Source: an uncultured Prevotellaceae bacterium
Lineage (GTDB): Bacteria; Bacteroidota; Bacteroidia; Bacteroidales; Bacteroidaceae
Length of the DNA stretch: 64,000 bases
Direction of reading: 5' to 3'
NCBI GenBank assembly: GCA_902776195.1
Contig: CACYPF010000003.1
Location: 1 to 64,000, forward strand
Below, piece by piece: positions 1 to 64,000 of this stretch. The stretch's first letter is position 1. Each line of letters starts with the position of its first letter. A program made the position numbers and the translations under genes. Below the pieces are notes generated by a model, which was given only the letters and a program-made list of their open reading frames with translations, was not told where the DNA came from and did not search any database.

Positions 1-14
1 ATATGTCCGGGAAG

Positions 15-85
15 CATATAACATGGTTCAATCCCTTTGCACAAAGGCAATTGAGCCACATCATGTTAGAAGGTTATATGTTTTT
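15..85 (+). repeat. Large branched hairpin followed by a T run
   Basis: An outer arm CATATAAC (15-22) pairs with GTTATATG (73-80). An inner arm GGTTCAAT (25-32) pairs with ATTGAGCC (50-57) with one G-U pair, and CCTTTG (34-39) pairs with CAAAGG (42-47). Five T residues follow at 81-85. This could be the terminator of a gene lying left of the window or a structured repeat. No coding sequence is visible in positions 1-230. Confidence 0.55.
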
Positions 86-103
86 CCTAATTGCGAAAGG
101 CGG

Positions 104-157
104 GACTGAATGATCCACTCTGGCAAGTGCCTTCGGGGATGACTGCCTGATCCACTT
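104..157. repeat. Dispersed ~37-bp repeat, copy 1
   Basis: The unit at 104-140 starts GACTGAATGATCCACT and ends CAAGTGCCTTCGGGGAT. A degenerate second unit starts at once (GACTGCCTGATCCACTT, 141-157). Related copies lie at 1333-1369, 1836-1855 and 2004-2100, all in non-coding DNA of this gene-poor segment. Confidence 0.7.
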
Positions 158-230
158 CCATCGTTCTATGAAGTTCGCCAAAACACCATACCTCGTAACC
201 CGACGGGCGCACAAGCCCCATTGTACTTGT

Positions 231-725
231 TTATTCAAATAGGAATCTCACAGTCTCTTCAAACTCCTCAATAGCCATTTGTAACTTGGGATTATCTTTC
301 CTTAAAATAATTGCCATGAAGTTCATCTGTCCATCCATCTTGCCTTGGGCTATTCGTATAACATATTGGTGATGCAACTCATACTTGTTAAACCAACGGA
401 CAAATAGTCGATTCCGAACAGCCTGCTTTTCATCCTTTGTCTCTGTGACATATAACATGACATCATTATTACACCTAAAGAATTCTTCTATTAAAGCCAA
501 TAAAGTCAATCTCAGTTTGTCATCCCCAGGGGAAGGTTGATTGTAAATATTCCTTATATCGAGTGTGTAAGCTCCACTTGGAATAAACATATCATTAGCC
601 TTAATACTTATTTCATAGTCCACTCCATGGTCAGTATGAAAATAGTATAAGTGGGGAAGTCCTTCTATCTGAACAACAGGATAGGGCGCTTTACGGTTGA
701 TGGTTTCTATATTTAGTTGATTCAT
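231..725 (-). CDS. DUF6169-like hypothetical protein
   Basis: This is a 164-residue soluble protein without a signal peptide or membrane segment. Its pattern fits the DUF6169 family of Bacteroidota as I remember it: an N-terminal YYFHTDHGVDYEISI strand motif, a central EEFF helix followed by a V/IMLYVTETKDEK segment, an RLFVRWF motif, and a C-terminal hydrophobic strand ending RKDNP. The function of this family is not known. It lies 39 bp downstream of a 46-residue reading frame on the same strand, and both follow one good Bacteroidota promoter at 931-962, so they probably form a two-gene transcript. The family assignment is from memory of its motif layout and needs a profile search. Confidence 0.75.
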   Translation of the reverse strand: MNQLNIETINRKAPYPVVQIEGLPHLYYFHTDHGVDYEISIKANDMFIPSGAYTLDIRNIYNQPSPGDDKLRLTLLALIEEFFRCNNDVMLYVTETKDEKQAVRNRLFVRWFNKYELHHQYVIRIAQGKMDGQMNFMAIILRKDNPKLQMAIEEFEETVRFLFE

Positions 726-764
726 AAGTTATAAATAACAGAAATATTACCGAGAAAAAGTGGC

Positions 765-905
765 TCAGATAAGCCCTGCCTGCCTTTTCTCTGAATATAA
801 TTTCAGTCTGCCGATAGCAGCCTCATTCTCTTCTCGTTTTTGTTGCATAAACTCTCTGAAAGCCTTGCGCACATCATCTCGAGTTCTTTTCTTGTTTGTC
901 TCCAT
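765..905 (-). CDS. Small 46-residue protein upstream of the DUF6169-like gene
   Basis: The frame starts at ATG 903-905 (METNKKRTRDDVRKAF) and stops at 765. It is rich in charged residues and predicted helical, with many Lys, Arg and Glu. It begins about 20 bp downstream of the expected start point of the promoter at 931-962 and is the first gene of a probable two-gene unit with the DUF6169-like gene. An overlapping frame on the other strand has no such support. I do not recognise the family. The promoter position and the charged, helix-like composition argue that it is real. A toxin-antitoxin or similar paired function is only a possibility. Confidence 0.6.
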   Translation of the reverse strand: METNKKRTRDDVRKAFREFMQQKREENEAAIGRLKLYSEKRQAGLI

Positions 906-930
906 GATTATACGTTTGAGTTTTATGGTG

Positions 931-962
931 CAAAGATACAGTTTTATTTTGAGATAGCAAAA
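931..962 (-). promoter_or_regulatory. Bacteroidota promoter for the small ORF / DUF6169 pair
   Basis: On the minus strand the -7 box is TATCTTTG (931-938) and the -33 box is TTTTG (958-962), 19 bp apart. This matches the Bacteroidota consensus TTTG-N19-21-TAnnTTTG. Confidence 0.7.
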
Positions 963-1453
963 GAATTGAATGAAATTGTATCTGCAAGAATCGCAATGGG
1001 GAACTGAATGTACTGGGCAGACTCGCCAAGCGACTTTAACCCTGCTATCCCTGCTACAGGGTGGCTGAAATGCTGATGTACAAAGGGCGGAGCCTGTAGC
1101 AGGATTAGGATTTATCCTGCTACAATGGTGCTACAACCCTGCTACAAGACAGCGACAGTCTTTTGAGTGGATTGAAAACGGCTATAGGCGTTCAGTTGAT
1201 TGGCTGGAGCCGTGCAGTCGTTTGGCTATAGGCGAACGGTTGAAAGGATGCTTCTAACTCCCTCGAAGGACGGCACTGATACCCCAATACCCTTATCCTG
1301 TTACCCCTACGCAAGGCATAAAAGTTGGGGTTCTAAATGATCCACTTTGTCAAGTGCCTGAGGGGATGAATTAGAAAAAAAACGCAATAACTGGAATGGA
1401 TAATCCGATAGAACAAGCGCACCTTACGAACCGCTAAGGGCTTGATGAGATAA
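963..1453. other. Non-coding stretch with CTGCTACA repeats and a perfect inverted repeat
   Basis: I see no convincing gene here. CTGCTACA-type words recur at about 1041, 1050, 1117, 1128 and 1139. An 11-bp perfect inverted repeat, TGTAGCAGGAT (1095-1105) and ATCCTGCTACA (1114-1124), has an 8-nt loop. The word GGCTATAGGCG occurs twice (about 1180 and 1222). A copy of the 37-bp dispersed repeat lies at 1333-1369. Confidence 0.6.
1333..1369. repeat. Dispersed ~37-bp repeat, copy 2
   Basis: The copy reads CTAAATGATCCACTTTGT then CAAGTGCCTGAGGGGATGA, a diverged version of the unit at 104-140. It is preceded by AAGTTGGGG, a word that also precedes the copy at 1836. Confidence 0.6.
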
Positions 1454-1705
1454 TTATAGTGCATTTTTCACTCCAAAATTCTGGTTGAGATCATTAGTCA
1501 ACATCGTTCTCAATTCTTCTGGAGTATAGGATTCTTTATCTAACTTCAGTGAAGGATCATCTTCATAAAGCGACGCATCTGAATAGTCGATATCCAACTC
1601 CTCTTGTTGGTTAACTTTAACGAACAGCCCGGTACTAAGCAGTGCCGCCAGTTTCTCGCTGGCAGTTTGGTCGTTCTCATTATATGATAATGTTATTGTA
1701 CACAT
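1454..1705 (-). CDS. Small acidic hypothetical protein (83 aa)
   Basis: The protein starts MCTITLSYNENDQTASEKLAALLSTG, a short strand followed by a helix, and its middle is very acidic (DIDYSDASLYEDDPSLKLD). The C-terminus (PEELRTMLTNDLNQNFG) is predicted helical. Size and charge resemble small antitoxin-like proteins common in Bacteroidales, but no toxin gene lies beside it. It has its own promoter at 1761-1791 and stands alone between repeat-rich stretches. The function is unknown. I believe the gene is real because of the promoter and the protein-like composition. Confidence 0.65.
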   Translation of the reverse strand: MCTITLSYNENDQTASEKLAALLSTGLFVKVNQQEELDIDYSDASLYEDDPSLKLDKESYTPEELRTMLTNDLNQNFGVKNAL

Positions 1706-1760
1706 ATCAATTTCCTGTTTATCTAATGAATAATTTTCATTGACTTTATCTCATTGGTGG

Positions 1761-1791
1761 CAAAGGTATATATTTTTTTTGAGACTTCAAA
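1761..1791 (-). promoter_or_regulatory. Promoter of the 83-aa protein gene
   Basis: The -7 box TACCTTTG (1761-1768, minus strand) and -33 box TTTG (1788-1791) are 19 bp apart, fitting the Bacteroidota consensus. The start codon lies about 55 bp downstream. Confidence 0.7.
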
Positions 1792-1835
1792 GAGATTTTA
1801 GAGAAAAAGTTGGGAAATTGAAAATCGAAAAAGTT

Positions 1836-2100
1836 GGGGACTGAATGATCCACATTACTCAACTTACAGTTGAAGAGGTGAGTGGTGAGAGGTAAGAGGT
1901 GAGAAATGGTTTGCCTTCACCCTGATGCATGATATTAAGGCTTTGGAATTGGTTGAAAAAATGCAAGCGGGGGACTCAAGAAACTCGGGGAATGCGGTTC
2001 TTGCTCTGGCAAGCAACTTCGTCGATGACTGAATGATCCACTCTGGCAAGTGACTTCGGGGATGACTGAATGAACCATTTTGTCATTGATGCAAGGAGTC
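1836..2100. repeat. Dispersed ~37-bp repeat, copies 3-5 (partly tandem)
   Basis: A partial copy (CTGAATGATCCACATT) lies near 1839. A half unit at 2004-2026 (CTCTGGCAAGCAACTTCGTCGAT) runs directly into a full unit at 2027-2063, and a third, diverged unit begins at 2064 (GACTGAATGAACCATTTTG). The arrangement is therefore tandem with a 37-bp period. The frames that run through this stretch look like chance frames. Confidence 0.65.
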
Positions 2101-2132
2101 TTACCCGCTTTCGTGAAAAAAACGGGAATATA

Positions 2133-2164
2133 TTTGGTGGATTCGGGAATTATTCCTACCTTTG
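2133..2164 (+). promoter_or_regulatory. Promoter of the candidate non-coding RNA
   Basis: TTTG (2133-2136) and TACCTTTG (2157-2164) are separated by 20 bp, a full match to the Bacteroidota consensus. Transcription should start near 2171. No convincing protein gene follows before the terminator at 2607-2639. Confidence 0.7.
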
Positions 2165-2170
2165 CACTTG

Positions 2171-2639
2171 TAAGTGTGTCCATGTGTGGGCGACTTTAAA
2201 ACAATTTGATGGAAAGAGACCTCAGGTCAGTTGTACGGCCGGTCTCGATAGGACGTTTTCCAACTTTACGTGTCTGCATCTTCAAACTTCGCAACTTTGA
2301 ACTATAGACAGCGGTAATGCACAGAGACGTTCGCGTGGGTAGATTCTTATATGCGCCTGCGGCTATTATTCCCTTTATATATGATAAGGTGTACGCCAGC
2401 GATGGTGATACTCTCTTTGCGTATATATACCCATTGGGTGTAGTATGCCGTGGCGTGTGTAATGTCACAGCGTGGGTAGGGTATATTTTTTTGGTACGCA
2501 AAGCGGCTCAGATGGTGGGCAACAGATAGGTTCGACTCCTCGCTTTTGCGGCGACATTTCTTGGGAACAAGAAGATGTTTAATTGTTAAACTAAAATGTT
2601 AAAAGCAAACTGCCTGCCCGTGAGGGTAGGTCAGTTTTT
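2171..2639 (+). ncRNA. Candidate structured non-coding RNA (~470 nt)
   Basis: The stretch lies between a good promoter and a strong intrinsic terminator and carries long-range complementary arms. GAGACC (2216-2221) pairs with GGTCTC (2241-2246). CTTTGCGTA (2415-2423) pairs perfectly with TACGCAAAG (2495-2503), and inside it TATACCC (2426-2432) pairs with GGGTATA (2479-2485). Long frames are open on both strands here, which suggests low stop-codon density rather than coding. I found none of the hallmark motifs of RNase P RNA, tmRNA or SRP RNA. A 6S-like or Bacteroidales-specific RNA is possible. The boundaries are inferred from the promoter and terminator. Confidence 0.5.
2607..2639 (+). terminator. 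Intrinsic terminator of the candidate RNA
   Basis: A 12-pair stem with one bulge and a GTGA loop is formed by AACTG-CCTGCCC and GGGTAGG-CAGTT. It is followed by a run of T. Confidence 0.7.
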
Positions 2640-2673
2640 GAAGGGAAAACACCTCCCATTGGAGGTATCACAT

Positions 2674-2712
2674 CTGTCGTGAGCCCGTGAGGGTCTGCGA
2701 CAGTCTTATTTT
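2674..2712. terminator. Hairpin at the 3' end of the DUF4831 gene
   Basis: CTGTCG (2674-2679) pairs with CGACAG (2698-2703) around an inner CCC-GTGA-GGG stem-loop. A T-rich run follows on the plus strand, overlapping the stop codon of the converging gene. A smaller hairpin ACCTCC/GGAGGT lies just upstream, around 2651-2665. Confidence 0.5.
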
Positions 2713-3782
2713 TTCTCCGGCATCTCCGCATGAAGTTTCTCGATGGCACCGGTGATGGGGTTGAGAATCATCTGCGTGGGATATTTCTTGAAAAGGGAAC
2801 CGCCGCGAAGCTCGGTGAAACCGAACTGGGCGAACGCATAATTGTAAGTGGCGAGTTGCTGGTCCTCCCGGTAGAGGGTGAGGCGCACGATGCCCGGGAC
2901 GTTGGTGTAGAAGCCGCCGTCCTTCTTGTTCTCCGGATAGTCGTATTGCTGTTGGCTCTGCTGGTGCAGGTCCTCGATGCTCACATAGAACGGTACACCG
3001 GCGAGGTCGTCCTTGTCGACGACACCCAGTTGTTTGCTGATACGGAAGAACACCTCCCGTTTCATCTCCTTCTCAGGGCACAGGGTGACCACCTGTTCCG
3101 TAGTGTCACATACCGTGATGCCTGTGAAGAGGGAGAGTAATGCCTCGTGAGTGCGGTCAATCTCGTCGAGCATCAGTTGCAGTTGTGCCTTGTCAGTAGG
3201 CATCTCCTCCGCCTCCCCTGTAATCAGCAGCTGGCGGTGCTCCTGCAGTTCCGCTATCTGGAGAGCTGTTAGCTCAGCCTTCCTTGCCATGCTACCGGCA
3301 TTCATAGCTTCCGCACTGAGGAACTTCAGCGGGTCAGGAGTCGTCTGTCTGGGTGCGGCACGGAACGGCAGCGGCTGCTGTACCTGCTTGGGTGTATCAT
3401 TGACGGCAAGCAGTACGCCGTCCTCGCTGAGTTTGATCTCGGAGGTGGCACTCTTCCCTTTCAGGTTGACGATAAAGCATTTGGAGGTGTCGCGGATCCC
3501 CGTCAGGCTCAGCTGGAATTTGAGGAGCCGGTGTTCCGTTTGTTTCTCCTGTGGGATATCTTTTCGTTGCAGGTATCTCTCTGCATATTGGCAGAAGATA
3601 CCAGGGGTATATGTCTTCTTCTCGGTGAGAAGATGGAAATGGACGGCAGTCTTAGGGAGATAATAAACGGTACCTTCCGGCATCTTCTCTGACCGCAGCA
3701 GTGCTGACGAGACGGGTTGTGCCCCAATCGTCATGCTGCCAAACAGCAGCAAAGCGGTGAGCAGTGTCCTCAGCAGTCGCAT
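2706..3782 (-). CDS. DUF4831 family secreted protein
   Basis: This 358-residue protein starts with a signal peptide (MRLLRTLLTALLLFGSMTIGAQ). It fits the DUF4831 family of Bacteroidales, which has a conserved VYYLPKTAVHFHL motif near residue 40 followed by a GIFCQYAERYL segment. It is probably periplasmic or attached to the envelope, and the function is unknown. It starts only 7 bp after the stop of the NAD(P)HX repair gene, so the two are probably co-transcribed. No lipobox or membrane helix is seen beyond the signal peptide. The family call rests on motif recognition. Confidence 0.8.
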   Translation of the reverse strand: MRLLRTLLTALLLFGSMTIGAQPVSSALLRSEKMPEGTVYYLPKTAVHFHLLTEKKTYTPGIFCQYAERYLQRKDIPQEKQTEHRLLKFQLSLTGIRDTSKCFIVNLKGKSATSEIKLSEDGVLLAVNDTPKQVQQPLPFRAAPRQTTPDPLKFLSAEAMNAGSMARKAELTALQIAELQEHRQLLITGEAEEMPTDKAQLQLMLDEIDRTHEALLSLFTGITVCDTTEQVVTLCPEKEMKREVFFRISKQLGVVDKDDLAGVPFYVSIEDLHQQSQQQYDYPENKKDGGFYTNVPGIVRLTLYREDQQLATYNYAFAQFGFTELRGGSLFKKYPTQMILNPITGAIEKLHAEMPEKK

Positions 3783-3789
3783 GGTATTG

Positions 3790-5304
3790 TTATTCTTTCA
3801 ATCGTTTAAAGGCACGTGAGAGATATCGGATGATATCCTCTGCGATCAGGCTCTCCTCTCCTAAGTCACGGACGGCAAGGTCGCCGGCGAGTCCGTGGAG
3901 GTAGGTACCTACGACGCAAGCCTCTGGTGCTTTGTAGCCACGTGCCAGCAGTGCCGTGATAATACCAGTCAGTACATCACCGCTTCCCGCAGTTGCCATA
4001 CCGGCATTACCGGTGGGATTGAAGAGAATGTGACCGTCGGGCATACATATAGCGGTATATCGTCCCTTCAGGATGACATACCCCTGTATCCGCTCGGCAA
4101 GATGGCGTGCCTTGGTCAGCCGCTCATAGCTGTCGGCGGAGTGTCCCTCTATGCGGTCGAACTCCTTGGGGTGGGGAGTGAGGATCACTCCTTTGGGAAT
4201 TTGCTGGAGCCATGCACGATGGCTGGCAAGGATATTTAGTGCGTCGGCATCGGCGACGATAGGACAGGTGGTGCGGCGCAACTGTGCGATCATCGGGATG
4301 GCGGTTGCCTCACTCTGTCCCAGTCCCGGACCGATACCCACGGCATCGAAATCCTCTGTCTCAACAGCCTCCGAGAAGATTGTCTCCTCCGGGTCGAACT
4401 GGAGAACCGCCTCAGGTACTGCTACCTGTAGGATATTCCTGTTCATCTTAGGTGTGTGGACAGTCACTTTCCCCACTCCGGCACGAAGACAGGCACGGGT
4501 TGCCAGAATGGCGGCACCTGCCATGCCGTAGCTTCCGGCGATGAGGAGAGCGTGTCCCATCTGCCCCTTATGGGCGAACGGGTCACGTCCCAAGAGCATG
4601 GAGCGTATCTGTGACTCCTCCACAATGGTATAGTTTGCCTCTATCTTCTCTATTCCCTCCTGGCTCAGACGGATATCCAGTACCCGCAGCTGTCCGATGA
4701 ACATCTGGTTCTCAGGGAAGAGAAAGGCAAGTTTGGGTTGCTGGAGGGTCAGCGTGACGTTGGCACGGATGATGTTGGCACGTATGTTATACGTGTTGTC
4801 CTCGGTCATCAGACCAGAGGGAACATCGATGGCGACCACGTCAGCCTGCGAGGCATTGATATATTTCACCAGAGAGGCGAAACCACCAGCCAGTGGCTTG
4901 TTAAGACCAGAGCCGAAAAGACCGTCGATTACCAGCATACCCTTCTCCAAGCGGGGAGGGTCAAACTCCTGGGTGACCTCAACGAATGCCTTGGCACGCT
5001 TCGATTCGATGAGTCGTTTCTTGTTGGCGGCACACTCCTCAGCGAGATGGCCGCTGATATTAAAGAGATAGGTGCTGACCTGATAGCCCTGGTCGCCCAG
5101 CATGCGGGCAACAGCCAACGCGTCACCACCGTTGTTGCCCGGTCCTGCAAAGACAACGACAGGTACCGTGTTATTCCATGTATCCGTGATGGCACGTGCC
5201 AAAGCCTTGGCGGCACGCTCCATCAAATCGATACTGGGTATCGGCTCGTGTTCGATGGTGTATCGGTCAAGTTCTTTTATCTGTGAACTGGTGAATATCT
5301 TCAT
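3790..5304 (-). CDS. nnr: Bifunctional NAD(P)H-hydrate epimerase / ADP-dependent dehydratase
   Basis: The enzyme repairs hydrated NAD(P)H: the N-terminal domain epimerises the R and S forms and the C-terminal domain dehydrates the S form with ADP. The YjeF-N part (residues 1 to about 215) has the GNNGGD motif at 56-61. The kinase-like NnrD part has HKGQMGHALLIAGS near 245, LTPHPKEF, and the nucleotide loop NAGMATAGSGDVLTG near 435-450. The length of 504 residues is normal for the fused form. The gene is followed closely by the DUF4831 gene and diverges from hpt. A TATTTTTG -7 box on the minus strand at 5313-5320 would give a very short leader. Confidence 0.93.
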   Translation of the reverse strand: MKIFTSSQIKELDRYTIEHEPIPSIDLMERAAKALARAITDTWNNTVPVVVFAGPGNNGGDALAVARMLGDQGYQVSTYLFNISGHLAEECAANKKRLIESKRAKAFVEVTQEFDPPRLEKGMLVIDGLFGSGLNKPLAGGFASLVKYINASQADVVAIDVPSGLMTEDNTYNIRANIIRANVTLTLQQPKLAFLFPENQMFIGQLRVLDIRLSQEGIEKIEANYTIVEESQIRSMLLGRDPFAHKGQMGHALLIAGSYGMAGAAILATRACLRAGVGKVTVHTPKMNRNILQVAVPEAVLQFDPEETIFSEAVETEDFDAVGIGPGLGQSEATAIPMIAQLRRTTCPIVADADALNILASHRAWLQQIPKGVILTPHPKEFDRIEGHSADSYERLTKARHLAERIQGYVILKGRYTAICMPDGHILFNPTGNAGMATAGSGDVLTGIITALLARGYKAPEACVVGTYLHGLAGDLAVRDLGEESLIAEDIIRYLSRAFKRLKE

Positions 5305-5364
5305 TGCAAGTGCAAAAATAAGAAAAATATACTAATTGATAGTCATTCTTTGACGAAAAATTTG

Positions 5365-5372
5365 TAATTTTG
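5365..5372 (+). promoter_or_regulatory. -7 box upstream of hpt
   Basis: TAATTTTG lies 25 bp before the hpt start. No good -33 box stands at the usual spacing, so the call is tentative. Confidence 0.4.
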
Positions 5373-5396
5373 TGCCAAATTTGCAATTAAGACACT

Positions 5397-5933
5397 ATGA
5401 GTACCGTAAAAATAAAGGATAAGACTTTTCAAACTTCTATTACGGAAGAGGAGATCAGACAACGCGTGAAAGTGTTGGGACAACGGCTCAGCAAGGACCT
5501 GGAAGGGAAGAACCCGCTGTTCCTCAGTGTGCTCAACGGAGCCTTTATGTTTACTGCGGACTTGCTTCGTGAGATGACCATCCCTTGTGAGGTGTCATTC
5601 GTGAAACTGGCTTCCTACCAGGGGACGACATCGACGGGTAAGGTCAAGGAGGTAATCGGTATCAACGAGAACCTTACGGGACGCACCGTCGTCATTGTCG
5701 AGGACATCGTGGAGAGCGGCAAAACCATGAGTAGGATGATAGAGACATTAGGTACCCGCAATCCTGCCTCCATCCATATCTGCTCCCTGTTTGTCAAGCC
5801 TGAGAAACTGGAGGTTGACTTGAATATCGAGTATGCCGCTTTCGAGATTCCCAATGCTTTCATCGTGGGCTATGGACTGGACTATGACCAGCAGGGCCGT
5901 CAGTTGAAAGAGGTTTACGCATTAACAGAATAA
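5397..5933 (+). CDS. hpt: Hypoxanthine phosphoribosyltransferase
   Basis: This purine salvage enzyme joins hypoxanthine or guanine to PRPP to make IMP or GMP. The PRPP-binding loop VVIVEDIVESGKT lies at residues 98-110 and the flexible-loop ASYQGTTSTG at 72-81. The length of 178 residues is usual. It is followed directly by the adenylate kinase frame, which suggests a purine nucleotide transcript with adk and then obgE. The ATG start at 5397 fits the family N-terminus. Confidence 0.95.
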   Translation: MSTVKIKDKTFQTSITEEEIRQRVKVLGQRLSKDLEGKNPLFLSVLNGAFMFTADLLREMTIPCEVSFVKLASYQGTTSTGKVKEVIGINENLTGRTVVIVEDIVESGKTMSRMIETLGTRNPASIHICSLFVKPEKLEVDLNIEYAAFEIPNAFIVGYGLDYDQQGRQLKEVYALTE

Positions 5934-6062
5934 GTGATGAGACAAATTAAACTACCCCATCTGCCAAGTGATGTGGAGGCACGGAAAGGTGACCTCTATG
6001 TCGACTTATGGAAAGGAAAAGAAACACAAATCAAACAAGACAAGATAGAAAAGAAAGTGGTT

Positions 6063-6635
6063 ATGAAGAATATTGTGATTTTTGGTGCTCCCGGCTCAGG
6101 AAAGGGAACACAGAGTGACTTGCTGATAGAGCATTACGGATTAGGGCATATCTCCACTGGTGATGTGCTGCGTAATGAGATTAAGAAAGGTACCGAGCTG
6201 GGTAAGACGGCTCAGGGATTCATCGACAACGGTCAGTTGATTCCCGACGAGCTGATGGTCAGCATCCTTGCCAGTGTCTACGACTCGTTCGGTCGTGGTC
6301 ATAAGGGTGTTATCTTCGACGGTTTCCCCCGCACCATCCCACAGGCTGAGGCTCTGAAGAAGATGCTGGAGGAGCGTGGCGACAAGGTGGCTGCGATGAT
6401 AGAGCTGGACGTTCCTGAGGATGAGCTGATGACACGTCTTATCAAGCGCGGACAGCAGAGTGGTCGTGCTGATGATAACGAGGAGACGATTAAGAAGCGT
6501 CTGGTCGTTTATCACTCTCAGACTCAGCCGCTGATTGAGTGGTATAAGCAGGAGGGTCTGCATCACCATATCAATGGTTTGGGAACGTTGGAGCGTATCT
6601 TCGGAGATATCCAGAAAGTGATAGATAATTTATAG
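6063..6635 (+). CDS. adk: Adenylate kinase
   Basis: Adenylate kinase catalyses AMP + ATP = 2 ADP in the cytoplasm. The P-loop GAPGSGKG starts at residue 8 from the chosen ATG at 6063 (MKNIVIFGAPGSGKG), and the GFPRT AMP-binding motif follows. The LID is the short type without zinc cysteines (KRGQQSGRADDNEETI). From this start the protein has 190 residues, the usual short-form length. The same frame stays open back to an ATG at 5937, directly after hpt. This would add a 42-residue hydrophilic extension (LPHLPSDVEARKGDLYVDLW) that I do not know from the family, so that longer start is less likely but not excluded. Confidence 0.93.
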   Translation: MKNIVIFGAPGSGKGTQSDLLIEHYGLGHISTGDVLRNEIKKGTELGKTAQGFIDNGQLIPDELMVSILASVYDSFGRGHKGVIFDGFPRTIPQAEALKKMLEERGDKVAAMIELDVPEDELMTRLIKRGQQSGRADDNEETIKKRLVVYHSQTQPLIEWYKQEGLHHHINGLGTLERIFGDIQKVIDNL

Positions 6636-6700
6636 AAAGTTCTAGAGTGTTCTAGAGCGTTCTAGAATAATCTAGAATAATCTAGAAAAAACTAGAAAAG
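6631..6700. repeat. TCTAGA array with 10-bp period between adk and obgE
   Basis: Seven consecutive 10-bp blocks each hold TCTAGA or a one-base variant (TATAGA, ACTAGA), and the array reaches to the obgE start codon. A related 9-bp-period array forms the last codons of obgE (7811-7862), and another 10-bp array lies at 23985-24020. Confidence 0.85.
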
Positions 6701-7870
6701 ATGGAAAGCAACTTTGTAGACTACGTCAAAATCTATTGCCGCTCAGGCAAGGGGGGACGGGGATCGATGCATCTCCGTCATGTGAAGTATAACCCTAACG
6801 GCGGTCCTGACGGTGGTGATGGCGGCAAGGGTGGCAGTGTCATCCTGCGTGGTAACCATAACTACTGGACGCTGCTGCATCTGAAATTCCAGCGGCATGT
6901 CTTTGCGGAGCATGGTGGCAACGGCGGTCGTGACAAGTGTCATGGCACCGATGGCAAGGATGTGTATATCGACGTGCCGTGTGGTACGGTAGTCTACAAT
7001 GCGGAGACAGGAAAATATGTCTGTGACGTCACCTACGACGGACAGGAGGTGGTATTGCTGAAAGGGGGTCGCGGCGGACTGGGTAACTTCCAGTTCCGCA
7101 GTGCCACCAACCAGGCTCCCCGCTTTGCACAACCGGGTGAGCCGATGGAGGAGATGACCATCATCCTGGAGCTGAAGCTGCTGGCGGACGTGGGACTGGT
7201 GGGCTTCCCCAATGCGGGTAAGTCGACACTGGTGTCGGCACTGTCGAATGCGCGTCCTAAGATTGCCAACTACCCATTCACCACCATGGAGCCCTCACTG
7301 GGTATCGTGGGCTACCGCGACAATAAGTCGTTCGTGATGGCGGACATCCCCGGCATCATCGAGGGTGCCAGTGAGGGAAAGGGACTGGGCTTGCGCTTCC
7401 TGCGCCATATCGAGCGTAACTCGTTGCTGCTCTTCATGGTGCCGGGTGACACGGATGACATCAAGAAGGAGTATGATATCCTGCTCAACGAACTCGCACA
7501 GTTTAACCCGGAACTGCTCGACAAGCACCGTGTCCTTGCCGTCACGAAATGTGACCTGCTGGATGCGGAACTCATCGAGATGCTGAAGGAGACACTGCCT
7601 GACGACCTCCCCGTGGTCTTTATATCGGCGGTTGCCAATATGGGACTCGACGAACTGAAGGATGTGCTGTGGCGGGAACTGAATGCCGAGAGCAATAAGC
7701 TCGCCACCGTTCTTGCGGAGGATACCTTGGTACACCGTGACAAGGATATGTCACGCTTCGCCGAGGAACTTGCCGACGAGGGTGAGGACGAGGATATTGA
7801 GTATGTCGACCTAGACGATCTAGATGATCTAGACGATCTAGAAATTCTAGATGATCTAGAAGATGCCTAA
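6701..7870 (+). CDS. obgE: Obg family GTPase (ObgE/CgtA)
   Basis: Obg is an essential ribosome-associated GTPase that acts in large-subunit assembly. The glycine-rich Obg fold spans residues 1 to about 158. The GTPase domain follows with G1 GFPNAGKST at 168-176, switch region YPFTTMEP at 191-198, G3 DIPG at 215-218 and G4 TKCD near 283. The last 20 residues ([20 protein letters not shown]) are an acidic repeat encoded by the TCTAGA array, replacing the variable Obg C-terminus. The next gene starts inside this one, with an 8-bp overlap. Confidence 0.95.
7811..7862 (+). repeat. In-frame TCTAGA array (9-bp period) at the end of obgE
   Basis: CTAGA words recur mainly every 9 bp and so keep the reading frame, giving repeated Asp-Asp-Leu codons. 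The intergenic sister array before the gene has a 10-bp period. Confidence 0.85.
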
Positions 7871-8612
7871 CCCCCAACTGACCTATTACGATTTAGGCGC
7901 ACAGGTCGTTGCCTTCAGCACCACTCGTCATGGTGGCTGCTCCGTGGGCAACTATGCCGCATTCAATATCAATAACTATTGTGGGGATGAGGCTGCGCAT
8001 ATTGCGGAGAACCGCCGTGCGCTTGCCGGACTGTTAGGGATTGATGATAGCCATATCGTCATGCCCCATCAGGTACATGGCACGGAGGTGCGCCGTGTGG
8101 ACGCTCCCCAGCAGGAGGTCATCGAGGGTGTCGATGCGGTGATGACGGATGTGCCGGGATTGTGTATCGGGGTGTCAACCGCCGACTGTATACCTATTAT
8201 TATCTATGACCCGCAGCACCATGCCGCCTGTGCCGTCCATGCAGGATGGCGGGGTACGGTGAAGCGTATCGCCGAGGTGGCTGTCAGGGCGATGTGTGAC
8301 ACCTATGCTTCCGTCCCTTCCCAGATGCGTGCCGTCATTGGTCCCGGCATCTCGCTGGAGAGTTTCGAGGTGGGCGATGAGGTCTGCCAGCAGTTTGCTG
8401 ACGCTGGTTTCGAGATGAGCAGGATAGCAAGAAAATATGCCAAATGGCACATCGACCTTCCTCTGTGCAACCGCCTGCAGTTGGAAGGGGTAGGGGTGAC
8501 AGATGTCCGGCTGTCGGGAATCTGTACCTACCAGCAATGCAATGATTATTTCTCCGCCCGTCGACTGGGCATCAACTCAGGTCGTATCTTTACCGGCGTG
8601 TTGCTGAGGTGA
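7863..8612 (+). CDS. pgeF: Peptidoglycan editing factor / multicopper-like purine nucleoside phosphorylase family
   Basis: This 249-residue protein belongs to the YfiH/PgeF (old name laccase domain) family. The family has been linked to purine nucleoside phosphorolysis and to removing wrongly made peptidoglycan precursors. Family motifs are present: [12 protein letters not shown] at the N-terminus, [16 protein letters not shown] and [10 protein letters not shown] (metal-binding His, Cys and His), and a C-terminal [14 protein letters not shown]. It starts inside the end of obgE, so translation is probably coupled. Its last 23 bp overlap the converging DUF3857 gene. Confidence 0.9.
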
Positions 8613-10071
8613 CATGCCGCAAGTTCACCCAATGACTCTTTTTCCCTTTCTGCAGCAGACGGGCACGCTCCACTAACAAGGTGGCGGGCAGCAGATTCGT
8701 CTTTCCTCCCATCGACGCATCGACATAGATGGGTGAGCTGCCATTCTCGACGGTAACGATAAAGGTGGTGAGCTTACGGAGTGACGGGAAGTTATGGGGG
8801 AGCAGTCCTTTGTCACGGGAACGGAGCACGATGGGTGATGCGTCCAGCCCGGCATCTTTCAGCGACTGGATAAGCAGCATGTTGATGTCTGCATTCGACC
8901 CACTGCCTTCCTTCAGCGTCTCTTCGGTGCTGCGGGGCCACAGCGCATATTTCCCATTCCATTTGACACGGCTTGCTACCAGTTGGCAGACAGCCTCCGT
9001 CCGCTCCTTCAGACTGGCAATCTCCGTCATCTTCGCATCCGCTATCTCCTGGCGTAGCGGACTGTGATGACTCAGGGGCTTCCCCAGGTCCTCGTCATCC
9101 AGCAGCAGCTGGTCTACCTGCTCCCACGACTTGACACAGTCCATCATCATGGTGTTCGGCAGGCTGAAACTCTTCAGCTCCATGATGATGCCGGCATAAT
9201 AGTCGTTGACGTTCCATACATTCACATCCCTGGCAATACCTTTCAGGTTCCTGCCCACACAGGTATAGCGGTTGGTGCGTACATTGACAGGAGCTGCCAG
9301 CGGGTCGCTCTCCAGTTTGTAGTTCATCGAGCCGGTGATGCACTGGCAGTTCAGCCGCTGAATACCTTGCTCCTCCATGTGGTAGATCAGGTAGCAGGGC
9401 ACGTCCATATACAGTTTGGCATACACCACCGGTATCTCACATTGCGCATACCAGTCGTGGATCATATAGAACAGGTCGCTGTGTACCGTATACTCACATT
9501 CGATGACCGTTCCCACCTTCACGTCAGGAGCGGTAAACCGCAGCTGGTATTCCTCGTCGTTCAGCTGTTCCTTCACCACGTCCTTTTTTTTCAGCGTCGA
9601 CTTTTTCGTCTTGCTGCCCTCCAGGTTATACGCCACCACTTTCAGGTCTTCCACGCTCTCCTCGCCGAAGTCCCCCATGGCATTATCCACAAACGAGCCG
9701 GACTGCAGGAAGTTACCGTTCACATCACCTGTCATCAGTGAGAATTTCGATACCTTCAGCTTGTTCTTGTCCTTATCTGTCTTGTAATAGGGGATGGTCA
9801 TGTTTGCCCATCGTACCCCTTCCGGCTTCAGGATTTTGATGCGTATCTTCTCATGGTAGTCCACCAGATACCCATTCTGCTGGATGGTGAAGTTCACGTC
9901 GGTCAGCCGGCAGAGCACCACGGCGGCAGCACTGCTGTCGTCGGCATAGGTAGTCATCTGCAGCTCCTCTTTGGTAGGCTTGCCAAACTTCATGTTGACG
10001 GTTTGTTGTGCAGTGGCGTTCAGCCATGCGATAAGGGATAGTACGAATAGTGTTGTGGTCTTTAGTCTCAT
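8590..10071 (-). CDS. DUF3857 / transglutaminase-like protein, shortened at the C-terminus
   Basis: This 493-residue secreted protein has a signal peptide (to about residue 22), a DUF3857 domain (about 45-230) and a transglutaminase-like core (about 330-460). Where active transglutaminases carry the catalytic Cys, this protein reads GSGSNADINMLL, so enzyme activity is unlikely. Full-length Bacteroidota relatives that I know of continue about 150 residues after the LLPATLLVERARLL region. Here the frame stops soon after it, inside the end of pgeF on the other strand. The C-terminal domain seems to have been lost by deletion. It stands as a single gene, with a -7 box at 10100-10107. Confidence 0.8.
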   Translation of the reverse strand: MRLKTTTLFVLSLIAWLNATAQQTVNMKFGKPTKEELQMTTYADDSSAAAVVLCRLTDVNFTIQQNGYLVDYHEKIRIKILKPEGVRWANMTIPYYKTDKDKNKLKVSKFSLMTGDVNGNFLQSGSFVDNAMGDFGEESVEDLKVVAYNLEGSKTKKSTLKKKDVVKEQLNDEEYQLRFTAPDVKVGTVIECEYTVHSDLFYMIHDWYAQCEIPVVYAKLYMDVPCYLIYHMEEQGIQRLNCQCITGSMNYKLESDPLAAPVNVRTNRYTCVGRNLKGIARDVNVWNVNDYYAGIIMELKSFSLPNTMMMDCVKSWEQVDQLLLDDEDLGKPLSHHSPLRQEIADAKMTEIASLKERTEAVCQLVASRVKWNGKYALWPRSTEETLKEGSGSNADINMLLIQSLKDAGLDASPIVLRSRDKGLLPHNFPSLRKLTTFIVTVENGSSPIYVDASMGGKTNLLPATLLVERARLLQKGKKSHWVNLRHVTSATRR

Positions 10072-10099
10072 ATTACTTATTTTTCATTGATATCGAGTG

Positions 10100-10107
10100 C
10101 AAAGATA
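10100..10107 (-). promoter_or_regulatory. -7 box of the DUF3857 gene
   Basis: TATCTTTG on the minus strand, with a weak ATTG about 18 bp upstream. It lies about 30 bp before the start codon. Confidence 0.5.
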
Positions 10108-10191
10108 GTCATATTTTTCTATTCGGCAATGTACTCCATCACCATAATATTTTCTTAGGAGTAACAAATAATTTGTAGGATGTATCTTCTT

Positions 10192-10240
10192 TTTTACCCT
10201 TGCAACCGTTGCCGCCTTGCAAGACTATTTGATAATCAGG
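10192..10240. repeat. ~49-bp repeat shared with 47114-47166
   Basis: The sequence runs TTTTTACCCTTGCAACCG, TTGCCGCCTTGCAA, GACTATTTGATAATCAGG. It matches, with a few changes, the reverse complement of the right part of the inverted-repeat element at 47085-47163. It lies in the intergenic gap between the DUF3857 gene and the capA-like gene. A frame running across it (10180-10425) looks spurious. Confidence 0.7.
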
Positions 10241-10280
10241 TGATACCACATCCTCTCATGAAAAATGTTCGATATGTAAA

Positions 10281-11306
10281 TTATTTCAGGGTGATGTTTC
10301 CTTCCTTGTCAATGCGAGCCTCACTGTGGGGAACATCACTGTTGGTGAGGTTCATCATCTCACGTGCCACATGCTGGTTGGCATCCTTGCGGGGACCGAC
10401 ACCCTTCTGCTGGAGGAAAGAGTGAATCTTTCCGCTGAGGAAACGGCCCTGTTTGTCAATCTTGATCTCGACGACGGGGGAGTAGGCGGAGATACCTGCG
10501 AGACTCATGCCGTAGGGAGTGCAGAAATTCCCCAGGCTATAAGCAATGAAACGACCCTTATAGACCTCGGTGGCTCGTACGACATGGGGACCGTGACCAT
10601 AGACGATGTCGGCTCCGTTGTCGATACAGAAATGGGCGAACTCACGGAGACTGCCGCGGTCCTCACCCAGAAAGCTCTCGGCGCCCTGTGGCAGGTGACT
10701 CTTGGAACGTCCCTCGGCACCGCCATGGAAAGAGACGATGACGATGTCCGACTTCCTCTTCAGGTCGTCGATGATGCGCTTGACGGTCTGGAGGTCACGG
10801 TGCTTGAGGGTATACTGGTTATGTCCGAAGGCACACAGCCCGAACTTGATACCGTTGCGGACGACAACGGCGGACTCCACACGTCCCTTGATGCCCGAGA
10901 ACTTGATGCCCTGCTTCGTCAGCTGCTGCTCAGTACTGATGATACCCTCCTGTCCGAAGTCGTTGGCGTGGTTGTTCGCCATGCTCAGGAAGTCGTAGCC
11001 TGCCTCCTTCAATAGATGGGAATAACTGGTCGGTGTGCGGAAGGAATAGCTGTTGCGACCACCGCCCTTCGTGCTCCTACCACCATCCAGGAGGGTGCCC
11101 TCCAGGTTGCCTACGGCAAGGGTGGCACGCTGCAGGATAGGTTTCACGTCACGGAACACCTCCTCCCCGTTCTTGGGAGGCAGTGAGATACCGGGGTAGG
11201 TCGTACCCATCATGATATCCCCCGTCATGGCGACGGTGATATCATCAGAAAAGCAGGCTACTGAGTAACCTGCCATTATCGTTAAAAGAAAAAGTTTGAT
11301 TCTCAT
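10281..11306 (-). CDS. CapA family protein (PGA synthesis-like metallophosphatase fold)
   Basis: This 341-residue protein has a signal peptide and a CapA-type metallophosphatase-like domain. Motifs in order are GDIMMGTTYP near residue 30, GNLEGTLLDGG near 65, ANNHANDFGQEG near 112, FHGGAEG near 195 and VYGHGPHV near 237. CapA proteins take part in poly-gamma-glutamate or other capsule production, but relatives without capB/capC are common and their substrates are unknown. No cap genes are nearby. It follows the NlpC/P60 gene after 6 bp, so a role at the cell wall is a reasonable inference. Confidence 0.88.
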   Translation of the reverse strand: MRIKLFLLTIMAGYSVACFSDDITVAMTGDIMMGTTYPGISLPPKNGEEVFRDVKPILQRATLAVGNLEGTLLDGGRSTKGGGRNSYSFRTPTSYSHLLKEAGYDFLSMANNHANDFGQEGIISTEQQLTKQGIKFSGIKGRVESAVVVRNGIKFGLCAFGHNQYTLKHRDLQTVKRIIDDLKRKSDIVIVSFHGGAEGRSKSHLPQGAESFLGEDRGSLREFAHFCIDNGADIVYGHGPHVVRATEVYKGRFIAYSLGNFCTPYGMSLAGISAYSPVVEIKIDKQGRFLSGKIHSFLQQKGVGPRKDANQHVAREMMNLTNSDVPHSEARIDKEGNITLK

Positions 11307-11312
11307 TTTGTG

Positions 11313-11879
11313 TTATTTTGCCACACGGCGCACACCAATATACCGCCGCATGTAATTACCGTCTGTAGAGTGGCTGATCTTCACGCCTCCCTTGCTGCTG
11401 GCATGGATGAACGTGAAGGAGTTGTCGATGGGGTCGTAGTCCATGATGATACCTACATGTCCGACACCACGACCGGAGTTAGGACTGGTGAAGAACACCA
11501 GGTCACCGGGCTGCATCTCCTCCGTGCGGATGGGGATGTTGCGGGCGTACTGGTCACGGGAGGAACAACCAATTGAGATGTTGTTCTGTCCATAGACATA
11601 ACTGGTGAAGCCCGAGCAGTCGAAAGCGTATGGACCCTTGCTGCCCGAACGGTAGCGGGTGCCGATGAAGGAGGTTGCCTGACTGAGGATATCATCCGTC
11701 GTGGCAAAACTCATATTGACGTTATAGTCGTTGCTGTAAAGGAAATCGAAGTTGTCGATCTCCTCATACATCTCTGTACGTTGTACTTTTCTTGCTTTCT
11801 TTTTCTTGCCCTTCGCCAATGCGACATCCACAGAGGATAGAAGCATCAGTAAGATGCAAAACATGATTTTCTGTTTCAT
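11313..11879 (-). CDS. NlpC/P60 (C40) cell-wall peptidase
   Basis: This 188-residue secreted peptidase starts with a signal peptide (to about residue 22) and then a very basic KGKKKKARK segment. The NlpC/P60 domain has the catalytic triad: Cys88 in FDCSGF, His141 in GHVGII and His159 in FIHASS. Such enzymes cut peptide stems of peptidoglycan. It lies between the M23 gene (50 bp upstream) and the CapA-like gene (6 bp downstream), in a run of envelope genes on one strand. It has no LysM or SH3 domain. Confidence 0.92.
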   Translation of the reverse strand: MKQKIMFCILLMLLSSVDVALAKGKKKKARKVQRTEMYEEIDNFDFLYSNDYNVNMSFATTDDILSQATSFIGTRYRSGSKGPYAFDCSGFTSYVYGQNNISIGCSSRDQYARNIPIRTEEMQPGDLVFFTSPNSGRGVGHVGIIMDYDPIDNSFTFIHASSKGGVKISHSTDGNYMRRYIGVRRVAK

Positions 11880-11929
11880 TTAGAAGTTTTTGGTCAGCGG
11901 CATAACGCCGTGGACGGTTGTCGGTTTAG

Positions 11930-12886
11930 TTAGTTATATCTGAGGATTTGTCCTGCTCTGATACGAGTGGTAGCCTTGATATGGTTCAGCTTGCAGATAG
12001 CGCTGACTGTCATGCCACGCTTGCGGGCGATGGAAGAGAGGGTCTCACCCTTTGCCACCTTGTGGAAGCGGGTGGAATGTGTTCTTGCACCCTGACTCTT
12101 AGCTGGCTCAGCAGAAGCATAAGACTGCTGTGGGATATCGAGGTCACCGTTGACTGCCTTGCCACCTACGCCACGCAGACGGGTAGCCTCAGCGGACTCA
12201 CGGTTGTAAGTAGACTTACGGAATACGTAGTAGTCGTTCACCACATCCTGGTTTCTGAAGTCGAACATCAGGGCTGGGTTCAGGGCGATACCGCACAAAC
12301 GGGTCTCGAAATGCAGGTGAGAGCCCGTGCTGCGTCCCGTGTTACCACCGAGTCCGATAGGATCACCGGCGCGAACCTCCTGATCCTCTGTTACCAGTTG
12401 CTTGGACATGTGACCGTAGATAGTCTCCAGTCCGTTATTGTGACGGATCACGACATACTTACCATAGCCGCGTCCCTCATAGCGTACGATACGTACCTTA
12501 CCGCTGAAAGCAGCACGGATGGTATCACCGATATACACCTTGATGTCAAGACCTTTGTGCTGGCGTCCCCAACGGGCACCGAAGTTGCTGGTCAGCACGC
12601 GACTGGTTGTCGGCATGCAGAAGTCACGCAGGTCAATGCGGAAAGAGTCTGGAAGAATGGTAGCCTTGTGGGCATAGCGGTTGTTCCAGTCATTATAAAG
12701 GTCGGCTGCGGGATTCTCATAACTCTCAGCCTGGAAAAGTCTTTTGAGTGCCATGCTGTCGACGGCTTTCATCTTGCGGTCGATAGGGGCTTGCTTGGCA
12801 AGCAGGTCCTGTCCCATGACAGGTGTTGCCATTATTGTTAATACGAATGAAATTGCTATGTTCTTAAATTGTCTTTTAGTAAGCAT
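11930..12886 (-). CDS. M23 metallopeptidase with C-terminal LysM
   Basis: This 318-residue secreted endopeptidase has a signal peptide (to about 25). The peptidase M23 domain carries zinc ligands His110 and Asp114 (HKGLD) and His190/His192 (GSHLHFE). A LysM peptidoglycan-binding motif ends the protein (about 273-318, HKVAKGETLSSIARKRG). All metal ligands are present, so it should be an active lysostaphin-type enzyme acting on peptide cross-links. It is the first gene of the M23, NlpC/P60, CapA-like run. A TACTTTTG -7 box lies at 12937-12944. Confidence 0.92.
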   Translation of the reverse strand: MLTKRQFKNIAISFVLTIMATPVMGQDLLAKQAPIDRKMKAVDSMALKRLFQAESYENPAADLYNDWNNRYAHKATILPDSFRIDLRDFCMPTTSRVLTSNFGARWGRQHKGLDIKVYIGDTIRAAFSGKVRIVRYEGRGYGKYVVIRHNNGLETIYGHMSKQLVTEDQEVRAGDPIGLGGNTGRSTGSHLHFETRLCGIALNPALMFDFRNQDVVNDYYVFRKSTYNRESAEATRLRGVGGKAVNGDLDIPQQSYASAEPAKSQGARTHSTRFHKVAKGETLSSIARKRGMTVSAICKLNHIKATTRIRAGQILRYN

Positions 12887-12936
12887 AAGATCTTTATATT
12901 TCGGTTCTAATGGTTCCTAATAGGAAAATATCGCTG

Positions 12937-12944
12937 CAAAAGTA
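12937..12944 (-). promoter_or_regulatory. -7 box upstream of the M23 peptidase gene
   Basis: TACTTTTG on the minus strand, about 50 bp before the start codon, without a clear -33 box. Confidence 0.4.
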
Positions 12945-13016
12945 ATAAAAATATTTATTTAAAAGGTAAAAAACGAGTGTGCGTTAACAATATTTGGGTG
13001 ACTTTTAACACTTCCG

Positions 13017-15119
13017 TTAAGAAATCGCCGCCCAATTAACGTTTGTTTTTCTTAGTTGACGCAGTCTGTTCCAGAGCATCATATATTTGTCGGACTCACA
13101 TGTCGGGTCTTCGTCAATGATGACCTGAGCCTCGTCACGCGCCATCTGTACGAGTTGTCCGTCACGGGCGATGTCAGCGATTTTCAAGTCGAAAGCCATA
13201 CCGCTCTGCTGGGTACCCTCCAGGTCGCCGGGACCTCTGAGCTTGAGGTCAGCCTCGGCGATGCGGAAACCGTCATTTGTCTCGCACATGATATCGATGC
13301 GCTTGCGGGTGTCCTCACTCAGCTGGTGGTTGGTGACGAGGATGCAGTAGCTCTGGTCGGCACCCCGTCCGACACGTCCGCGGAGCTGGTGTAACTGACT
13401 GAGTCCGAAGCGCTGAGCCTCCAGGATGACCATCACGGAGGCGTTCGGCACGTTGACACCCACCTCGATGACCGTGGTGGCGACGAGCATCTGTGTCTCG
13501 CCCTTGACGAAACGCTGCATCTCCTCCTCCTTTTCCTTGGGTTTCATCTTGCCATGTACCTTGCTCAGACGGAACTCCGGGAATACCTGCCGCAGCACCT
13601 CAAAGCCATCCTCCAGGTTCTTGAGGTCGATTTTCTCGCTCTCCTCGATGAGCGGGAAGACGACATACACCTGTCTGCCTTGGTTGATCTGTTTGCGCAG
13701 TCCGTCATACAGCGACGGCATGCTACGGTCGAAGACATGTGTGGTGACCACGGGCTTGCGACCGGGTGGCAACTCGTCGATGACACTCACGTCCAAGTCG
13801 CCGTAGAGGGTCATGGCAAGGGTGCGGGGAATCGGTGTCGCCGTCATCACCAGTACATGGGGAGGGTTCGTGTTCTTGCTCCATAGTTTGGCACGCTGTG
13901 CCACCCCGAAGCGGTGCTGCTCGTCGACGACAACCATACCGAGGTTAGAGAAGATGACGGTATCCTCGATGACGGCATGGGTACCGACGAGGATCTGCAC
14001 ACTGCCATTCTGCAGTCCCTCCAATACCTCCTGCCGTTTCTTTCCTTTCACGATACCCGTCAGCAGCTCCACCCGGATGTCCATGCCTCTGAGGAAGTTC
14101 TGGATGGTCTGCAGATGCTGCTCGGCGAGGATCTCCGTCGGTGCCATGATACAAGCCTGGTAGCCGTTGTCGAGGGCGATAAGCATCGACATCAGAGCCA
14201 CCAGTGTCTTGCCACTGCCCACGTCACCCTGCAACAGGCGGTTCATTTGTCTGCCAGAGCCAGTGTCCTTACGGATCTCACGGATGACCCGTTTCTGTGC
14301 CTCCGTGAGTTGGAAGGGCAGGTGGTCATAGAAGAAAGAGTTGAAGTTCTCACCGACCCGTGAGAACACATACCCCCGGTATTTACGGCGATGGTCACTC
14401 GCATACCTTAATATATTAAGCTGGACAAAGAACAGTTCTTCGAACTTCAAACGGACACGAGCCTGTTCCAGTTCCCTGCTGTTCTGTGGATAATGAATCT
14501 TCCGCAGAGCCTCGTCACGACTCATAAGGTGCAGGCGCTTGGTGATGAAGTCGGGAAGTGTCTCAGGCAAAGGCTCTTTGATGGTGTCGATGAGTGTTTT
14601 GACGAAACGCTCCAGACAGCGGGAGTTGAGTCCCCCCTTCTTCATCTTCTCCGTGGTGTTATAGTAGGGTTGCATGCCCATGGCGGAGAGTTCCAACTTA
14701 TCGGCGGCGTCGATGTCCGGGTGTGTGACGTTGATGCGGCCGTTAAAGACATTCGGTCGTCCGAAGACGATATATTCCGTCCCAATCTTATAACTCTGTT
14801 TGGCATATTTCCCCCCGTTGAACCAGGTGAGGTCCATCACCTTCCCGCTGCCGTCGGTAAAGTGGGCGACCACCCGTTCCTTGCGGGCACTCATCTTGAA
14901 CGTCTCGAAACTGAGGATATGTCCCTTCACCTGTACGAAAGGCATGTCGCCCGTGAGTTCCCGGATGTTATAGAGCCGGCTGCGGTCCACATGCTTATAA
15001 GGATAATACTGCAGCAGGTCACCAAAAGTCTGGATGCCCAACTCGTCGTTGAGCATCTTCTTCCTGTTAGGACCCACGCCCGGCAGGTATTGTATGTCCT
15101 GTTGCAGTATATCCGTCAT
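13017..15119 (-). CDS. recG: ATP-dependent DNA helicase RecG
   Basis: RecG remodels stalled replication forks and branched DNA. The 700-residue protein has an N-terminal wedge/OB domain ([13 protein letters not shown], then an OB fold around residues 60-150). The helicase motor has Walker [10 protein letters not shown] near residue 300, DEQH in [19 protein letters not shown], and the C-terminal QLRGRVGRG motif. The length and end ([11 protein letters not shown]) are normal. Its start overlaps the stop of ispD by 4 bp, so the two are translationally coupled. Confidence 0.96.
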
Positions 15120-15838
15120 CCTATCAGTACTTCCGCAATCTTCAGGTCGTAAGGAGTGGTGATCTTGATATTCTCACGGTTGCCCTCCACGAGGGTGATG
15201 GGATGCCCATAGCTCTCCACCACGGAGGCATCATCAGTGAAATTGTCGTTATAGGGTTGTTGGTTGGCAGCCTTCAGCAGTTGGATGTCGAAGGTCTGGG
15301 GAGTCTGTACCAGGCGGTAGTCACCGCGGGGAACGGTGTGGGTGGGGACTATAGTTCCTATAGTACCTATAGTTCCTATAGGGTCTATAACGCGCAGCGT
15401 CTCTACCACCGGGATGACGGGGATGACCGCCTTTGCCGTGCGCGCCGTCTCGTAGCAGTTACGGATGACCTCGATGCTGGGAAAGGGACGTACCCCGTCG
15501 TGAACACCGACGACTCCTTGTGCGTCGTCCGGGATCAATGCCAGTCCATGCTGTACGGAATGGAAGCGGGTCTCGCCACCGTCAGTCATCAGGTAGGGAC
15601 CCTTCCCAGCCTCCCCTGTTGAGGGGAGGGGGAAATGGTATTCCTTGCAAAGCTGGAACCAGTAGTCGTGCTGGTCTTTGGGTAATACAAGGATAATCTG
15701 CAGCGTCTCGCTATATGCCCGGAAACGCTCCAGCGTACGCATCAGGATGGGTTTCCCGCCTATTGGCAGAAACTGCTTGGGGATATCTCCTCCCATGCGC
15801 AGTCCCTTGCCACCAGCTACGATAATGATATAGTCCAT
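15116..15838 (-). CDS. ispD: 2-C-methyl-D-erythritol 4-phosphate cytidylyltransferase, with two repeat-derived insertions
   Basis: IspD makes CDP-methylerythritol from CTP and MEP in the non-mevalonate isoprenoid pathway. The CTP-binding loop [16 protein letters not shown] lies at residues 8-23, and GVHDGVRPF and the [15 protein letters not shown] motif are intact. Two segments look foreign. Residues about 71-80 ([10 protein letters not shown]) are encoded by a perfect CCTCCCC/GGGGAGG inverted repeat at 15610-15629, and residues 155-165 ([11 protein letters not shown]) by a 9-bp CTATAG array. Both keep the frame and probably sit in surface loops. The gene abuts the DJ-1 gene with TAATG. Confidence 0.94.
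15348..15389. repeat. CTATAG array (9-bp period) inside ispD
   Basis: Five TATAG/TATA words recur every 9 bp (TATAGTTCC, TATAGTACC, TATAGTTCC, TATAGGGTC, TATA). The same type of array is intergenic at 28055-28085, 58893-58927 and 60045-60078 and lies in a signal peptide at 25191-25223. Confidence 0.9.
15610..15629. repeat. Perfect inverted repeat inside ispD
   Basis: CCTCCCC and GGGGAGG flank a 6-nt loop. Such GC-rich hairpins are common between genes in this group. Here one encodes part of a variable loop. Confidence 0.7.
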
Positions 15839-16401
15839 TATGCCATCAGGTGTTTGAAGCGCATACCCTCGGCAATCTGGTCAGCCACCTGCGGACTGAC
15901 GAGTTGTCCTAACAGGTCGTAGGCGAAGGGGAAGGCGGCAGCGGGACCCTCACCAGTAGTGATATTGCCATCAATAGAGATAAGACCGCCGGTATAGGTG
16001 GCACCTTCCAGCATATTCTCAAAACCGGGATAGCAGGTGGCTCGCTTGCCGTTGAGGATGCCCAGCTGTCCTAAGACGACAGCAGGGGCGGCACAGATGG
16101 CAGCCACTTTCTTTCCTTTCTCTGCTTGCGCCTTCACCGCCTCACATACCTGCTGGTTGCCGTAAAGATTGCTGGCACCAGGCATTCCACCGGGGAGGAA
16201 GAGCAGGTCAGCGTCGCTCACATCGACATCCTCGATCAGCGTGTCTGCCATCATCCGTACCCCATGTGCCGACTCCACCGTGTAGTCACCCATGATACTC
16301 ACTGTTGTCACGTCCAGTCCACCCCGGCGCCATACGTCTACAGGGATCAGCGCCTCGACATCCTCGAAGCCGTCTGCAAGGAAAACATAAACTTTCTTCA
16401 T
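15838..16401 (-). CDS. DJ-1/PfpI family protein
   Basis: This 187-residue member of the DJ-1/ThiJ/YajL group has the reactive Cys103 in the nucleophile elbow [10 protein letters not shown], the conserved Glu of GFEDVEA (residue 13) and the FLPGGMPGA motif. The family includes protein/glyoxal deglycases and chaperones. The exact activity cannot be read from sequence. I chose the ATG at 16399-16401 ([14 protein letters not shown]); a longer frame overlaps pdxJ and has no family match. The stop overlaps the ispD start by one base. Confidence 0.9.
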
Positions 16402-16405
16402 CTTC

Positions 16406-17119
16406 TTATTGTAATGCTTGTAAGTAACGTTTAATGGTCTCTTGAAGTCCCAGGTAGAGAGCATCGCATATCAAGGCATGTCCGATGCTCACCTCGTCCG
16501 TCCATGGAATCATCTCATGATAATAGTGCAGGTTCTCCAGCGAGAGGTCGTGTCCCGCATTCAGTCCCAGCCCGACCCTTCTTGCTTCCTCGGCGGCAGC
16601 GATGAACGGTGCGATGGCTGCGGCACGGTCGGCGGCATAGTGGGAGGCATAGGGCTCAGTGTACAGTTCCACGCGGTCGGCACCACATGCCTTGGCACCC
16701 TCCACCATCTTCGGGTCGGGATTGACGAAGATGCTCGTTCGGATACCGGCATCCTTGAATGTCTTGCAGACATCCTGAAGGAACGCTTTGTTCTCGATGG
16801 TGTCCCAACCGTGGTTACTCGTGATCTGGTCATGACCGTCAGGAACCAGTGTCACTTGCTTGGGAGTCACCTCCAATACCAGTTCGATGAACGAGTCGAT
16901 GGGGTTACCTTCGATATTGAACTCCGTGGTAATCAGCGGTTTCAGGTCGCGCACGTCTTGATAGCGGATGTGCCGCTCGTCAGGACGAGGGTGTACGGTG
17001 ATACCCTGTGCGCCAAACTGTTCTATGTCCCTTGCCACCGTCAATACGTTCGGGTTATTGCCACCTCTGGCATTGCGTAAGGTAGCTACTTTGTTGATAT
17101 TTACACTTAGTTTTGTCAT
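16406..17119 (-). CDS. pdxJ: Pyridoxine 5'-phosphate synthase
   Basis: PdxJ condenses 1-deoxy-D-xylulose 5-phosphate with 3-amino-2-oxopropyl phosphate to form PNP, the vitamin B6 precursor. The 237-residue TIM-barrel protein has the typical N-terminus [46 protein letters not shown], and the C-terminal [15 protein letters not shown] and SIGHALI. It heads a run pdxJ, DJ-1, ispD, recG with minimal gaps and diverges from nadK. A TATCTTTG -7 box is at 17194-17201. Confidence 0.95.
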
Positions 17120-17169
17120 TTTCTTGCTAATTTTGTCCTGTTGTTATGCGCTTTTTCACTAAAAATCCG

Positions 17170-17201
17170 TAACTTTGCGCACATAATACACGGCAAAGAT
17201 A
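17170..17201. promoter_or_regulatory. Divergent -7 boxes between pdxJ and nadK
   Basis: TAACTTTG on the plus strand (17170-17177) points to nadK. TATCTTTG on the minus strand (17194-17201) points to pdxJ, with a CAAA complement (TTTG) about 22 bp upstream of it. The -33 boxes are weak. Confidence 0.45.
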
Positions 17202-17243
17202 CAAAATGTTTGTCAAATAACGGCAAAAAAAGGAGATAATTTT

Positions 17244-18128
17244 ATGACCTCACGAAAACTACGGTTTGCCATTATCGGCAACACTTACCAGCCCAAGAAG
17301 TCGGTATCTATCATGAAGATACTGGCATGTCTCTCTGAGCGTAAGGCGGAAGTCTCTATGGAGAAGGAGTTTTTTCATTTCCTGCAGCACCAGCACATGG
17401 ATGTGAGGGTGGCGAGTGTTTTCGAGGGTTCCGCTTTTGATGCTGATTTTGTCATCTCCATGGGGGGTGACGGTACCTTCCTCCGTGCGGCAAGCATGGT
17501 GGGTGACAAGCAGATACCCATCCTTGGTGTGAACATGGGGCGGTTGGGTTTCCTTGCCGACATCAGTACGGGAGAGATAGAGCATATCGTTGAATCGATC
17601 TATGAGGGTGACTACTCCATAGAGACCCGTGCCGCCATTGCTGTCAAGACAGACGGCACCCCCCTGTCCGGTTACCATTGTGCCTTGAATGATGTCGCCA
17701 TCCTGAAGCGTGACAATGCTGCGATGATCTCGATCCGTACGACCGTCAACGGGGATTATCTGACGACGTATCAGGCTGATGGACTGGTGATTAGCACACC
17801 GACAGGCTCTACGGCTTATTCACTCTCCGTAGGCGGTCCTATCATCGTGCCGGGTACCTGCGTGTTCTCGATGACTGCCGTTGCCCCGCACTCCCTGAAC
17901 ATCCGTCCTATCGTCATTCCCGACAATGCGGAGATCAGTCTGACGGTAGAGAGCCGTTCGCATAATTTCCTCGTCGCCCTTGACGGTCGTTCCGAGAACT
18001 GCAGTGAGGGTACCCGCCTGACCCTGCGCAAGGCACCTTATTATGTGAAGGTTGTCAAGCGGGCAGGACAGCGTTATTTCCACACGCTGCGGGAGAAGAT
18101 GATGTGGGGTGCCGACCAGCGCAGCTGA
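17244..18128 (+). CDS. nadK: NAD kinase
   Basis: NAD kinase phosphorylates NAD to NADP. The 294-residue protein has the GGDGT motif at 74-78, LGVNMGRLGFLAD, the nucleotide motif ALNDVAI, and the glycine-rich TPTGSTAYSLSVGGPI region, followed by the C-terminal domain (APHSLNIRPIVIP). It is read away from pdxJ. Its 3' end converges on a remnant of a sensor kinase gene. Confidence 0.95.
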   Translation: MTSRKLRFAIIGNTYQPKKSVSIMKILACLSERKAEVSMEKEFFHFLQHQHMDVRVASVFEGSAFDADFVISMGGDGTFLRAASMVGDKQIPILGVNMGRLGFLADISTGEIEHIVESIYEGDYSIETRAAIAVKTDGTPLSGYHCALNDVAILKRDNAAMISIRTTVNGDYLTTYQADGLVISTPTGSTAYSLSVGGPIIVPGTCVFSMTAVAPHSLNIRPIVIPDNAEISLTVESRSHNFLVALDGRSENCSEGTRLTLRKAPYYVKVVKRAGQRYFHTLREKMMWGADQRS

Positions 18129-18439
18129 TCATGCGACAGGCAGTTTGAGGATGAAGCGGCTGCCCTCCTTGTAGGATGTGTCAAGTATGACATCGCCACC
18201 CATCTGAGTGCCATCTCCATGTTGCCCATCAGCGAATAAATGATCCCTCGCAGATGAGTGGCGTTATAGTATTCCTTCTCCGCATGCCGCTGCCTCATGT
18301 CGTTATGCATGAGGTTCGTCTTGCGTAAGGCACGGTAGAAATGGTTGTGGTTGACATCATACAGTACCTCATGCATCCACCCCTTGTAGTACATGGGCAG
18401 GTCGCCTTTGCTCAGGTAGTACTCCCGGTACCATCCCAA
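18129..18439 (-). pseudogene. Sensor histidine kinase remnant (internal deletion and frameshift)
   Basis: Two pieces of a kinase gene stand side by side in different frames. The 5' piece (EYYLSKGDLPMYYKGWMHEV through NATHLRGIIYSLMGN) looks like the helical sensor part of Prevotella two-component kinases. The 3' piece, read from about 18213 to the stop at 18129, gives GGDVILDTSYKEGSRF then ILKLPVA, the normal end of a HATPase domain. It closely resembles the end of the intact kinase at 33910-35946. The HisKA and most of the HATPase domain between them are gone. No start region remains upstream of 18439. Confidence 0.8.
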
Positions 18440-18488
18440 TAAGTGTTAATCTACTCCCATTCGTCGAACAACAGATATCGGAGCAATT

Positions 18489-18620
18489 GTAAATCAATTT
18501 GATTTACTTTGCAAATCAATTTGATTTACTCGGTAATTCAATTTGATTTACTCGGTAATTCAATTTGATTTACTCGGTAATTCAATTTGATTTACTTTGT
18601 AATTCAATTTGATTTACAAC
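18489..18620. repeat. 22-bp tandem repeat array, six units
   Basis: Six abutting 22-bp units begin at 18489, 18511, 18533, 18555, 18577 and 18599. The core is ATTCAATTTGATTTAC or AAATCAATTTGATTTAC, which is nearly self-complementary. Sister arrays of four units lie at 46967-47054 and 61170-61257. There are no spacers between units, so it is not a CRISPR. It fills the gap between the kinase remnant and the export operon. Confidence 0.95.
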
Positions 18621-18705
18621 ATCAGGGATATCACTTTACATGCGTATAAATAAATAAGGTGGAAATGTTAAATATCTCCTAACATGAAAAAAAGTCGCTG
18701 AAAAG

Positions 18706-18737
18706 TTTGGTTGGAAGCATTTTAATGACTACTTTTG
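18706..18737 (+). promoter_or_regulatory. Promoter of the export operon
   Basis: TTTG (18706-18709) and TACTTTTG (18730-18737) are 20 bp apart. The palindromic operator begins just after the -7 box, over the expected start point. Confidence 0.75.
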
Positions 18738-18738
18738 C

Positions 18739-18762
18739 AGTGTACTATTAAAGTGGTACACT
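18739..18762 (+). promoter_or_regulatory. Palindromic operator, YtrA/GntR type
   Basis: Inverted arms AGTGTAC (18739-18745) and GTACACT (18756-18762) flank the transcription start. Sites of this AGTGTA-TACACT type are known for YtrA-subfamily GntR repressors. The operon itself contains such a regulator (20463-20822), so autoregulation is likely. Confidence 0.75.
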
Positions 18763-18805
18763 ATTACAGACAGTAATTAACATTAATGATAAAAGGAAAG
18801 AACGT

Positions 18806-19621
18806 ATGATTAACGTTGAGAACATCAGTTTCAAGTACAAGGGTCAGAAGGCGCTTGTGTTTGACGGGTTCAGTCTCCAGCTGGAGGAGAACCGTATTTA
18901 TGGACTGCTCGGCAAGAACGGTACGGGTAAGTCGACACTGCTTTATCTGCTCACAGGACTGCTTCGTCCTGCAAAGGGTGTAGTTAGTTGCGATGGTATT
19001 GCCACCAGCAAGCGACAGCCGGAGATACTGCGTGACATGTTCCTCGTCACCGAGGAGTTCGACCTGCCACCTATCCGCTTGTCGGAGTTTGCCGACCTCA
19101 ACCGTCCTTTCTATCCCAAGTTCTCTGACGAGGTACTGGATAGTTGCTTGAAGGACTTTGAGTTAGACCGTCATGTGAAACTCAATGAGTTGTCGATGGG
19201 ACAGCGCAAGAAGGCATTTATGTCGTTCGCCCTTGCCACCAACACCAAGTACCTCTTCATGGACGAGCCTACCAACGGGTTGGATATCCCCTCGAAGTCG
19301 CAGTTCCGCAAGGTCATCGCACAGCACATGACAGAGGACCGTACCATTATTATCTCTACCCATCAGGTGCATGACGTGGAGCAGTTGCTCGACCACATCC
19401 TCATCCTCGACCAGCGCAGCATGCTGCTCAATGCATCCGTGCAGGAGATTACCGACAAGTACACCTTCGAGTATCGTGCCCCTCAGGAGATGGACGACAC
19501 CGTGCTCTATGCCGAGCCTACCCTGCAGGGTAATGCCGTCATCGCAGAGCGCAAGGCTGGTGATGCGGAGACACAGATCAACCTCGAACTATTGTTTAAC
19601 TTCAAAACGCAGACAAAATGA
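18806..19621 (+). CDS. ABC transporter ATP-binding protein
   Basis: This 271-residue cytoplasmic ATPase is of the type found with ABC-2 exporters. Walker A GKNGTGKST lies at 36-44, the signature LSMGQ at 129-133, Walker B YLFMDE at 149-154, and the switch His in STHQVHD follows. It is the first gene of a seven-gene operon controlled by the palindrome at 18739-18762. The next gene, a membrane protein, overlaps its stop by 4 bp, so the two should form one transporter. The substrate is unknown. In YtrA-controlled operons of other bacteria the transporters respond to cell-wall active peptides, which is only an analogy here. Confidence 0.93.
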   Translation: MINVENISFKYKGQKALVFDGFSLQLEENRIYGLLGKNGTGKSTLLYLLTGLLRPAKGVVSCDGIATSKRQPEILRDMFLVTEEFDLPPIRLSEFADLNRPFYPKFSDEVLDSCLKDFELDRHVKLNELSMGQRKKAFMSFALATNTKYLFMDEPTNGLDIPSKSQFRKVIAQHMTEDRTIIISTHQVHDVEQLLDHILILDQRSMLLNASVQEITDKYTFEYRAPQEMDDTVLYAEPTLQGNAVIAERKAGDAETQINLELLFNFKTQTK

Positions 19622-20466
19622 AAAACTTCGATTTCCATAGATTTGCTTTGACCTTTAAGAGTCAGTTGCTGATGGGACGCAACTTCTGGTTGAGACTGTT
19701 CCTTATCTTCTTCCTCGTGTTGTTCTTCATGGAGATGCTCATGACAGAAGTGGGGGAAGTCATTTACAATGGTCAGGATATTTATAAGATGCGAGTTGAT
19801 AATGCCGTCAATTTCAGTATAACCTTCTTCGTCTTCTCCATGCTCTTTGGTGCTACGGGTATTTTCTCCGTGTTAAAAGACACTCGCAAGCGTATTGCCT
19901 ATCTGATGTTCCCAGCCTCCAACTTGGAGAAGTATATCAGTTGCTGGGTCATGTCGACCTTCGTAGTCGCTATCGTGACCTTTGTCGCTTTCTTCTGTGC
20001 TGATACCATCCGCACGTTGATGGCACCAGCATTCGGACGTGAGATGATTTGGGGAGTACCCTCTTTCCTAAGTCAGATAACACCAAACATCCATGAGCTG
20101 GTGACAACTACCAATACCGATCAAGTCTGTCACTGGTGGGATGTATTCTTCTTAGTGACTGGGTGCGTTCTCTTTTTCCACTCCCTGTATATGTTAGGAG
20201 GGACTGCGTTCCGTCGTCAGCAGTTCTTGATGACAACATTGTTCATAGTGTTGTGCTTTATCATCATCGTGAACGTACTTCATCACATCGACTTTGAAGG
20301 TAATATTAACCTCTTGCGTTATGATGAGCAGAACGGTCTCCAGGTACATCCGGCAACGTATGTCATCATGGTGTGTCTGTATCTCTTGACTTGTTTCAAC
20401 TACTGGTTGAGTTACCGTATCTTCTGCCGTGTACAGGCGATTAACAATAAATGGTTGAACGTATGA
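19618..20466 (+). CDS. Membrane protein, probable ABC permease
   Basis: This 282-residue integral membrane protein has about six hydrophobic helices, at roughly residues 20-45, 65-85, 110-135, 185-200, 205-225 and 245-265. It resembles the membrane partner of ABC-2 type exporters by size and position, but it has no motif that I can name. It overlaps the ATPase gene before it by 4 bp and the regulator gene after it by 4 bp (ATGA), so all three are translationally coupled. Confidence 0.82.
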   Translation: MKNFDFHRFALTFKSQLLMGRNFWLRLFLIFFLVLFFMEMLMTEVGEVIYNGQDIYKMRVDNAVNFSITFFVFSMLFGATGIFSVLKDTRKRIAYLMFPASNLEKYISCWVMSTFVVAIVTFVAFFCADTIRTLMAPAFGREMIWGVPSFLSQITPNIHELVTTTNTDQVCHWWDVFFLVTGCVLFFHSLYMLGGTAFRRQQFLMTTLFIVLCFIIIVNVLHHIDFEGNINLLRYDEQNGLQVHPATYVIMVCLYLLTCFNYWLSYRIFCRVQAINNKWLNV

Positions 20467-20822
20467 CATTTAACAACGAGAAAGCGATATATGTCCAGAT
20501 GGCTGACCGCCTCTGTGACGAGATTCTTGCCGGCACCTATAAGGATGACGACCGCATCCCCTCTGTCCGCGAGTATGCCGTGATGCTGGAGGTGAATACC
20601 AATACGGCAGTGAAGGCATACGACGAGCTGGCTCGCGCGAACATTATATATAATAAGAGGGGACTGGGCTACTTCGTGACCCCTGGTGCGAGGGAGCAGA
20701 TCCTGCAGGTCCGCAAGAAGGAGTTCATGGAACAGAAGATGCCGGAGATGTTCCGGCAGATGAGACTCTTGGGAATCAGTAAGGAGGAGGTCTGCAACCT
20801 TTTCGATAGCAATAACGTCTAA
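20463..20822 (+). CDS. GntR family regulator (YtrA-like)
   Basis: This 119-residue DNA-binding protein has an N-terminal winged helix-turn-helix (IYVQMADRLCDEILAG, then RIPSVREYAVMLEVNTNTAVKAYDEL) and a short helical C-terminus. There is no large ligand domain, which is the YtrA subfamily layout. I chose the ATG at 20463, which overlaps the permease stop, over an ATG 12 bp upstream, because MTFNNEKAIYVQ fits the family. It probably represses its own operon through the palindrome at 18739-18762. Confidence 0.92.
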   Translation: MTFNNEKAIYVQMADRLCDEILAGTYKDDDRIPSVREYAVMLEVNTNTAVKAYDELARANIIYNKRGLGYFVTPGAREQILQVRKKEFMEQKMPEMFRQMRLLGISKEEVCNLFDSNNV

Positions 20823-20831
20823 GAGACAGAT

Positions 20832-21518
20832 ATGATACACTTAAAAGACATCAACAAGACCTATCAGGGTGCCCAGCCGCTCCATGTGCTGAAAGGAATC
20901 TCACTCGATATCCAGAAAGGGGAGTTCGTCAGCATCATGGGAGCATCGGGCTCCGGCAAGTCTACCTTATTGAATATATTGGGTATTCTTGACAACTATG
21001 ACAGTGGGGAGTACCTGCTCAATGGGGTTCCCATCTGGAACCTCTCCGAGTCGAAAGCGGCTGAGTATCGGAACCACATGATTGGATTCATCTTCCAGTC
21101 GTTCAACCTGATCTCCTTCAAGACAGCAGTAGAGAATGTGGAGTTGCCGCTCTTCTATCAAGGGGTGTCGCGTAAGAAGCGGCACACCCTTGCGCTGGAA
21201 TACCTAGATCGCCTAGGTCTACTAGACTGGGCAGAGCATTATCCCAACGAACTCTCGGGTGGACAGAAACAGCGTGTCGCCATCGCCCGTGCACTCATCA
21301 CCAAACCCCAGATTATCCTTGCCGACGAGCCGACAGGTGCGCTCGACTCCAAGACGAGCGTGGAGGTGATGCAGTTGCTCAAACAGCTGAATGCCGACGA
21401 GGGAATGACACAGATTATCGTGACCCACGACCCTAATGTGGGCGCACAGACGAACCGCATCATCAGAATCAAAGATGGAGTTATTGAAGGAGATATGGCA
21501 GACAGCGCAGCGCAATAA
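20832..21518 (+). CDS. MacB/LolD-type ABC ATPase
   Basis: This 228-residue ATPase of the MacB/LolD/FtsE group has Walker A GASGSGKST near 38-46, the characteristic FQSFNLI after the Q loop, the signature LSGGQKQRVAIARAL, and Walker B ILADEPTGALD. It pairs with the two FtsX-like permeases that follow. The permease start lies inside its last codons, with a 44-bp overlap. Confidence 0.94.
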   Translation: MIHLKDINKTYQGAQPLHVLKGISLDIQKGEFVSIMGASGSGKSTLLNILGILDNYDSGEYLLNGVPIWNLSESKAAEYRNHMIGFIFQSFNLISFKTAVENVELPLFYQGVSRKKRHTLALEYLDRLGLLDWAEHYPNELSGGQKQRVAIARALITKPQIILADEPTGALDSKTSVEVMQLLKQLNADEGMTQIIVTHDPNVGAQTNRIIRIKDGVIEGDMADSAAQ

Positions 21519-22728
21519 GTTGCGTACCGGACTGACGGGCTTTGCGGTGGCATGGGGCATCTTCATGCTCATCGTACTGTTGGGGGCAGGTAACGGACTC
21601 ATCAATGCGAACCTGCAGCAGAGCGAGCGTTTCCTCTCTAACTCGATGGTCGTGTTCGGTGGTCAGACGACCAAGCCGTACCAGGGTATGAAGGAGGGTC
21701 GTTACATCAGTCTGCAGACCAGGGACGTGGAAGCGACCGATGCGGAGTTCAAGGAGAACATCGACGAGGTGGGAGCACGCTACAGCATCTCCGCCACCAT
21801 CTCCTATAACCAGGAGTACCTCAGTACGACGGTCCTTGGTGTCTATCCTAACCATCCGAAGATTGACAAGATGGAAATGCTGGATGGACGGTTTATCAAC
21901 GACCTCGACCAGCAGGGAAAACGTAAGGTGCTGGTGCTGAGCAATAAGCAGGCGAAGGAGCTGAATCCCAAAGACTATCGCTCTTTGCTGGGGCAATATG
22001 TGAAAGTGAATAATTTCATGTTCCAGGTAGTAGGCATCTATAAGGATGATGAGGATGAGCAGGCAACGGCTTTCTCTGCTTACTCAGCCATCAAGAGCAT
22101 CTATGGTGCCAATACGGATGATGCGGGAAATATAGAGTTTACCTTTCATGGACTGAATACGGAGAAGGCAAACGAGGACTTTGAGGAGGGCTACCGCCAC
22201 CGTATCAATGCCAACCATCAGGTACATCCTGAGGACGAGAGTGCTGTCTGGCTGTGGAACCGCTATACGCAGAACCTCCAGATGCAGCAGGGTATCGGTA
22301 TTATCCGGACGGCATTGTGGATCGTGGGATTATTCACCTTGCTGAGCGGTATCGTGGGTGTGTCGAACATCATGCTGATTACCGTCAAGGAACGCACCCA
22401 TGAGTTCGGCATCCGAAAGGCGATTGGTGCCAAGCCGTGGAGCATCCTCCGCCTGATTATCGTGGAGAGTGTCATCATCACCACCTTCTTTGGATATATA
22501 GGAATGGTATTGGGTGTTTGTGCCAATGAGTATATGGATGCGACAGTAGGACATGACACCATTGACACAGGACTCTTCAAGGCGACGATGTTCCTGAACC
22601 CTACCGTAGGTCTTGATGTGTGCTTCGAGGCGACCATGGTCATGGTCATCGCAGGAACCATCGCAGGACTCATCCCAGCCTATAAAGCATCACGAATCCG
22701 CCCCATCGAGGCATTAAGAGCAGACTGA
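21475..22728 (+). CDS. MacB-like ABC permease (first of two)
   Basis: This 417-residue permease has the MacB layout: one N-terminal membrane helix (about 20-42), a large periplasmic MacB_PCD domain (about 45-285), and a C-terminal FtsX domain with three helices containing SGIVGVSNIMLITVKERTHEFGIRKAIGA. I chose the ATG at 21475 (MELLKEIWQTAQRNKLRTGL) because it matches the family start; the frame is open 39 bp further upstream. It probably forms a heterodimer with the next permease. Confidence 0.92.
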   Translation: MELLKEIWQTAQRNKLRTGLTGFAVAWGIFMLIVLLGAGNGLINANLQQSERFLSNSMVVFGGQTTKPYQGMKEGRYISLQTRDVEATDAEFKENIDEVGARYSISATISYNQEYLSTTVLGVYPNHPKIDKMEMLDGRFINDLDQQGKRKVLVLSNKQAKELNPKDYRSLLGQYVKVNNFMFQVVGIYKDDEDEQATAFSAYSAIKSIYGANTDDAGNIEFTFHGLNTEKANEDFEEGYRHRINANHQVHPEDESAVWLWNRYTQNLQMQQGIGIIRTALWIVGLFTLLSGIVGVSNIMLITVKERTHEFGIRKAIGAKPWSILRLIIVESVIITTFFGYIGMVLGVCANEYMDATVGHDTIDTGLFKATMFLNPTVGLDVCFEATMVMVIAGTIAGLIPAYKASRIRPIEALRAD

Positions 22729-22730
22729 TT

Positions 22731-23984
22731 ATGAGAGTAGATTTAGACAGTTACAGAGAAATACTGGATACGCTGACTCGTAATAAGTCACGTTCCTTCC
22801 TCACAGGTTTCGGCGTGTTCTGGGGTGTCTTCATGCTCATCGCCCTGATAGGTGGCGGGCAGGGACTGAAGGAGATGCTGCAAAGTAACTTTGAGGGCTT
22901 TGCCACGAATACGGTCATGATATGGTCGCAACAGACGACGAAGCCCTATAAGGGTTTCCGCAAGGGTCGCTGGTGGACGATGGACGAGAAAGATATTGAT
23001 CGCCTGCGCCAGCGTGTGCCGGAGTTGGATGTGGTGGCACCTATCTTGTTCTCACCTTGGGGGAAAAGCAATACCGCCTATTATGGAGAGCAGCGTACGG
23101 TACCACGCATACAGGGTGTCACACCGGAATATGCCGATGTGGTTGCTCCCAAGATGTACTATGGCCGGTTCATTAACGAGGTGGATATCCTGGAGCACAG
23201 AAAGGTCTGCGTGTTGGGTAAAAAGATTTACAAGGACCTCTTCAAGGAGGGTGGTGACCCCTGTGGCAAGAGCATCCGTGTGGACTCCACCTATTATGAG
23301 GTCATCGGTGTGGATTATAATTCGGCAGGCATCAATTTCAACGGTCGTGCCGAGGAGAAGATCACATTGCCGCTGACACTGGTGCAACAGACCTATAACA
23401 GGGGGACGGAGATAGACCTCATCGCCGCTACCGGTCGTCCGGGGACCGTGATGAGTAAGCTGTCACCACGCATCCGTGAGACGATAGCCAGAGCCCACTT
23501 TGTGGACCCGACGGATGAGCAGGGGGCGATGGTGTTCAATACGGAAGTGCTCTTCCAGATGCTTGACAATCTCTTCAAGGGTGTCAACTTCCTCATCTGG
23601 CTGGTAGGTCTCGGTACGCTGCTTGCCGGTGCCATCGGTGTCTCGAACATCATGATGGTGACGGTGCGTGAGCGGACAACGGAGATAGGAATCCGTCGTG
23701 CCATCGGTGCCACTCCAAGGATGATCTTGTCACAGATCATCTCTGAGAGTATCGTACTGACCCTGGTGGCAGGTATGAGTGGCATCCTCTTTGCCGTCTT
23801 TATATTACAGATGTTAGAGTTAGGCAATACAGAGGATGGCATCTTGACGGCACACTTCCAGGTAGGCTTCTGGACAGCCATTGTCGCAGCCCTGATGGTG
23901 AGTCTGATGGGTGTGCTGGCAGGACTGGCTCCTGCGGCACGTGCCATGAGCATCAAACCTGTTGATGCCATGCGGGATGAATAA
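22731..23984 (+). CDS. MacB-like ABC permease (second of two)
   Basis: This 417-residue paralogue of the preceding permease has the same layout: N-terminal helix (about 20-40), periplasmic domain, and FtsX domain with GAIGVSNIMMVTVRERTTEIGIRRAIGA. It starts 2 bp after the first permease. A TCTAGA array separates it from the adaptor gene. Confidence 0.93.
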   Translation: MRVDLDSYREILDTLTRNKSRSFLTGFGVFWGVFMLIALIGGGQGLKEMLQSNFEGFATNTVMIWSQQTTKPYKGFRKGRWWTMDEKDIDRLRQRVPELDVVAPILFSPWGKSNTAYYGEQRTVPRIQGVTPEYADVVAPKMYYGRFINEVDILEHRKVCVLGKKIYKDLFKEGGDPCGKSIRVDSTYYEVIGVDYNSAGINFNGRAEEKITLPLTLVQQTYNRGTEIDLIAATGRPGTVMSKLSPRIRETIARAHFVDPTDEQGAMVFNTEVLFQMLDNLFKGVNFLIWLVGLGTLLAGAIGVSNIMMVTVRERTTEIGIRRAIGATPRMILSQIISESIVLTLVAGMSGILFAVFILQMLELGNTEDGILTAHFQVGFWTAIVAALMVSLMGVLAGLAPAARAMSIKPVDAMRDE

Positions 23985-24020
23985 TCTAGATAATTCTAGA
24001 ACGTTCTAGATACTATAGAA
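23985..24020. repeat. TCTAGA / CTATAG array inside the export operon
   Basis: The array starts at the stop codon of the second permease. Three TCTAGA words at 10-bp spacing are followed by a CTATAGA word. It lies in the only larger gap of the operon, before the adaptor gene. Confidence 0.8.
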
Positions 24021-24053
24021 TCATTAGAAAGAATAAATAAAAAGCAACATCAT

Positions 24054-25166
24054 ATGAAAAAGTACAAGAAACTGATTATCGCAACCATCATTGCTTTGAT
24101 CTTCATCGGAACCTTCGTGTTCCTGTGGCAGAAGTCACAACCCAAAGAGATAGTGTATAACGAGTTCACTCCTGAGATGAACGAGGTGAAGAAGACAACG
24201 ATTATCACAGGAAAGATAGAACCTCGTAATGAGGTGAATGTCAAGCCGCAGATTGGTGGTATCATCACCGACCTTTATAAGGAACCGGGTGACTATGTGC
24301 AGGCGGGTGAGGTGATAGCCAAGGTGAAGGTGATCCCTGACATGGGACAGCTCAGTTCTGCGGAGAGCCGTGTGCGTCTTGCCAGTCTGAACCTCAAACA
24401 GGCACAGGTGGACTATGAGCGTGAGAAGAGTCTCTACGACCAGCAACTGGTGTCTGCCGATGAGTTTGACAAGATCAGGCAGAAGATGGACCAGGCGAAG
24501 GAGGAGGTGGCTGCCTCTCAGGATGCGTTGCAGGTGGTCCGTGACGGTGTGTCGAAATCGAATGCCAGTGCATCGTCCACCCTTATCCGTTCTACCATCA
24601 GCGGTGTCATCCTGGACATCCCTGTCAAGGTGGGTAACTCCGTGATCAACAGCAACACGTTCAACGACGGTACCACCATCGCCTCGGTAGCGAATATGAA
24701 CGACCTCATCTTCCGTGGTAATATCGACGAGACGGAGGTGGGACGGCTGTATAACGGCATACCCATGAAGATCACGATTGGTGCCTTGCAGGACCTGACG
24801 TTCGACGCGTCGTTGGAGTATATCTCCCCGAAGGCGACCGATAACAATGGTGCCAACCAGTTTGAGATCAAGGCAGCGGTGAAGGTCGGTAAGGATGATA
24901 AACTGCGCTCCGGTTACTCTGCCAATGCGGAGATTGTCCTGTCGTCAGTCCAGAAGGCACTGACCATTCCGGAGAGTGCCATTGAGTTCTCTGGCGACTC
25001 TACCTTCGTCTATGTCATCAAGGGGAAGGGCGGTAAGAAGGAATACGAGCGCCGGCAGGTGGAGACGGGACTCAGCGACGGTGTGAATATTGAGATCAAG
25101 AAGGGACTTACCGCCAAAGACAAGGTGCGTGGTCCGCAGATAGTGGCAGATAACAAGGAGGAGTAA
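24054..25166 (+). CDS. MacA/HlyD-type periplasmic adaptor
   Basis: This 370-residue membrane-fusion protein has an N-terminal membrane anchor (about 5-24), a biotinyl-lipoyl half domain with GKIEPRNEVNVKPQIGG, a helical hairpin (about 100-165), the second lipoyl half (ISGVILDIPVKVGNSV), and beta-barrel and membrane-proximal domains. It should link the MacB-like permeases in the inner membrane to the TolC-like channel encoded next, 3 bp downstream. Confidence 0.93.
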   Translation: MKKYKKLIIATIIALIFIGTFVFLWQKSQPKEIVYNEFTPEMNEVKKTTIITGKIEPRNEVNVKPQIGGIITDLYKEPGDYVQAGEVIAKVKVIPDMGQLSSAESRVRLASLNLKQAQVDYEREKSLYDQQLVSADEFDKIRQKMDQAKEEVAASQDALQVVRDGVSKSNASASSTLIRSTISGVILDIPVKVGNSVINSNTFNDGTTIASVANMNDLIFRGNIDETEVGRLYNGIPMKITIGALQDLTFDASLEYISPKATDNNGANQFEIKAAVKVGKDDKLRSGYSANAEIVLSSVQKALTIPESAIEFSGDSTFVYVIKGKGGKKEYERRQVETGLSDGVNIEIKKGLTAKDKVRGPQIVADNKEE

Positions 25167-25169
25167 GCG

Positions 25170-26498
25170 ATGAGGAAGATTCTATCAAATACTATAGTTC
25201 CTATAGTCACTATAATTTCTATATCCCAGTCTGCCTCTGCCCAGCAGTCATGGACACTCCAGCAGTGTGCTGACTATGCCGTGAGCCATAATATAGGTAT
25301 CCAACAGAAAGACCTGACCCGTCAGCAGAATGAGTTGCGGTTGTCGACGGCAAAGAACAGCCGGTTGCCGGACCTGACAGGTTCTGTGGGGGAGACCTTC
25401 TCGTTCGGACGTGGTCTGACGGTGGATAATACCTATACCAACCGCAGTACCAGTTCTACGTCATTTGGTATCGGCACCAGTGTTCCCTTGTTTACGGGTT
25501 TCCGCATTCCCAACAACATCCGTCTCAGTCAGTTGAACCTTGAGGCAGCCATTGAGGATTTGGAGAAGGCGAAGAATGATATCCGCATGCAGGTGGCAAA
25601 GGCTTACGTACAGATCCTATATGATACTGAGATTGCCGATGTGGCATGGCGACAGGTTGCCATCGACTCGATGCAGGTAGAGCGCCTGCAGGCATTCTTT
25701 AATAACGGCAAGGCGAGTGGGGCAGAGGTATCACAGCAGAAAGCGACGCATGCCCAGAGCATCCTGACGGCGACACAGGCGGATAATAACCTGCAGTTGT
25801 CCAAGCTCACCCTGACGCAGTTACTGGAGCTGCCTACCCCAGAGGGCTTCCAGGTCGTGGTGCCTGACGTACCGTTCCATGCCGTTGAGCTGACCAACCC
25901 TGAGGTGATCTATGCGGAGGCACTGACCTTCAAACCCGAGGTGAAGGCAGAGCAGCTTCGTCTGGATGCCTCCGAGAAGACTATTAAGATAGAGCAGGCG
26001 GCACGTTATCCGCAGCTCACCCTGAATGGTGGTTTGCAGACGAACTATTACAAGACCAGTGGCATGCAGCAGGATAACTTCGGAACGCAGATAAAGAATA
26101 ATTTCTCGCAGTATATCGGACTGAACCTTAACATTCCCATCTTCAACCGGTTCTCTACCCGTAACAGGATTAACTCGGCACGTATCGACCGCGAGAACCA
26201 GCAGTTGAAACTTGAGAATGTGAAGAAGACGCTCTATAAGGAGATCCAGCAGGTATATTATAATGCCATTGCCGCTCAGGCGAAATATGAGAGCAGTGAG
26301 GCTGCCCGCCAGTCGGGTGCTGACGCTTTCCGCCTTGCCCAGGCGAAGTATGAGAATGGCAAGGCGAATATCACCGAGTTCAACGAGGCGAAGAACCGTT
26401 TCCTGAAATCAGAGAGTGATCTGGTGCAGGCTCGTTATGAATACCTTTACCAGACCACTCTCTTGAATTTCTATCGGGGTAGGGAATTGAGCTTTTAG
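25170..26498 (+). CDS. TolC family outer-membrane channel
   Basis: This 442-residue outer-membrane efflux protein has a signal peptide, two OEP domains rich in coiled-coil helices, and an internal repeat typical of TolC. It should complete the tripartite exporter with the adaptor and MacB-like proteins. The signal peptide (NTIVPIVTIISIS) is encoded by a 9-bp CTATAG array (25191-25223), so its hydrophobic core comes from repeat DNA. It ends before a bidirectional terminator shared with the GH53 gene. Confidence 0.93.
   Translation: MRKILSNTIVPIVTIISISQSASAQQSWTLQQCADYAVSHNIGIQQKDLTRQQNELRLSTAKNSRLPDLTGSVGETFSFGRGLTVDNTYTNRSTSSTSFGIGTSVPLFTGFRIPNNIRLSQLNLEAAIEDLEKAKNDIRMQVAKAYVQILYDTEIADVAWRQVAIDSMQVERLQAFFNNGKASGAEVSQQKATHAQSILTATQADNNLQLSKLTLTQLLELPTPEGFQVVVPDVPFHAVELTNPEVIYAEALTFKPEVKAEQLRLDASEKTIKIEQAARYPQLTLNGGLQTNYYKTSGMQQDNFGTQIKNNFSQYIGLNLNIPIFNRFSTRNRINSARIDRENQQLKLENVKKTLYKEIQQVYYNAIAAQAKYESSEAARQSGADAFRLAQAKYENGKANITEFNEAKNRFLKSESDLVQARYEYLYQTTLLNFYRGRELSF
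25191..25223. repeat. CTATAG array inside the TolC signal peptide codons
   Basis: TATAGTTCC, TATAGTCAC, TATAATTTC and TATA follow each other at 9-bp spacing, keeping the frame and coding for hydrophobic residues. Confidence 0.85.
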
Positions 26499-26515
26499 TA
26501 CTCTATTGATGAATG

Positions 26516-26559
26516 AACAAGAAAAGCGGAACGTTGTGATAACGTTCCGCTTTCTTGTT
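26516..26559. terminator. Bidirectional terminator between tolC-like and GH53 genes
   Basis: AAGCGGAACGTT and AACGTTCCGCTT form a strong stem with a GTGAT loop, flanked by A- and T-rich ends that extend the pairing. The two converging genes both end here. Confidence 0.9.
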
Positions 26560-26560
26560 G

Positions 26561-27829
26561 TTATTTGATGATCACTTTCTTCTTATTGTTGATATAGATG
26601 CCTTTCGATGCGGGCTTGTACTTTAACTGATGCCCGTCGAGTGAGTACCAGTTGTTGTCAGTAACCTTTCCTGTCGTGACATTGCTGATGCCGTCGCTGC
26701 TGGGGAGAAATGACTTCAGTTCATAGAGAGCGGCATGTGCCTTACCTGTCTTGTAATGAAACAGGGCCGCATTCCAATAACCGGAAGTGAAGTCTTTGTC
26801 CCAGTCTTCTGAGCCATCTTTGAATACAATGTTGTTGAGTGTGTATTCTGGATACCACCAATAGAGTCCGTTCGCCTTGTCGTGTTTCTTTAAGAGCTTC
26901 ACCAACTCCTCGGCAAACTTTCGTTGTCCTTCTTCTGACAAGGGATATTGGTCCTTGTAGTCATCTTTCGCACCAGAAAGTGCCCATTCGAAGCCGTAAC
27001 CAGTCTCTACAATCATGATCTGCTTATCAGTGTATTGGGTCTCCAAGGTTTTCAGGATATTATCCAGACTGCTCAGTGTACCATGATAGTCAGGATAATA
27101 ACTAAGTCCGATGATGTCGTATTTCACGTCAGGGTACTTGGCAAGATTCTCATAAAACTTGGGTAGTGAATTAGGAGCGTGTAACTCCGTATGGATGACG
27201 ATTTTCGCATCCTTGCAAATTTCATTACATGCCTTGATGGCATTTGCCAAGTAGGCTGCAAGATTCTTCATAGAGCCAGTCGAGGTGTCTGAACCGTCAG
27301 AGTTCACCTTTCCTGTGTTCCAAAGTATTCCTGTCGTAATTTCATTGCCTGTCTGTATGAAGTCGGGCTCTGCCCCTGCTTCTTTCAATGCTGTAAGACA
27401 CTCTTTGGTGTAGTCATATATCTGTTTTGTCAACTGTTCAACAGTCATGCTGCTCCATGCAGAGGGAGTCTTGTGTTTGCCTGGATCTGTCCATGTGTCA
27501 CTATAGTGGAAGTCAAGCATGAAACTAAAACCAGCATCTTTGATGCTTTTGCCTAAAGCTTTGACATACTCCAGATCTTGGATCACACCTTCTTTCTTCT
27601 CATCCGCTGATGCCTTTGACGGGTCAACGAACAGGCGTACCCGGAGTGAGTTCCAGCCTTCTGCCCTTAGGAAAGCTAAGGGCTCAACGATATTGCCGTC
27701 TTTATCTTTGTAAACAGCGCCCTCGTCAACGAATTTCTTTAGCATGGAAATGTCACCGCCCACGTATTTCTGGGCATTAGCCGTCAGTGCCAGCAGGGTA
27801 AATAATGATAGTAGTAAATGTTTCTTCAT
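26561..27829 (-). CDS. Arabinogalactan endo-beta-1,4-galactanase (GH53)
   Basis: GH53 enzymes cut beta-1,4-galactan side chains of pectin. The 422-residue protein has a signal peptide (MKKHLLLSLFTLLALTANAQ), and the TIM barrel carries acid/base Glu163 in TGNEITTG and nucleophile Glu275 in VETGYGF. A C-terminal tail (WYSLDGHQL to KGIYINNKKKVIIK) resembles the short sorting-type tails of secreted Prevotella proteins. I chose the ATG at 27829; the frame is open further upstream without a signal-like sequence. It has no SusCD pair or other galactan genes nearby. Confidence 0.93.
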   Translation of the reverse strand: MKKHLLLSLFTLLALTANAQKYVGGDISMLKKFVDEGAVYKDKDGNIVEPLAFLRAEGWNSLRVRLFVDPSKASADEKKEGVIQDLEYVKALGKSIKDAGFSFMLDFHYSDTWTDPGKHKTPSAWSSMTVEQLTKQIYDYTKECLTALKEAGAEPDFIQTGNEITTGILWNTGKVNSDGSDTSTGSMKNLAAYLANAIKACNEICKDAKIVIHTELHAPNSLPKFYENLAKYPDVKYDIIGLSYYPDYHGTLSSLDNILKTLETQYTDKQIMIVETGYGFEWALSGAKDDYKDQYPLSEEGQRKFAEELVKLLKKHDKANGLYWWYPEYTLNNIVFKDGSEDWDKDFTSGYWNAALFHYKTGKAHAALYELKSFLPSSDGISNVTTGKVTDNNWYSLDGHQLKYKPASKGIYINNKKKVIIK

Positions 27830-27854
27830 GAGTTCGTTATTGTTGTGTTTTGGT

Positions 27855-28049
27855 TCATTTATGCCTGTTTCTCCGTTGCTCACGGTATTTTGCCTTCTGC
27901 CGTGCAGAGCCGCTACCGTGAGCACCAGTGATGTATTTCTTCTTCTTCGCCTTGGTCTTTATCTTGTCGTCCTCCTTTCGGGGACCACCGCCACGACCAA
28001 ACGAGATGCCATTCTCCAGTATCGACTGGAAATCGTCTTCTTTACTCAT
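27855..28049 (-). CDS. Small basic conserved hypothetical protein (64 aa)
   Basis: The protein starts MSKEDDFQSILENGISFGRGGGP and continues with a Lys- and Arg-rich tail (KAKKKK, ARQKAKYREQRRNRHK). This composition suggests nucleic-acid or ribosome binding, but I do not recognise a named family. It lies between the AICAR formyltransferase gene and the GH53 gene on the same strand, with a CTATAG array just upstream. Confidence 0.65.
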   Translation of the reverse strand: MSKEDDFQSILENGISFGRGGGPRKEDDKIKTKAKKKKYITGAHGSGSARQKAKYREQRRNRHK

Positions 28050-28054
28050 AGTTT

Positions 28055-28085
28055 ATATATATAGTTACTATAGTACCTATAGTAT
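28055..28085. repeat. CTATAG array before the 64-aa gene
   Basis: TATAGTTAC, TATAGTACC and TATAGTA words at 9-bp spacing fill the gap between the 64-aa gene and the AICAR formyltransferase gene. The last bases reach the stop codon of the latter. Confidence 0.8.
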
Positions 28086-29272
28086 TAATGATGGAAAAGC
28101 CGAACCCCAGTGAATGCCATGGCGATGCCGTATTTGTCGCACGTCATGATGACATGGTCGTCACGGACGGAGCCTCCTGCCTGGGCTATGAACTCCACAC
28201 CGCTCTTATGGGCACGCTCGATATTGTCGCCGAAGGGGAAGAAAGCATCAGAGCCGAGAGCCACCTTGGTATTCTTGGCAATCCACTCTTTCTTCTCAGC
28301 AAGGGTGAGTACCTCCGGCTGCTCCGTGAAGAACTGCTGCCATGCACCGTCACGCAGTACGTCGTCATGCTCGTCCTCTGAGATATACACGTCGATGGTG
28401 TTGTCACGGTCAGCACGGCGGATGCCCTCTTTGAAAGGCAGTGCCATCACTTTCGGGTGCTGGCGTAGCCACCAGATATCTGCTTTGTTACCGGCAAGAC
28501 GGGTACAGTGGATGCGGCTCTGCTGTCCGGCACCGATACCGATCGCCTGTCCGTCCTTCACATAGCAAACGGAGTTCGACTGGGTATACTTCAATGTGAT
28601 AAGGGCGATGATGAGGTCGCGTTTTGCCTCGGCAGTGAAGGTCTTGTTCTGGGTGGGGATGTTCTCGAACAATGCGGGGTCATCGAGCTTGATCTCGTTG
28701 CGTCCCTGTTCGAAGGTGATGCCATAGACCTGTTTACGCTCTACGGGCTCAGGCTGGTAGTTGGGGTCAATCTTGATGACATTATAGGTACCCTTGCGCT
28801 TATCTTTCAGGATCTCAATAGCCTCGGCGGTATAGTCGGGGGCAATGACACCGTCAGACACCTCACGTTTCAGGATCTTTGCCGTTGTGGCATCACAGGT
28901 GTCGGAGAGTGCCACGAAGTCGCCGTACGACGACATACGGTCGGCACCACGGGCTCTGGCATAGGCACAGGCGATGGGGGAGTCGTCAAGCCCCTGGATG
29001 TCATCAACGAAATAGATGTGCTTCAGAGTGTCGCTCAGCGGCAGTCCGACAGCGGCACCGGCAGGACTGACATGCTTAAACGAGGCGGCGGCGGGCAGTC
29101 CGGTGGCTGCTTTCAACTCTTTCACCAGTTGCCATGCGTTGAAAGCGTCGAGGAAGTTGATATATCCTGGACGACCGTTAATCACTTCAATGGGTAACTC
29201 TCCTTCCGTCATGAAGATACGTGAAGGCTTTTGATTCGGATTGCATCCGTACTTCAGCTGTAGTTCTTTCAT
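28085..29272 (-). CDS. purH: AICAR formyltransferase (stand-alone PurH C-terminal half)
   Basis: This is the formyltransferase step of purine synthesis (AICAR + 10-formyl-THF to FAICAR). The 395-residue protein contains only the AICARFT domain, with the catalytic Lys-His in SFKHVSPAG, ALGSDAFFPF and the C-terminal SVRDDHVIMTCDKYGIAMAFTG motif. The IMP cyclohydrolase half that is usually fused to it is encoded at 50957-51550. The promoter at 29297-29328 would start transcription close to 29290, which rules out the ATG at 29299 and supports the start at 29272. Confidence 0.93.
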   Translation of the reverse strand: MKELQLKYGCNPNQKPSRIFMTEGELPIEVINGRPGYINFLDAFNAWQLVKELKAATGLPAAASFKHVSPAGAAVGLPLSDTLKHIYFVDDIQGLDDSPIACAYARARGADRMSSYGDFVALSDTCDATTAKILKREVSDGVIAPDYTAEAIEILKDKRKGTYNVIKIDPNYQPEPVERKQVYGITFEQGRNEIKLDDPALFENIPTQNKTFTAEAKRDLIIALITLKYTQSNSVCYVKDGQAIGIGAGQQSRIHCTRLAGNKADIWWLRQHPKVMALPFKEGIRRADRDNTIDVYISEDEHDDVLRDGAWQQFFTEQPEVLTLAEKKEWIAKNTKVALGSDAFFPFGDNIERAHKSGVEFIAQAGGSVRDDHVIMTCDKYGIAMAFTGVRLFHH

Positions 29273-29296
29273 ATTAATACTATTTGTTTCTGTCTG

Positions 29297-29328
29297 CAAA
29301 GGTACGAATAAGTGAGAAGAAAACCAAA
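29297..29328 (-). promoter_or_regulatory. Promoter of the AICAR formyltransferase gene
   Basis: TACCTTTG (29297-29304) and TTTG (29325-29328) on the minus strand are 20 bp apart. Confidence 0.7.
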
Positions 29329-29355
29329 TCTTATTTGGGTTTTCTCGAACGAGAG

Positions 29356-29380
29356 TATCTTCGACCGAAGGTCAAAGATA
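29356..29380. repeat. Hairpin containing a -7-like box
   Basis: TATCTTCGACC and GGTCAAAGATA pair over 10 of 11 positions with a GAA loop. Its right arm reads TATCTTTG on the minus strand. It lies in the gap between two divergent genes and looks like a repeat, not a terminator, because no T run follows. Confidence 0.6.
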
Positions 29381-29553
29381 GTGCAAATTGAGTGAAATAC
29401 CAGATTTTCTTAGCTAAGTTTAAAAGCCTTAGGCTTGTCCTGGTGCTTTTTAAGGGTTCAGGAGATAATTCTCAGTTGCAAAAAATAGATTTTGAAGAAT
29501 TATGCGTACCTTTGCAGGTGATTAAGGAAATCATCTTTATCTAAGGAATTTAT

Positions 29554-30351
29554 ATGCAGGCGAAAAACTATATTACTATGTTGGGAACTGGTAACGCACT
29601 GGTGACCCGATGTTATAACACTTGCTTTACGTTACATAGTATGGGTGGGGCGTTGATGCTGGTGGATGCCGGTGGCGGCAATGGTATACTCACACAGCTG
29701 GAGCGTGCTGGGATACAGCGTGAGGACATCACAGACTTGTTTGTCACGCATGCTCATACCGACCACCTTCTGGGGTGTATCTGGATGATGCGCATGGCAC
29801 TGCAGTTCCATCGTCCCCTTCGGGTCTGGAGTCACCGGAAAGTACTTGACCTCCTGACAGGGATATGTCGTCAGATATTACCCAAGAAAAACACGGATGG
29901 GATTGGTTGTATCGTGACCATGCACTGTCTGGAGGATGGTGATACCTTCGAGGTGGGTGATATGCACTTGCAGTGTTTCGACATACAGTCTACCAAAGAG
30001 CGGCAGTTCGGCTTCTTAGCATTATTACCCGATGGTCAGCGTTTATGTTGCCTCGGTGATGAGCCTTTCAGTCCGCAGTGCCAGCAGTATGCTGAGAATG
30101 CAGACTGGTTGATGAGTGAGGCTTTCTGCCTTTATGAAGACCGTGACCGCTTCAAACCCTATGAGAAGAATCATAGTACGGCACTCGATGCGGCGCGTCT
30201 TGCAGAGAGTCTGCATGTCAGGAATCTGATCCTCTACCATACAGAGGATCAGACGCTCGAGACTCGTCGCAAACGATATACCGCTGAGGCTCAGTCGGCA
30301 TTCAGTGGCAGTATCTTTGTACCAGAAGATTTGGAACGGATAGTATTATAA
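29554..30351 (+). CDS. Metallo-beta-lactamase fold hydrolase (RNase Z-like)
   Basis: This 265-residue protein has the metal motif THAHTDH (His66, His68, Asp70, His71) and further ligands in GDEPF and LILYHTED. It resembles the RNase Z / arylsulfatase-like branch by its GTGNA start and C-terminal HST motif (KNHSTALDAARLAES). It is shorter than typical tRNase Z and lacks a clear flexible arm, so a different substrate is possible. A TACCTTTG -7 box lies at 29507-29514. A 66-residue gene follows after 15 bp. Confidence 0.88.
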   Translation: MQAKNYITMLGTGNALVTRCYNTCFTLHSMGGALMLVDAGGGNGILTQLERAGIQREDITDLFVTHAHTDHLLGCIWMMRMALQFHRPLRVWSHRKVLDLLTGICRQILPKKNTDGIGCIVTMHCLEDGDTFEVGDMHLQCFDIQSTKERQFGFLALLPDGQRLCCLGDEPFSPQCQQYAENADWLMSEAFCLYEDRDRFKPYEKNHSTALDAARLAESLHVRNLILYHTEDQTLETRRKRYTAEAQSAFSGSIFVPEDLERIVL

Positions 30352-30366
30352 AAATAGAACAGAGAA

Positions 30367-30567
30367 ATGATGGAGAAGAAGAGGCATGCGTTGCGCAAGC
30401 TGCTGGAGGCGGTAGAGAAGGAACTGCTGCACAAACCGAACAGGAAGACGCTCGACCGACTGTCATTGCTGGCAGGCTATCAGGACTGGGAGTCGTTCCA
30501 GGATGCCTTGCATGGTGTGGGGGATGGTGAGGAAAACTATGAGGTAGGAGAGAAACCTAAGAAATAA
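30367..30567 (+). CDS. Small hypothetical protein (66 aa)
   Basis: The protein is hydrophilic and helical (MEKKRHALRKLLEAVEKELL, then TLDRLSLLAGYQDWESFQDALHG). A start at the second ATG (30370) is equally possible. It probably shares a transcript with the metallo-beta-lactamase gene and ends just before a bidirectional terminator. The YQDWESFQDALHG segment looks like part of a small helical domain, but I do not know the family. Confidence 0.7.
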   Translation: MMEKKRHALRKLLEAVEKELLHKPNRKTLDRLSLLAGYQDWESFQDALHGVGDGEENYEVGEKPKK

Positions 30568-30599
30568 AAAAGAGACATCCATTGCGATGTCTCTTTTTT
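30566..30599. terminator. Bidirectional terminator between the 66-aa gene and rplS
   Basis: AAAAAAGAGACATC pairs with GATGTCTCTTTTTT around a short loop, a classic two-way terminator for converging genes. Confidence 0.92.
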
Positions 30600-30620
30600 A
30601 TGCTGTACAGGTCAGTAGGA

Positions 30621-30980
30621 TTACTCACCCACGTTGTGACGCTTCTCCTTGATACGGGCAGCCTTACCTGTGAGATTACGCAGATAGTAAAGCTTAGCGC
30701 GACGAACCTTACCAACCTTGTTCACCTCGATGCTCTCAATGTTGGGAGACTCGATGGGGAAGATACGCTCAACACCAACGGTACCAGACATCTTGCGAAC
30801 AGTGAAGCGCTTCTTCTCCTGATGACCGCTGATCTTGATGACAACGCCACGATAGAGCTGGATACGCTCCTTAGAACCCTCGATAATTTTGTAAGCGACA
30901 GTTACAGTGTCACCAGCCTTGAACTCTGGGAACTTCTTGCCGGTTGCAAATGCTTCTTCAGCAACTTTAATTAAATCCAT
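30621..30980 (-). CDS. rplS: 50S ribosomal protein L19
   Basis: L19 sits at the interface of the ribosomal subunits. The 119-residue protein has the usual motifs: [42 protein letters not shown], and the C-terminal [22 protein letters not shown]. It is transcribed alone from a promoter near 31071, without trmD or rimM beside it. Confidence 0.97.
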
Positions 30981-31070
30981 TGTATCCTTAAATTAAATTG
31001 TTGTATCGTTCCTACGCAACATAACAGGCAACTCGTGACTTCCTGCCAGCGATTACGCGGAAAGCGGGTG

Positions 31071-31102
31071 CAAAGGTACTGCTTTTTCTTTAATCTCACA
31101 AT
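31071..31102 (-). promoter_or_regulatory. Promoter of rplS
   Basis: The -7 box is TACCTTTG (31071-31078, minus strand), with a weaker ATTG 20 bp upstream. The leader is about 85 nt. Confidence 0.6.
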
Positions 31103-31117
31103 AAAATCGGTGGATTT

Positions 31118-31148
31118 TTTGGCTTTTGCCCCTTTTTTCGTACTTTTG
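31118..31148 (+). promoter_or_regulatory. Promoter of the split 5'-nucleotidase genes
   Basis: TTTG (31118-31121) and TACTTTTG (31141-31148) are 19 bp apart. The start codon lies 21 bp after the -7 box. Confidence 0.7.
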
Positions 31149-31168
31149 TAGTCGTTAAATCGTTGTAA

Positions 31169-31930
31169 ATGGAAAAGAAAACAGTTCTCTTCATGGTCAT
31201 GGCAATGGGATTGGCTGCATGCCGGACACATTATGAAGTGGCTAAGGTGGAACGCTCCAGGATATTGGTGGACAGCCGTTACGATGCCCATTCTGATACG
31301 GAGGCCACCTTGTTTCTTCAGCCTTATAGCCATATCGTGGACAGTATCATGGGACCGAAGGTGGGCAGATCGGCAAAGTATATGTCCCCTCACCGTCCGG
31401 AGAGTGAGCTCTCCAACTTGCTTGCCGATATCTTGGTATGGGCAGCGAAGGACTATAAGGAGCAACCAGACTTCGGGGTCTATAACATGGGGGGCATACG
31501 TGCCGACTTGCCAGAGGGTGATGTGACCTATGGTGACGTGCTGGACATTGCCCCGTTTGAGAATAAGATTGCTTTTGTCACACTTTCCGGAACTGACGTA
31601 TTGGCTCTTTTTGCGCAGATGGCTACTGTGGGTGGCGAGGGCGTGAGTCATTCGGTGAGGATGAGTATTACCAGGGATGGAAAATTGGTGAGTGCAACCC
31701 TCCATGGGAAGGCGATTGACCCATCGAAGGACTATCGTATCGCTTCCATTGACTACCTGCTGACTGGAAACGATAAGATGGATGCGTTTAAGAAAGGCAG
31801 GAATGTCAACTCCCCCTCGACGGTAGAGAATAATACCCGTTTTATTATCATGAACTATTTCCGTGAGCTAGCAAGCCAGGGCAAGGAAGTGGATGCGGAG
31901 GTGGAAGGCAGAGTGGTGGTTGAGAATTGA
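31169..31930 (+). CDS. 5'-nucleotidase C-terminal domain lipoprotein
   Basis: This 253-residue lipoprotein has a lipobox at MGLAAC. The rest is the UshA-type 5_nucleotid_C domain, which binds the nucleotide base (YNMGGIRADLPEGDVTYGDVLDIAPFENKI). The catalytic metallophosphatase half is the next gene. In most bacteria the two domains form one protein with the catalytic part first, and here the order is reversed on two genes. Together they probably release phosphate from periplasmic nucleotides. Confidence 0.92.
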   Translation: MEKKTVLFMVMAMGLAACRTHYEVAKVERSRILVDSRYDAHSDTEATLFLQPYSHIVDSIMGPKVGRSAKYMSPHRPESELSNLLADILVWAAKDYKEQPDFGVYNMGGIRADLPEGDVTYGDVLDIAPFENKIAFVTLSGTDVLALFAQMATVGGEGVSHSVRMSITRDGKLVSATLHGKAIDPSKDYRIASIDYLLTGNDKMDAFKKGRNVNSPSTVENNTRFIIMNYFRELASQGKEVDAEVEGRVVVEN

Positions 31931-31949
31931 GAGTTGAGAATTGAGAGTT

Positions 31950-32795
31950 ATGAATAGATGGCTTTTTTTCATATTGATGTTGGCTGTTTCGCTGACGGGA
32001 GAGGCAAAGAAAGAGAAACAGTTGGTCATTCTGCATACGAATGATACGCACAGTACTATCATGCCAGTAAACGCCCTGCTGCCTGACACGATGAAGGCGG
32101 GTAGGGCGGGGGCTCTGCGTCGTATTGCTATGCTGAAAGAAGAGAGAGGGAAAAACCCAGACTTGCTGTTGTTCGACAGTGGTGATTTTTTCCAAGGTTC
32201 GGCTTACTATACGTTGTTCAAGGGTGATGTGGAGATAGGGTTGATGAATAGGATGGGATATGATGCCGTGACGATTGGTAACCATGAGTTTGATTTCGGT
32301 ATGGAGGAGATGGCTCGTGTGTTCCGTCTTGCCACTTTTCCTGTTGTGTGTGCCAACTATGACTTCACTGGTACTCCTTGCGAAGGATTGGTAAAGCCTT
32401 ATATTATTATAAAGAGGAATGGGATTAAGATCGGGGTGTTCGGAGTTTCTCCAAAGTTAGAGGGTCTTGTGTCTCCCAAGAATTGTGTCGGAGTAAAGTA
32501 TCTCGACCCTGCCAAAGTTGCCTTGGAAACGGCTTCGATGCTGAAGAAAGAGAAGAAATGTGACGTGGTCATCTGCCTTTCCCACTTGGGATGGAAGAGT
32601 AACAGGGGCGAGGATGACCAGTATATGATTGCTGGGTCACGGGATATAGACCTGGTACTGGGTGGGCATACCCATTCTTATTTCAAGACACTGAAATATG
32701 AGAAGAACATGGACGGCAAGCAGGTGCCTGTCGACCAGAACGGAAAGCATGCTGTCTTCGTGGGAAAAATGGTGATGACTCTTCATTCGAAGTAG
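31950..32795 (+). CDS. Metallophosphatase, 5'-nucleotidase N-terminal half
   Basis: This 281-residue exported protein has a signal peptide (MNRWLFFILMLAVSLTGEA) and a complete metallophosphatase domain: LHTNDTHST, DSGDFFQGS, GNHEFDFG, and the late GGHTHSY. It lacks the C-terminal nucleotide domain, which the preceding gene encodes. I chose the ATG at 31950; a TTG 9 bp upstream is in frame. The 20 bp between the genes hold an AGTTGAGAATTGAG-type direct repeat. Its 3' end overlaps the converging PorT-like gene by 13 bp. Confidence 0.92.
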   Translation: MNRWLFFILMLAVSLTGEAKKEKQLVILHTNDTHSTIMPVNALLPDTMKAGRAGALRRIAMLKEERGKNPDLLLFDSGDFFQGSAYYTLFKGDVEIGLMNRMGYDAVTIGNHEFDFGMEEMARVFRLATFPVVCANYDFTGTPCEGLVKPYIIIKRNGIKIGVFGVSPKLEGLVSPKNCVGVKYLDPAKVALETASMLKKEKKCDVVICLSHLGWKSNRGEDDQYMIAGSRDIDLVLGGHTHSYFKTLKYEKNMDGKQVPVDQNGKHAVFVGKMVMTLHSK

Positions 32796-33541
32796 AACGA
32801 GAGCATAATCATCTTAGACTGGGAACTACTGACACTGCCGGCATAAGCACGCTTGTTGGTGTCTCTTAACTCATTGATATGGTTGGTGTCAAGACTATTG
32901 CCCAAACCATAACAGAACTTCAACTCAGGGATGAGCTTGAAGAATGGTAAGTAGAAGTCACAGCCAAGTCCTACCTCCACCATAGAGGAGAAACGTTTTA
33001 AGGCTACGTAATCCTCTCCACCACCAGTAAGGTTAATCATCCCGCTGATACCTGCGGAGATGAAAGGACGGTAGTTATTGAAACGGGGAGCACTGAACTT
33101 GATGTTCAAGGGGAATGCGACATAAGTGTTCTTTAAATCCTGCGTAACCTTACGTGCGTTTCCCTCTTCGTCGAGGTCTAACATATTGATGAAGGTGAGA
33201 TGCTTGGCACCGAAATGCATGGAGGGGGAGAAACGCAAGGCGATGTTCTCGTGAAGACGCAGCTCGGCAAGTACACCGACTGAAAAGCCGGGGTTCCATT
33301 TGTCGGCATCTGCCATGATAAGATGCTCACTGACATTACCTTCCTCGTCGACAAGAACTTGCGGTCCTACATTCTCAAACTCAATGTCTTGCAGATGGGT
33401 ACCTACTACAATACCGAAATGCAGGGGGCGCAGGTCGATATAGGGTTTGTATTGTACACGACGTTGTTGTGCTTGTGCGGAAAGTACGCCGACAAGCACT
33501 ATCGCTAAGAGAGATAATAGTTTCTTTTTCACATTATTCAT
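32783..33541 (-). CDS. porT: PorT-like outer-membrane beta-barrel protein
   Basis: This 252-residue protein has a signal peptide (to about residue 25), then a YKPYIDLRPLHFGIVVGTHLQD motif and an 8-stranded barrel pattern ending in an aromatic residue pair (LSFYFE). It fits the PorT family, a type IX secretion component in Bacteroidota. Other T9SS genes are not in the window, except gldH, which is linked to gliding. A TAACTTTG -7 box lies at 33602-33609. A generic porin-family call is the fallback. Confidence 0.82.
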   Translation of the reverse strand: MNNVKKKLLSLLAIVLVGVLSAQAQQRRVQYKPYIDLRPLHFGIVVGTHLQDIEFENVGPQVLVDEEGNVSEHLIMADADKWNPGFSVGVLAELRLHENIALRFSPSMHFGAKHLTFINMLDLDEEGNARKVTQDLKNTYVAFPLNIKFSAPRFNNYRPFISAGISGMINLTGGGEDYVALKRFSSMVEVGLGCDFYLPFFKLIPELKFCYGLGNSLDTNHINELRDTNKRAYAGSVSSSQSKMIMLSFYFE

Positions 33542-33631
33542 AACGCATGAAGGGGAACCTTTATTATTTCGACATCGTATAAATTATGAAAATAATCTAC
33601 CCAAAGTTAGGTATATATCGAAAAATATTCC

Positions 33632-33639
33632 TATCTTTG
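33632..33639 (+). promoter_or_regulatory. -7 box of the ferredoxin gene
   Basis: TATCTTTG lies 50 bp before the start codon. The -33 region has only a weak TTAG at about 21 bp. Confidence 0.5.
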
Positions 33640-33689
33640 CATCATAAATAATGAGTATTTAGTATTAACTTTATAAAAAAGAAAAGATT

Positions 33690-33860
33690 ATGGCATACGT
33701 AATTGGTGACGACTGCATCGCATGTGGAACATGTATTGATGAGTGCCCAGCTGGAGCAATCTCTGAGGGCGATAAGTATTCAATCAACCCTGATGTCTGC
33801 ACAGAGTGCGGTACATGTGCTGACGTTTGTCCGTCAGAGGCTATCAGCTTGCCGGCATAA
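33690..33860 (+). CDS. 2[4Fe-4S] ferredoxin
   Basis: This 56-residue protein has two complete cluster motifs: Cys9-x2-Cys12-x2-Cys15-x3-Cys19-Pro and Cys37-x2-Cys40-x2-Cys43-x3-Cys47-Pro. It is a clostridial-type bacterial ferredoxin that would carry electrons for anaerobic enzymes such as pyruvate:ferredoxin oxidoreductase. The start MAYVIGDDCIACGTC is typical. A strong terminator follows at 33884. A frame on the other strand over the same bases is a shadow. Confidence 0.96.
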   Translation: MAYVIGDDCIACGTCIDECPAGAISEGDKYSINPDVCTECGTCADVCPSEAISLPA

Positions 33861-33883
33861 GTCAATAAGTTGAATACAAGTAT

Positions 33884-33911
33884 AGGGCTTTCCGAAAGGA
33901 AAGCCTTTTTT
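33884..33911 (+). terminator. Terminator after the ferredoxin gene
   Basis: GGGCTTTCC and GGAAAGCC pair around a GAAA tetraloop-type loop, followed by T residues. It also touches the end of the converging kinase gene. Confidence 0.9.
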
Positions 33912-35946
33912 ATTCTTCATCAGGGAGTGTCATCACGAAACGAGCTCCTCCTTGATAACTGGTATCAAGATAGATATCACCTCCAAGACGACGGACAATA
34001 CTGCGGGCTACGGTGAGTCCTATACCAGTTCCCTCGTAATAGTTATCGAGCTGGAAGAACTCCTCAAAGATATGTTCTGCTTCATGAGGAGGAATACCAA
34101 TGCCCGTGTCAGAAACAGCATAAACCACCATTTTAGCTTGTTTGTCAATGGTGATGCGTAGTTCTGCACTTCCTTCCTTAGTAAACTTAGCTGCATTGTT
34201 CAGCAATAAAGCCAAGGCACGGGATGCAGAATAGGAATTTGTGTGTATTATCTTGTCAACAGAATCATCGAACTCTATGTTGAACGATATGTGCTTGGCT
34301 TTCTGTATGTCAGAGCTTTCAACTGCCTGGGCAGCTATTTGAACAGTAGTCACTTGGTCGCAGCGCTCAATGACACTTTTGCTATGCATGTCTGATAGTT
34401 CCAACATCTTATTGACCAATTCTGTGATGCGGTTAGTATTCTGTGTTATACGCTCGTTGATGTCTTTACGTTCTTCATCAGTTAGTTCGGCATTAGGAGC
34501 CGTCAATATCTGTGTGAAACCGCTGAGGACATTGAGGGGCGTCCGAATTTCATGGGATATTTGTTGGATGAAATCAGTCTTCATGCGCGATGATTCTTCC
34601 GCGCGGGCATTGGCTTGTGTCAGTTGCTTGTTCTTTTGTTCCAACTCTTGGTTTTTCTCCGCAAGTTGTTTAGCATTGCGTAAACGGAGAAGGGTAATTA
34701 TGATGAACGAAATGAGTGCCAGCAAAATACCAATAAATACAGCTAAAGATCGCTGGCTCTTAAGCATCGTCTGTTGTTCTGCAATCTGTTTCTCTTTCTC
34801 TTGCGTCTCATACATAATGGCTAACTCAGCAGCATTATGTTGCCTCTCATAAGTATAGATAGAGTCGACAGAATTGACGATACGCTCAGCCATTTCAAGT
34901 GCCTGTTCCTTATGCCCAGACTTAATATAAGCTTTCAGGTAGGGAGAGAGGTAGGATTTTAGATAATAAAGTGACAGAGGTATCTCCCAAGACTGTACTA
35001 CAGAGTCTACTTTGGGTGTCAGTTTAGCAAGTTCTTCCCATTGTTCTGCCAGTTCCAGGTATTCGCTGTGCTCAATAAGTCCGGCACTGGTCTTTGAGTA
35101 GTTGGTACCAATAAAACGTTGGTATGCCTGATGTGCATCCTTACTTCGTCCAGTCTTTACATAGACAAGGGCTTTATGCGTGTTGAGGCCAGCGGTGTAT
35201 TCTTCTGCAGTAGCTGCAGGACAATCAGGAGAGGCAGACATAAGACTGATTGCTTCTTCTGCTTGTGGTATCCATTGCTCAGCCTCTTTAAATTGTTCGG
35301 TACTGGTATAAGCGTCAATAATGTTATAGGTGATCCTGGACCATGTGTAGAGGTTGTCAAATGTAGGATCGCTGTTTGCCAACTGCTTGAGAGTGTTCCA
35401 TGCCAGTGTGAAGTTTTTCTTAGCTTCTTGATAGTATCCTAACTGCATTTGGCTATATCCGATGTCATGTAGTAAGATAGCTGACCAATAGTGTCCTATT
35501 TGAGTGGTGTCCTTTTGGACGACCGAATAAGCCTCTGTTGCTGTCTTGACAGCACCGTCTTGGTCACCTTTGACAGTGAGGATTGTCGAGAGTTGGTCTG
35601 AAACAAAATAATAGAGTGCTGGTCTCTCCTCTAATAGATTATTACTTGTAAGGGCTCTCTTATAATAAAGTTCAGCGGTGAGTTCTTGTCCTAACTTATA
35701 GTGTATCTGTCCACGGTAATAGTTTGCTTTATGCTCTGGCAGCAGATGCCGGTTTTCCAGACTGTCTATCAATAACAGTGCGCTATCCAGGTCTTTGTAT
35801 ATGATCTCCTGAATGGCAGAGTCTTGTGCAACGACATCTTCTTTTTCAAAGGAAACTGTTTTGTTGCGTGAAGTACAAGCAGTTAGTCCAATAATGCTAA
35901 CAATTCCAATACCTACTATAATATATGCCAGTTTCCTTAGATTCAT
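33910..35946 (-). CDS. Sensor histidine kinase with lipoprotein-type N-terminus and TPR sensor
   Basis: This 678-residue kinase has a hydrophobic N-terminus ending in a lipobox-like LTAC (Cys24), a long TPR-like helical periplasmic region (about 40-390), one membrane helix (401-421), a coiled coil, and HisKA with His465 in SHEIRTPL. The HATPase domain has DTGIGIPPHEAEHIFEEFF and ends GGDIYLDTSYQGGARF. It lacks a receiver domain and no response regulator gene is adjacent. It stands downstream of the TPR gene, separated by a hairpin at 35957-35993. The pseudogene at 18129-18439 is a related kinase. Confidence 0.92.
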   Translation of the reverse strand: MNLRKLAYIIVGIGIVSIIGLTACTSRNKTVSFEKEDVVAQDSAIQEIIYKDLDSALLLIDSLENRHLLPEHKANYYRGQIHYKLGQELTAELYYKRALTSNNLLEERPALYYFVSDQLSTILTVKGDQDGAVKTATEAYSVVQKDTTQIGHYWSAILLHDIGYSQMQLGYYQEAKKNFTLAWNTLKQLANSDPTFDNLYTWSRITYNIIDAYTSTEQFKEAEQWIPQAEEAISLMSASPDCPAATAEEYTAGLNTHKALVYVKTGRSKDAHQAYQRFIGTNYSKTSAGLIEHSEYLELAEQWEELAKLTPKVDSVVQSWEIPLSLYYLKSYLSPYLKAYIKSGHKEQALEMAERIVNSVDSIYTYERQHNAAELAIMYETQEKEKQIAEQQTMLKSQRSLAVFIGILLALISFIIITLLRLRNAKQLAEKNQELEQKNKQLTQANARAEESSRMKTDFIQQISHEIRTPLNVLSGFTQILTAPNAELTDEERKDINERITQNTNRITELVNKMLELSDMHSKSVIERCDQVTTVQIAAQAVESSDIQKAKHISFNIEFDDSVDKIIHTNSYSASRALALLLNNAAKFTKEGSAELRITIDKQAKMVVYAVSDTGIGIPPHEAEHIFEEFFQLDNYYEGTGIGLTVARSIVRRLGGDIYLDTSYQGGARFVMTLPDEE

Positions 35947-35956
35947 GATTGAAAAG

Positions 35957-35993
35957 TAACAAGGGGCGCAAGTTATGATTGCGCTCCTTGTTA
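35957..35993. terminator. Hairpin between the TPR and kinase genes
   Basis: TAACAAGG and CCTTGTTA plus inner CGCAA/TTGCG make a strong stem. The T run is short on the minus strand, so it may be a terminator or a processing site. Confidence 0.6.
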
Positions 35994-36001
35994 ATGATTA
36001 A

Positions 36002-37429
36002 TTATTTTAATGCTTGTATCTCCAATGCTGCCTTGTACTCTGGGTCGATTTGCAGAATCTTCTCAGCGAATGCCTTGGCACCGTCTACATTCTTGTTGAT
36101 GTAGGAATTGAACATCAGGTAGTGATAAGCAGTCTTCAGCATCGTGTCCTGACCTTTGGTGCGGTCTGTGCGCCCACTCAGTAAAGAAGCAAGTTTCTCA
36201 TAATAGGGCTTGGCAAGGCTCTTCTCCATGTTGTTGTCAAGCTTGTTGTTGAGGTTTGCGCGCATGTATGTAGAGTATATCTCCTGAGTCGGGTATTTCT
36301 GTATCAGGGCTGCATACACCTCGTCAGCCTTCTTAATCATTTCAGTCTTCTTGGCAGGATCTGCGGAAGCGTCACCGTCTTTGGTATAGATATTGGCAAG
36401 ACCTTCCTCGTCATCGTATGTCAAGTCTTTCTTAGCGGCAAGCATCTGCTTATAGTAGTCTGTAGCCTTGGCAAAGTCCTTGTTCTTCAGATATGCGTCT
36501 GAGAGGGTCTTCAAGATGGCCCATTTCTTAATCATAGAAGAGTCGTTGACCAGTACAAGCGCCTTGTCGTACTCACTGAAGGCATTCTGCTGCTCACCTA
36601 ATGCGTCGTAAATCAATGCAGAATAATAGTGGTCGTACTCAGAGTACTTGGCACTGTCGGTCTCATTGAAATATTTGTAAATATATGCTTTTGCTGCATC
36701 GTAGTTCTTCAACTCATAGTTGCTGAACATGGCAAGACGGGTAAAGGTGGCATTGCGGGGCTTGTCCTTCAGTCCCTGCTCACAAGCGGCGAGAGCGTCC
36801 TCAAAGTGTCCCTGGAAATAGCTGGCACGTGCAAACTCGTTCAGGTAACTCTTGTCCAACTGGGCGATAGGTACCTTCTTGAACTCATTGTATGCGTTTT
36901 TCTCATCACCAGCGACCATGAAGATATGTCCTTTGATAGCGTCAACATTCACCTCGGGACAGTTAGCCTTCAGTTCGTCAAGTTTCTGTGCAGCACCTCT
37001 CGGGTCAATCTTACGATATACCATCGCATACTTGCGATAAGCCTCTGCAAGCTTCTTGTCGTAGTAAATGGCATTGTCATAGTAAGAGGCTGCCAGTCCG
37101 CCATCGTCAGAGAGGGCAGCGATGTCACCTAACAACACGTATGCGGGAGCACACTTATTCTTGGAGGCTGTCAGCGCATGCTGTGCATAGACACGTGCAT
37201 TGGCTGTGTCGCCTGCCTCATAAAAGGCACGCCCAAAGGCAAGCATCATCTCGGCATTCTTCCTGTTCTCCTTGTAATAAGGTTTCATCTGCTTGTCGAG
37301 ATCTGCGGGTTTGCTACTAATAATTTTCTTTACGGCATCTATGTCGGCTTTCGTGCCGTCCTGTGCCATCACTGGAGTGCCGAATCCTATCATCAGCGCT
37401 CCCATCACGAGATATTTCATTGCTTTCAT
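36002..37429 (-). CDS. TPR repeat protein, last gene of the TonB cluster
   Basis: This 475-residue exported protein has a signal peptide (MKAMKYLVMGALMIGFGTPVMAQ) and at least eight TPR helix pairs across its length, such as NKCAPAYVLLGDIAAL and EYDHYYSALIYDALGEQQNAF. It is probably periplasmic and serves as a scaffold. It follows pstS in the ExbB-ExbD-ExbD-TonB-PstS run on the same strand. I chose the ATG at 37429; the frame is open further into the pstS end but lacks a signal sequence there. Confidence 0.88.
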   Translation of the reverse strand: MKAMKYLVMGALMIGFGTPVMAQDGTKADIDAVKKIISSKPADLDKQMKPYYKENRKNAEMMLAFGRAFYEAGDTANARVYAQHALTASKNKCAPAYVLLGDIAALSDDGGLAASYYDNAIYYDKKLAEAYRKYAMVYRKIDPRGAAQKLDELKANCPEVNVDAIKGHIFMVAGDEKNAYNEFKKVPIAQLDKSYLNEFARASYFQGHFEDALAACEQGLKDKPRNATFTRLAMFSNYELKNYDAAKAYIYKYFNETDSAKYSEYDHYYSALIYDALGEQQNAFSEYDKALVLVNDSSMIKKWAILKTLSDAYLKNKDFAKATDYYKQMLAAKKDLTYDDEEGLANIYTKDGDASADPAKKTEMIKKADEVYAALIQKYPTQEIYSTYMRANLNNKLDNNMEKSLAKPYYEKLASLLSGRTDRTKGQDTMLKTAYHYLMFNSYINKNVDGAKAFAEKILQIDPEYKAALEIQALK

Positions 37430-37502
37430 AATCCTTGTTTTATTAAAATTATACTTCTTGTTTCTAATCTCTATCTGTATGACGTGATAACGTCCTTTTG
37501 GT

Positions 37503-38462
37503 TTATTCCTTATTGACAATGACTTGTCGGACATTCATGTTCGCTGTACGGGGCAGCAATCCCGAACGGAGGATAATCATTTGCCCTTTGGGTAATTGGC
37601 AGTAGTGTGCGAATGCTGTCGGTGTGCCATTACGGGTGTCGTTTAATAACGCATAGATGGTACGGCGTAACGGGTAGTTACCATTATATAAATAGTATTG
37701 ATAGGGTTTCCAACTGTTTGCCTTGGTGGCAGAGTCCAGTTTTGACACCCCCATCACAGTTATATTCTTCTTAAAAGTGACATTCGTGGTATCACGTTTG
37801 TCATTCAACCAGTTAGAACCGATGATGCCAAGGGAGTTCTTGTGGTTCTCCACATAGTCTATCACTGCTGCACTGGTCTTGACAGCTCCGATATTGGGGT
37901 TTGTAAACTCTTTACCTCCGAGGATCGAGTCTACACACCATCGTACCGTACTGGATAATGGATTGTCGAAAACGACATCGATGACTCCCAGTTTCGAACT
38001 GGGATATATCTCCCCCCATTGGGTCACCTCTCCACGAAGGACGCGTGCAAAATCCTTGATGGTGATGCAACTGTCGGGATTGGTATTATTAACGATGATG
38101 GAGAGACCATCATAGGCGATGGGGATCGCGCGGGGCAGGAACTTCTGGTCTTGCAGGCTCTTCTTCTCTTTTGCAGTGAAGTCACGAGTGGTAAAAGCAA
38201 GCCATGTTTCCTGTTTCATTAATTTCTCGACGGCATCCTGTTCATTGATATACTCAACGCCTATGGTGTCTAAGCGCTGGCTGTTGAAATAGAATAGCTC
38301 TTCATCGAGAATAGGATAGAAGCTCTCGTCCGCTACCAATTTCTCAGCGGCTTTAAGATAAGCTTTCTCCTTTTCAGGATTAGGCTTGCTCCCACAAGCG
38401 GAGAGCAAGCCTAAGATAAGTGTTAATCCAACGAGTTTGTTGAATACGTTCTTTGTCATCAA
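37503..38462 (-). CDS. pstS: PstS-like phosphate-binding lipoprotein
   Basis: This 319-residue lipoprotein has a lipobox at LLSACGSK. It is a PBP-like domain-2 protein of the PstS family with GLSIIVNNTNPDSCITIKDF and SSTVRWCVDSILGG, corresponding to ligand-loop regions. No pstCAB genes are present. Instead it is placed directly behind tonB with no gap, so it may serve the TonB system or sense phosphate, not feed an ABC importer. A second in-frame ATG is the next codon. Confidence 0.85.
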   Translation of the reverse strand: MMTKNVFNKLVGLTLILGLLSACGSKPNPEKEKAYLKAAEKLVADESFYPILDEELFYFNSQRLDTIGVEYINEQDAVEKLMKQETWLAFTTRDFTAKEKKSLQDQKFLPRAIPIAYDGLSIIVNNTNPDSCITIKDFARVLRGEVTQWGEIYPSSKLGVIDVVFDNPLSSTVRWCVDSILGGKEFTNPNIGAVKTSAAVIDYVENHKNSLGIIGSNWLNDKRDTTNVTFKKNITVMGVSKLDSATKANSWKPYQYYLYNGNYPLRRTIYALLNDTRNGTPTAFAHYCQLPKGQMIILRSGLLPRTANMNVRQVIVNKE

Positions 38463-39296
38463 TTACTGGAGTTTGAAGGTTACGGGCACAGTGTACTTTA
38501 CACGTACAGCTGAACCGTTCTGCTTACCAGGAATCCATTTAGGCATAGCCTTGAGCACACGTACGGCCTCTTTGTCCAAAGAGGGGTCTACACCACGAAC
38601 GACCTTTACGTCAGTGATAGAACCGTCACGCTCAACCACGAAGGTACAAACAACGCGACCTTGTACACCGTTCTCCTCAGCTACGACAGGATACTTGATA
38701 TTGCTTCCGAGCCAAGACATCAGCGCTCCCTGGCCACCAGGGAACGAAGGCATCTGCTCTACCACGTCGAAGACCTTAGTCTCCTCCACCTTTGGTGGCT
38801 CGGGTTCAGCAATAACTTCCTTTGCCTTGAGCACCTCACCGGCAGTCTCGTCATTTCCTTCTACGTTGAAGGCACCGATGGCGGTGTTGGTTTCCTGAAG
38901 CTCTTCCTGAGATTTCATCTCCTGATCTTCCTTCACCTCATTATCCTTCTTGATTTCAGGAACAGTGAAGGCAACAGAACTTTTTACGCGCTCAACCTCA
39001 ATCTTCTCAACTTCTGGCTCGTCTTTCTTCTCTACCTTAGCTTCCTTCTTCTCGGCAAGGCTCTGGAGTTCTACATCTGCCTCAATGGCTGCATTCTGTG
39101 ATGCGATATAGTTCTCAATAGAAACCTTGGCAATGACGATGGCTGCGATGATAGCGAAGCCGATGAACATCGTGATAAGTGCCTTCAGGTTACGAGTACC
39201 AGTGTTCTTACGCAGTTGATAAGCTCCGTATGCTTGGTTCTTACCTTCGAATACGAGGTCGACCCAACTATTGTCTATAAGATCTATTTTTGCCAT
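38463..39296 (-). CDS. tonB: Energy transducer TonB
   Basis: This 277-residue TonB has a conserved Bacteroidota cytoplasmic start (WVDLVFEGKNQAYGAYQLRK), one membrane helix (about 38-58), an acidic and basic linker rich in Glu and Lys in place of the proline-rich one, and a C-terminal TonB domain (about 190-277) with VQGRVVCTFVVERDGSITDVKVVRG and MPKWIPGKQNG. It couples the proton-driven ExbB-ExbD motor to TonB-dependent outer-membrane receptors. Confidence 0.95.
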   Translation of the reverse strand: MAKIDLIDNSWVDLVFEGKNQAYGAYQLRKNTGTRNLKALITMFIGFAIIAAIVIAKVSIENYIASQNAAIEADVELQSLAEKKEAKVEKKDEPEVEKIEVERVKSSVAFTVPEIKKDNEVKEDQEMKSQEELQETNTAIGAFNVEGNDETAGEVLKAKEVIAEPEPPKVEETKVFDVVEQMPSFPGGQGALMSWLGSNIKYPVVAEENGVQGRVVCTFVVERDGSITDVKVVRGVDPSLDKEAVRVLKAMPKWIPGKQNGSAVRVKYTVPVTFKLQ

Positions 39297-39322
39297 AGTT
39301 CTTTCTGCATTTTAGGGGTTAA

Positions 39323-39988
39323 TCACTTGACACCAGCCTTCTGGATGAGTGCTTTATCATCATCACTCATCTTGTCGACATTGTCAATGACATACTTATC
39401 AACATTACTAATCAGCATCTCGTCGAGGGCTGCCACCATGTTCTCGTAGGTCGCAGTGTTCAGAGGACGGATGATGACGGTCATCGTAGGAACCTTCTCA
39501 CCGTTGGGGAGCTCACCCTTCTTCAGTTTCTTGAGGGCTTCCTGATACTGCTCATCAGTCATCTTAGAGTTGTACTCATTCTTCTTGGCATCCAGTTCCT
39601 TCTTTGCCATCTTAATCTTGGCAATAGGATTGATACCTTCCTCGGTGGTATGCTCATTGAGCACCTTCTCAATACCATCCTTACCATAGCTGGTCTCCTT
39701 CACACATGAGGGATCATCGTAATTGGGAAGACCGGCGATGTACCATACCTTGTCGTTAGAGCCAAGGTAAAGTGTGATGGTGTGAGAAGCCTTAGTCACC
39801 TGTTTCTGATCATCATTCAGATTCTTCGTGTCGTCGTTTGACGGCATGGTCAGCTGCATAGCCTGCGGCTTAGCCAGTGTAGTACACAGCATGAAGAACG
39901 TGATCAGAAGCATCATCATGTCTACCATTGGCGTGAAGTTCACGCGGGTATCCATCTTCTTCTGCTTGGATAGATTCTTTTTTGCCAT
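39323..39988 (-). CDS. exbD: ExbD family biopolymer transport protein (second)
   Basis: This 221-residue ExbD protein has a single N-terminal membrane helix with the proton-relay Asp in FTPMVDMMMLLITFFML and a periplasmic domain longer than usual. It lies 4 bp downstream of the other exbD gene. Two ExbD paralogues beside one ExbB is the common Bacteroidota layout. Confidence 0.93.
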   Translation of the reverse strand: MAKKNLSKQKKMDTRVNFTPMVDMMMLLITFFMLCTTLAKPQAMQLTMPSNDDTKNLNDDQKQVTKASHTITLYLGSNDKVWYIAGLPNYDDPSCVKETSYGKDGIEKVLNEHTTEEGINPIAKIKMAKKELDAKKNEYNSKMTDEQYQEALKKLKKGELPNGEKVPTMTVIIRPLNTATYENMVAALDEMLISNVDKYVIDNVDKMSDDDKALIQKAGVK

Positions 39989-39992
39989 AATA

Positions 39993-40610
39993 CTAGTCGT
40001 TTAAACGTTTAACATCGAGATTCGTAATGAGTTGGAAACGGTTCTCGTTCATATCCTGTAGCTCTGACATCAACTTCTTAATAGAAGCATAAGGAGTCTT
40101 GGAGTCGCACTTAATGGCGAGCTTGATGTCAGGATTAGCTTCGCGGGCCGCTGTGACCCACTCCTGGAACTCGCTCTTGCCGCCCTTGATACTGTCAAGT
40201 GGGAGACCGAGTTTCTGGATTTCCTCGCCCATTTTCTCTGGCTCGAGGCTGAGGTACGCTGCCATTTGTGCCATGCTAGCACCCACCATGGCATCCTCGC
40301 GGAAGTGCTTAACCTGAGTGGGGTTGAGCTGAACGCCGAACTTGTCGGTCATGATGTCCAGCATCGCCTGCATGTTGTTCTTGTTTTCCGTACCGCAGTA
40401 GACACGACCCTCCGGGGTTACCAGAATGTTCAGAACGTCCTGCTCGGGAATCTTCAATTCTGACACAGAGTTTGGTGCAGTAACCTGTACCGGCTCTGGG
40501 GTCAGGAATGTTGAGGTCAACATGAAGAAACACAGAAGCAGTGTCATCACGTCTGACATAGGCGTCATGTCAATCCAGATGTCTTTTTTCTGTATCTTAA
40601 TTTTAGCCAT
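39993..40610 (-). CDS. exbD: ExbD family biopolymer transport protein (first)
   Basis: This 205-residue ExbD protein has the helix motif IDMTPMSDVMTLLLCFFML with the conserved Asp and the C-terminal domain motif IKCDSKTPYASIKKLMSELQ. It follows exbB by 32 bp on the same strand. Confidence 0.93.
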   Translation of the reverse strand: MAKIKIQKKDIWIDMTPMSDVMTLLLCFFMLTSTFLTPEPVQVTAPNSVSELKIPEQDVLNILVTPEGRVYCGTENKNNMQAMLDIMTDKFGVQLNPTQVKHFREDAMVGASMAQMAAYLSLEPEKMGEEIQKLGLPLDSIKGGKSEFQEWVTAAREANPDIKLAIKCDSKTPYASIKKLMSELQDMNENRFQLITNLDVKRLND

Positions 40611-40642
40611 TCTCTAAACTGCTTTATTTAGATGGTTAAAAA

Positions 40643-41470
40643 TTAAGCCTCGTTGTGGTTTGAATCGTATGTTGCAGCGATGGTGAAACCAATCTCGTCG
40701 AGTGCGTAGGTCAGTTTGTCGATCTTGTTTGAGAAGAAGTTGTAAACAACGGTAGCAACCCAAGAGGTCAAGATACCAGATGCTGTGTTCACAAGGGCCT
40801 CAGAAATACCGGCAGACAGAGCCATAGAGTCAGCACCACCACCAGCAGACAGAGCCTGGAATGATCCGATCATACCGAGCACGGTTCCGAACAGAGCGGT
40901 CAGGGTACCCAGAGATACGATGGTAGCAACCATAGGCATGTTCATCTGAAGAGTAGGCATCTCCAACTGAGTAGCCTCCTCGTGAGCCTGCTGAATCTTA
41001 GCAATCTTAGCAGCCTTCTTCAGTGTGCTGTCAGTCTCAACAGTCTGATACATCTTGATAGAAGCCTTAACTACGTTAGCTACAGAACCCTGCATCTTGT
41101 CGCAGAGAGCGTCTGCCTCAGCAAATTTCTGAGCCTTGATGAGATCCTTTACCTGAGCGGTGAACTTAGCAAGGTTGATTTTACCAGAAGCACTCTTGAT
41201 AGCGAAGAAACGCTCGATACCCAAGCAGATAACGGTGAAGAGCAGCGTCAAAATCAGACCTACAACGAAACCTCCTTTATACACTGTACCCAGCAGGTTT
41301 GCGGGATGTCCACTGCGGTCACCACCAACGAAGTTGTCGGGGTTACCCATTACGAAATACCATACGCTGTAACCTGCAATACAGCAGATAGCGAGAATAA
41401 TCCACGCAGCTTTAACACCTTGGAAGCCCGATTTCTTGGCTGGGGCTGCAGCCTTTTGTGTAGTTGCCAT
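40643..41470 (-). CDS. exbB: ExbB/TolQ/MotA family proton channel protein
   Basis: This 275-residue membrane protein has helices at about 25-47, 70-92, and a pair at about 180-245 with the family segment MVATIVSLGTLTALFGTVLGMIGSF. It has an extended N-terminus with a pair of extra helices, as is usual in Bacteroidota. It is the first gene of the TonB cluster. A TATCTTTG -7 box lies at 41594-41601, giving a leader of about 120 nt. Confidence 0.94.
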   Translation of the reverse strand: MATTQKAAAPAKKSGFQGVKAAWIILAICCIAGYSVWYFVMGNPDNFVGGDRSGHPANLLGTVYKGGFVVGLILTLLFTVICLGIERFFAIKSASGKINLAKFTAQVKDLIKAQKFAEADALCDKMQGSVANVVKASIKMYQTVETDSTLKKAAKIAKIQQAHEEATQLEMPTLQMNMPMVATIVSLGTLTALFGTVLGMIGSFQALSAGGGADSMALSAGISEALVNTASGILTSWVATVVYNFFSNKIDKLTYALDEIGFTIAATYDSNHNEA

Positions 41471-41593
41471 AATTTTAAAAGTTTAAATTTTAGTTATTAA
41501 ATAAAATGATTTGTAATTATATCTTTCTGATTTCTTGCGTTTTGCCTTTTTATATGTCTTTGACACGGTATTTCACATGCGCCTAACATTTGG

Positions 41594-41601
41594 CAAAGAT
41601 A
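41594..41601 (-). promoter_or_regulatory. -7 box of the TonB cluster
   Basis: TATCTTTG on the minus strand upstream of exbB, without a clear -33 box. Confidence 0.45.
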
Positions 41602-41660
41602 ACAAATTACGGCGGTTAAACCGTCCTTTTAAGAACTTTTAACTTGATGTTCATCAATTT

Positions 41661-42854
41661 TTAGTGAAGTTGTGCCAGCACTTCTTTGATTCGGCGCATA
41701 GCTTCTATAATGTTGTTGTCACTGGTTGCATAGCTCATGCGGAAGCATTCCGGGTCACCGAAGGCATCGCCTCCAACTGTTGCCACATGTCCTTTCTCCA
41801 GCAGATAGAGGGCAAGGTCGGTGGAGTTGTTGATAACCCTCTCGCCATCACTCTTTCCGTAGAAGCTGCTACATTTGGGGAAAAGATAGAAAGCTCCCTC
41901 GGGAACATTGACTTCCAGTCCTGGAATCTCCTTGGCAAGTTTGACAATTAGGTCCCTACGGCGTTCGAAAGCCTTTCGCATCTCTTCCACACAGTCTTGG
42001 CTTGAGATGTAGGCGAACTCAGCAGCCTTTTGGCTGACAGAACATGGACCACTGGTGTATTGACCTTGTAGTTTGTTGCACCCTTTGACAATCCACTCGG
42101 GAGCAGCGATGTAACCGATACGCCATCCTGTCATGGCATAAGCCTTGCTGACACCGTTGACAATGATGCTACGTTCTTTCATACCATCGAATTGGGCAAT
42201 GCTCTCGTGTTTACCGACATAATTGATATGCTCGTAAATCTCGTCAGCGAGAACAAAAAGGTCGTCATGACGTTTGATGACATTAGCGAGTCCCTCTAAT
42301 TCCGCTTTGCTATAGACACTTCCTGTGGGGTTGCTGGGAGAGCAAAGGATTAGCAGGCGGGTCTTAGGTGTAATGGCTGCCTCCAGCTGCTCTGGTGTCA
42401 TTTTGAAATTCTGCTCGAATCCTGCCTCCACGATAACAGGCTTACCTCCTGCCAGCAGAACCATTTGTGGATAGCTGACCCAATAAGGTGCAGGAATAAT
42501 GACTTCATCTCCAGGGTTTACAAGTGCCATTACAGTATTGCATACACTTTGTTTGGCTCCGTTGGATACCAGAATCTCTGCAGGCTGATAATGAAGATGG
42601 TTCTCGCGTTCCAATTTGCGTGCTATTGCCTGACGGAGGTCAGGGTAGCCGGGTACAGGTGAATAGCGGGAATAATTCTCATCAATGGCAAGCTTGGCTG
42701 CTTGCTTGATATGATCTGGTGTATTGAAGTCGGGCTCTCCGACGCTCATGTTGATGACGTCGATGCCTTGTGCTTTCATTTCAGAACTTTTTTGCGACAT
42801 TGCAAGTGTGGCAGAGGGCGCCAGACGTTGCAGACGGTCAGATAATTGTGCCAT
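41661..42854 (-). CDS. Aspartate aminotransferase family (class I, PLP-dependent)
   Basis: This 397-residue aminotransferase has the PLP lysine in VNGVSKAYAMTGWRIGY (about residue 235), ICSPSNPTGSVYSKAEL, and the N-terminal SVGEPDFNTPDHI, which marks the Ib group of aspartate/prephenate aminotransferases. It transfers amino groups to oxaloacetate or related acids. It is a single gene with a TACTTTTG -7 box at 42884-42891. Confidence 0.93.
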   Translation of the reverse strand: MAQLSDRLQRLAPSATLAMSQKSSEMKAQGIDVINMSVGEPDFNTPDHIKQAAKLAIDENYSRYSPVPGYPDLRQAIARKLERENHLHYQPAEILVSNGAKQSVCNTVMALVNPGDEVIIPAPYWVSYPQMVLLAGGKPVIVEAGFEQNFKMTPEQLEAAITPKTRLLILCSPSNPTGSVYSKAELEGLANVIKRHDDLFVLADEIYEHINYVGKHESIAQFDGMKERSIIVNGVSKAYAMTGWRIGYIAAPEWIVKGCNKLQGQYTSGPCSVSQKAAEFAYISSQDCVEEMRKAFERRRDLIVKLAKEIPGLEVNVPEGAFYLFPKCSSFYGKSDGERVINNSTDLALYLLEKGHVATVGGDAFGDPECFRMSYATSDNNIIEAMRRIKEVLAQLH

Positions 42855-42957
42855 ATTCGTTTGTTAGTGTATGTATTTAACTGCAAAAGTAATCATTTTA
42901 TTCTTTTAAAAGAAAGAAATAAATCATTTTTTAACTAAAACCATGTAAAAACCAACA

Positions 42958-44169
42958 CTATTTCAGATGTAACGTGTGTCCCATCCTGTTTTTCTTGGTT
43001 TCCAGATAGTGCAGGTTATAGGGATTAGGGGTCACCTCAATGGGTACGTTCTCCACAATCTCCAGACCGTAAGCCTCCAGACCTACGCGTTTCACGGGGT
43101 TATTCGTCAGCAGTCGCATCTTATGGATACCTAAATGTCTCAGCATCTGGGCACCACAGCCATAGTCACGCTCGTCTGGTTTGAAGCCAAGGTGCACGTT
43201 AGCGTCCACGGTGTCAAGTCCTTCCTCTTGCAGTTTGTATGCGGCAATTTTGTTCATCAGTCCGATGCCGCGTCCTTCTTGTTGCATGTAGATCAATACA
43301 CCCTTGCCTTCCTTCTCAATGGCCTGCATCGCCTTATGGAGTTGCTCGCCACAGTCACAACGCTTAGAGCCGAGGATGTCGCCCGTCATACAGGAAGAGT
43401 GGACACGTACCAGGATAGGCTCTTCCTCATTCCATTCTCCTTTGATGAGTGCTATGTGCTCCAGTCCGTTGCTTATCTGCCGGAAGGGTATCAGTTTGAA
43501 GTGACCGTATTCAGTGGGCATATCCACTTCTTCCCCCACTTCTATAAGAGACTCTTTTTGCAGGCGATAGGCTATCATGTCCTTGATGGTAATGATTTTC
43601 ATGTTGTGGAGTTGGGCGAACTCCATCAACTGGGGCATGCGTGCCATGGTACCGTCGTCGTTCATGATCTCCATGAGGGCACCGGCAGGATAGAGACCGG
43701 ACAGTTTGCAAAGGTCGATAGCAGCCTCTGTATGTCCGCTGCGGCGAAGTACACCGTTATCTTGCGCATAGAGTGGGTTCACGTGTCCTGGTCGTCCAAA
43801 GGTCTTGGGGGTAGAGGCTGGATCGGCAAGTGCACGAATGGTCGCGGCACGGTCATGGGCTGAGACTCCTGTGGTACAGCCTTCTATCTTGTCGATCGTT
43901 ACGGTGAAGGGAGTGCCCAAAAGCGAAGTGTTGTCCTGTACCTGATGGGGTAGGTCTAACTCCTGGCTGCGGCTGATGGTGACGGGGGCGCAGAGCAGTC
44001 CTCTTGCATATTTCAGCATGAAGTTCACCATCTCAGGTGTGATTTTCTCTGCCGCACAGATGAGGTCGCCCTCATTCTCACGGTCCTCGTCGTCTACAAC
44101 AATGACGAACTTCCCTTCACGAAAGTCTTCTAATGCCTCCTCAATAGTATTTAGTTTGAAATTCTCCAT
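42958..44169 (-). CDS. ribBA: Bifunctional DHBP synthase / GTP cyclohydrolase II
   Basis: The enzyme supplies both starting blocks for riboflavin. The RibB half (1 to about 200) has [15 protein letters not shown] and the [14 protein letters not shown] motif. The RibA half has the zinc motif [14 protein letters not shown] near 255-270, QQEGRGIG and TNNPVKR. The length of 403 residues from the ATG at 44169 is usual. It lies 23 bp downstream of the LptF/G gene. No FMN riboswitch is visible upstream. Confidence 0.96.
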
Positions 44170-44192
44170 ATTTTTATGATGGTAGTTACACA

Positions 44193-46169
44193 TTATTTAT
44201 TATTAATAAGTTCGGTGATGAAAGGTGTCCTCTGCAATTCCTCCAAAGTCATGGGAGTGTCAGGGGTGATTTCCGATATCCTTTGCACCACCAGATTGTT
44301 GGTCTGGGTGATGGTCTGCAGGTCTTTGCGCAAGCGGAGACGGAAACGGCACATCCTCAGGTAGAAGAATATTCCCAAGGGAAGAATCAGTCCCGAGACG
44401 ATGTTCAGCCATTTCTGACGGAAGGGTCTGGTATGGGCATGAGTCGCCACGATGGGATACCTGTTGAGGTAGGTGAGGATACCCCTGTCTTTCGTGTTCG
44501 ACAGGTCCTCAATGACTTCTTCCAGCTCTTCGCTGATCCGTTGGATGGTATGGTCGTTACCGGGGCGGAAGAATACCTTGATAGGGTTGGGCAGGTGGAG
44601 CAGCTGGTGCTCTGTGCTGTACTGCTCTATCTCCTGGTTCAGTCGAAGCAGGTGATAGGTGTCCGCCATATAGATGGGATCCTCGATGATCACTTCCTTG
44701 CTGTTGATGTGCCGTTTGCCACGGAGTCCCAGCATGTTGAAAATCAATTGTTTGTAAAGGTCGATATTGAAAACGACGGAGTCGTTATTTGCCTTATAGG
44801 TGAAAAAGGCAGCAACAGGAGTCAGCACACAGGTTCCCAGTAATTTGCCAAACCATACCGTCCAGTTGTTGTCTCGTGCCATCTTCATACCTGTGTTCTC
44901 CAGGATATAATAGATAATGAACACCAGGACGGAGATGATGACGGGCACTCCCAGTCCTCCCTTTCGTATAATGGCTCCCAAGGGGGCTCCGATGAAGAAG
45001 AAGATGAGGCAGGATAGGGATAGTGTCACCTTGTTGATCGCCTCAATCATGTGCAGACGGTCGTTGGTGTTCAACGCGTCAGAGTAGTCGCCCTTGAACT
45101 CCAGGTCGATAGATGCCGACTGAGCGTCTGACACTGCCGATTTCATCACACGCTGCTTCTGGTCAGGTGATAATTTGCTGTAGAGGGAGTCGAAGTTGAC
45201 GGTGCTTTTCCGTACTTCTGCCATAACTTTTAAGGAGTCTTTCTTCTCAAGGGCGGGAAGATAGAAACCAGTCTGCTTTGCCTCTTTGAAGAACTGGTGC
45301 CCCACAGAGTCGTTGAATTCACGGATAGAGTCGAGGTCATGCAGAATCCTTCCCATGCTCTTCGAACGGGCGTCGCCTGAGATATAGCCGGCTTCCGCCA
45401 TGTTGAAGTCACCGTCGAAGTCTAACACGATACGCTTGGTGGAGAAGGTCTCACGGCGATAGGGTATGTTGGCGGATCCTGCCACGTCTTGAGAGCGCAT
45501 GTTCTCAAACCACTCTCCGCTATAGAGCGTCAGCAGCAGGTGTTTCTTCTCTTCCGTCGTCTGCATCCTTCCAGAGTCGGCAAGGATGACGGCAGCGTCC
45601 TCGTAGCCTCCATTCATGCGGTATATCATGATGCCATACAGCATTCCCGTGTTCATGTCTTTCTTCTGTACATAAATGTTGGAACCGCTGATGCCGTCGT
45701 AGAAGATACCTTCGGGAATCTCTACCTCAGGATTCTTCTGCTGCATCGACAGCAACAGTTGGCGGAAGGAGATGAAAGACTTAGGTCCTATGACCTCCTG
45801 GAAATAGAAGGAGATGCAGGAAATGACAATGACGATGGCTATCAGCGAGCGCATTGCCTGCAGCAGGGAGATACCTGCCGCCTTGATGGCTGTCAGCTCA
45901 GAGCTTTCTCCTAAGTTACCGAAGGCTATCAGCGAACTGAGCAGTATCGCCAGGGGGAAAGCCTGTGGCATCAGCATCAGTCCCATGTACCAGAAGAACT
46001 GTGCCATCACCTCTAAAGAAAGTCCCTTGCCTATCAGTTCGTCGACATAACGCCATAGGAATTGCATCATCAGCACAAACTGGCAGATGAAGAATGTTCC
46101 TATGAAGAGCAGTCCGAACTGCTTGGTGATAAATATGTCTAATTTCTTGATTCGAAACATCAGCGACAT
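44193..46169 (-). CDS. LptF/LptG family permease
   Basis: This 658-residue membrane protein of the YjgP/YjgQ family is part of the exporter that moves lipopolysaccharide from the inner membrane. Three helices lie at the N-terminus (about 17-110), a long periplasmic domain follows (about 130-370), then three helices (about 385-480), and a C-terminal extension of about 170 residues with another hydrophobic segment near 605-620, as in other Bacteroidetes forms. A start three codons later ([15 protein letters not shown]) is equally likely. Confidence 0.92.
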
Positions 46170-46239
46170 GCACTATGAGCATGCAAAATTAGCATAAAAA
46201 ATTCAGAGCACGGCAAATATTTCGATTTTTTCACTTTAG

Positions 46240-46647
46240 TTATAATAAGAAACCGCTGACACGGTGTAAACGTTCCATGTTGGCATCCCAAAGATCATTG
46301 AGATCATCAATGTCTTCTGCATCGGCATAATCGGTTATCAGCAGATTGAGATTACCCGTCAGTTCGCTTTGCTCGATGCGCATCTCCCAGAATGCCTCCG
46401 GGTCATCCTCCTGATAGTCCCATTTCAACTTGATATGGTCGTATTTCTCCAGTTCCAGGAGTTTCGAGACCTTTGTGTCGCGCTCTGTCCATGGTTGCCC
46501 CCATGTGAAAGTCCATTCGTCTCCCTCTTCTACTACAACATCCGCAAGCCATTTCTGTAGTCCTGCCGCATTACTGATCATGTCCCAGACAATCTTCGGC
46601 GACTTCGCCGAAAGGGGATATTCCTTCTTTAGAATGTGTTTATGCAT
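46240..46647 (-). CDS. START-like (SRPBCC fold) protein
   Basis: This 135-residue cytoplasmic protein starts MHKHILKKEYPLSAKSPKIVWDMISNAAGLQKWLAD and contains the WTFTWGQPWTERDTKV strand region. It fits the Bacteroidota START-like domain family. The ligand is unknown. I chose the ATG at 46647, just after a consensus promoter at 46674-46703; the longer frame would begin upstream of that promoter. Confidence 0.85.
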   Translation of the reverse strand: MHKHILKKEYPLSAKSPKIVWDMISNAAGLQKWLADVVVEEGDEWTFTWGQPWTERDTKVSKLLELEKYDHIKLKWDYQEDDPEAFWEMRIEQSELTGNLNLLITDYADAEDIDDLNDLWDANMERLHRVSGFLL

Positions 46648-46673
46648 ATCCGTAAAGGTTAGTTTCTGTGTTG

Positions 46674-46703
46674 CAAAGATACAAAAAATATTCGAGATGC
46701 AAA
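46674..46703 (-). promoter_or_regulatory. Promoter of the START-like gene
   Basis: TATCTTTG (46674-46681) and TTTG (46700-46703) on the minus strand, 18 bp apart. It stands back to back with the tRNA promoter. Confidence 0.65.
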
Positions 46704-46720
46704 GTTTTTTTAGGAAAAGT

Positions 46721-46751
46721 TTTGAGATTTGAAAAGTTTGTATTACCTTTG
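46721..46751 (+). promoter_or_regulatory. Promoter of tRNA-Met
   Basis: TTTG (46721-46724) and TACCTTTG (46744-46751) are 19 bp apart, about 40 bp before the tRNA. Confidence 0.7.
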
Positions 46752-46792
46752 CACCCGATTTCAGAGGAATCACTTACGATTTCAGAAATGAT

Positions 46793-46866
46793 GGCGGGAT
46801 AGCTCAGCTGGTTAGAGCGCATGATTCATAATCATGAGGTCCCCAGTTCAATCCTGGGTCCCGCTA
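46793..46866 (+). tRNA. tRNA-Met (CAT)
   Basis: This is a full cloverleaf. Acceptor GGCGGGA pairs with TCCCGCT (first pair G-U). The D arm is GCTC-AGCTGGTTA-GAGC, the anticodon arm CATGA-TTCATAA-TCATG with anticodon CAT, the T arm CCCAG-TTCAATC-CTGGG, and the discriminator A. The CCA end is not encoded. The loop TTCATAA suggests elongator Met, but an Ile tRNA read after lysidine modification cannot be excluded. Confidence 0.93.
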
Positions 46867-46871
46867 CGAGG

Positions 46872-46907
46872 AAAGCCCCTTGCGTCTGATGATGCAAGGG
46901 GCTTTTT
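46872..46907. terminator. Terminator after tRNA-Met
   Basis: AAAGCCCCTTGC and GCAAGGGGCTTT pair around a 10-nt loop, with T and A runs at both ends. It may serve the tRNA and the converging C10 protease transcript. Confidence 0.9.
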
Positions 46908-46966
46908 GATACTCCCCTATATGTCACCAGTAATGACCACATATGTAAAGGATATCTCCCTTCATT

Positions 46967-47054
46967 GTAAATCAAATTGATTTGCAAAGTAAATCAAATT
47001 GAATTACCGAGTAAATCAAATTGAATTACAAAGTAAATCAAATTGAATTACAAT
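46967..47054. repeat. 22-bp tandem repeat array, four units
   Basis: Units begin at 46967, 46989, 47011 and 47033 and read GTAAATCAAATTGA then ATTACAAA or a close variant. This is the reverse orientation of the array at 18489. It lies between the C10 protease stop and the shared terminator. Confidence 0.95.
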
Positions 47055-47084
47055 CATAGGAATATGGGAATCCGCTATTCGTTG

Positions 47085-47163
47085 TTACCCTTGTCACCTC
47101 GTTGCAACCGTAATCTCTTGATTATTAAATAGTATTGCAAGGCGGCAACGGTGACAAGGGTAA
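47085..47163. repeat. Inverted-repeat element (~79 bp)
   Basis: Perfect 14-bp ends, TTACCCTTGTCACC (47085-47098) and GGTGACAAGGGTAA (47150-47163), enclose GTTGCAA and TTGCAAGGCGGCAAC. Its right part is shared with 10192-10240. It encodes no protein and may be a small non-autonomous element or a structured repeat. Confidence 0.8.
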
Positions 47164-47177
47164 AAAACTCTGTGTAT

Positions 47178-47191
47178 GCGCGCATGCGCGC
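47178..47191. repeat. Perfect 14-bp palindrome GCGCGCATGCGCGC
   Basis: An alternating purine-pyrimidine palindrome just 3' of the C10 protease gene and next to the inverted-repeat element. Confidence 0.8.
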
Positions 47192-47210
47192 GAGGGATTC
47201 TAATTTATTG

Positions 47211-50200
47211 TCATTTACTTCCTGATGTCATGATGATGTTCACCACATTGACGATGTCGGTCACGTTCACCTGTCCGTCACCGTTCACGTCGGCGGCGGT
47301 TCTGTTGTACTTGGCTGACGGCTTGCCCAGGATGTCGTTAACGATCTCCACGATGTCCGACACGTTCACCTTCATGTCACCATTGGCATCACCGGCGATA
47401 ACGGTTGGCTCCATTTCCTCGATGGTCTGGAATATACTCCATCCGTCTGTTGACGCATACTGCTGCTTGGTACCTGCTGGCACATACAAGGTAGCGGTGG
47501 GTGGCGTGATGGTCTCCACTCCATTATTCGTTTCAGAGATTTCAAATACGTTGTTATTGACTGCAAACGGCTCTGTCATATTTGCTGTCACAGAGGTCAT
47601 ATTACTGCAATTGCCAAAGGCATAATCACCTATTTCCGTCAAAGAGGATGGCAAACTTAGTTTGTGTAAGCCATAGCAATACCGAAATGCTTTGCTGTCA
47701 ATGGTCTTGATGCCTTCGGAAATAGTCAACTCCCTGATGATATTCTTGTTCCAAAAAGCCTCAGTACCGATGGTTGTCACAGGATAGGTAACACCCTCCA
47801 CTGTGATGGAGGCAGGAATAGTGACAACATTTTCTGTGGGATTACCTTTTACGGCAATAGCAATCTTTGAGCCTGTCACATATTCATAAGTGATGTTATC
47901 AATGGTCACTTGCTTTAACTCACCCTCATAGATGGTTGCAAACTGCTTCCATCCGTCTGCTGCCTGATACTTGGCTGCAGTGCCGATAGGCACATACAGG
48001 GTAGCGGTGGGTGGCGTGATGGTCTCAACATCTCCCACCCAAGTGGAAATCCCAAACACATTGTCACTGATAGTGAATGGTTTCTCTGTCAACGCTGTTA
48101 CGGAGGTTAAATTTTCACAAGTGCCAAAGGCATAATTACCTATTTCCGTCAAAGTGGATGGCAAACTTAGTTTGCGTAAGCCATAGCAATACTGAAATGC
48201 TCTGCTGCCAATGGTCTTGATACCTTCAGAAATAGTCAACTCCTTGATGATATTCTTGTTCCAGAAAGCCTTAGTACCAATGGTTGTCACAGGATAGGTA
48301 ATACCCTCCACTGTGATGGAGGCAGGAATAGTGACAGCACTTGCCGTAGGCTCTCCTTTTACGACAATGGCAATCTTGGACCCTGTCACATAATCATACG
48401 TGATATTATCAATGACCACCTGCTTCAACTCTCCCTCATAGATGGTCGCAAACTGCTTCCACCCTTCTACAGTCTGATACTTGGCGGTAGTGCCGACAGG
48501 GACAAACAAAGTAGCAGTCGGTGGTGTGATGGTCTCCACTCCATTACTCCTTATAAAGATTTCAAATACGTTGTTATTGACTGCAAACGGCTCTTTGATA
48601 TTCGATGTGACGGAGGTCATTCGAGTACAAGAGCCAAAGGCATAATCACCTATTTTCGTCAAAGTGGATGGCAGAGTTAGTTTCTGTAGTCCAAAACAGT
48701 AACGGAATGCATATTCTCCTATTGTCTTGACACCTTCAGAGATAGTCACTTGCTCAAGCTCGTTCTTATTCAAAAAAGCATAGTCGGCAATAGCCGTCAC
48801 AGCATACTCAACCCCGTTTGCCTGGATCGTGGCGGGGATGGTCAGCGATGCCGGCAGATTACCAGACGTATTTGTGACGGTAGCCTTCTTGGCATTCACG
48901 ATACAGGAATAGACCACTCCATCTATCGTCTTCTCTACGACATTCGATATGACGACACTACTTGTCCACAGCGTGTTATTGCCGTCTTCGTCACTGGTGA
49001 CTCTCACCTCCATCTTACCAGCCCGAGTCGGGGTGTATGACAGACTGATGGTACCCGTCTCCCCAGCTGCCACATAGGCGACACTACTTGTTGCCAACGT
49101 CCATTTCAACGAGCCTTCCATGCGTATCCAGAAATAGACATACTGACAGGTTGACCCCACCGTGTTGGACAGACTGATGGTGGGAGCCAGCGGATTGTTG
49201 ATGCAGGGGTCTTCGGCGTATGTGATACCGTTCACCTGATATTCCTCAGAGGAGGAGTCCGCTATCTTCATGGTCGTCCCACTGATCTGCACCTCGTAGT
49301 GCTGGTCTGCGACATTCTCACATTGGTTCCACTCGCTGTCACCTTTCAACTTGTACATCATACATAACTGATAGCTACCATCAGAAATACCAGCACCGAA
49401 GGAGAGCGTGCTGGAAAGTTGGCAAGCATTACCAAATAGGGTTCTCGATTCGCTTTGCAGCATCTTGTACGGCTTCATGTCCTTACAAAGTCCCCAGCCA
49501 TACTCAATAGTCGGATTTCCCTCAGGACATCCACTGAGGAAGTAGATACTGCCCTCAATCTTTATGTTCTTAAAGTCCTGGTCAATGGAAGTACGGGTGT
49601 AGTCTGTCGCCGCTATCGAAAAATTGTAGGCTCTGACTTCCCTTTTCACTACATCCGTTGCCTCTGCAGGTTTGAAACCAAGCAGGGCATCCTGTGCTGC
49701 GGCATAGCCCTCACTGCTGCTGCCTCCACCGGCACCCCTGCCATCAGGGTTGGCAACGGACAGTAGGAAATAACCGTCGCAGTATCCTCCCCATCCCCAG
49801 TTGATGTGGAACAGACCGTTCTCGTCATAACCGTCACAGATGAACTGGTGACCGCCTGTCGCTGAACTGCCGGAATAAAGAACAGGCCTGCCATTGGCAA
49901 GCTCCTCGTATATCATGTCTTCCCATTGGGAAGAGTAGTAGTCGGAACGCCAAGCTGTGAACATACCCTTGCTGTATCCGAAAAGCTCGGCAAGTCGACT
50001 GGTGTTAAGACTGGCTCCTGAAGACTCACTCGAATAGTTCATCTCGTTGATTTGTCCGCAATAGCGCATCAACTCTGCCACAGCGTCAGCAGCCTCACCA
50101 GTTTCATCACCAGCATACGTCTCCTGCATCTTATCCCACTTAAAGGTGGTGGCAGGTAACTCCGGCATATAAAATCCTTTCGTCTTCGTCGTATAGGCTG

Positions 50201-50741
50201 GTATCACTCCCGTTGCCTCTTGCGGCCATCGGTGGTAGTACATCACCTGTGCCAAAGCGGTGGCGACACATCCCGTGACACTTAATTCCCCACCATCCAT
50301 AGGACATTGCAGGTTGTAAGGACTGTACTGGTTCCACTGTGTCTTGATAAGGGGGGCGATAACGGGACGGGATGCCCTGTTGGTCACTTTCTGAGACTGT
50401 TGGCCTTCCAGTGATTTGATAGACTGCTCATAGAAGGCAAGCCATGTCTTCACGTTCTCAGGCATCTGCTCCATGCGGAACGTGCCCTTGTCACTGTATC
50501 CGAGGATCTCCTCGGTGCGGTCGTCACCAGAGACGATGACAAATCCGCCATTGCTCTCCGCGTTAAACACATAATAGCTGTTGCTCTTCGCTGAGGCAGC
50601 ACGATGCAGATTGCGTGTCCTCAGCTGTTTGCCCTGCATAAACCGTTGTGCTTTCAGCAATGCTTGCTGTTCTGTCACTTCCTTTGCGCTCACAGTAAGG
50701 CTGATGACAACTGCGATAAATGTTAAGGTTAGTTTTCTCAT
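47211..50741 (-). CDS. C10 (streptopain-like) protease with BspA-type leucine-rich repeats and dockerin-like end
   Basis: This 1176-residue secreted protein has a signal peptide (to about 19) and a Spi-type propeptide (about 20-125). The C10 peptidase domain has catalytic Cys158 (SVTGCVATALAQ) and His298 (GGHQF), with the NWGWGG motif at 314-319. An Ig-like region follows, then BspA/LRR_5 repeats, partly in near-identical 170-residue modules encoded by 510-bp DNA repeats. At the end are two dockerin-type calcium loops (DANGDMKVNVSDIV, DVNGDGQVNVTDIV). It is probably a surface or secreted virulence or nutrient protease. I chose the ATG at 50741, just downstream of a consensus promoter. Confidence 0.93.
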   Translation of the reverse strand: MRKLTLTFIAVVISLTVSAKEVTEQQALLKAQRFMQGKQLRTRNLHRAASAKSNSYYVFNAESNGGFVIVSGDDRTEEILGYSDKGTFRMEQMPENVKTWLAFYEQSIKSLEGQQSQKVTNRASRPVIAPLIKTQWNQYSPYNLQCPMDGGELSVTGCVATALAQVMYYHRWPQEATGVIPAYTTKTKGFYMPELPATTFKWDKMQETYAGDETGEAADAVAELMRYCGQINEMNYSSESSGASLNTSRLAELFGYSKGMFTAWRSDYYSSQWEDMIYEELANGRPVLYSGSSATGGHQFICDGYDENGLFHINWGWGGYCDGYFLLSVANPDGRGAGGGSSSEGYAAAQDALLGFKPAEATDVVKREVRAYNFSIAATDYTRTSIDQDFKNIKIEGSIYFLSGCPEGNPTIEYGWGLCKDMKPYKMLQSESRTLFGNACQLSSTLSFGAGISDGSYQLCMMYKLKGDSEWNQCENVADQHYEVQISGTTMKIADSSSEEYQVNGITYAEDPCINNPLAPTISLSNTVGSTCQYVYFWIRMEGSLKWTLATSSVAYVAAGETGTISLSYTPTRAGKMEVRVTSDEDGNNTLWTSSVVISNVVEKTIDGVVYSCIVNAKKATVTNTSGNLPASLTIPATIQANGVEYAVTAIADYAFLNKNELEQVTISEGVKTIGEYAFRYCFGLQKLTLPSTLTKIGDYAFGSCTRMTSVTSNIKEPFAVNNNVFEIFIRSNGVETITPPTATLFVPVGTTAKYQTVEGWKQFATIYEGELKQVVIDNITYDYVTGSKIAIVVKGEPTASAVTIPASITVEGITYPVTTIGTKAFWNKNIIKELTISEGIKTIGSRAFQYCYGLRKLSLPSTLTEIGNYAFGTCENLTSVTALTEKPFTISDNVFGISTWVGDVETITPPTATLYVPIGTAAKYQAADGWKQFATIYEGELKQVTIDNITYEYVTGSKIAIAVKGNPTENVVTIPASITVEGVTYPVTTIGTEAFWNKNIIRELTISEGIKTIDSKAFRYCYGLHKLSLPSSLTEIGDYAFGNCSNMTSVTANMTEPFAVNNNVFEISETNNGVETITPPTATLYVPAGTKQQYASTDGWSIFQTIEEMEPTVIAGDANGDMKVNVSDIVEIVNDILGKPSAKYNRTAADVNGDGQVNVTDIVNVVNIIMTSGSK
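47420..48950. repeat. 510-bp tandem DNA repeats inside the C10 protease gene
   Basis: Corresponding words, for example GATGGTTGCAAACTGCTTCC at 47931 and its close copy at 48441, lie exactly 510 bp (170 codons) apart. Three modules can be seen, with the outer two more diverged. High similarity makes the repeat number liable to change. Confidence 0.85.
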
Positions 50742-50764
50742 ATAGTCTAAGATTTTTATAACTG

Positions 50765-50795
50765 CAAAGATATAGAATATTTTTGAAACTGCAAA
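50765..50795 (-). promoter_or_regulatory. Promoter of the C10 protease gene
   Basis: TATCTTTG (50765-50772) and TTTG (50792-50795) on the minus strand are 19 bp apart, about 24 bp before the start codon. Confidence 0.75.
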
Positions 50796-50915
50796 GGAAT
50801 CAAATGAAAATGTTGGGAAGGGATGCGACCTCTTTTCTTTCTTGACATACATTATTTATTTTTATTACGAGTAAAATTTTTAAGGAAAAGATGGTGTAGT
50901 GTGCTCTCTTTTTTG

Positions 50916-50923
50916 TAATTTTG
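50916..50923 (+). promoter_or_regulatory. -7 box before the IMP cyclohydrolase / mre operon
   Basis: TAATTTTG lies 33 bp before the start codon at 50957. The -33 box is poor. Transcription from here rules out the upstream in-frame start at 50921. Confidence 0.5.
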
Positions 50924-50956
50924 CATCCTCAATTGAAAATTATAACGTTATATTTT

Positions 50957-51550
50957 ATGGCAGATACTAAGAAGATTAAGACTGCGCTCATCTCTGTTTT
51001 CCACAAGGATGGGCTGGAAGAGTTGTTGAAGAAACTGAACGACGAGGGCGTGAAGTTCTTGTCGACAGGTGGTACACAGACTTTTATTGAGAGCCTTGGC
51101 TACGCATGTGAGAAAGTAGAGAATGTAACGACGTATCCTTCCATTCTCGGTGGTCGTGTGAAGACCTTGCATCCGAAAGTGTTTGGAGGTATTCTGGGGC
51201 GCCGTGAGAATGAGGGTGACCGTGAGCAGATGGCACAGTATGAGATTCCAGAGATAGACCTGGTCATCGTCGACCTGTATCCTTTCGAGCAGACCGTGGC
51301 AAGCGGTGCCTCTGAGGAAGATATCATTGAGAAGATAGATATTGGCGGTATCTCACTGATCCGTGCCGGAGCCAAGAACTTCAACGACGTGGTGATTGTC
51401 CCCTCCAAGGCAGAATACAGTCTCTTGCTGGATATTCTGAACAAACAGGGTGCAGAGACTACCAAGGCGCAGCGTCGTGAGTTCGCTACTCGTGCCTTTG
51501 GTGTTTCGAGTCATTATGACACAGCTATTCATAACTGGTTTGAGAAGTAA
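50957..51550 (+). CDS. purH: IMP cyclohydrolase (stand-alone PurH N-terminal half)
   Basis: This is the last step of IMP synthesis, closing FAICAR to IMP. The 197-residue protein contains only the MGS-like cyclohydrolase domain: LISVFHKDGLEEL, STGGTQTFIESLG, GGRVKTLHPKVFGGILGRR, VIVDLYPFEQTV and IDIGGISLIRAGAKN. It ends at the border (YDTAIHNWFEK) where the AICAR formyltransferase domain starts in ordinary PurH. That domain is the separate gene at 28085-29272. No remnant of it lies between here and mreB, 29 bp downstream. Bifunctional PurH occupies this place before mreB in relatives such as Bacteroides, to my knowledge. Confidence 0.94.
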   Translation: MADTKKIKTALISVFHKDGLEELLKKLNDEGVKFLSTGGTQTFIESLGYACEKVENVTTYPSILGGRVKTLHPKVFGGILGRRENEGDREQMAQYEIPEIDLVIVDLYPFEQTVASGASEEDIIEKIDIGGISLIRAGAKNFNDVVIVPSKAEYSLLLDILNKQGAETTKAQRREFATRAFGVSSHYDTAIHNWFEK

Positions 51551-51579
51551 TTAGTAAATAATAAATAGGTAGAAAAGAA

Positions 51580-52602
51580 ATGGGATTTTTTAGTTTTGTC
51601 CAGGAAATAGCGATGGACCTTGGAACGGCTAACACGATTATTATCAGTGATGATAAGATTGTGGTTGACGAGCCGTCTGTTGTCGCCCTCGACCGTCGTA
51701 CCGACAAGATGATTGCCGTAGGTAACGAGGCGAAAATGATGTATGAGAAGACACATGATAATATCCGTACCATCCGTCCTTTGCGTGATGGTGTGATAGC
51801 CGACTTCTCTGCCTGTGAGCAGATGATGCGCGGACTGATCAAGATGGTACATACAGGCAGCCGTCTGTTCTCGCCCTCCCTGCGTATGGTGATTGGTGTT
51901 CCCTCTGGTTCGACAGAGGTGGAGCTTCGTGCTGTCCGTGACTCTGCGGAGCATGCCGACGGACGTGACGTGTATCTCATTTTCGAGCCCATGGCTGCCG
52001 CTATCGGTATAGGTATCGACGTGGAGGCTCCTGAGGGTAATATGATTGTTGATATTGGTGGCGGCTCTACCGAGATCGCTGTGATCTCACTGGGCGGTAT
52101 TGTCTGCAACAACTCCATCCGCACTGCCGGTGACGACTTGACAGCCGACATTCAGGAGTATATGGCACGTCAGCATAATGTGAAGGTCAGTGAGCGTATG
52201 GCTGAGCGTATCAAGATCAATGTGGGCTCTGCCCTGACAGACCTTGGTGATGAGGCTCCGGAAGACTATGTGGTACATGGTCCTAACCGTATCACCGCAT
52301 TACCTATGGAAGTTCCTGTGTGCTACCAGGAGATAGCCCATTGCATTGATAAGACGGTGGCAAAGATTGAGAATGCCGTTCTCTCTGCTTTGGAGAATAC
52401 TCCCCCTGAGCTGTATGCCGATATCGTGAAGAATGGTATCTGGCTCTCTGGCGGTGGTGCTTTGCTGCGTGGTTTGGACAAGCGTCTGACCGACAAGATC
52501 AATATCCAGTTCCATATCGCTGAGGATCCGTTGCGTTCTGTGGCAAAAGGAGCCGGTATTGCTTTGAAGAACGTAGACCGTTTCAGTTTCTTGATGCGAT
52601 AG
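51580..52602 (+). CDS. mreB: Rod-shape determining protein MreB
   Basis: MreB is the bacterial actin that guides elongation of the cell wall. The 340-residue protein has the phosphate motifs MDLGTANTII near residue 11 and VDIGGGSTEIAVI, an N-terminal amphipathic start (MGFFSFVQEIA), and the C-terminal GIWLSGGGALLRGLD. It begins the mreBCD-mrdA-rodA run. Confidence 0.97.
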   Translation: MGFFSFVQEIAMDLGTANTIIISDDKIVVDEPSVVALDRRTDKMIAVGNEAKMMYEKTHDNIRTIRPLRDGVIADFSACEQMMRGLIKMVHTGSRLFSPSLRMVIGVPSGSTEVELRAVRDSAEHADGRDVYLIFEPMAAAIGIGIDVEAPEGNMIVDIGGGSTEIAVISLGGIVCNNSIRTAGDDLTADIQEYMARQHNVKVSERMAERIKINVGSALTDLGDEAPEDYVVHGPNRITALPMEVPVCYQEIAHCIDKTVAKIENAVLSALENTPPELYADIVKNGIWLSGGGALLRGLDKRLTDKINIQFHIAEDPLRSVAKGAGIALKNVDRFSFLMR

Positions 52603-52605
52603 TAG

Positions 52606-53472
52606 ATGCAGAACCTGCTGGAGTTCCTACAGAAATACCATCACTGGCTTCTCTTCGTCCTGTTGGAAGTCATCAGTCTGACCATGTTGTTCTCTTATAA
52701 CAACTATCAAGGCAGTGTATGGCTCTCGTCAGCTAATGCCGTGGCTGGCACGGTGAATGAAGGGAGGGCAGAGATGGAGTCGTATTTCTCACTTGCCCGT
52801 GCAAATGAGAGACTCTCCATGCGTAATTTCTATCTGGAGCGGCAGGTGACGCAGTTACGCCGTCTGTATGGTGAGGCGGTAGAGGATACCTCAGGATTAT
52901 GGCGGAAAGAGATGCATTTCCTCAAACAATACCATCTGGTACCTGCCAAGGTGGTGAGTAGCGAGTTAAACAAGAACAACAACTTGTTGACAATCAATCG
53001 AGGGGCTGCTGACGGTATTGGTGTGGGAATGGGTGTCGCTTGTGGACAGGGTATCGTGGGAGTGACCTACCTCGTGTCTGACCACTATACTGTCGTTATT
53101 CCCGTACTGAACACCACCTCGCGTATCAGTTGTGCCATCCGTGGTCATAATTATTTCGGCATATTACGATGGGATGGCAAGGATGCTGGTGTCTCCTATT
53201 TGGAGGACATCCCCCGTCATGCCCGTTTCAAACGTGGCGACTGGGTGGAGACGAATGGCTACTCCTCTATCTTCCCGCCGGGTGTGCTGGTCGGTAAGAT
53301 AGAGACTGTGTACAACTCAGCAAATGGCTTGTCATATCGGGTGAAGGTGCGTCTGTCCACTGATTTCGGCTGTCTTCGTGATGTAGTGGTCATCAATGAC
53401 CCGACGATAGAGGAGCGTACCCGTCTGTTGCAGTCTGCGCGTGACTCATTGAAGCTTAATGTAAAGGAATAG
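52606..53472 (+). CDS. mreC: Rod-shape determining protein MreC
   Basis: MreC is a 288-residue bitopic protein with one membrane helix near residues 15-32, a coiled coil (about 55-90) and a beta-domain with NRGAADGIGVGMGVACGQGIVGV. It links MreB to the periplasmic elongation enzymes. It starts 3 bp after mreB. Confidence 0.94.
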   Translation: MQNLLEFLQKYHHWLLFVLLEVISLTMLFSYNNYQGSVWLSSANAVAGTVNEGRAEMESYFSLARANERLSMRNFYLERQVTQLRRLYGEAVEDTSGLWRKEMHFLKQYHLVPAKVVSSELNKNNNLLTINRGAADGIGVGMGVACGQGIVGVTYLVSDHYTVVIPVLNTTSRISCAIRGHNYFGILRWDGKDAGVSYLEDIPRHARFKRGDWVETNGYSSIFPPGVLVGKIETVYNSANGLSYRVKVRLSTDFGCLRDVVVINDPTIEERTRLLQSARDSLKLNVKE

Positions 53473-53476
53473 GATT

Positions 53477-53983
53477 ATGTCAGCAGATATCTATAAACAG
53501 TCAGTTTTATTTGTTGTCTTTGCATTGGCACAGACGCTGATATTGGGACATATCCATCTGTTCGGATACGCTACCCCCCTGCTCTATGTCTATTTCGTCC
53601 TGCTTTTCCCCCGTAACTATCCAAAATGGGGCGTGCTGTTATGGAGCTTTGGTTTGGGACTTGTGGTTGATATTTTCTTTAATACACCAGGACTGGCTGC
53701 GACCTCGATGACACTGTTGGCTGCCATTCAACCCTATTACTTTGAGATGTATATCTCCCGTGATGCTGCGGAAAACTTACAGCCATCTGTAAAGAATATC
53801 GGGTGGGTGAAATATTTCTACTATTCTTTGGTTTTGGTATTGGTGTATTGTCTTGTGTTCTTCACGCTGGATGCGTTTACCTTTTACAATTGGGTGGAAT
53901 GGTTGAAAAGTGTGGTTGGCAGTACCGCCATCACCTTGTTGATGATATTGACGTTTGAGACTGTTCAGGACAGACGGGGATGA
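53477..53983 (+). CDS. mreD: Rod-shape determining protein MreD
   Basis: This 168-residue membrane protein has about five helices and fits MreD by position and hydrophobic profile (LWSFGLGLVVDIFFNTPGL carries the usual Gly-Asp pattern). Its stop overlaps the start of mrdA by 4 bp. Confidence 0.9.
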   Translation: MSADIYKQSVLFVVFALAQTLILGHIHLFGYATPLLYVYFVLLFPRNYPKWGVLLWSFGLGLVVDIFFNTPGLAATSMTLLAAIQPYYFEMYISRDAAENLQPSVKNIGWVKYFYYSLVLVLVYCLVFFTLDAFTFYNWVEWLKSVVGSTAITLLMILTFETVQDRRG

Positions 53984-55836
53984 AGGACTATGAGATAGAC
54001 TATAGGCGTCATGTGGTCAGTGGGATAGCAGTCGTTATTGTTGTTGTCTATATCATCCGTCTGTTCACACTCCAGATTATGAGTGATGATTATAAAAAGA
54101 ACGCTGATTCCAATGCTTTCCTTAAAAAGATAGAATATCCTTCCCGTGGAATTATCACGGACAGAAAAGGGAAATTGCTTGTCTATAATCAACCGTCATA
54201 CGATATCATGGTGATTATGAATGAGGCAAAGGGGCATTTGGATACGCTGGCTTTCTGTGAGGCGCTGAATATCACTAAAGAAGACTTTGACAAACGCATG
54301 GCGGAAATCAAGGATCATGCCAAGAATCCGGGCTATAGCCGTTTCACTCAGCAGATTTTCATGAGCCAGTTGTCTGATAAGGACTTTTCCGTATTTCAGG
54401 AGAAGATGTTCCAGTTCCCAGGCTTCTATGTACAGCAACGCAGCATCCGTCAGTATCAATACCCTTTTGCAGCCCATGTCTTGGGCGATGTCGCAGAAGT
54501 GTCGCCTGCCGATATCGAGGCTGACGACTACTATATTCCCGGTGACTATATCGGAAAATTGGGTGTGGAGCGTAGCTATGAGAAACAACTGCGTGGTGAG
54601 AAAGGTATGCAGATCTTGTTGCGTGATGCTCATGGAAGGATACAGGGACGTTATATGAATGGTGCTTTTGACCGTAAGCCTGTTCCAGGCAAGAACCTGA
54701 CATTGAGTCTGGATGCTGACCTGCAGGCATTAGGTGAACGCCTGATGGAAGGTAAGATCGGGAGTATCGTGGCAATAGAACCTTCTACTGGTGAGGTCCT
54801 GTGCATGGTGTCATCACCTTCCTACAATCCCCGTATGATGGTAGGACGACTTCGCTCAAAGAATCACCGGCTGTTAAGTCAGAATGTATGGAAACCCCTG
54901 CTGAACCGCAGTATCATGGGTCAGTATCCTCCAGGATCTACCTTTAAGACCACACAGGGACTGACCTTTATGAGTGAGGGTATCATCCATCCTACCCATA
55001 CTGCTTATCCCTGTGGGCATGGCTTTAACTTCAAAGGGCTGCATGTCGGTTGTCACGGACATGCCTCCCCACTTCCTTTGGTGCCAGCCCTCTCCACCTC
55101 CTGTAACGGTTATTTCTGCTGGGGACTTTATCATATGATCAATACCAACCTGTCGAAATATGGTACCGTACAGAAGGCGATGAACAAATGGCGCGACTAT
55201 ATGGTGAGCATGGGCTTTGGCTATAAGCTGGGCATTGACCTTCCGGGAGAGAAACGCGGACTGATTCCCAATGCGGAATATTATGACCGTGCCTATAAAG
55301 GTTCATGGAATGGACTGACCATCATCTCCATCTCCATCGGTCAGGGTGAGGTAAATGCCACTCCCTTGCAGATTGCAAACCTTGGAGCGACGATTGCCAA
55401 CCGTGGTTATTACTATACTCCTCATGTAGTGAAAAAGGTACAGGGTGAGGCTTTGGATACCACCTTTACGCGGAAACACTACACGATGGCAAAACGGGAG
55501 GCTTATGACTATGTAGTGGCAGGAATGAGAGCCTCTGCGACAGGAGGTACGTGTCATGCCCTTGCCCAATATGATTTCATGGCATGCGGTAAGACCGGTA
55601 CGGCACAGAACCGTGGTCACGACCATTCTGTGTTTATGGGTTTCGCTCCTATGGATAACCCCAAGATAGCCGTCGCCGTCTATGTGGAGAATGGCGGATG
55701 GGGTGCAACCTATGGTGTACCCATTGGCGGGTTAATCATGGAACAGTATATACACGGGAAACTCTCGGAGGCTTCAGAGAAGAAAGCGAAGGAGTTCCAA
55801 AACAGACATATTTCCTATGGCAACACAATCAGGTAA
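53980..55836 (+). CDS. mrdA: Penicillin-binding protein 2 (elongasome transpeptidase)
   Basis: This 618-residue class B PBP has an N-terminal membrane helix (about 13-32), a dimerisation domain with YPSRGIITDRKGKLL, and a transpeptidase domain with SxxK in PPGSTFKT, SCN in STSCNGYF and KTGTAQ. It cross-links peptidoglycan during elongation. Its 3' end overlaps rodA by 20 bp. Confidence 0.96.
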   Translation: MKDYEIDYRRHVVSGIAVVIVVVYIIRLFTLQIMSDDYKKNADSNAFLKKIEYPSRGIITDRKGKLLVYNQPSYDIMVIMNEAKGHLDTLAFCEALNITKEDFDKRMAEIKDHAKNPGYSRFTQQIFMSQLSDKDFSVFQEKMFQFPGFYVQQRSIRQYQYPFAAHVLGDVAEVSPADIEADDYYIPGDYIGKLGVERSYEKQLRGEKGMQILLRDAHGRIQGRYMNGAFDRKPVPGKNLTLSLDADLQALGERLMEGKIGSIVAIEPSTGEVLCMVSSPSYNPRMMVGRLRSKNHRLLSQNVWKPLLNRSIMGQYPPGSTFKTTQGLTFMSEGIIHPTHTAYPCGHGFNFKGLHVGCHGHASPLPLVPALSTSCNGYFCWGLYHMINTNLSKYGTVQKAMNKWRDYMVSMGFGYKLGIDLPGEKRGLIPNAEYYDRAYKGSWNGLTIISISIGQGEVNATPLQIANLGATIANRGYYYTPHVVKKVQGEALDTTFTRKHYTMAKREAYDYVVAGMRASATGGTCHALAQYDFMACGKTGTAQNRGHDHSVFMGFAPMDNPKIAVAVYVENGGWGATYGVPIGGLIMEQYIHGKLSEASEKKAKEFQNRHISYGNTIR

Positions 55837-57280
55837 GCAGACCAGTATTTTCCGTTCTATCGACTGGTGGACGATACTCATCTATATCGCCCTGTTGACA
55901 TTTGGGTGGATTAGTGTGTGTGGTGCCAGCTATTCCTATGGTGATACTGATTTGTTTAGTCTTGACACTCGCTCGGGTATGCAGATTGTATGGATTGGAA
56001 CATCCATCGTTCTGGGCTTCACCATCCTGATGTCGGACGACCGTTTCTATGATACCTTTGCCTATATTATCTATGCGTTATTGTTAATTCTTTTGTTTCT
56101 CACCATATTCAACACACATAGTATTAAAGGCTCCCGGTCATGGCTCGTCTTAGGACCATTGCGCCTGCAGCCTGCCGAGTTCGCTAAGTTTGCCACCTCC
56201 CTTGCCTTGGCTAAGTTTATGTCTACTTATGGCTATAACATTCATCAGTGGAAGCATTTTGGGGCTACGCTTGCTATCATTTTCCTGCCAATGATTTTCA
56301 TCGTCATGCAGCGTGAGACGGGATCGGCACTGGTCTATTTCGCCTTCTTCCTGATGTTCTACCGGGAGGGAATGCCTGGCTCCATCTTGTTTACAGGCGT
56401 TGCTATGGTCATCTATTTTGTGGTAGGCATCCGTTATGCGGAAGTTTATCTGGGTGATTCGCCAACCTCTGTGGGTAAATTCTCCGTATTGCTCATGATA
56501 CAGATGTTTGCCGCAGGAATGGTGTGGGTTTATGGAAAGAATAAAAGACTCGCCTGGCGGATCGGACTCTATTGTTTGGGTATCACACTGTTCTCCTTAT
56601 TGCTGTTGCTGATACCCTTTGATATCGTGTATATCCAGCTCGCCATGACTGCGATATTGATAGGCTACCTGGTATGGGAAGGCTTAGGCTCACGTATTCG
56701 TAACTATTATTATATTGCATTATTCATGATAGGGTCGGTAAGTTTTTTCTATGGTGCCGATTTTATCCTTAACAATGTGATGGAGCCCCATCAGCGCACT
56801 CGTATCAATGTGTTGTTGGGCTTGGAGGAAGACCTGCGTGGTGCGGGCTATAATGTGCATCAGAGTGAGATAGCCATAGGCTCAGGAGGATTGGAGGGAA
56901 AAGGTTTCCTGAATGGTACGCAGACCAAGTTAAAGTTTGTTCCTGAGCAGGATACCGACTTCATCTTCTGCACCGTAGGTGAGGAAGAGGGCTTTTTAGG
57001 TTCTGCAAGTGTGTTGTTGCTGTTCCTTGCCTTGATATTACGGTTGGTTCACTTGTCGGAGCGGCAACCGTTCCGTTTTGGCAGGGTCTATGGCTATTGT
57101 GTGTTGAGCATCTTCCTTTTCCATGTCTTCATTAATGTCGGCATGGTATTAGGACTGACCCCGGTTATAGGTATTCCATTACCGTTCTTCAGCTATGGAG
57201 GCTCCTCGCTTTGGGGATTCACTATTTTGTTGTTTATCTTCTTGCGAATAGATGCCAGCCGTAACCTTATCAGGTCGTAG
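55817..57280 (+). CDS. rodA: Rod-shape peptidoglycan glycosyltransferase RodA (SEDS)
   Basis: This 487-residue membrane protein has at least ten helices. The family motifs are GSRSWLVLGPLRLQPAEFAK, EQDTDFIFCTVGEEEGFLGS and the C-terminal GLTPVIGIPLPFFSYGGSS. It polymerises glycan strands in partnership with PBP2. The middle has extra helices (about residues 185-300) compared with E. coli RodA, as in other Bacteroidota. It converges on gldH with a 2-bp gap. Confidence 0.95.
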   Translation: MATQSGKQTSIFRSIDWWTILIYIALLTFGWISVCGASYSYGDTDLFSLDTRSGMQIVWIGTSIVLGFTILMSDDRFYDTFAYIIYALLLILLFLTIFNTHSIKGSRSWLVLGPLRLQPAEFAKFATSLALAKFMSTYGYNIHQWKHFGATLAIIFLPMIFIVMQRETGSALVYFAFFLMFYREGMPGSILFTGVAMVIYFVVGIRYAEVYLGDSPTSVGKFSVLLMIQMFAAGMVWVYGKNKRLAWRIGLYCLGITLFSLLLLLIPFDIVYIQLAMTAILIGYLVWEGLGSRIRNYYYIALFMIGSVSFFYGADFILNNVMEPHQRTRINVLLGLEEDLRGAGYNVHQSEIAIGSGGLEGKGFLNGTQTKLKFVPEQDTDFIFCTVGEEEGFLGSASVLLLFLALILRLVHLSERQPFRFGRVYGYCVLSIFLFHVFINVGMVLGLTPVIGIPLPFFSYGGSSLWGFTILLFIFLRIDASRNLIRS

Positions 57281-57282
57281 GG

Positions 57283-57762
57283 CTACTGTTTAGTGAGTGT
57301 GATGCCGATATCCGCTACCCCTGGCAGGATTTCCCTTTTCATGTCGTGGTGGATGCGGATGCTCAGCGAGTCTCCCTTATGTAGTGTTATCGTGTCAATG
57401 GGGAAATTGTATTGGAAAAGTGTGATACCTTGTCCTATGGCATTTCCCTCTTTGTCTATCAGGTTACAGCTGAGTGTGTCGCTACGACTTTCCATAGCGG
57501 GAAATACTGTCTGGTCGATGATCAGTGTTATTCCCATGAATGGGAAATCGTTACTGATACGTATCCCGACGGATTTTTGGAATGTGCCATTCTCTTTCAG
57601 GGGTGCTATCTCATAGGAGATGGCATCATTTTTCTCCCAACCTGTTATGGAAACATGCTGGTATCTGCTGTAGACAGTCTCTCTGTCACATGACAGACAG
57701 GTGAGAAATACCCCCAGCAGTCCTATATATATATATAATAAGGTGTAATTACTCCTTCGCAT
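57283..57762 (-). CDS. gldH: GldH-like gliding-motility lipoprotein
   Basis: This 159-residue lipoprotein has a hydrophobic N-terminus and the lipobox LTCLSC. It then has the GldH pattern ISYEIAPLKENGTFQKSVGIRISNDFPF and DTITLHKGDSLSIRIHHDM. GldH is needed for gliding in Flavobacterium, but it is also widespread in non-gliding Bacteroidales, where the role is unclear. I chose the ATG at 57762, which overlaps the ricT stop by 14 bp; upstream codons in the same frame are a shadow of ricT. Confidence 0.88.
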   Translation of the reverse strand: MRRSNYTLLYIYIGLLGVFLTCLSCDRETVYSRYQHVSITGWEKNDAISYEIAPLKENGTFQKSVGIRISNDFPFMGITLIIDQTVFPAMESRSDTLSCNLIDKEGNAIGQGITLFQYNFPIDTITLHKGDSLSIRIHHDMKREILPGVADIGITLTKQ

Positions 57763-58876
57763 CTTTGGGCTTGTTAGGCTTCTTGTGCTTCTTCTTTTTC
57801 TTCTTTGCCTTGTCGAAACGGTTGATATTCTCCTGTGTGGCAAGGTCGAGGGGGCGTGCCGGCTCTTGTTTCTTACCGTCTTCCTGCAAGGAAAGGGGCT
57901 TCTCACCCTTACGGTTCATCTCGATAATCTGCTTGGCACGTGCTGCCGTGATTGTCTCCAGATTGGCAGCGATATTCTTGTCGGTGGAGTAGGAGACGAG
58001 TCCTGCGAGGATATCCGACTTGAAGAGGTGGTACTCTGCGTCTTGCGTCTGCAGGGTGATATCCTTGGCGGGTAGTTTACGGCTTGCCTCCACATAGTCG
58101 TCCACCTCATAGTTCAGACAACATTTCAGCTTGGCACACATACCAGCCAGTTTCTGGGGGTTGAGGGAGATGTCCTGATAGCGTGCGGCACTGGTTCCCA
58201 CACTCACGAAATTCTTCATCCAGGTGGCACAGCAGAGCTCACGGCCGCAGGGTCCTGTACCTCCGATACGTCCAGCCTCCTGTCTTGCACCGATCTGTTT
58301 CATCTCAATGCGGACGTGGAAAGCGGCAGCAAGGTCTTTGATGAGTTGGCGGAAGTCGACACGCTCGTCAGCGATATAGTAGAAGATTGCCTTGTTACCA
58401 TCCCCCTGATACTCCACGTCACCGATCTTCATCTTCAGTCCCAGCCCCTTGGCTATCTGCCGGCTCTCTATCATGGTAGCGTGTTCCCTCTTCTTCGCCT
58501 CATGGTATTTCTCCATGTCGACGGGTCGTGCGATACGGTAGATGCGTTTGATATCGTCAGCGCTCTTGAGGTTTGCTTTCTTGATCTGCAGTTTGACGAG
58601 TCGTCCAGTGAGGGTCACCACTCCGATGTCATGTCCCGGGTTTGCCTCCACGGCGACGATGTCCCCTTTCTTCAGCTCTAGGTTATTGACATTGTGATAG
58701 TATCCCTTGCGGGTATGTTTGAACTGCACCTCCACCAAGTCTGTCGTATCCGTATTACCCGGTACGTCAGCAAGCCAGTCATAGGTGTTCAACTGCTTAT
58801 CCTGCCTGCCTACGGCGAGGCGGCAGAGTCCGCGGTCGCAACCGGTCTTTATTTCGAGGTCTTTTGCTTTTTCCAT
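57749..58876 (-). CDS. ricT: PSP1-domain protein RicT-like
   Basis: This 375-residue protein has an N-terminal PSP1 domain (VEVQFKHTRKGYYHN, then KKGDIVAVEANPGHDIG) and the cysteine-rich segment GPCGRELCCATW ... CAKLKCCLNYE, which in RicT (YaaT) helps hold Fe-S clusters. The C-terminus is a Lys-rich tail (KAKKKKKKHKKPNKP). In Bacillus the Ric complex aids RNA processing, but the role in Bacteroidota is not settled. It lies between holB and gldH on one strand. Confidence 0.9.
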   Translation of the reverse strand: MEKAKDLEIKTGCDRGLCRLAVGRQDKQLNTYDWLADVPGNTDTTDLVEVQFKHTRKGYYHNVNNLELKKGDIVAVEANPGHDIGVVTLTGRLVKLQIKKANLKSADDIKRIYRIARPVDMEKYHEAKKREHATMIESRQIAKGLGLKMKIGDVEYQGDGNKAIFYYIADERVDFRQLIKDLAAAFHVRIEMKQIGARQEAGRIGGTGPCGRELCCATWMKNFVSVGTSAARYQDISLNPQKLAGMCAKLKCCLNYEVDDYVEASRKLPAKDITLQTQDAEYHLFKSDILAGLVSYSTDKNIAANLETITAARAKQIIEMNRKGEKPLSLQEDGKKQEPARPLDLATQENINRFDKAKKKKKKHKKPNKPKDAKE

Positions 58877-58892
58877 ATTGTTTTCTTTTTTT

Positions 58893-58927
58893 TATAGTTC
58901 CTATAGTGACTATAGTACCTATAGTTA
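58893..58927. repeat. CTATAG array between ricT and holB
   Basis: Four TATAG words at 9-bp spacing fill most of the gap between the holB stop and the ricT start. Confidence 0.85.
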
Positions 58928-60031
58928 TTTTGTTATTAATAGTACAATCATTTGAAGAGTGAAGTCGAAGAACACGATCTTCGCATTAGCATTCTGTCCG
59001 ATATCCCTGATGGCACGGTTGGCGAGCTCGCTGATGGGAATGACATTCGCCTCGTTGATGAAGCGTGCGAAGTTCTTGGCAAAATCCTCCTCCCGTTGGG
59101 ACATATAACAGAGTTCCGGCTCATGGAAGTTGAACATGAAGTTCTCGCGGATGAGTCTGAGGAAATAGTCGAGGAACCGTTTCTGCTTCTCACGTCCGAT
59201 GCTTGCCATCCGTTCGCTCCATGCTTTCAAGTCTTTCACCTTACGTTGGTAGGCGAGTCGCATCAGCGTCTGGAACATGTCGAGGAAGAACTCGTTCTCG
59301 GAGTCAACACTCAGCATCTCCAAAGCCTTCAGCCAACTGCCGTTCGCCATGCGAGCCACCCGTTGTGCATTCTCCTCACTGAGTCCCCTTTTGCTGATGA
59401 GTGCCTGTTGGATATCCTCATCGGCAATGCGTTTGACATCAATGCGCTGTACACGGCTGCGGATGGTCTCCAACAACCGTTCCGGTTCTTCGCATACCAA
59501 CAGGAAGATGGTCTGCTGCGGAGGTTCCTCCAAGAGTTTCAGTATCTTGTTGGCACATTCGATGTTCATGCGTTCCGGCAACCAGATGAGGCTCACCTTA
59601 TAGCCCCCCTGGCTCGACTTGAGCGACAGCTTGCGGATCAGTGCGTCACTCTCACCTGCCGTGATAATCGCCTGTTGGTTCTCACCCCCCATCATCTCCA
59701 GCCATTCGTTCATGGTGAAGTAGGGACCTGCCATGACCAGCTCATGCCATTCGTGTGCGAAGTCGTCAGACACCGGCTTATGGTCAGTACTCATCGAAGG
59801 CAGTTTGATAGTGGGGTAGGTGAAGTGCAGGTCCGGGTGCTCCCATTTGGCAAGCATCGCCTCTGCGTTGCTGTTTCGGCTCAGCAGATGTTTGGCGAAA
59901 GCCATGGCGATAGCCATCTTGCCGCACCCCATAGGACCACACAGCATCAGCGCATGGGGCAACCGCTGCTCCTCTTCCATCTGAAGCAGTCGTTCCTGCA
60001 CCTCTTGTTGTCCTATGACTTGCTCGAACAT
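58925..60031 (-). CDS. holB: DNA polymerase III delta' subunit
   Basis: This 368-residue clamp-loader subunit has an AAA+ start LPHALMLCGPMGCGKMAIAMAFAKHLL (P-loop about 34-41), SLIWLPERMNIECANKILKLLEEPPQQTIFLLV and the sensor region IRSRVQRIDVKRI. It loads the sliding clamp as part of the replisome. The spacing of metF, holB, ricT and gldH suggests one transcript. Confidence 0.92.
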   Translation of the reverse strand: MFEQVIGQQEVQERLLQMEEEQRLPHALMLCGPMGCGKMAIAMAFAKHLLSRNSNAEAMLAKWEHPDLHFTYPTIKLPSMSTDHKPVSDDFAHEWHELVMAGPYFTMNEWLEMMGGENQQAIITAGESDALIRKLSLKSSQGGYKVSLIWLPERMNIECANKILKLLEEPPQQTIFLLVCEEPERLLETIRSRVQRIDVKRIADEDIQQALISKRGLSEENAQRVARMANGSWLKALEMLSVDSENEFFLDMFQTLMRLAYQRKVKDLKAWSERMASIGREKQKRFLDYFLRLIRENFMFNFHEPELCYMSQREEDFAKNFARFINEANVIPISELANRAIRDIGQNANAKIVFFDFTLQMIVLLITK

Positions 60032-60044
60032 ATTTTTTTAGTTT

Positions 60045-60078
60045 TATAGTTCCTATAGTAACTATAGTGGCTATAGTA
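60045..60078. repeat. CTATAG array between holB and metF
   Basis: TATAGTTCC, TATAGTAAC, TATAGTGGC and TATAGTAG words at 9-bp spacing. The metF stop codon (TAG) lies inside the array. Confidence 0.85.
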
Positions 60079-61027
60079 GTCGTTTTGCGATCTCCACGAC
60101 GGAGTCGACGGCAGACACGGTATAGAAATGGATGTTCTTGACACCATGCTCGTAGAGCTCCTGGCACTGCTGGGTGGTCCATTCGATACCCAGTTGCCGA
60201 GCCTGCTCGTCCGTCTTACACTTCACAATCTCCTTTGCCAACGCCTCTGGGATGTCACAATGGAATGTCTTGGGCACCACCGTCAACTGGCTCAGCTTCG
60301 CCATCGGCTTGATACCCGGTATGATGGGGATGGTAATACCCATCTGCCGAGCCTTCTCCACGAAGTCGAAGAATTTATTGTTGTCGAAGAACAACTGGGT
60401 CACCGCATACTGTGCCCCTAAGTCCTGCTTCTGTTTGAGATACTCCATGTCGCGCTCCAGGTTAGGAGCCTCCTCGTGTTTCTCCGGATAGCATGCCACC
60501 CCGAAGTCGAACTTCGCACCGGGGTGCTTGATGGGGGTGCCGTCGGCAAAGAATCCCTCGTTGAAACGCACCACCTGTCGAATCAGGTCAGTGGTATGGG
60601 CATGCCCTCCGGGTGTGGGAGTGAACCGGCTGTCCTCCTTCGCTTTGTCGCCACGCAACAGCATGAGGTTGCGGATACCCAGGAACTGCAAGTCGAGCAG
60701 CTCATACTCAATCTGCTCTATCGTCGTACCACTGCATATCACATGCGGCTCCACGGGGATGTCGTACCGGTGCTGGATAGCGGCAGCGATGGCTATTGTA
60801 CCTGGTCGGCGACGAATGCGCTGACGCTCAAACTGACCATTCTCCAGTTCCTTGTAGACATACTCCGAATGGTGTGTGGTGATGTTGATAAACGCCGGGT
60901 TGAAAACCGCGAGTTTATCAATCGTCTGGAACAGCGCCTCGGTGCCGTTCCCTTTCAGCGGTGGCAGCACCTCAAAGGAGAAGCGCCTCTCACCAGTATC
61001 TTGCTTGATATAATCTGCTACTGTCAT
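60071..61027 (-). CDS. metF: 5,10-Methylenetetrahydrofolate reductase
   Basis: MetF reduces methylene-THF to methyl-THF for methionine synthesis. The 318-residue TIM-barrel flavoenzyme has FSFEVLPPLKGNG, FINITTHHSEYVYK, RNLMLLRGD, GVACYPEKHEEAPNLERD, QLFFDN and the late PIIPGIKPMA motif. I chose the ATG at 61027 (MTVADYIKQ), which follows a consensus promoter; the frame opens 18 bp further upstream. The stop codon is formed by repeat DNA. Confidence 0.95.
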   Translation of the reverse strand: MTVADYIKQDTGERRFSFEVLPPLKGNGTEALFQTIDKLAVFNPAFINITTHHSEYVYKELENGQFERQRIRRRPGTIAIAAAIQHRYDIPVEPHVICSGTTIEQIEYELLDLQFLGIRNLMLLRGDKAKEDSRFTPTPGGHAHTTDLIRQVVRFNEGFFADGTPIKHPGAKFDFGVACYPEKHEEAPNLERDMEYLKQKQDLGAQYAVTQLFFDNNKFFDFVEKARQMGITIPIIPGIKPMAKLSQLTVVPKTFHCDIPEALAKEIVKCKTDEQARQLGIEWTTQQCQELYEHGVKNIHFYTVSAVDSVVEIAKRLL

Positions 61028-61052
61028 CTTCGTGTATGTACACAATACGCTA

Positions 61053-61084
61053 CAAAGGTACGAAATAGCAAGGAAACAGCCAAA
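61053..61084 (-). promoter_or_regulatory. Promoter of the metF-holB-ricT-gldH run
   Basis: TACCTTTG (61053-61060) and TTTG (61081-61084) on the minus strand are 20 bp apart. Confidence 0.75.
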
Positions 61085-61103
61085 TTTTGACTTGTTTTTT
61101 CAT

Positions 61104-61144
61104 GAAAAAAGCCCTGCATTCCCTTGTCAGGAAGCAGGACTTTG
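61104..61144 (-). terminator. Terminator of the GH51 gene
   Basis: On the minus strand CCTGCTTCC pairs with GGAATGCAGG (one bulge), followed by GCTTTTTTC. It lies beyond the 22-bp repeat array, so the array is probably transcribed as part of the 3' untranslated region. Confidence 0.8.
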
Positions 61145-61169
61145 TTTGTTAAGTGTCATCCCCCTTGTT

Positions 61170-61257
61170 GCAAATCAAATTGATTTACTCGGTAATTCAA
61201 ATTGATTTACTTTGCAATTCAAATTGATTTACTTTGCAATTCAATTTGATTTACAAT
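61170..61257. repeat. 22-bp tandem repeat array, four units, in the GH51 3' region
   Basis: Units begin at 61170, 61192, 61214 and 61236 with cores ATTCAAATTGATTTAC or ATTCAATTTGATTTAC. The array starts 10 bp after the GH51 stop codon and ends before its terminator. Confidence 0.95.
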
Positions 61258-61267
61258 TGCTCCCATA

Positions 61268-63259
61268 TCACTTTGCAATACGGTAGATGCGGAATGACAT
61301 AGAAGGAAGCTCGTCGTTGAGGACAGCCGACTTACCTGCGGCAGTCACTTGAGCCGTTCCAGTCTTCGGCGTAATCAGCTCGGGCTTGCCAATCGAGTTC
61401 TCGTCATCCATGCCGTCATGGCAGAGTGTGAGGGTCTTTGCCGTGCGCTCACCCTTGATGTCCGAGAGGTTGAAGGCGACCGTCTGCTTCTGCTTCGAGG
61501 TGTTTGCCACCTTGATAATCACCTCCCCCGTCTTGCTGTCAAAGGCGGCAGAGGCGAAGAGCCCGTTCTGTCCAGCCTGATTGGCAACAGGTTTCTTGTT
61601 CATCGTCAGCGACAGCACGTTGGTACCCGCATTGGTGGCATACATCTGCTGCACGTAGTAGCTGACGGTCTTGAACATATCCGTATTATCATACCATATC
61701 TGGTCGGGGCGCCACTGCCATCCGTCCACATGGGCGAAGAGCGGAGCGGGAGTCGTCATGTGTACCACATCAGCATTGCGTTCGAAGCCGGTCATGAAGG
61801 CAGCCTCTAGAATGGCAGCCTCGTAATGGTTCCATTTCTTACCCTTGCCATGGCAGGCATACTCACCGGCGAACACTTTCGGACCCTTGCGGTCGTAGGA
61901 GTCGTAGCGCAGACCATGGGTCAGGAACCACTCCTCGTCGCGGTAGTAATGCTCGTCGACCAAGTCAGCCTTCTGAGCCTTCATCGCCTTCCATCCGTCC
62001 TCAAAGCGGTAGGTGTTGTCTGGCTTGTCCTCGGGGACAGGACCACTGGTTCCTACAATCTTGATGTTGGGGTATTTCGCACGGATGGCAGCAACGAAAG
62101 GTTTCAGACGCTCATAGTAGAACTCACCCCACTGCTCGTTGCCCACACCGATATACTTCATGTTGAAAGGAGCGGGGTGTCCCATCTCCGCACGGATCTT
62201 ACCCCATTTGCTGTTGGCAGGACCATTGGCAAACTCGATGAGATCGAGGCAGTCGTCAATGTATGGCTGCAGCTCGTCCATGGGGACATGCGCATGCTCG
62301 TCGTTCCAGTTCTGGTACTGGCATGCCATACCCACGTTGAGGATAGGCAGTGGCTCCGCACCGATGTCCTCAGAGAGCTGGAAGAACTCATAGAAGCCCA
62401 GACCATAGCTCTGGTAGTAGTCGGGATAGTAACGGTAGTCGAAGGTATGCTCCCAGCGGTTGCCGTTCAAAGGACGGTTCTCGACGGGACCCAGCGTGTT
62501 CTTCCATTGGTAGCGTGTGGCAAGGTCGGTACCCTCTACGATACAGCCACCAGGGAAGCGAAAGATGCCCGGCTTCAGGTCGGCAAGAGCCTGTGCGAGG
62601 TCACGGCGCATACCATTCTCACGGTTCTTGTAAGTGTTGACGGGGAAGAGGGAGATATGCTCCAAGGCAACACTGTTGGTACCCTTCAGGAAGATGCGCA
62701 GCTTGGCATGCTTGTCCTTCTTGGGTGATGTCAGCGTGGTGGTGTATTTCTTCCAGTCAGAACCCTTGATGGTAATCTCCTGCTCTACGAACTCCTGCTT
62801 CTCGTCCATCGAGTTCTCGTCAATCAGCTGTACGCGGATGGCAGCCTCCCCCTTGGGAGCCTTTGCCCATACGGAGAAACGGTAGGACTCACCCTTCTCG
62901 ACACCGATGCCGAAGAATCCTTCGTTCACCAGACCCGAGCGGCGCTCCTTATGACCAGGGTCGGAGAGTACCACATAATGCGGACAACGTTCAAAGGGAC
63001 CGTCATCCTCCACGTCCACACAGCCAAATGCCTGCCATCCCATCAGTTCCTGCGGGAACTCAAAGGAACGGTTCTTGACGAGCTCACCATATAAGCCGCC
63101 GTCAGCGGCAAAGTTGATGTCCTCAAAAAAGATTCCATACATGGTGGACTGAATGGGAGCCCCCATTTTCTTCGTGTTCACCTCCATCGTATTCGTCTGT
63201 CCGAAGGAAGAAAGTGCCGTTGACAGGGCAAGAGCACTGATTAGTAGTTTCCTGTTCAT
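61268..63259 (-). CDS. Alpha-L-arabinofuranosidase (GH51)
   Basis: The enzyme removes terminal arabinofuranose from arabinan or arabinoxylan. The 663-residue protein has a signal peptide (to about 20) and a carbohydrate-binding-like beta-sandwich (about 95-207). The GH51 barrel has acid/base Glu375 (GVGNEQWGEF) and nucleophile Glu466 (VFAGEYACH), and a C-terminal beta domain follows. It is divergent from a sugar porter gene across a 132-bp region, so the two probably share control. I chose the ATG at 63259 because it starts a good signal peptide and lies after the -7 box. Confidence 0.94.
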   Translation of the reverse strand: MNRKLLISALALSTALSSFGQTNTMEVNTKKMGAPIQSTMYGIFFEDINFAADGGLYGELVKNRSFEFPQELMGWQAFGCVDVEDDGPFERCPHYVVLSDPGHKERRSGLVNEGFFGIGVEKGESYRFSVWAKAPKGEAAIRVQLIDENSMDEKQEFVEQEITIKGSDWKKYTTTLTSPKKDKHAKLRIFLKGTNSVALEHISLFPVNTYKNRENGMRRDLAQALADLKPGIFRFPGGCIVEGTDLATRYQWKNTLGPVENRPLNGNRWEHTFDYRYYPDYYQSYGLGFYEFFQLSEDIGAEPLPILNVGMACQYQNWNDEHAHVPMDELQPYIDDCLDLIEFANGPANSKWGKIRAEMGHPAPFNMKYIGVGNEQWGEFYYERLKPFVAAIRAKYPNIKIVGTSGPVPEDKPDNTYRFEDGWKAMKAQKADLVDEHYYRDEEWFLTHGLRYDSYDRKGPKVFAGEYACHGKGKKWNHYEAAILEAAFMTGFERNADVVHMTTPAPLFAHVDGWQWRPDQIWYDNTDMFKTVSYYVQQMYATNAGTNVLSLTMNKKPVANQAGQNGLFASAAFDSKTGEVIIKVANTSKQKQTVAFNLSDIKGERTAKTLTLCHDGMDDENSIGKPELITPKTGTAQVTAAGKSAVLNDELPSMSFRIYRIAK

Positions 63260-63295
63260 TTGTATAAATGTTTTGTAGTTACTCGTTTCTTCCGA

Positions 63296-63354
63296 CAAAA
63301 TTAGTTAAAAAGTGACGTAATAGCAAGGATTTTACAAAAAAAGCATTACTTTTG
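63296..63354. promoter_or_regulatory. Divergent -7 boxes between GH51 and sugar porter genes
   Basis: TAATTTTG on the minus strand (63296-63303) points to GH51, with a weak CTTG 20 bp upstream. TACTTTTG on the plus strand (63347-63354) points to the porter. Confidence 0.5.
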
Positions 63355-63391
63355 TGTTTAATTAAGAAAAGTACTAACATAAAACGACATT

Positions 63392-64000
63392 ATGGAATAT
63401 CAAAAGAGAGGTAGTTCTTCCTATCTGTTTTCTATCGTGTTGGTAGCCGTACTGGGAGGTTTGCTCTTTGGTTACGACACGGCAGTCATCTCTGGTGCAG
63501 AGAAAGGTCTGCAGGCTTTTTTCTCTGAAGCAAAAGATTTTACATACACCGACGGATGGCATGGCTTTACGTCTGCTTCCGCTTTGATAGGATGTATCAT
63601 CGGCTCTGCCATTTCCGGATACCTTGCCACCAACTTCGGGCGTAAACGCTCATTGGTGATCGCAGGTATCCTGTTCTTTGTCTCCGCATTAGGATCGACG
63701 GAGCCGGAGTTTATGTTCTTCACACATGGTGAGCCTACTTACTCTCTCCTTCTCATGTTCAACTTCTATCGTGTGATAGGTGGTGTGGGTGTAGGACTCG
63801 CCTCTGCCGTCTGTCCGATGTATATCAGTGAGATTGCTCCCTCTAACATCCGGGGTATGCTGGTCAGCTGTAACCAGTTTGCGATCATCTTCGGACAGTT
63901 GGTGGTGTATTTCGTCAACTTCTTCATCTTAGGTGACCATGTGCAGCCCTTGGTAGAGGAGATGGGTAAAGGTATTGCTGCCATCAACCCTGCCGCACAG
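63392..64000 (+). CDS. Sugar porter family MFS transporter (partial, cut by the window end)
   Basis: The first 203 residues are in the window and the frame is still open at 64000. The protein starts MEYQKRGSSSYLFSIVLVAV. Motifs are GGLLFGYDTAVISGA in the first helix, NFGRKRS between helices 2 and 3, and YISEIAPSNIRGML after helix 4, all typical of XylE/AraE-type proton-sugar symporters. Beside an arabinofuranosidase, arabinose or xylose is the likely substrate, but this is inference from context. Confidence 0.92.
   Translation, partial: MEYQKRGSSSYLFSIVLVAVLGGLLFGYDTAVISGAEKGLQAFFSEAKDFTYTDGWHGFTSASALIGCIIGSAISGYLATNFGRKRSLVIAGILFFVSALGSTEPEFMFFTHGEPTYSLLLMFNFYRVIGGVGVGLASAVCPMYISEIAPSNIRGMLVSCNQFAIIFGQLVVYFVNFFILGDHVQPLVEEMGKGIAAINPAAQ

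Follow-up and report, generated by a model that had tools for sequence, protein, structure and literature searches.

Among the described RNAs closest to the element reported here, tmRNA has a tRNA-like domain formed by the pairing of both RNA ends and carries a tag frame, while in MALAT1/mascRNA a tRNA-like fold behind a long RNA can direct 3′-end formation by RNase P and RNase Z. The parts recognized by RNase P are the acceptor stem, the T-arm and the CCA. From the Bacteroidota, one report describes FopS of Bacteroides thetaiotaomicron, a family of multicopy paralogous sRNAs of ~65–70 nt that are single-stranded along a 5′ stretch, end in a terminator hairpin and act on outer-membrane-protein mRNAs (PMC11697453). 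A further candidate RNA, HMP2_1881, is reported as a transcribed sequence of 108 bp, mostly from Bacteroidetes and located near radical SAM genes (PMC8040213). In the open-licence papers searched, nothing was recognizable as the R1/R2 RNA that we describe below.

The window is a 64,000-nt stretch of DNA from an uncultured Prevotellaceae bacterium (GCA_902776195.1, contig CACYPF010000003.1). Judging from its sequence, the element near its left end has the form of a promoter-to-terminator transcription unit without a conserved reading frame, composed of a leader domain (R1), a tRNA-like domain that lacks the anticodon arm (R2) and a terminator module that is conserved. Its features are:

2133–2164, + strand: Bacteroidota-type promoter (TTTG at 2133–2136, 20 nt, TACCTTTG at 2157–2164), read in the sequence and kept in the compact copies.
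2205–2346, + strand: module R1, the shared 5′ leader domain (covariance model, 143 bits in the window; double changes at 13 of 29 pairs).
2347–2495, + strand: variable middle (60% mean identity among the compact copies), where mRNA-type copies have the remainder of their leader, followed by a CCCACGTC-T(n) terminator and genes.
2496–2556, + strand: module R2, a tRNA-like domain without an anticodon arm (covariance model, 80 bits in the window; double changes at 8 of 16 pairs).
2497–2503, + strand: 5′ strand of the acceptor-like stem, paired with 2543–2550, where a single base bulges out of the 3′ strand (by a double change, an A-U pair has become U-A in two of the six own copies).
2506–2520, + strand: D-arm, GCTC-AGATGGT-GGGC (in 27 sequences each of the four pairs shows two-sided changes, and all lettered cells are paired).
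2526–2542, + strand: T-arm with the canonical loop TTCGACT and two outer pairs mismatched in the window copy (near-invariant GAGGTTCGANTCCTC in relatives).
2577–2602, + strand: invariant 26-mer GTTTAATTGTTAAACTAAAATGTTAA (eight own-genome matches, all exact, with three mismatches allowed).
2605–2638, + strand: terminator 1, from a terminator scan.
2674–2713, + strand: second hairpin (~2674–2703, by reading) and T run, where homology among several copies stops.

Module R2 resembles the tRNA-like domain of tmRNA in having an acceptor stem and a T-arm and in lacking an anticodon arm, but it folds locally within 61 nt, possesses a true D-stem and comes with no conserved frame. Identity with tmRNA was rejected: both acceptor strands lie inside 2497–2550, so the RNA ends do not pair to close the molecule, and the frames tested as a tag are not open in the other five copies; ARAGORN found no tmRNA in the window or in 12 related loci. 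In the source genome (G000, 93.6% complete) no tmRNA reached the Rfam cut-off, the best match overlapping a tRNA gene. An ordinary tRNA was likewise set aside, as the place of the anticodon arm is taken by a short linker (5–6 nt in the own copies and a little more in some relatives) and neither ARAGORN nor the Rfam tRNA model calls R2 as a tRNA. With MALAT1/mascRNA the element shares the layout of a long RNA followed by a tRNA-like fold; however, that system is eukaryotic and keeps an anticodon-like arm, whereas R2 is bacterial, lacks the arm and is paired with a dedicated 5′ leader family. Like FopS, it is a multicopy paralogous noncoding RNA of a Bacteroidota genome, but membership in that family was rejected, since the window unit spans ~470 nt, with a structured 5′ leader domain and a tRNA-like tail, against the ~65–70 nt given for FopS (PMC11697453). 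A likeness to HMP2_1881 (PMC8040213) is that several R1 leaders precede Cys-rich peptide and radical-SAM-like genes; judged by its description, that RNA may overlap part of the R1 leader.

The original prediction took this stretch for an independent structured RNA between a consensus promoter and a strong terminator, devoid of a credible protein gene, and this reading is supported, with covariation in two modules added to it. The TTTG-N20-TACCTTTG promoter is present, and its zone has a mean identity of 79% in the six compact copies versus 45% just upstream; an E. coli-type promoter scan of the locus, which does not cover TTTG-type promoters, returned nothing. At the other end, a terminator-like hairpin and T run occupy 2612–2638 (the scan found three terminator-like sites versus 1.1 in shuffles), leaving a span of ~470 bases between promoter and terminator hairpin. 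The fold of the strand at 2160–2640 beats 100 of 100 dinucleotide shuffles (z −2.79), and the fold of the window RNA is branched, as a prediction only. Sense and antisense frames carry stops in all five other compact copies: the 70-aa frame at 2317–2529, the 76-aa frame at 2070–2300 (tested from 2091) and the antisense 101-aa frame at 2196–2501 were each rejected as coding on this basis. A short frame from the 26-mer zone (ATGTTAAAAGC), judged by eye, was dropped as it crosses the terminator and varies in frame among the copies.

No Rfam family matched at the element. The gathering-level scan of the whole window gave a tRNA gene at 46793 as the sole match, that of 18 related loci gave none, and at E ≤ 10 the interval 1800–2800 yielded one chance-level ylbH match upstream of the element (14.7 bits against a gathering threshold of 50). 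In the earlier statement that tmRNA hallmarks are absent, the canonical T-arm GGTTCGACTCC at 2529–2539 had been overlooked.

With the window stretch as query, the source genome yielded 16 matches, and an alignment of 13 copies (12 from the own genome and one from genome G007) displays two types. The compact type has six members, on contigs C3 (the window), C18, C4, C33, C15 and C37. The mRNA type, also with six members in the own genome (C27, C8, C6, C31, C14 and C9), has only the 5′ part in common with it; its own 3′ part is unlike that of the compact type, bears CCCACGTC and a T run, and leads into a protein gene, which on C8 codes for a BspA-type leucine-rich repeat protein (Pfam LRR_5, 192.8 bits). 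Across 12 mRNA-type loci, CCCACGTC was found in 10, its distance to the start of the examined stretch being 315 to 478 bases. Six of the 12 R1 matches in the own genome are compact with R2, and the R2 matches at E ≤ 0.01 are likewise six, all of them compact copies (best 18 candidates scored). Mean pairwise identity among the compact copies is 79% in R1, 83% in R2, 100% in the 26-mer zone and 60% in the middle, and drops in the outer flanks to 45% and 13%. To the window copy, the other four own copies of full length are 78–83% identical, and the homology of several copies stops at ~2113 and ~2713. In C37 a leader-type terminator remains directly before R2 (by reading), thereby linking the compact form to the long form. 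The compact-type 3′ part also occurs twice on C8, without the 5′ part.

For R1, we built a covariance model on window positions 2205–2346 from 11 sequences, 10 of the own genome and one of G007. With the best 10 candidates per genome scored, it matches at least 134 of the 299 genomes of the genus at E ≤ 1e-3 and, counted by eye, at least 65 of them, the own genome included, at E ≤ 1e-10. In the order sample it matches nine of 198 genomes including the own one, the other eight (of 197) being weak, with a best E-value of 8.8e-8. Standard pairs fill 95.9% of 1014 cells in 36 matches from 38 sources, as against 32–52% when the partners are slid by one to three columns, and 13 of 29 pairs are changed on both sides, a value that 0 of 500 shuffles reach; these alignments, like those for R2, were fitted to the model and so lean towards structure. 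Genus-wide homologues, compensatory changes in both modules and the lack of an Rfam match support the suggestion of a new class.

Twenty further R1 loci of other genomes were studied for their context. All 20 have a TAnnTTTG within 140 bases upstream of R1, where chance would give 7–8%, and CCCACGTC occurs in 10. Within 2 kb after R1, a frame of at least 100 codons is found on the same strand in 20/20 loci and on the other strand in 7/20; the first residues of these same-strand frames look secreted-protein- or lipoprotein-like in 11 cases (by reading), while three loci have Cys-rich peptides beside radical-SAM-like genes and other frames are kinase-like or unclear. A search of the 20 loci for R2 produced none that was convincing and one weak hit at 19.7 bits. 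R1 is hence the predicted core of a promoter-driven 5′ leader that elsewhere precedes protein genes, and, as R2 is rare (9/299 genomes) and R1 common, R1 does not need R2. R1 leaders before Cys-rich peptides beside radical-SAM-like genes were seen in L041, L043, L202, L204 and L212; one such peptide matches TIGR04117 below threshold, and a modified-peptide system under the R1 leader is possible at these loci.

The R2 model was built from the six own compact copies, in which its pairs hold in 92.7% of 96 cells, and for these copies alone the shuffle control is not significant (97/500). In the genus it finds nine of 299 genomes at E ≤ 0.01, the own one included. Outside the genus three of 197 genomes matched, and these were dropped, two being ordinary tRNAs by ARAGORN and one weak. 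Across 27 R2 sequences, 93.3% of 404 cells are paired, versus 38–61% with slid partners, and eight of 16 pairs are changed on both sides, which none of 500 shuffles reaches. In the window the acceptor stem pairs CGCAAAG with CTTTTGCG. When the 27 sequences are folded singly, three or more of the expected pairs form in the acceptor stem of 23, the D-arm of 21 and the T-arm of 20; folding energy alone is not special, with 22 of the 27 z-scores between −2 and 0. A model-free alignment (MAFFT and RNAalifold, 23 of the 27 sequences) recovers the T-stem and two other pairs only. R2, with its conserved acceptor stem, D-arm and T-arm with T-loop consensus, thus classifies by its form as a predicted tRNA-like structure, for which the unfitted alignment backs the T-stem only; tRNA-like structures as a functional class serve as substrates or ligands of RNase P, the CCA-adding enzyme, a synthetase or EF-Tu. 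An encoded CCA follows the base after the acceptor stem in five of the 27 (L158, L160, L161 and two in L162), most others having CGA, CAA or CTA in its place; the window copy has CGA. Thirteen of the 18 named records with the tRNA-like pattern are from Prevotella or Prevotellaceae, five of these 13 having an R1 match in the examined stretch; the five Firmicutes records (L171, L173, L175, L178 and L183) were discarded, as they show one other common context that is coding-like.

These structures also bear on the long-range helices that had been proposed for the window. The 9-pair helix of CTTTGCGTA with TACGCAAAG is perfect in the window but is not kept whole across the six copies: seven of its nine pairs remain in C18 and C4 and six in C37, and in C33 and C15 it is broken at 2418/2500, precisely where the acceptor pair is kept by a double change. 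As it engages the acceptor 5′ strand with 2415–2423, it excludes the acceptor stem, to which it might be an alternative in four of the copies. The TATACCC/GGGTATA helix fails in three of the six copies. The last of the three helices, proposed as GAGACC/GGTCTC, is real as GAGAC/GTCTC, forms part of R1 and shows double changes in 36 sequences.

In other genomes the two modules recur as the ends of gene-bearing units. At least 16 of the 23 R2 matches listed are preceded by an R1 match on the same strand: all seven in G315, four of five in G166, both in G107 and all three in G114, where two stand behind one R1. The seven with no R1 in the stretches examined or among the matches listed are one in G166, two in G130 (one of them at a contig end), two in G229, and one each in G244 and G275. 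The distance between R1 and R2 in the 16 units ranges from 142 nt to ~6.7 kb, and 15 of them have genes in between: one that is surface- or lipoprotein-like, one of ~45–60 codons for a small peptide and sometimes others; the same number has CCCACGTC, the exception being the compact L153, where the modules are 142 nt apart and enclose no gene. In L152 they are 675 nt apart, with the small peptide gene alone between them. R2 can start shortly behind a stop codon, 1 nt after it in L184, 3 nt in L180 and 22 nt in L170. The lipoproteins of several units look fimbrillin-like by reading, among them that of L157, for which Pfam gave no match. The window element, joining R1 to R2 without a gene where the modules elsewhere stand at the unit ends, is thus a cargo-free form of this pair. 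Such a compact copy is orthologous, at the same place, in two Prevotella metagenome-assembled genomes, G166 and Prevotella sp. RGIG4836 (L186), where it is convergent to a gene read as acetate kinase. Between the two copies, identity is highest in R1 (90%), followed by the promoter side and the 3′ module (85% each), R2 (84%) and the middle (51%); in their surroundings, the acetate-kinase-like gene has 93% and the upstream flank 34% identity.

From the anatomy and the RNA-level constraint read in the sequence, we infer a function along the following lines, offered tentatively as falling somewhat short of an even chance: the element would be a stand-alone R1–R2 RNA that attracts a tRNA enzyme with its tail and rivals the mRNA leaders with its head. 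Enzymes of tRNA processing would recognize the tRNA-like tail; a cut near 2496/2497 by RNase P, the likeliest of them, would separate the upstream RNA or define its 3′ end. RNase P is the simplest candidate, because it is known to recognize the acceptor stem, the T-arm and the CCA, the last of which is present in some copies. In the stand-alone copies, the R1 head might compete in trans for a factor or RNA that the mRNA leaders would use to control read-through of their terminator, and the compact copies could thereby set the dose of surface-protein expression. This possible trans role is suggested by the sequence that the compact copies and the mRNA leaders share. Counted against this explanation are the poor unfitted alignment, the unremarkable R2 energies and the non-significant six-copy shuffle control, as well as the rarity of R2, the R2 matches that lack R1 (7/23) and the CGA instead of CCA in the window.

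The main rival, in itself unlikely, is that the compact copies are relics of surface-protein units after gene loss, transcribed without a function of their own. The leader-type terminator still present in C37 speaks for such a history, as does L152, with which a reduction series exists, and the middle is poorly conserved both among the six copies and in the orthologous pair. Yet promoter, R1, R2 and the wholly identical 26-mer zone are conserved in six copies that otherwise differ by ~20%, an orthologous compact copy has been kept in two genomes beside a dissimilar upstream flank, and all six own R2 matches at E ≤ 0.01 (best 18 candidates) are compact. The ends of inter-copy homology at ~2113 and ~2713 in several copies, the unrelated outer flanks and the toxin-antitoxin-like pair on C8 between direct repeats of the 3′ module would also suit a mobile element, a ~600-bp unit of a MITE-like non-autonomous form spreading as DNA with its folded ends serving mobility. 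We consider this improbable: no terminal inverted repeats or target duplications were noticed by eye in the boundaries viewed, the phage, plasmid and viral collections gave no match, the four other full-length own copies are 78–83% identical to the window copy, and the stem changes are compensatory at the level of RNA.

It is quite improbable, too, that the element is an attenuated 5′ leader acting in cis on the next gene. R1 does stand upstream of genes elsewhere, and five of the six compact copies have a same-strand gene downstream, but these five genes are unrelated and partly housekeeping (YchF-like, histidine-kinase-like and Fic-like by reading), the next gene of the window (2706–3782) and the acetate-kinase-like gene beside the orthologous pair are on the other strand, and terminator-like hairpins intervene between element and gene. 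Across genomes, conservation of the tRNA-like stretch is strongest on the T-loop side, as would fit an integrase attachment site stemming from the 3′ end of a tRNA; the D-stem, however, covaries in several sequence versions, which is not required of an attachment site, and with the viral, phage and plasmid collections devoid of matches we hold this to be very improbable. Scarcely credible is a divergent 6S RNA or tmRNA. Such an origin would agree with a compact tRNA-like fold in a stand-alone structured RNA, but not with the absence of an Rfam match, the confinement of both acceptor strands to 61 nt, so that the RNA ends do not close as in tmRNA, the lack of a conserved frame or the six compact copies. 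The 6S-type RNA considered in the original prediction is not supported either, as no 6S model matched, be it in the gathering-level scan of the window or in that of 1800–2800 at E ≤ 10, and the element is homologous to mRNA leaders. 6S RNA is a long rod whose central open bubble mimics open promoter DNA, and it binds RNA polymerase and templates pRNA; the fold of the window RNA comes out branched, as a prediction only. In a genome search with the 6S-Flavo model, its controls matched nowhere.

Returning to a gene-free R1–R2 RNA that couples a leader to a tRNA-like tail, we can further envisage, as a rather doubtful generalization, a two-ended RNA system of Prevotella for surface-protein expression, in which R1 would form the 5′ end of the mRNAs, a tRNA mimic without an anticodon arm would form their 3′ end and attract RNase P or a different tRNA enzyme, and gene-free copies acting in trans would couple both ends. 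The novelty lies in the combination, leaders with terminators and tRNA-like folds each being of known kinds. R1 constitutes a structured leader family without an Rfam entry, present in at least 65 to at least 134 of the 299 sampled genomes of this gut and rumen genus, depending on the threshold, and its leaders accompany many surface-protein genes. If the proposal is true, an anticodon-less tRNA-like fold at bacterial mRNA 3′ ends would be a bacterial counterpart of the viral and MALAT1-type tRNA mimics, and R2 at mRNA ends would test whether tRNA-processing enzymes shape the ends of bacterial mRNAs. The gene-free copies offer a small testable object that holds both RNA ends.

Several further observations concern the surroundings of the element. 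Peptides of ~45–60 codons (MDKKELKFYDAPACEVVEL..., MKKTYFNPEMDVIEL...) occur in most R1–R2 units (L150–L164 and L037, for example in L154 and L157); the three small peptides tested had no NCBIfam match, and two of them had no Pfam match either. On C8 (L033:3737–4796), a toxin-antitoxin-like gene pair lies between two direct repeats of the 3′ module, which consist of the 26-mer and terminators without R1 and the D-arm. All six compact copies (C3, C4, C15, C18, C33 and C37) are situated within ~3.1 kb of a contig end, which suggests that neighbouring repeats broke the assembly. A dispersed repeat of ~40–55 bases (tgaatgatccactctggcaagtg...) is present in the window at 104–157, 1333–1369 and 2027–2080 and also near other copies of the element, and window positions 1023–1319 (300 bp) form another repeat, unrelated to the element, with 91% identity to a stretch of C36 in the own genome (L039:7755–8059).
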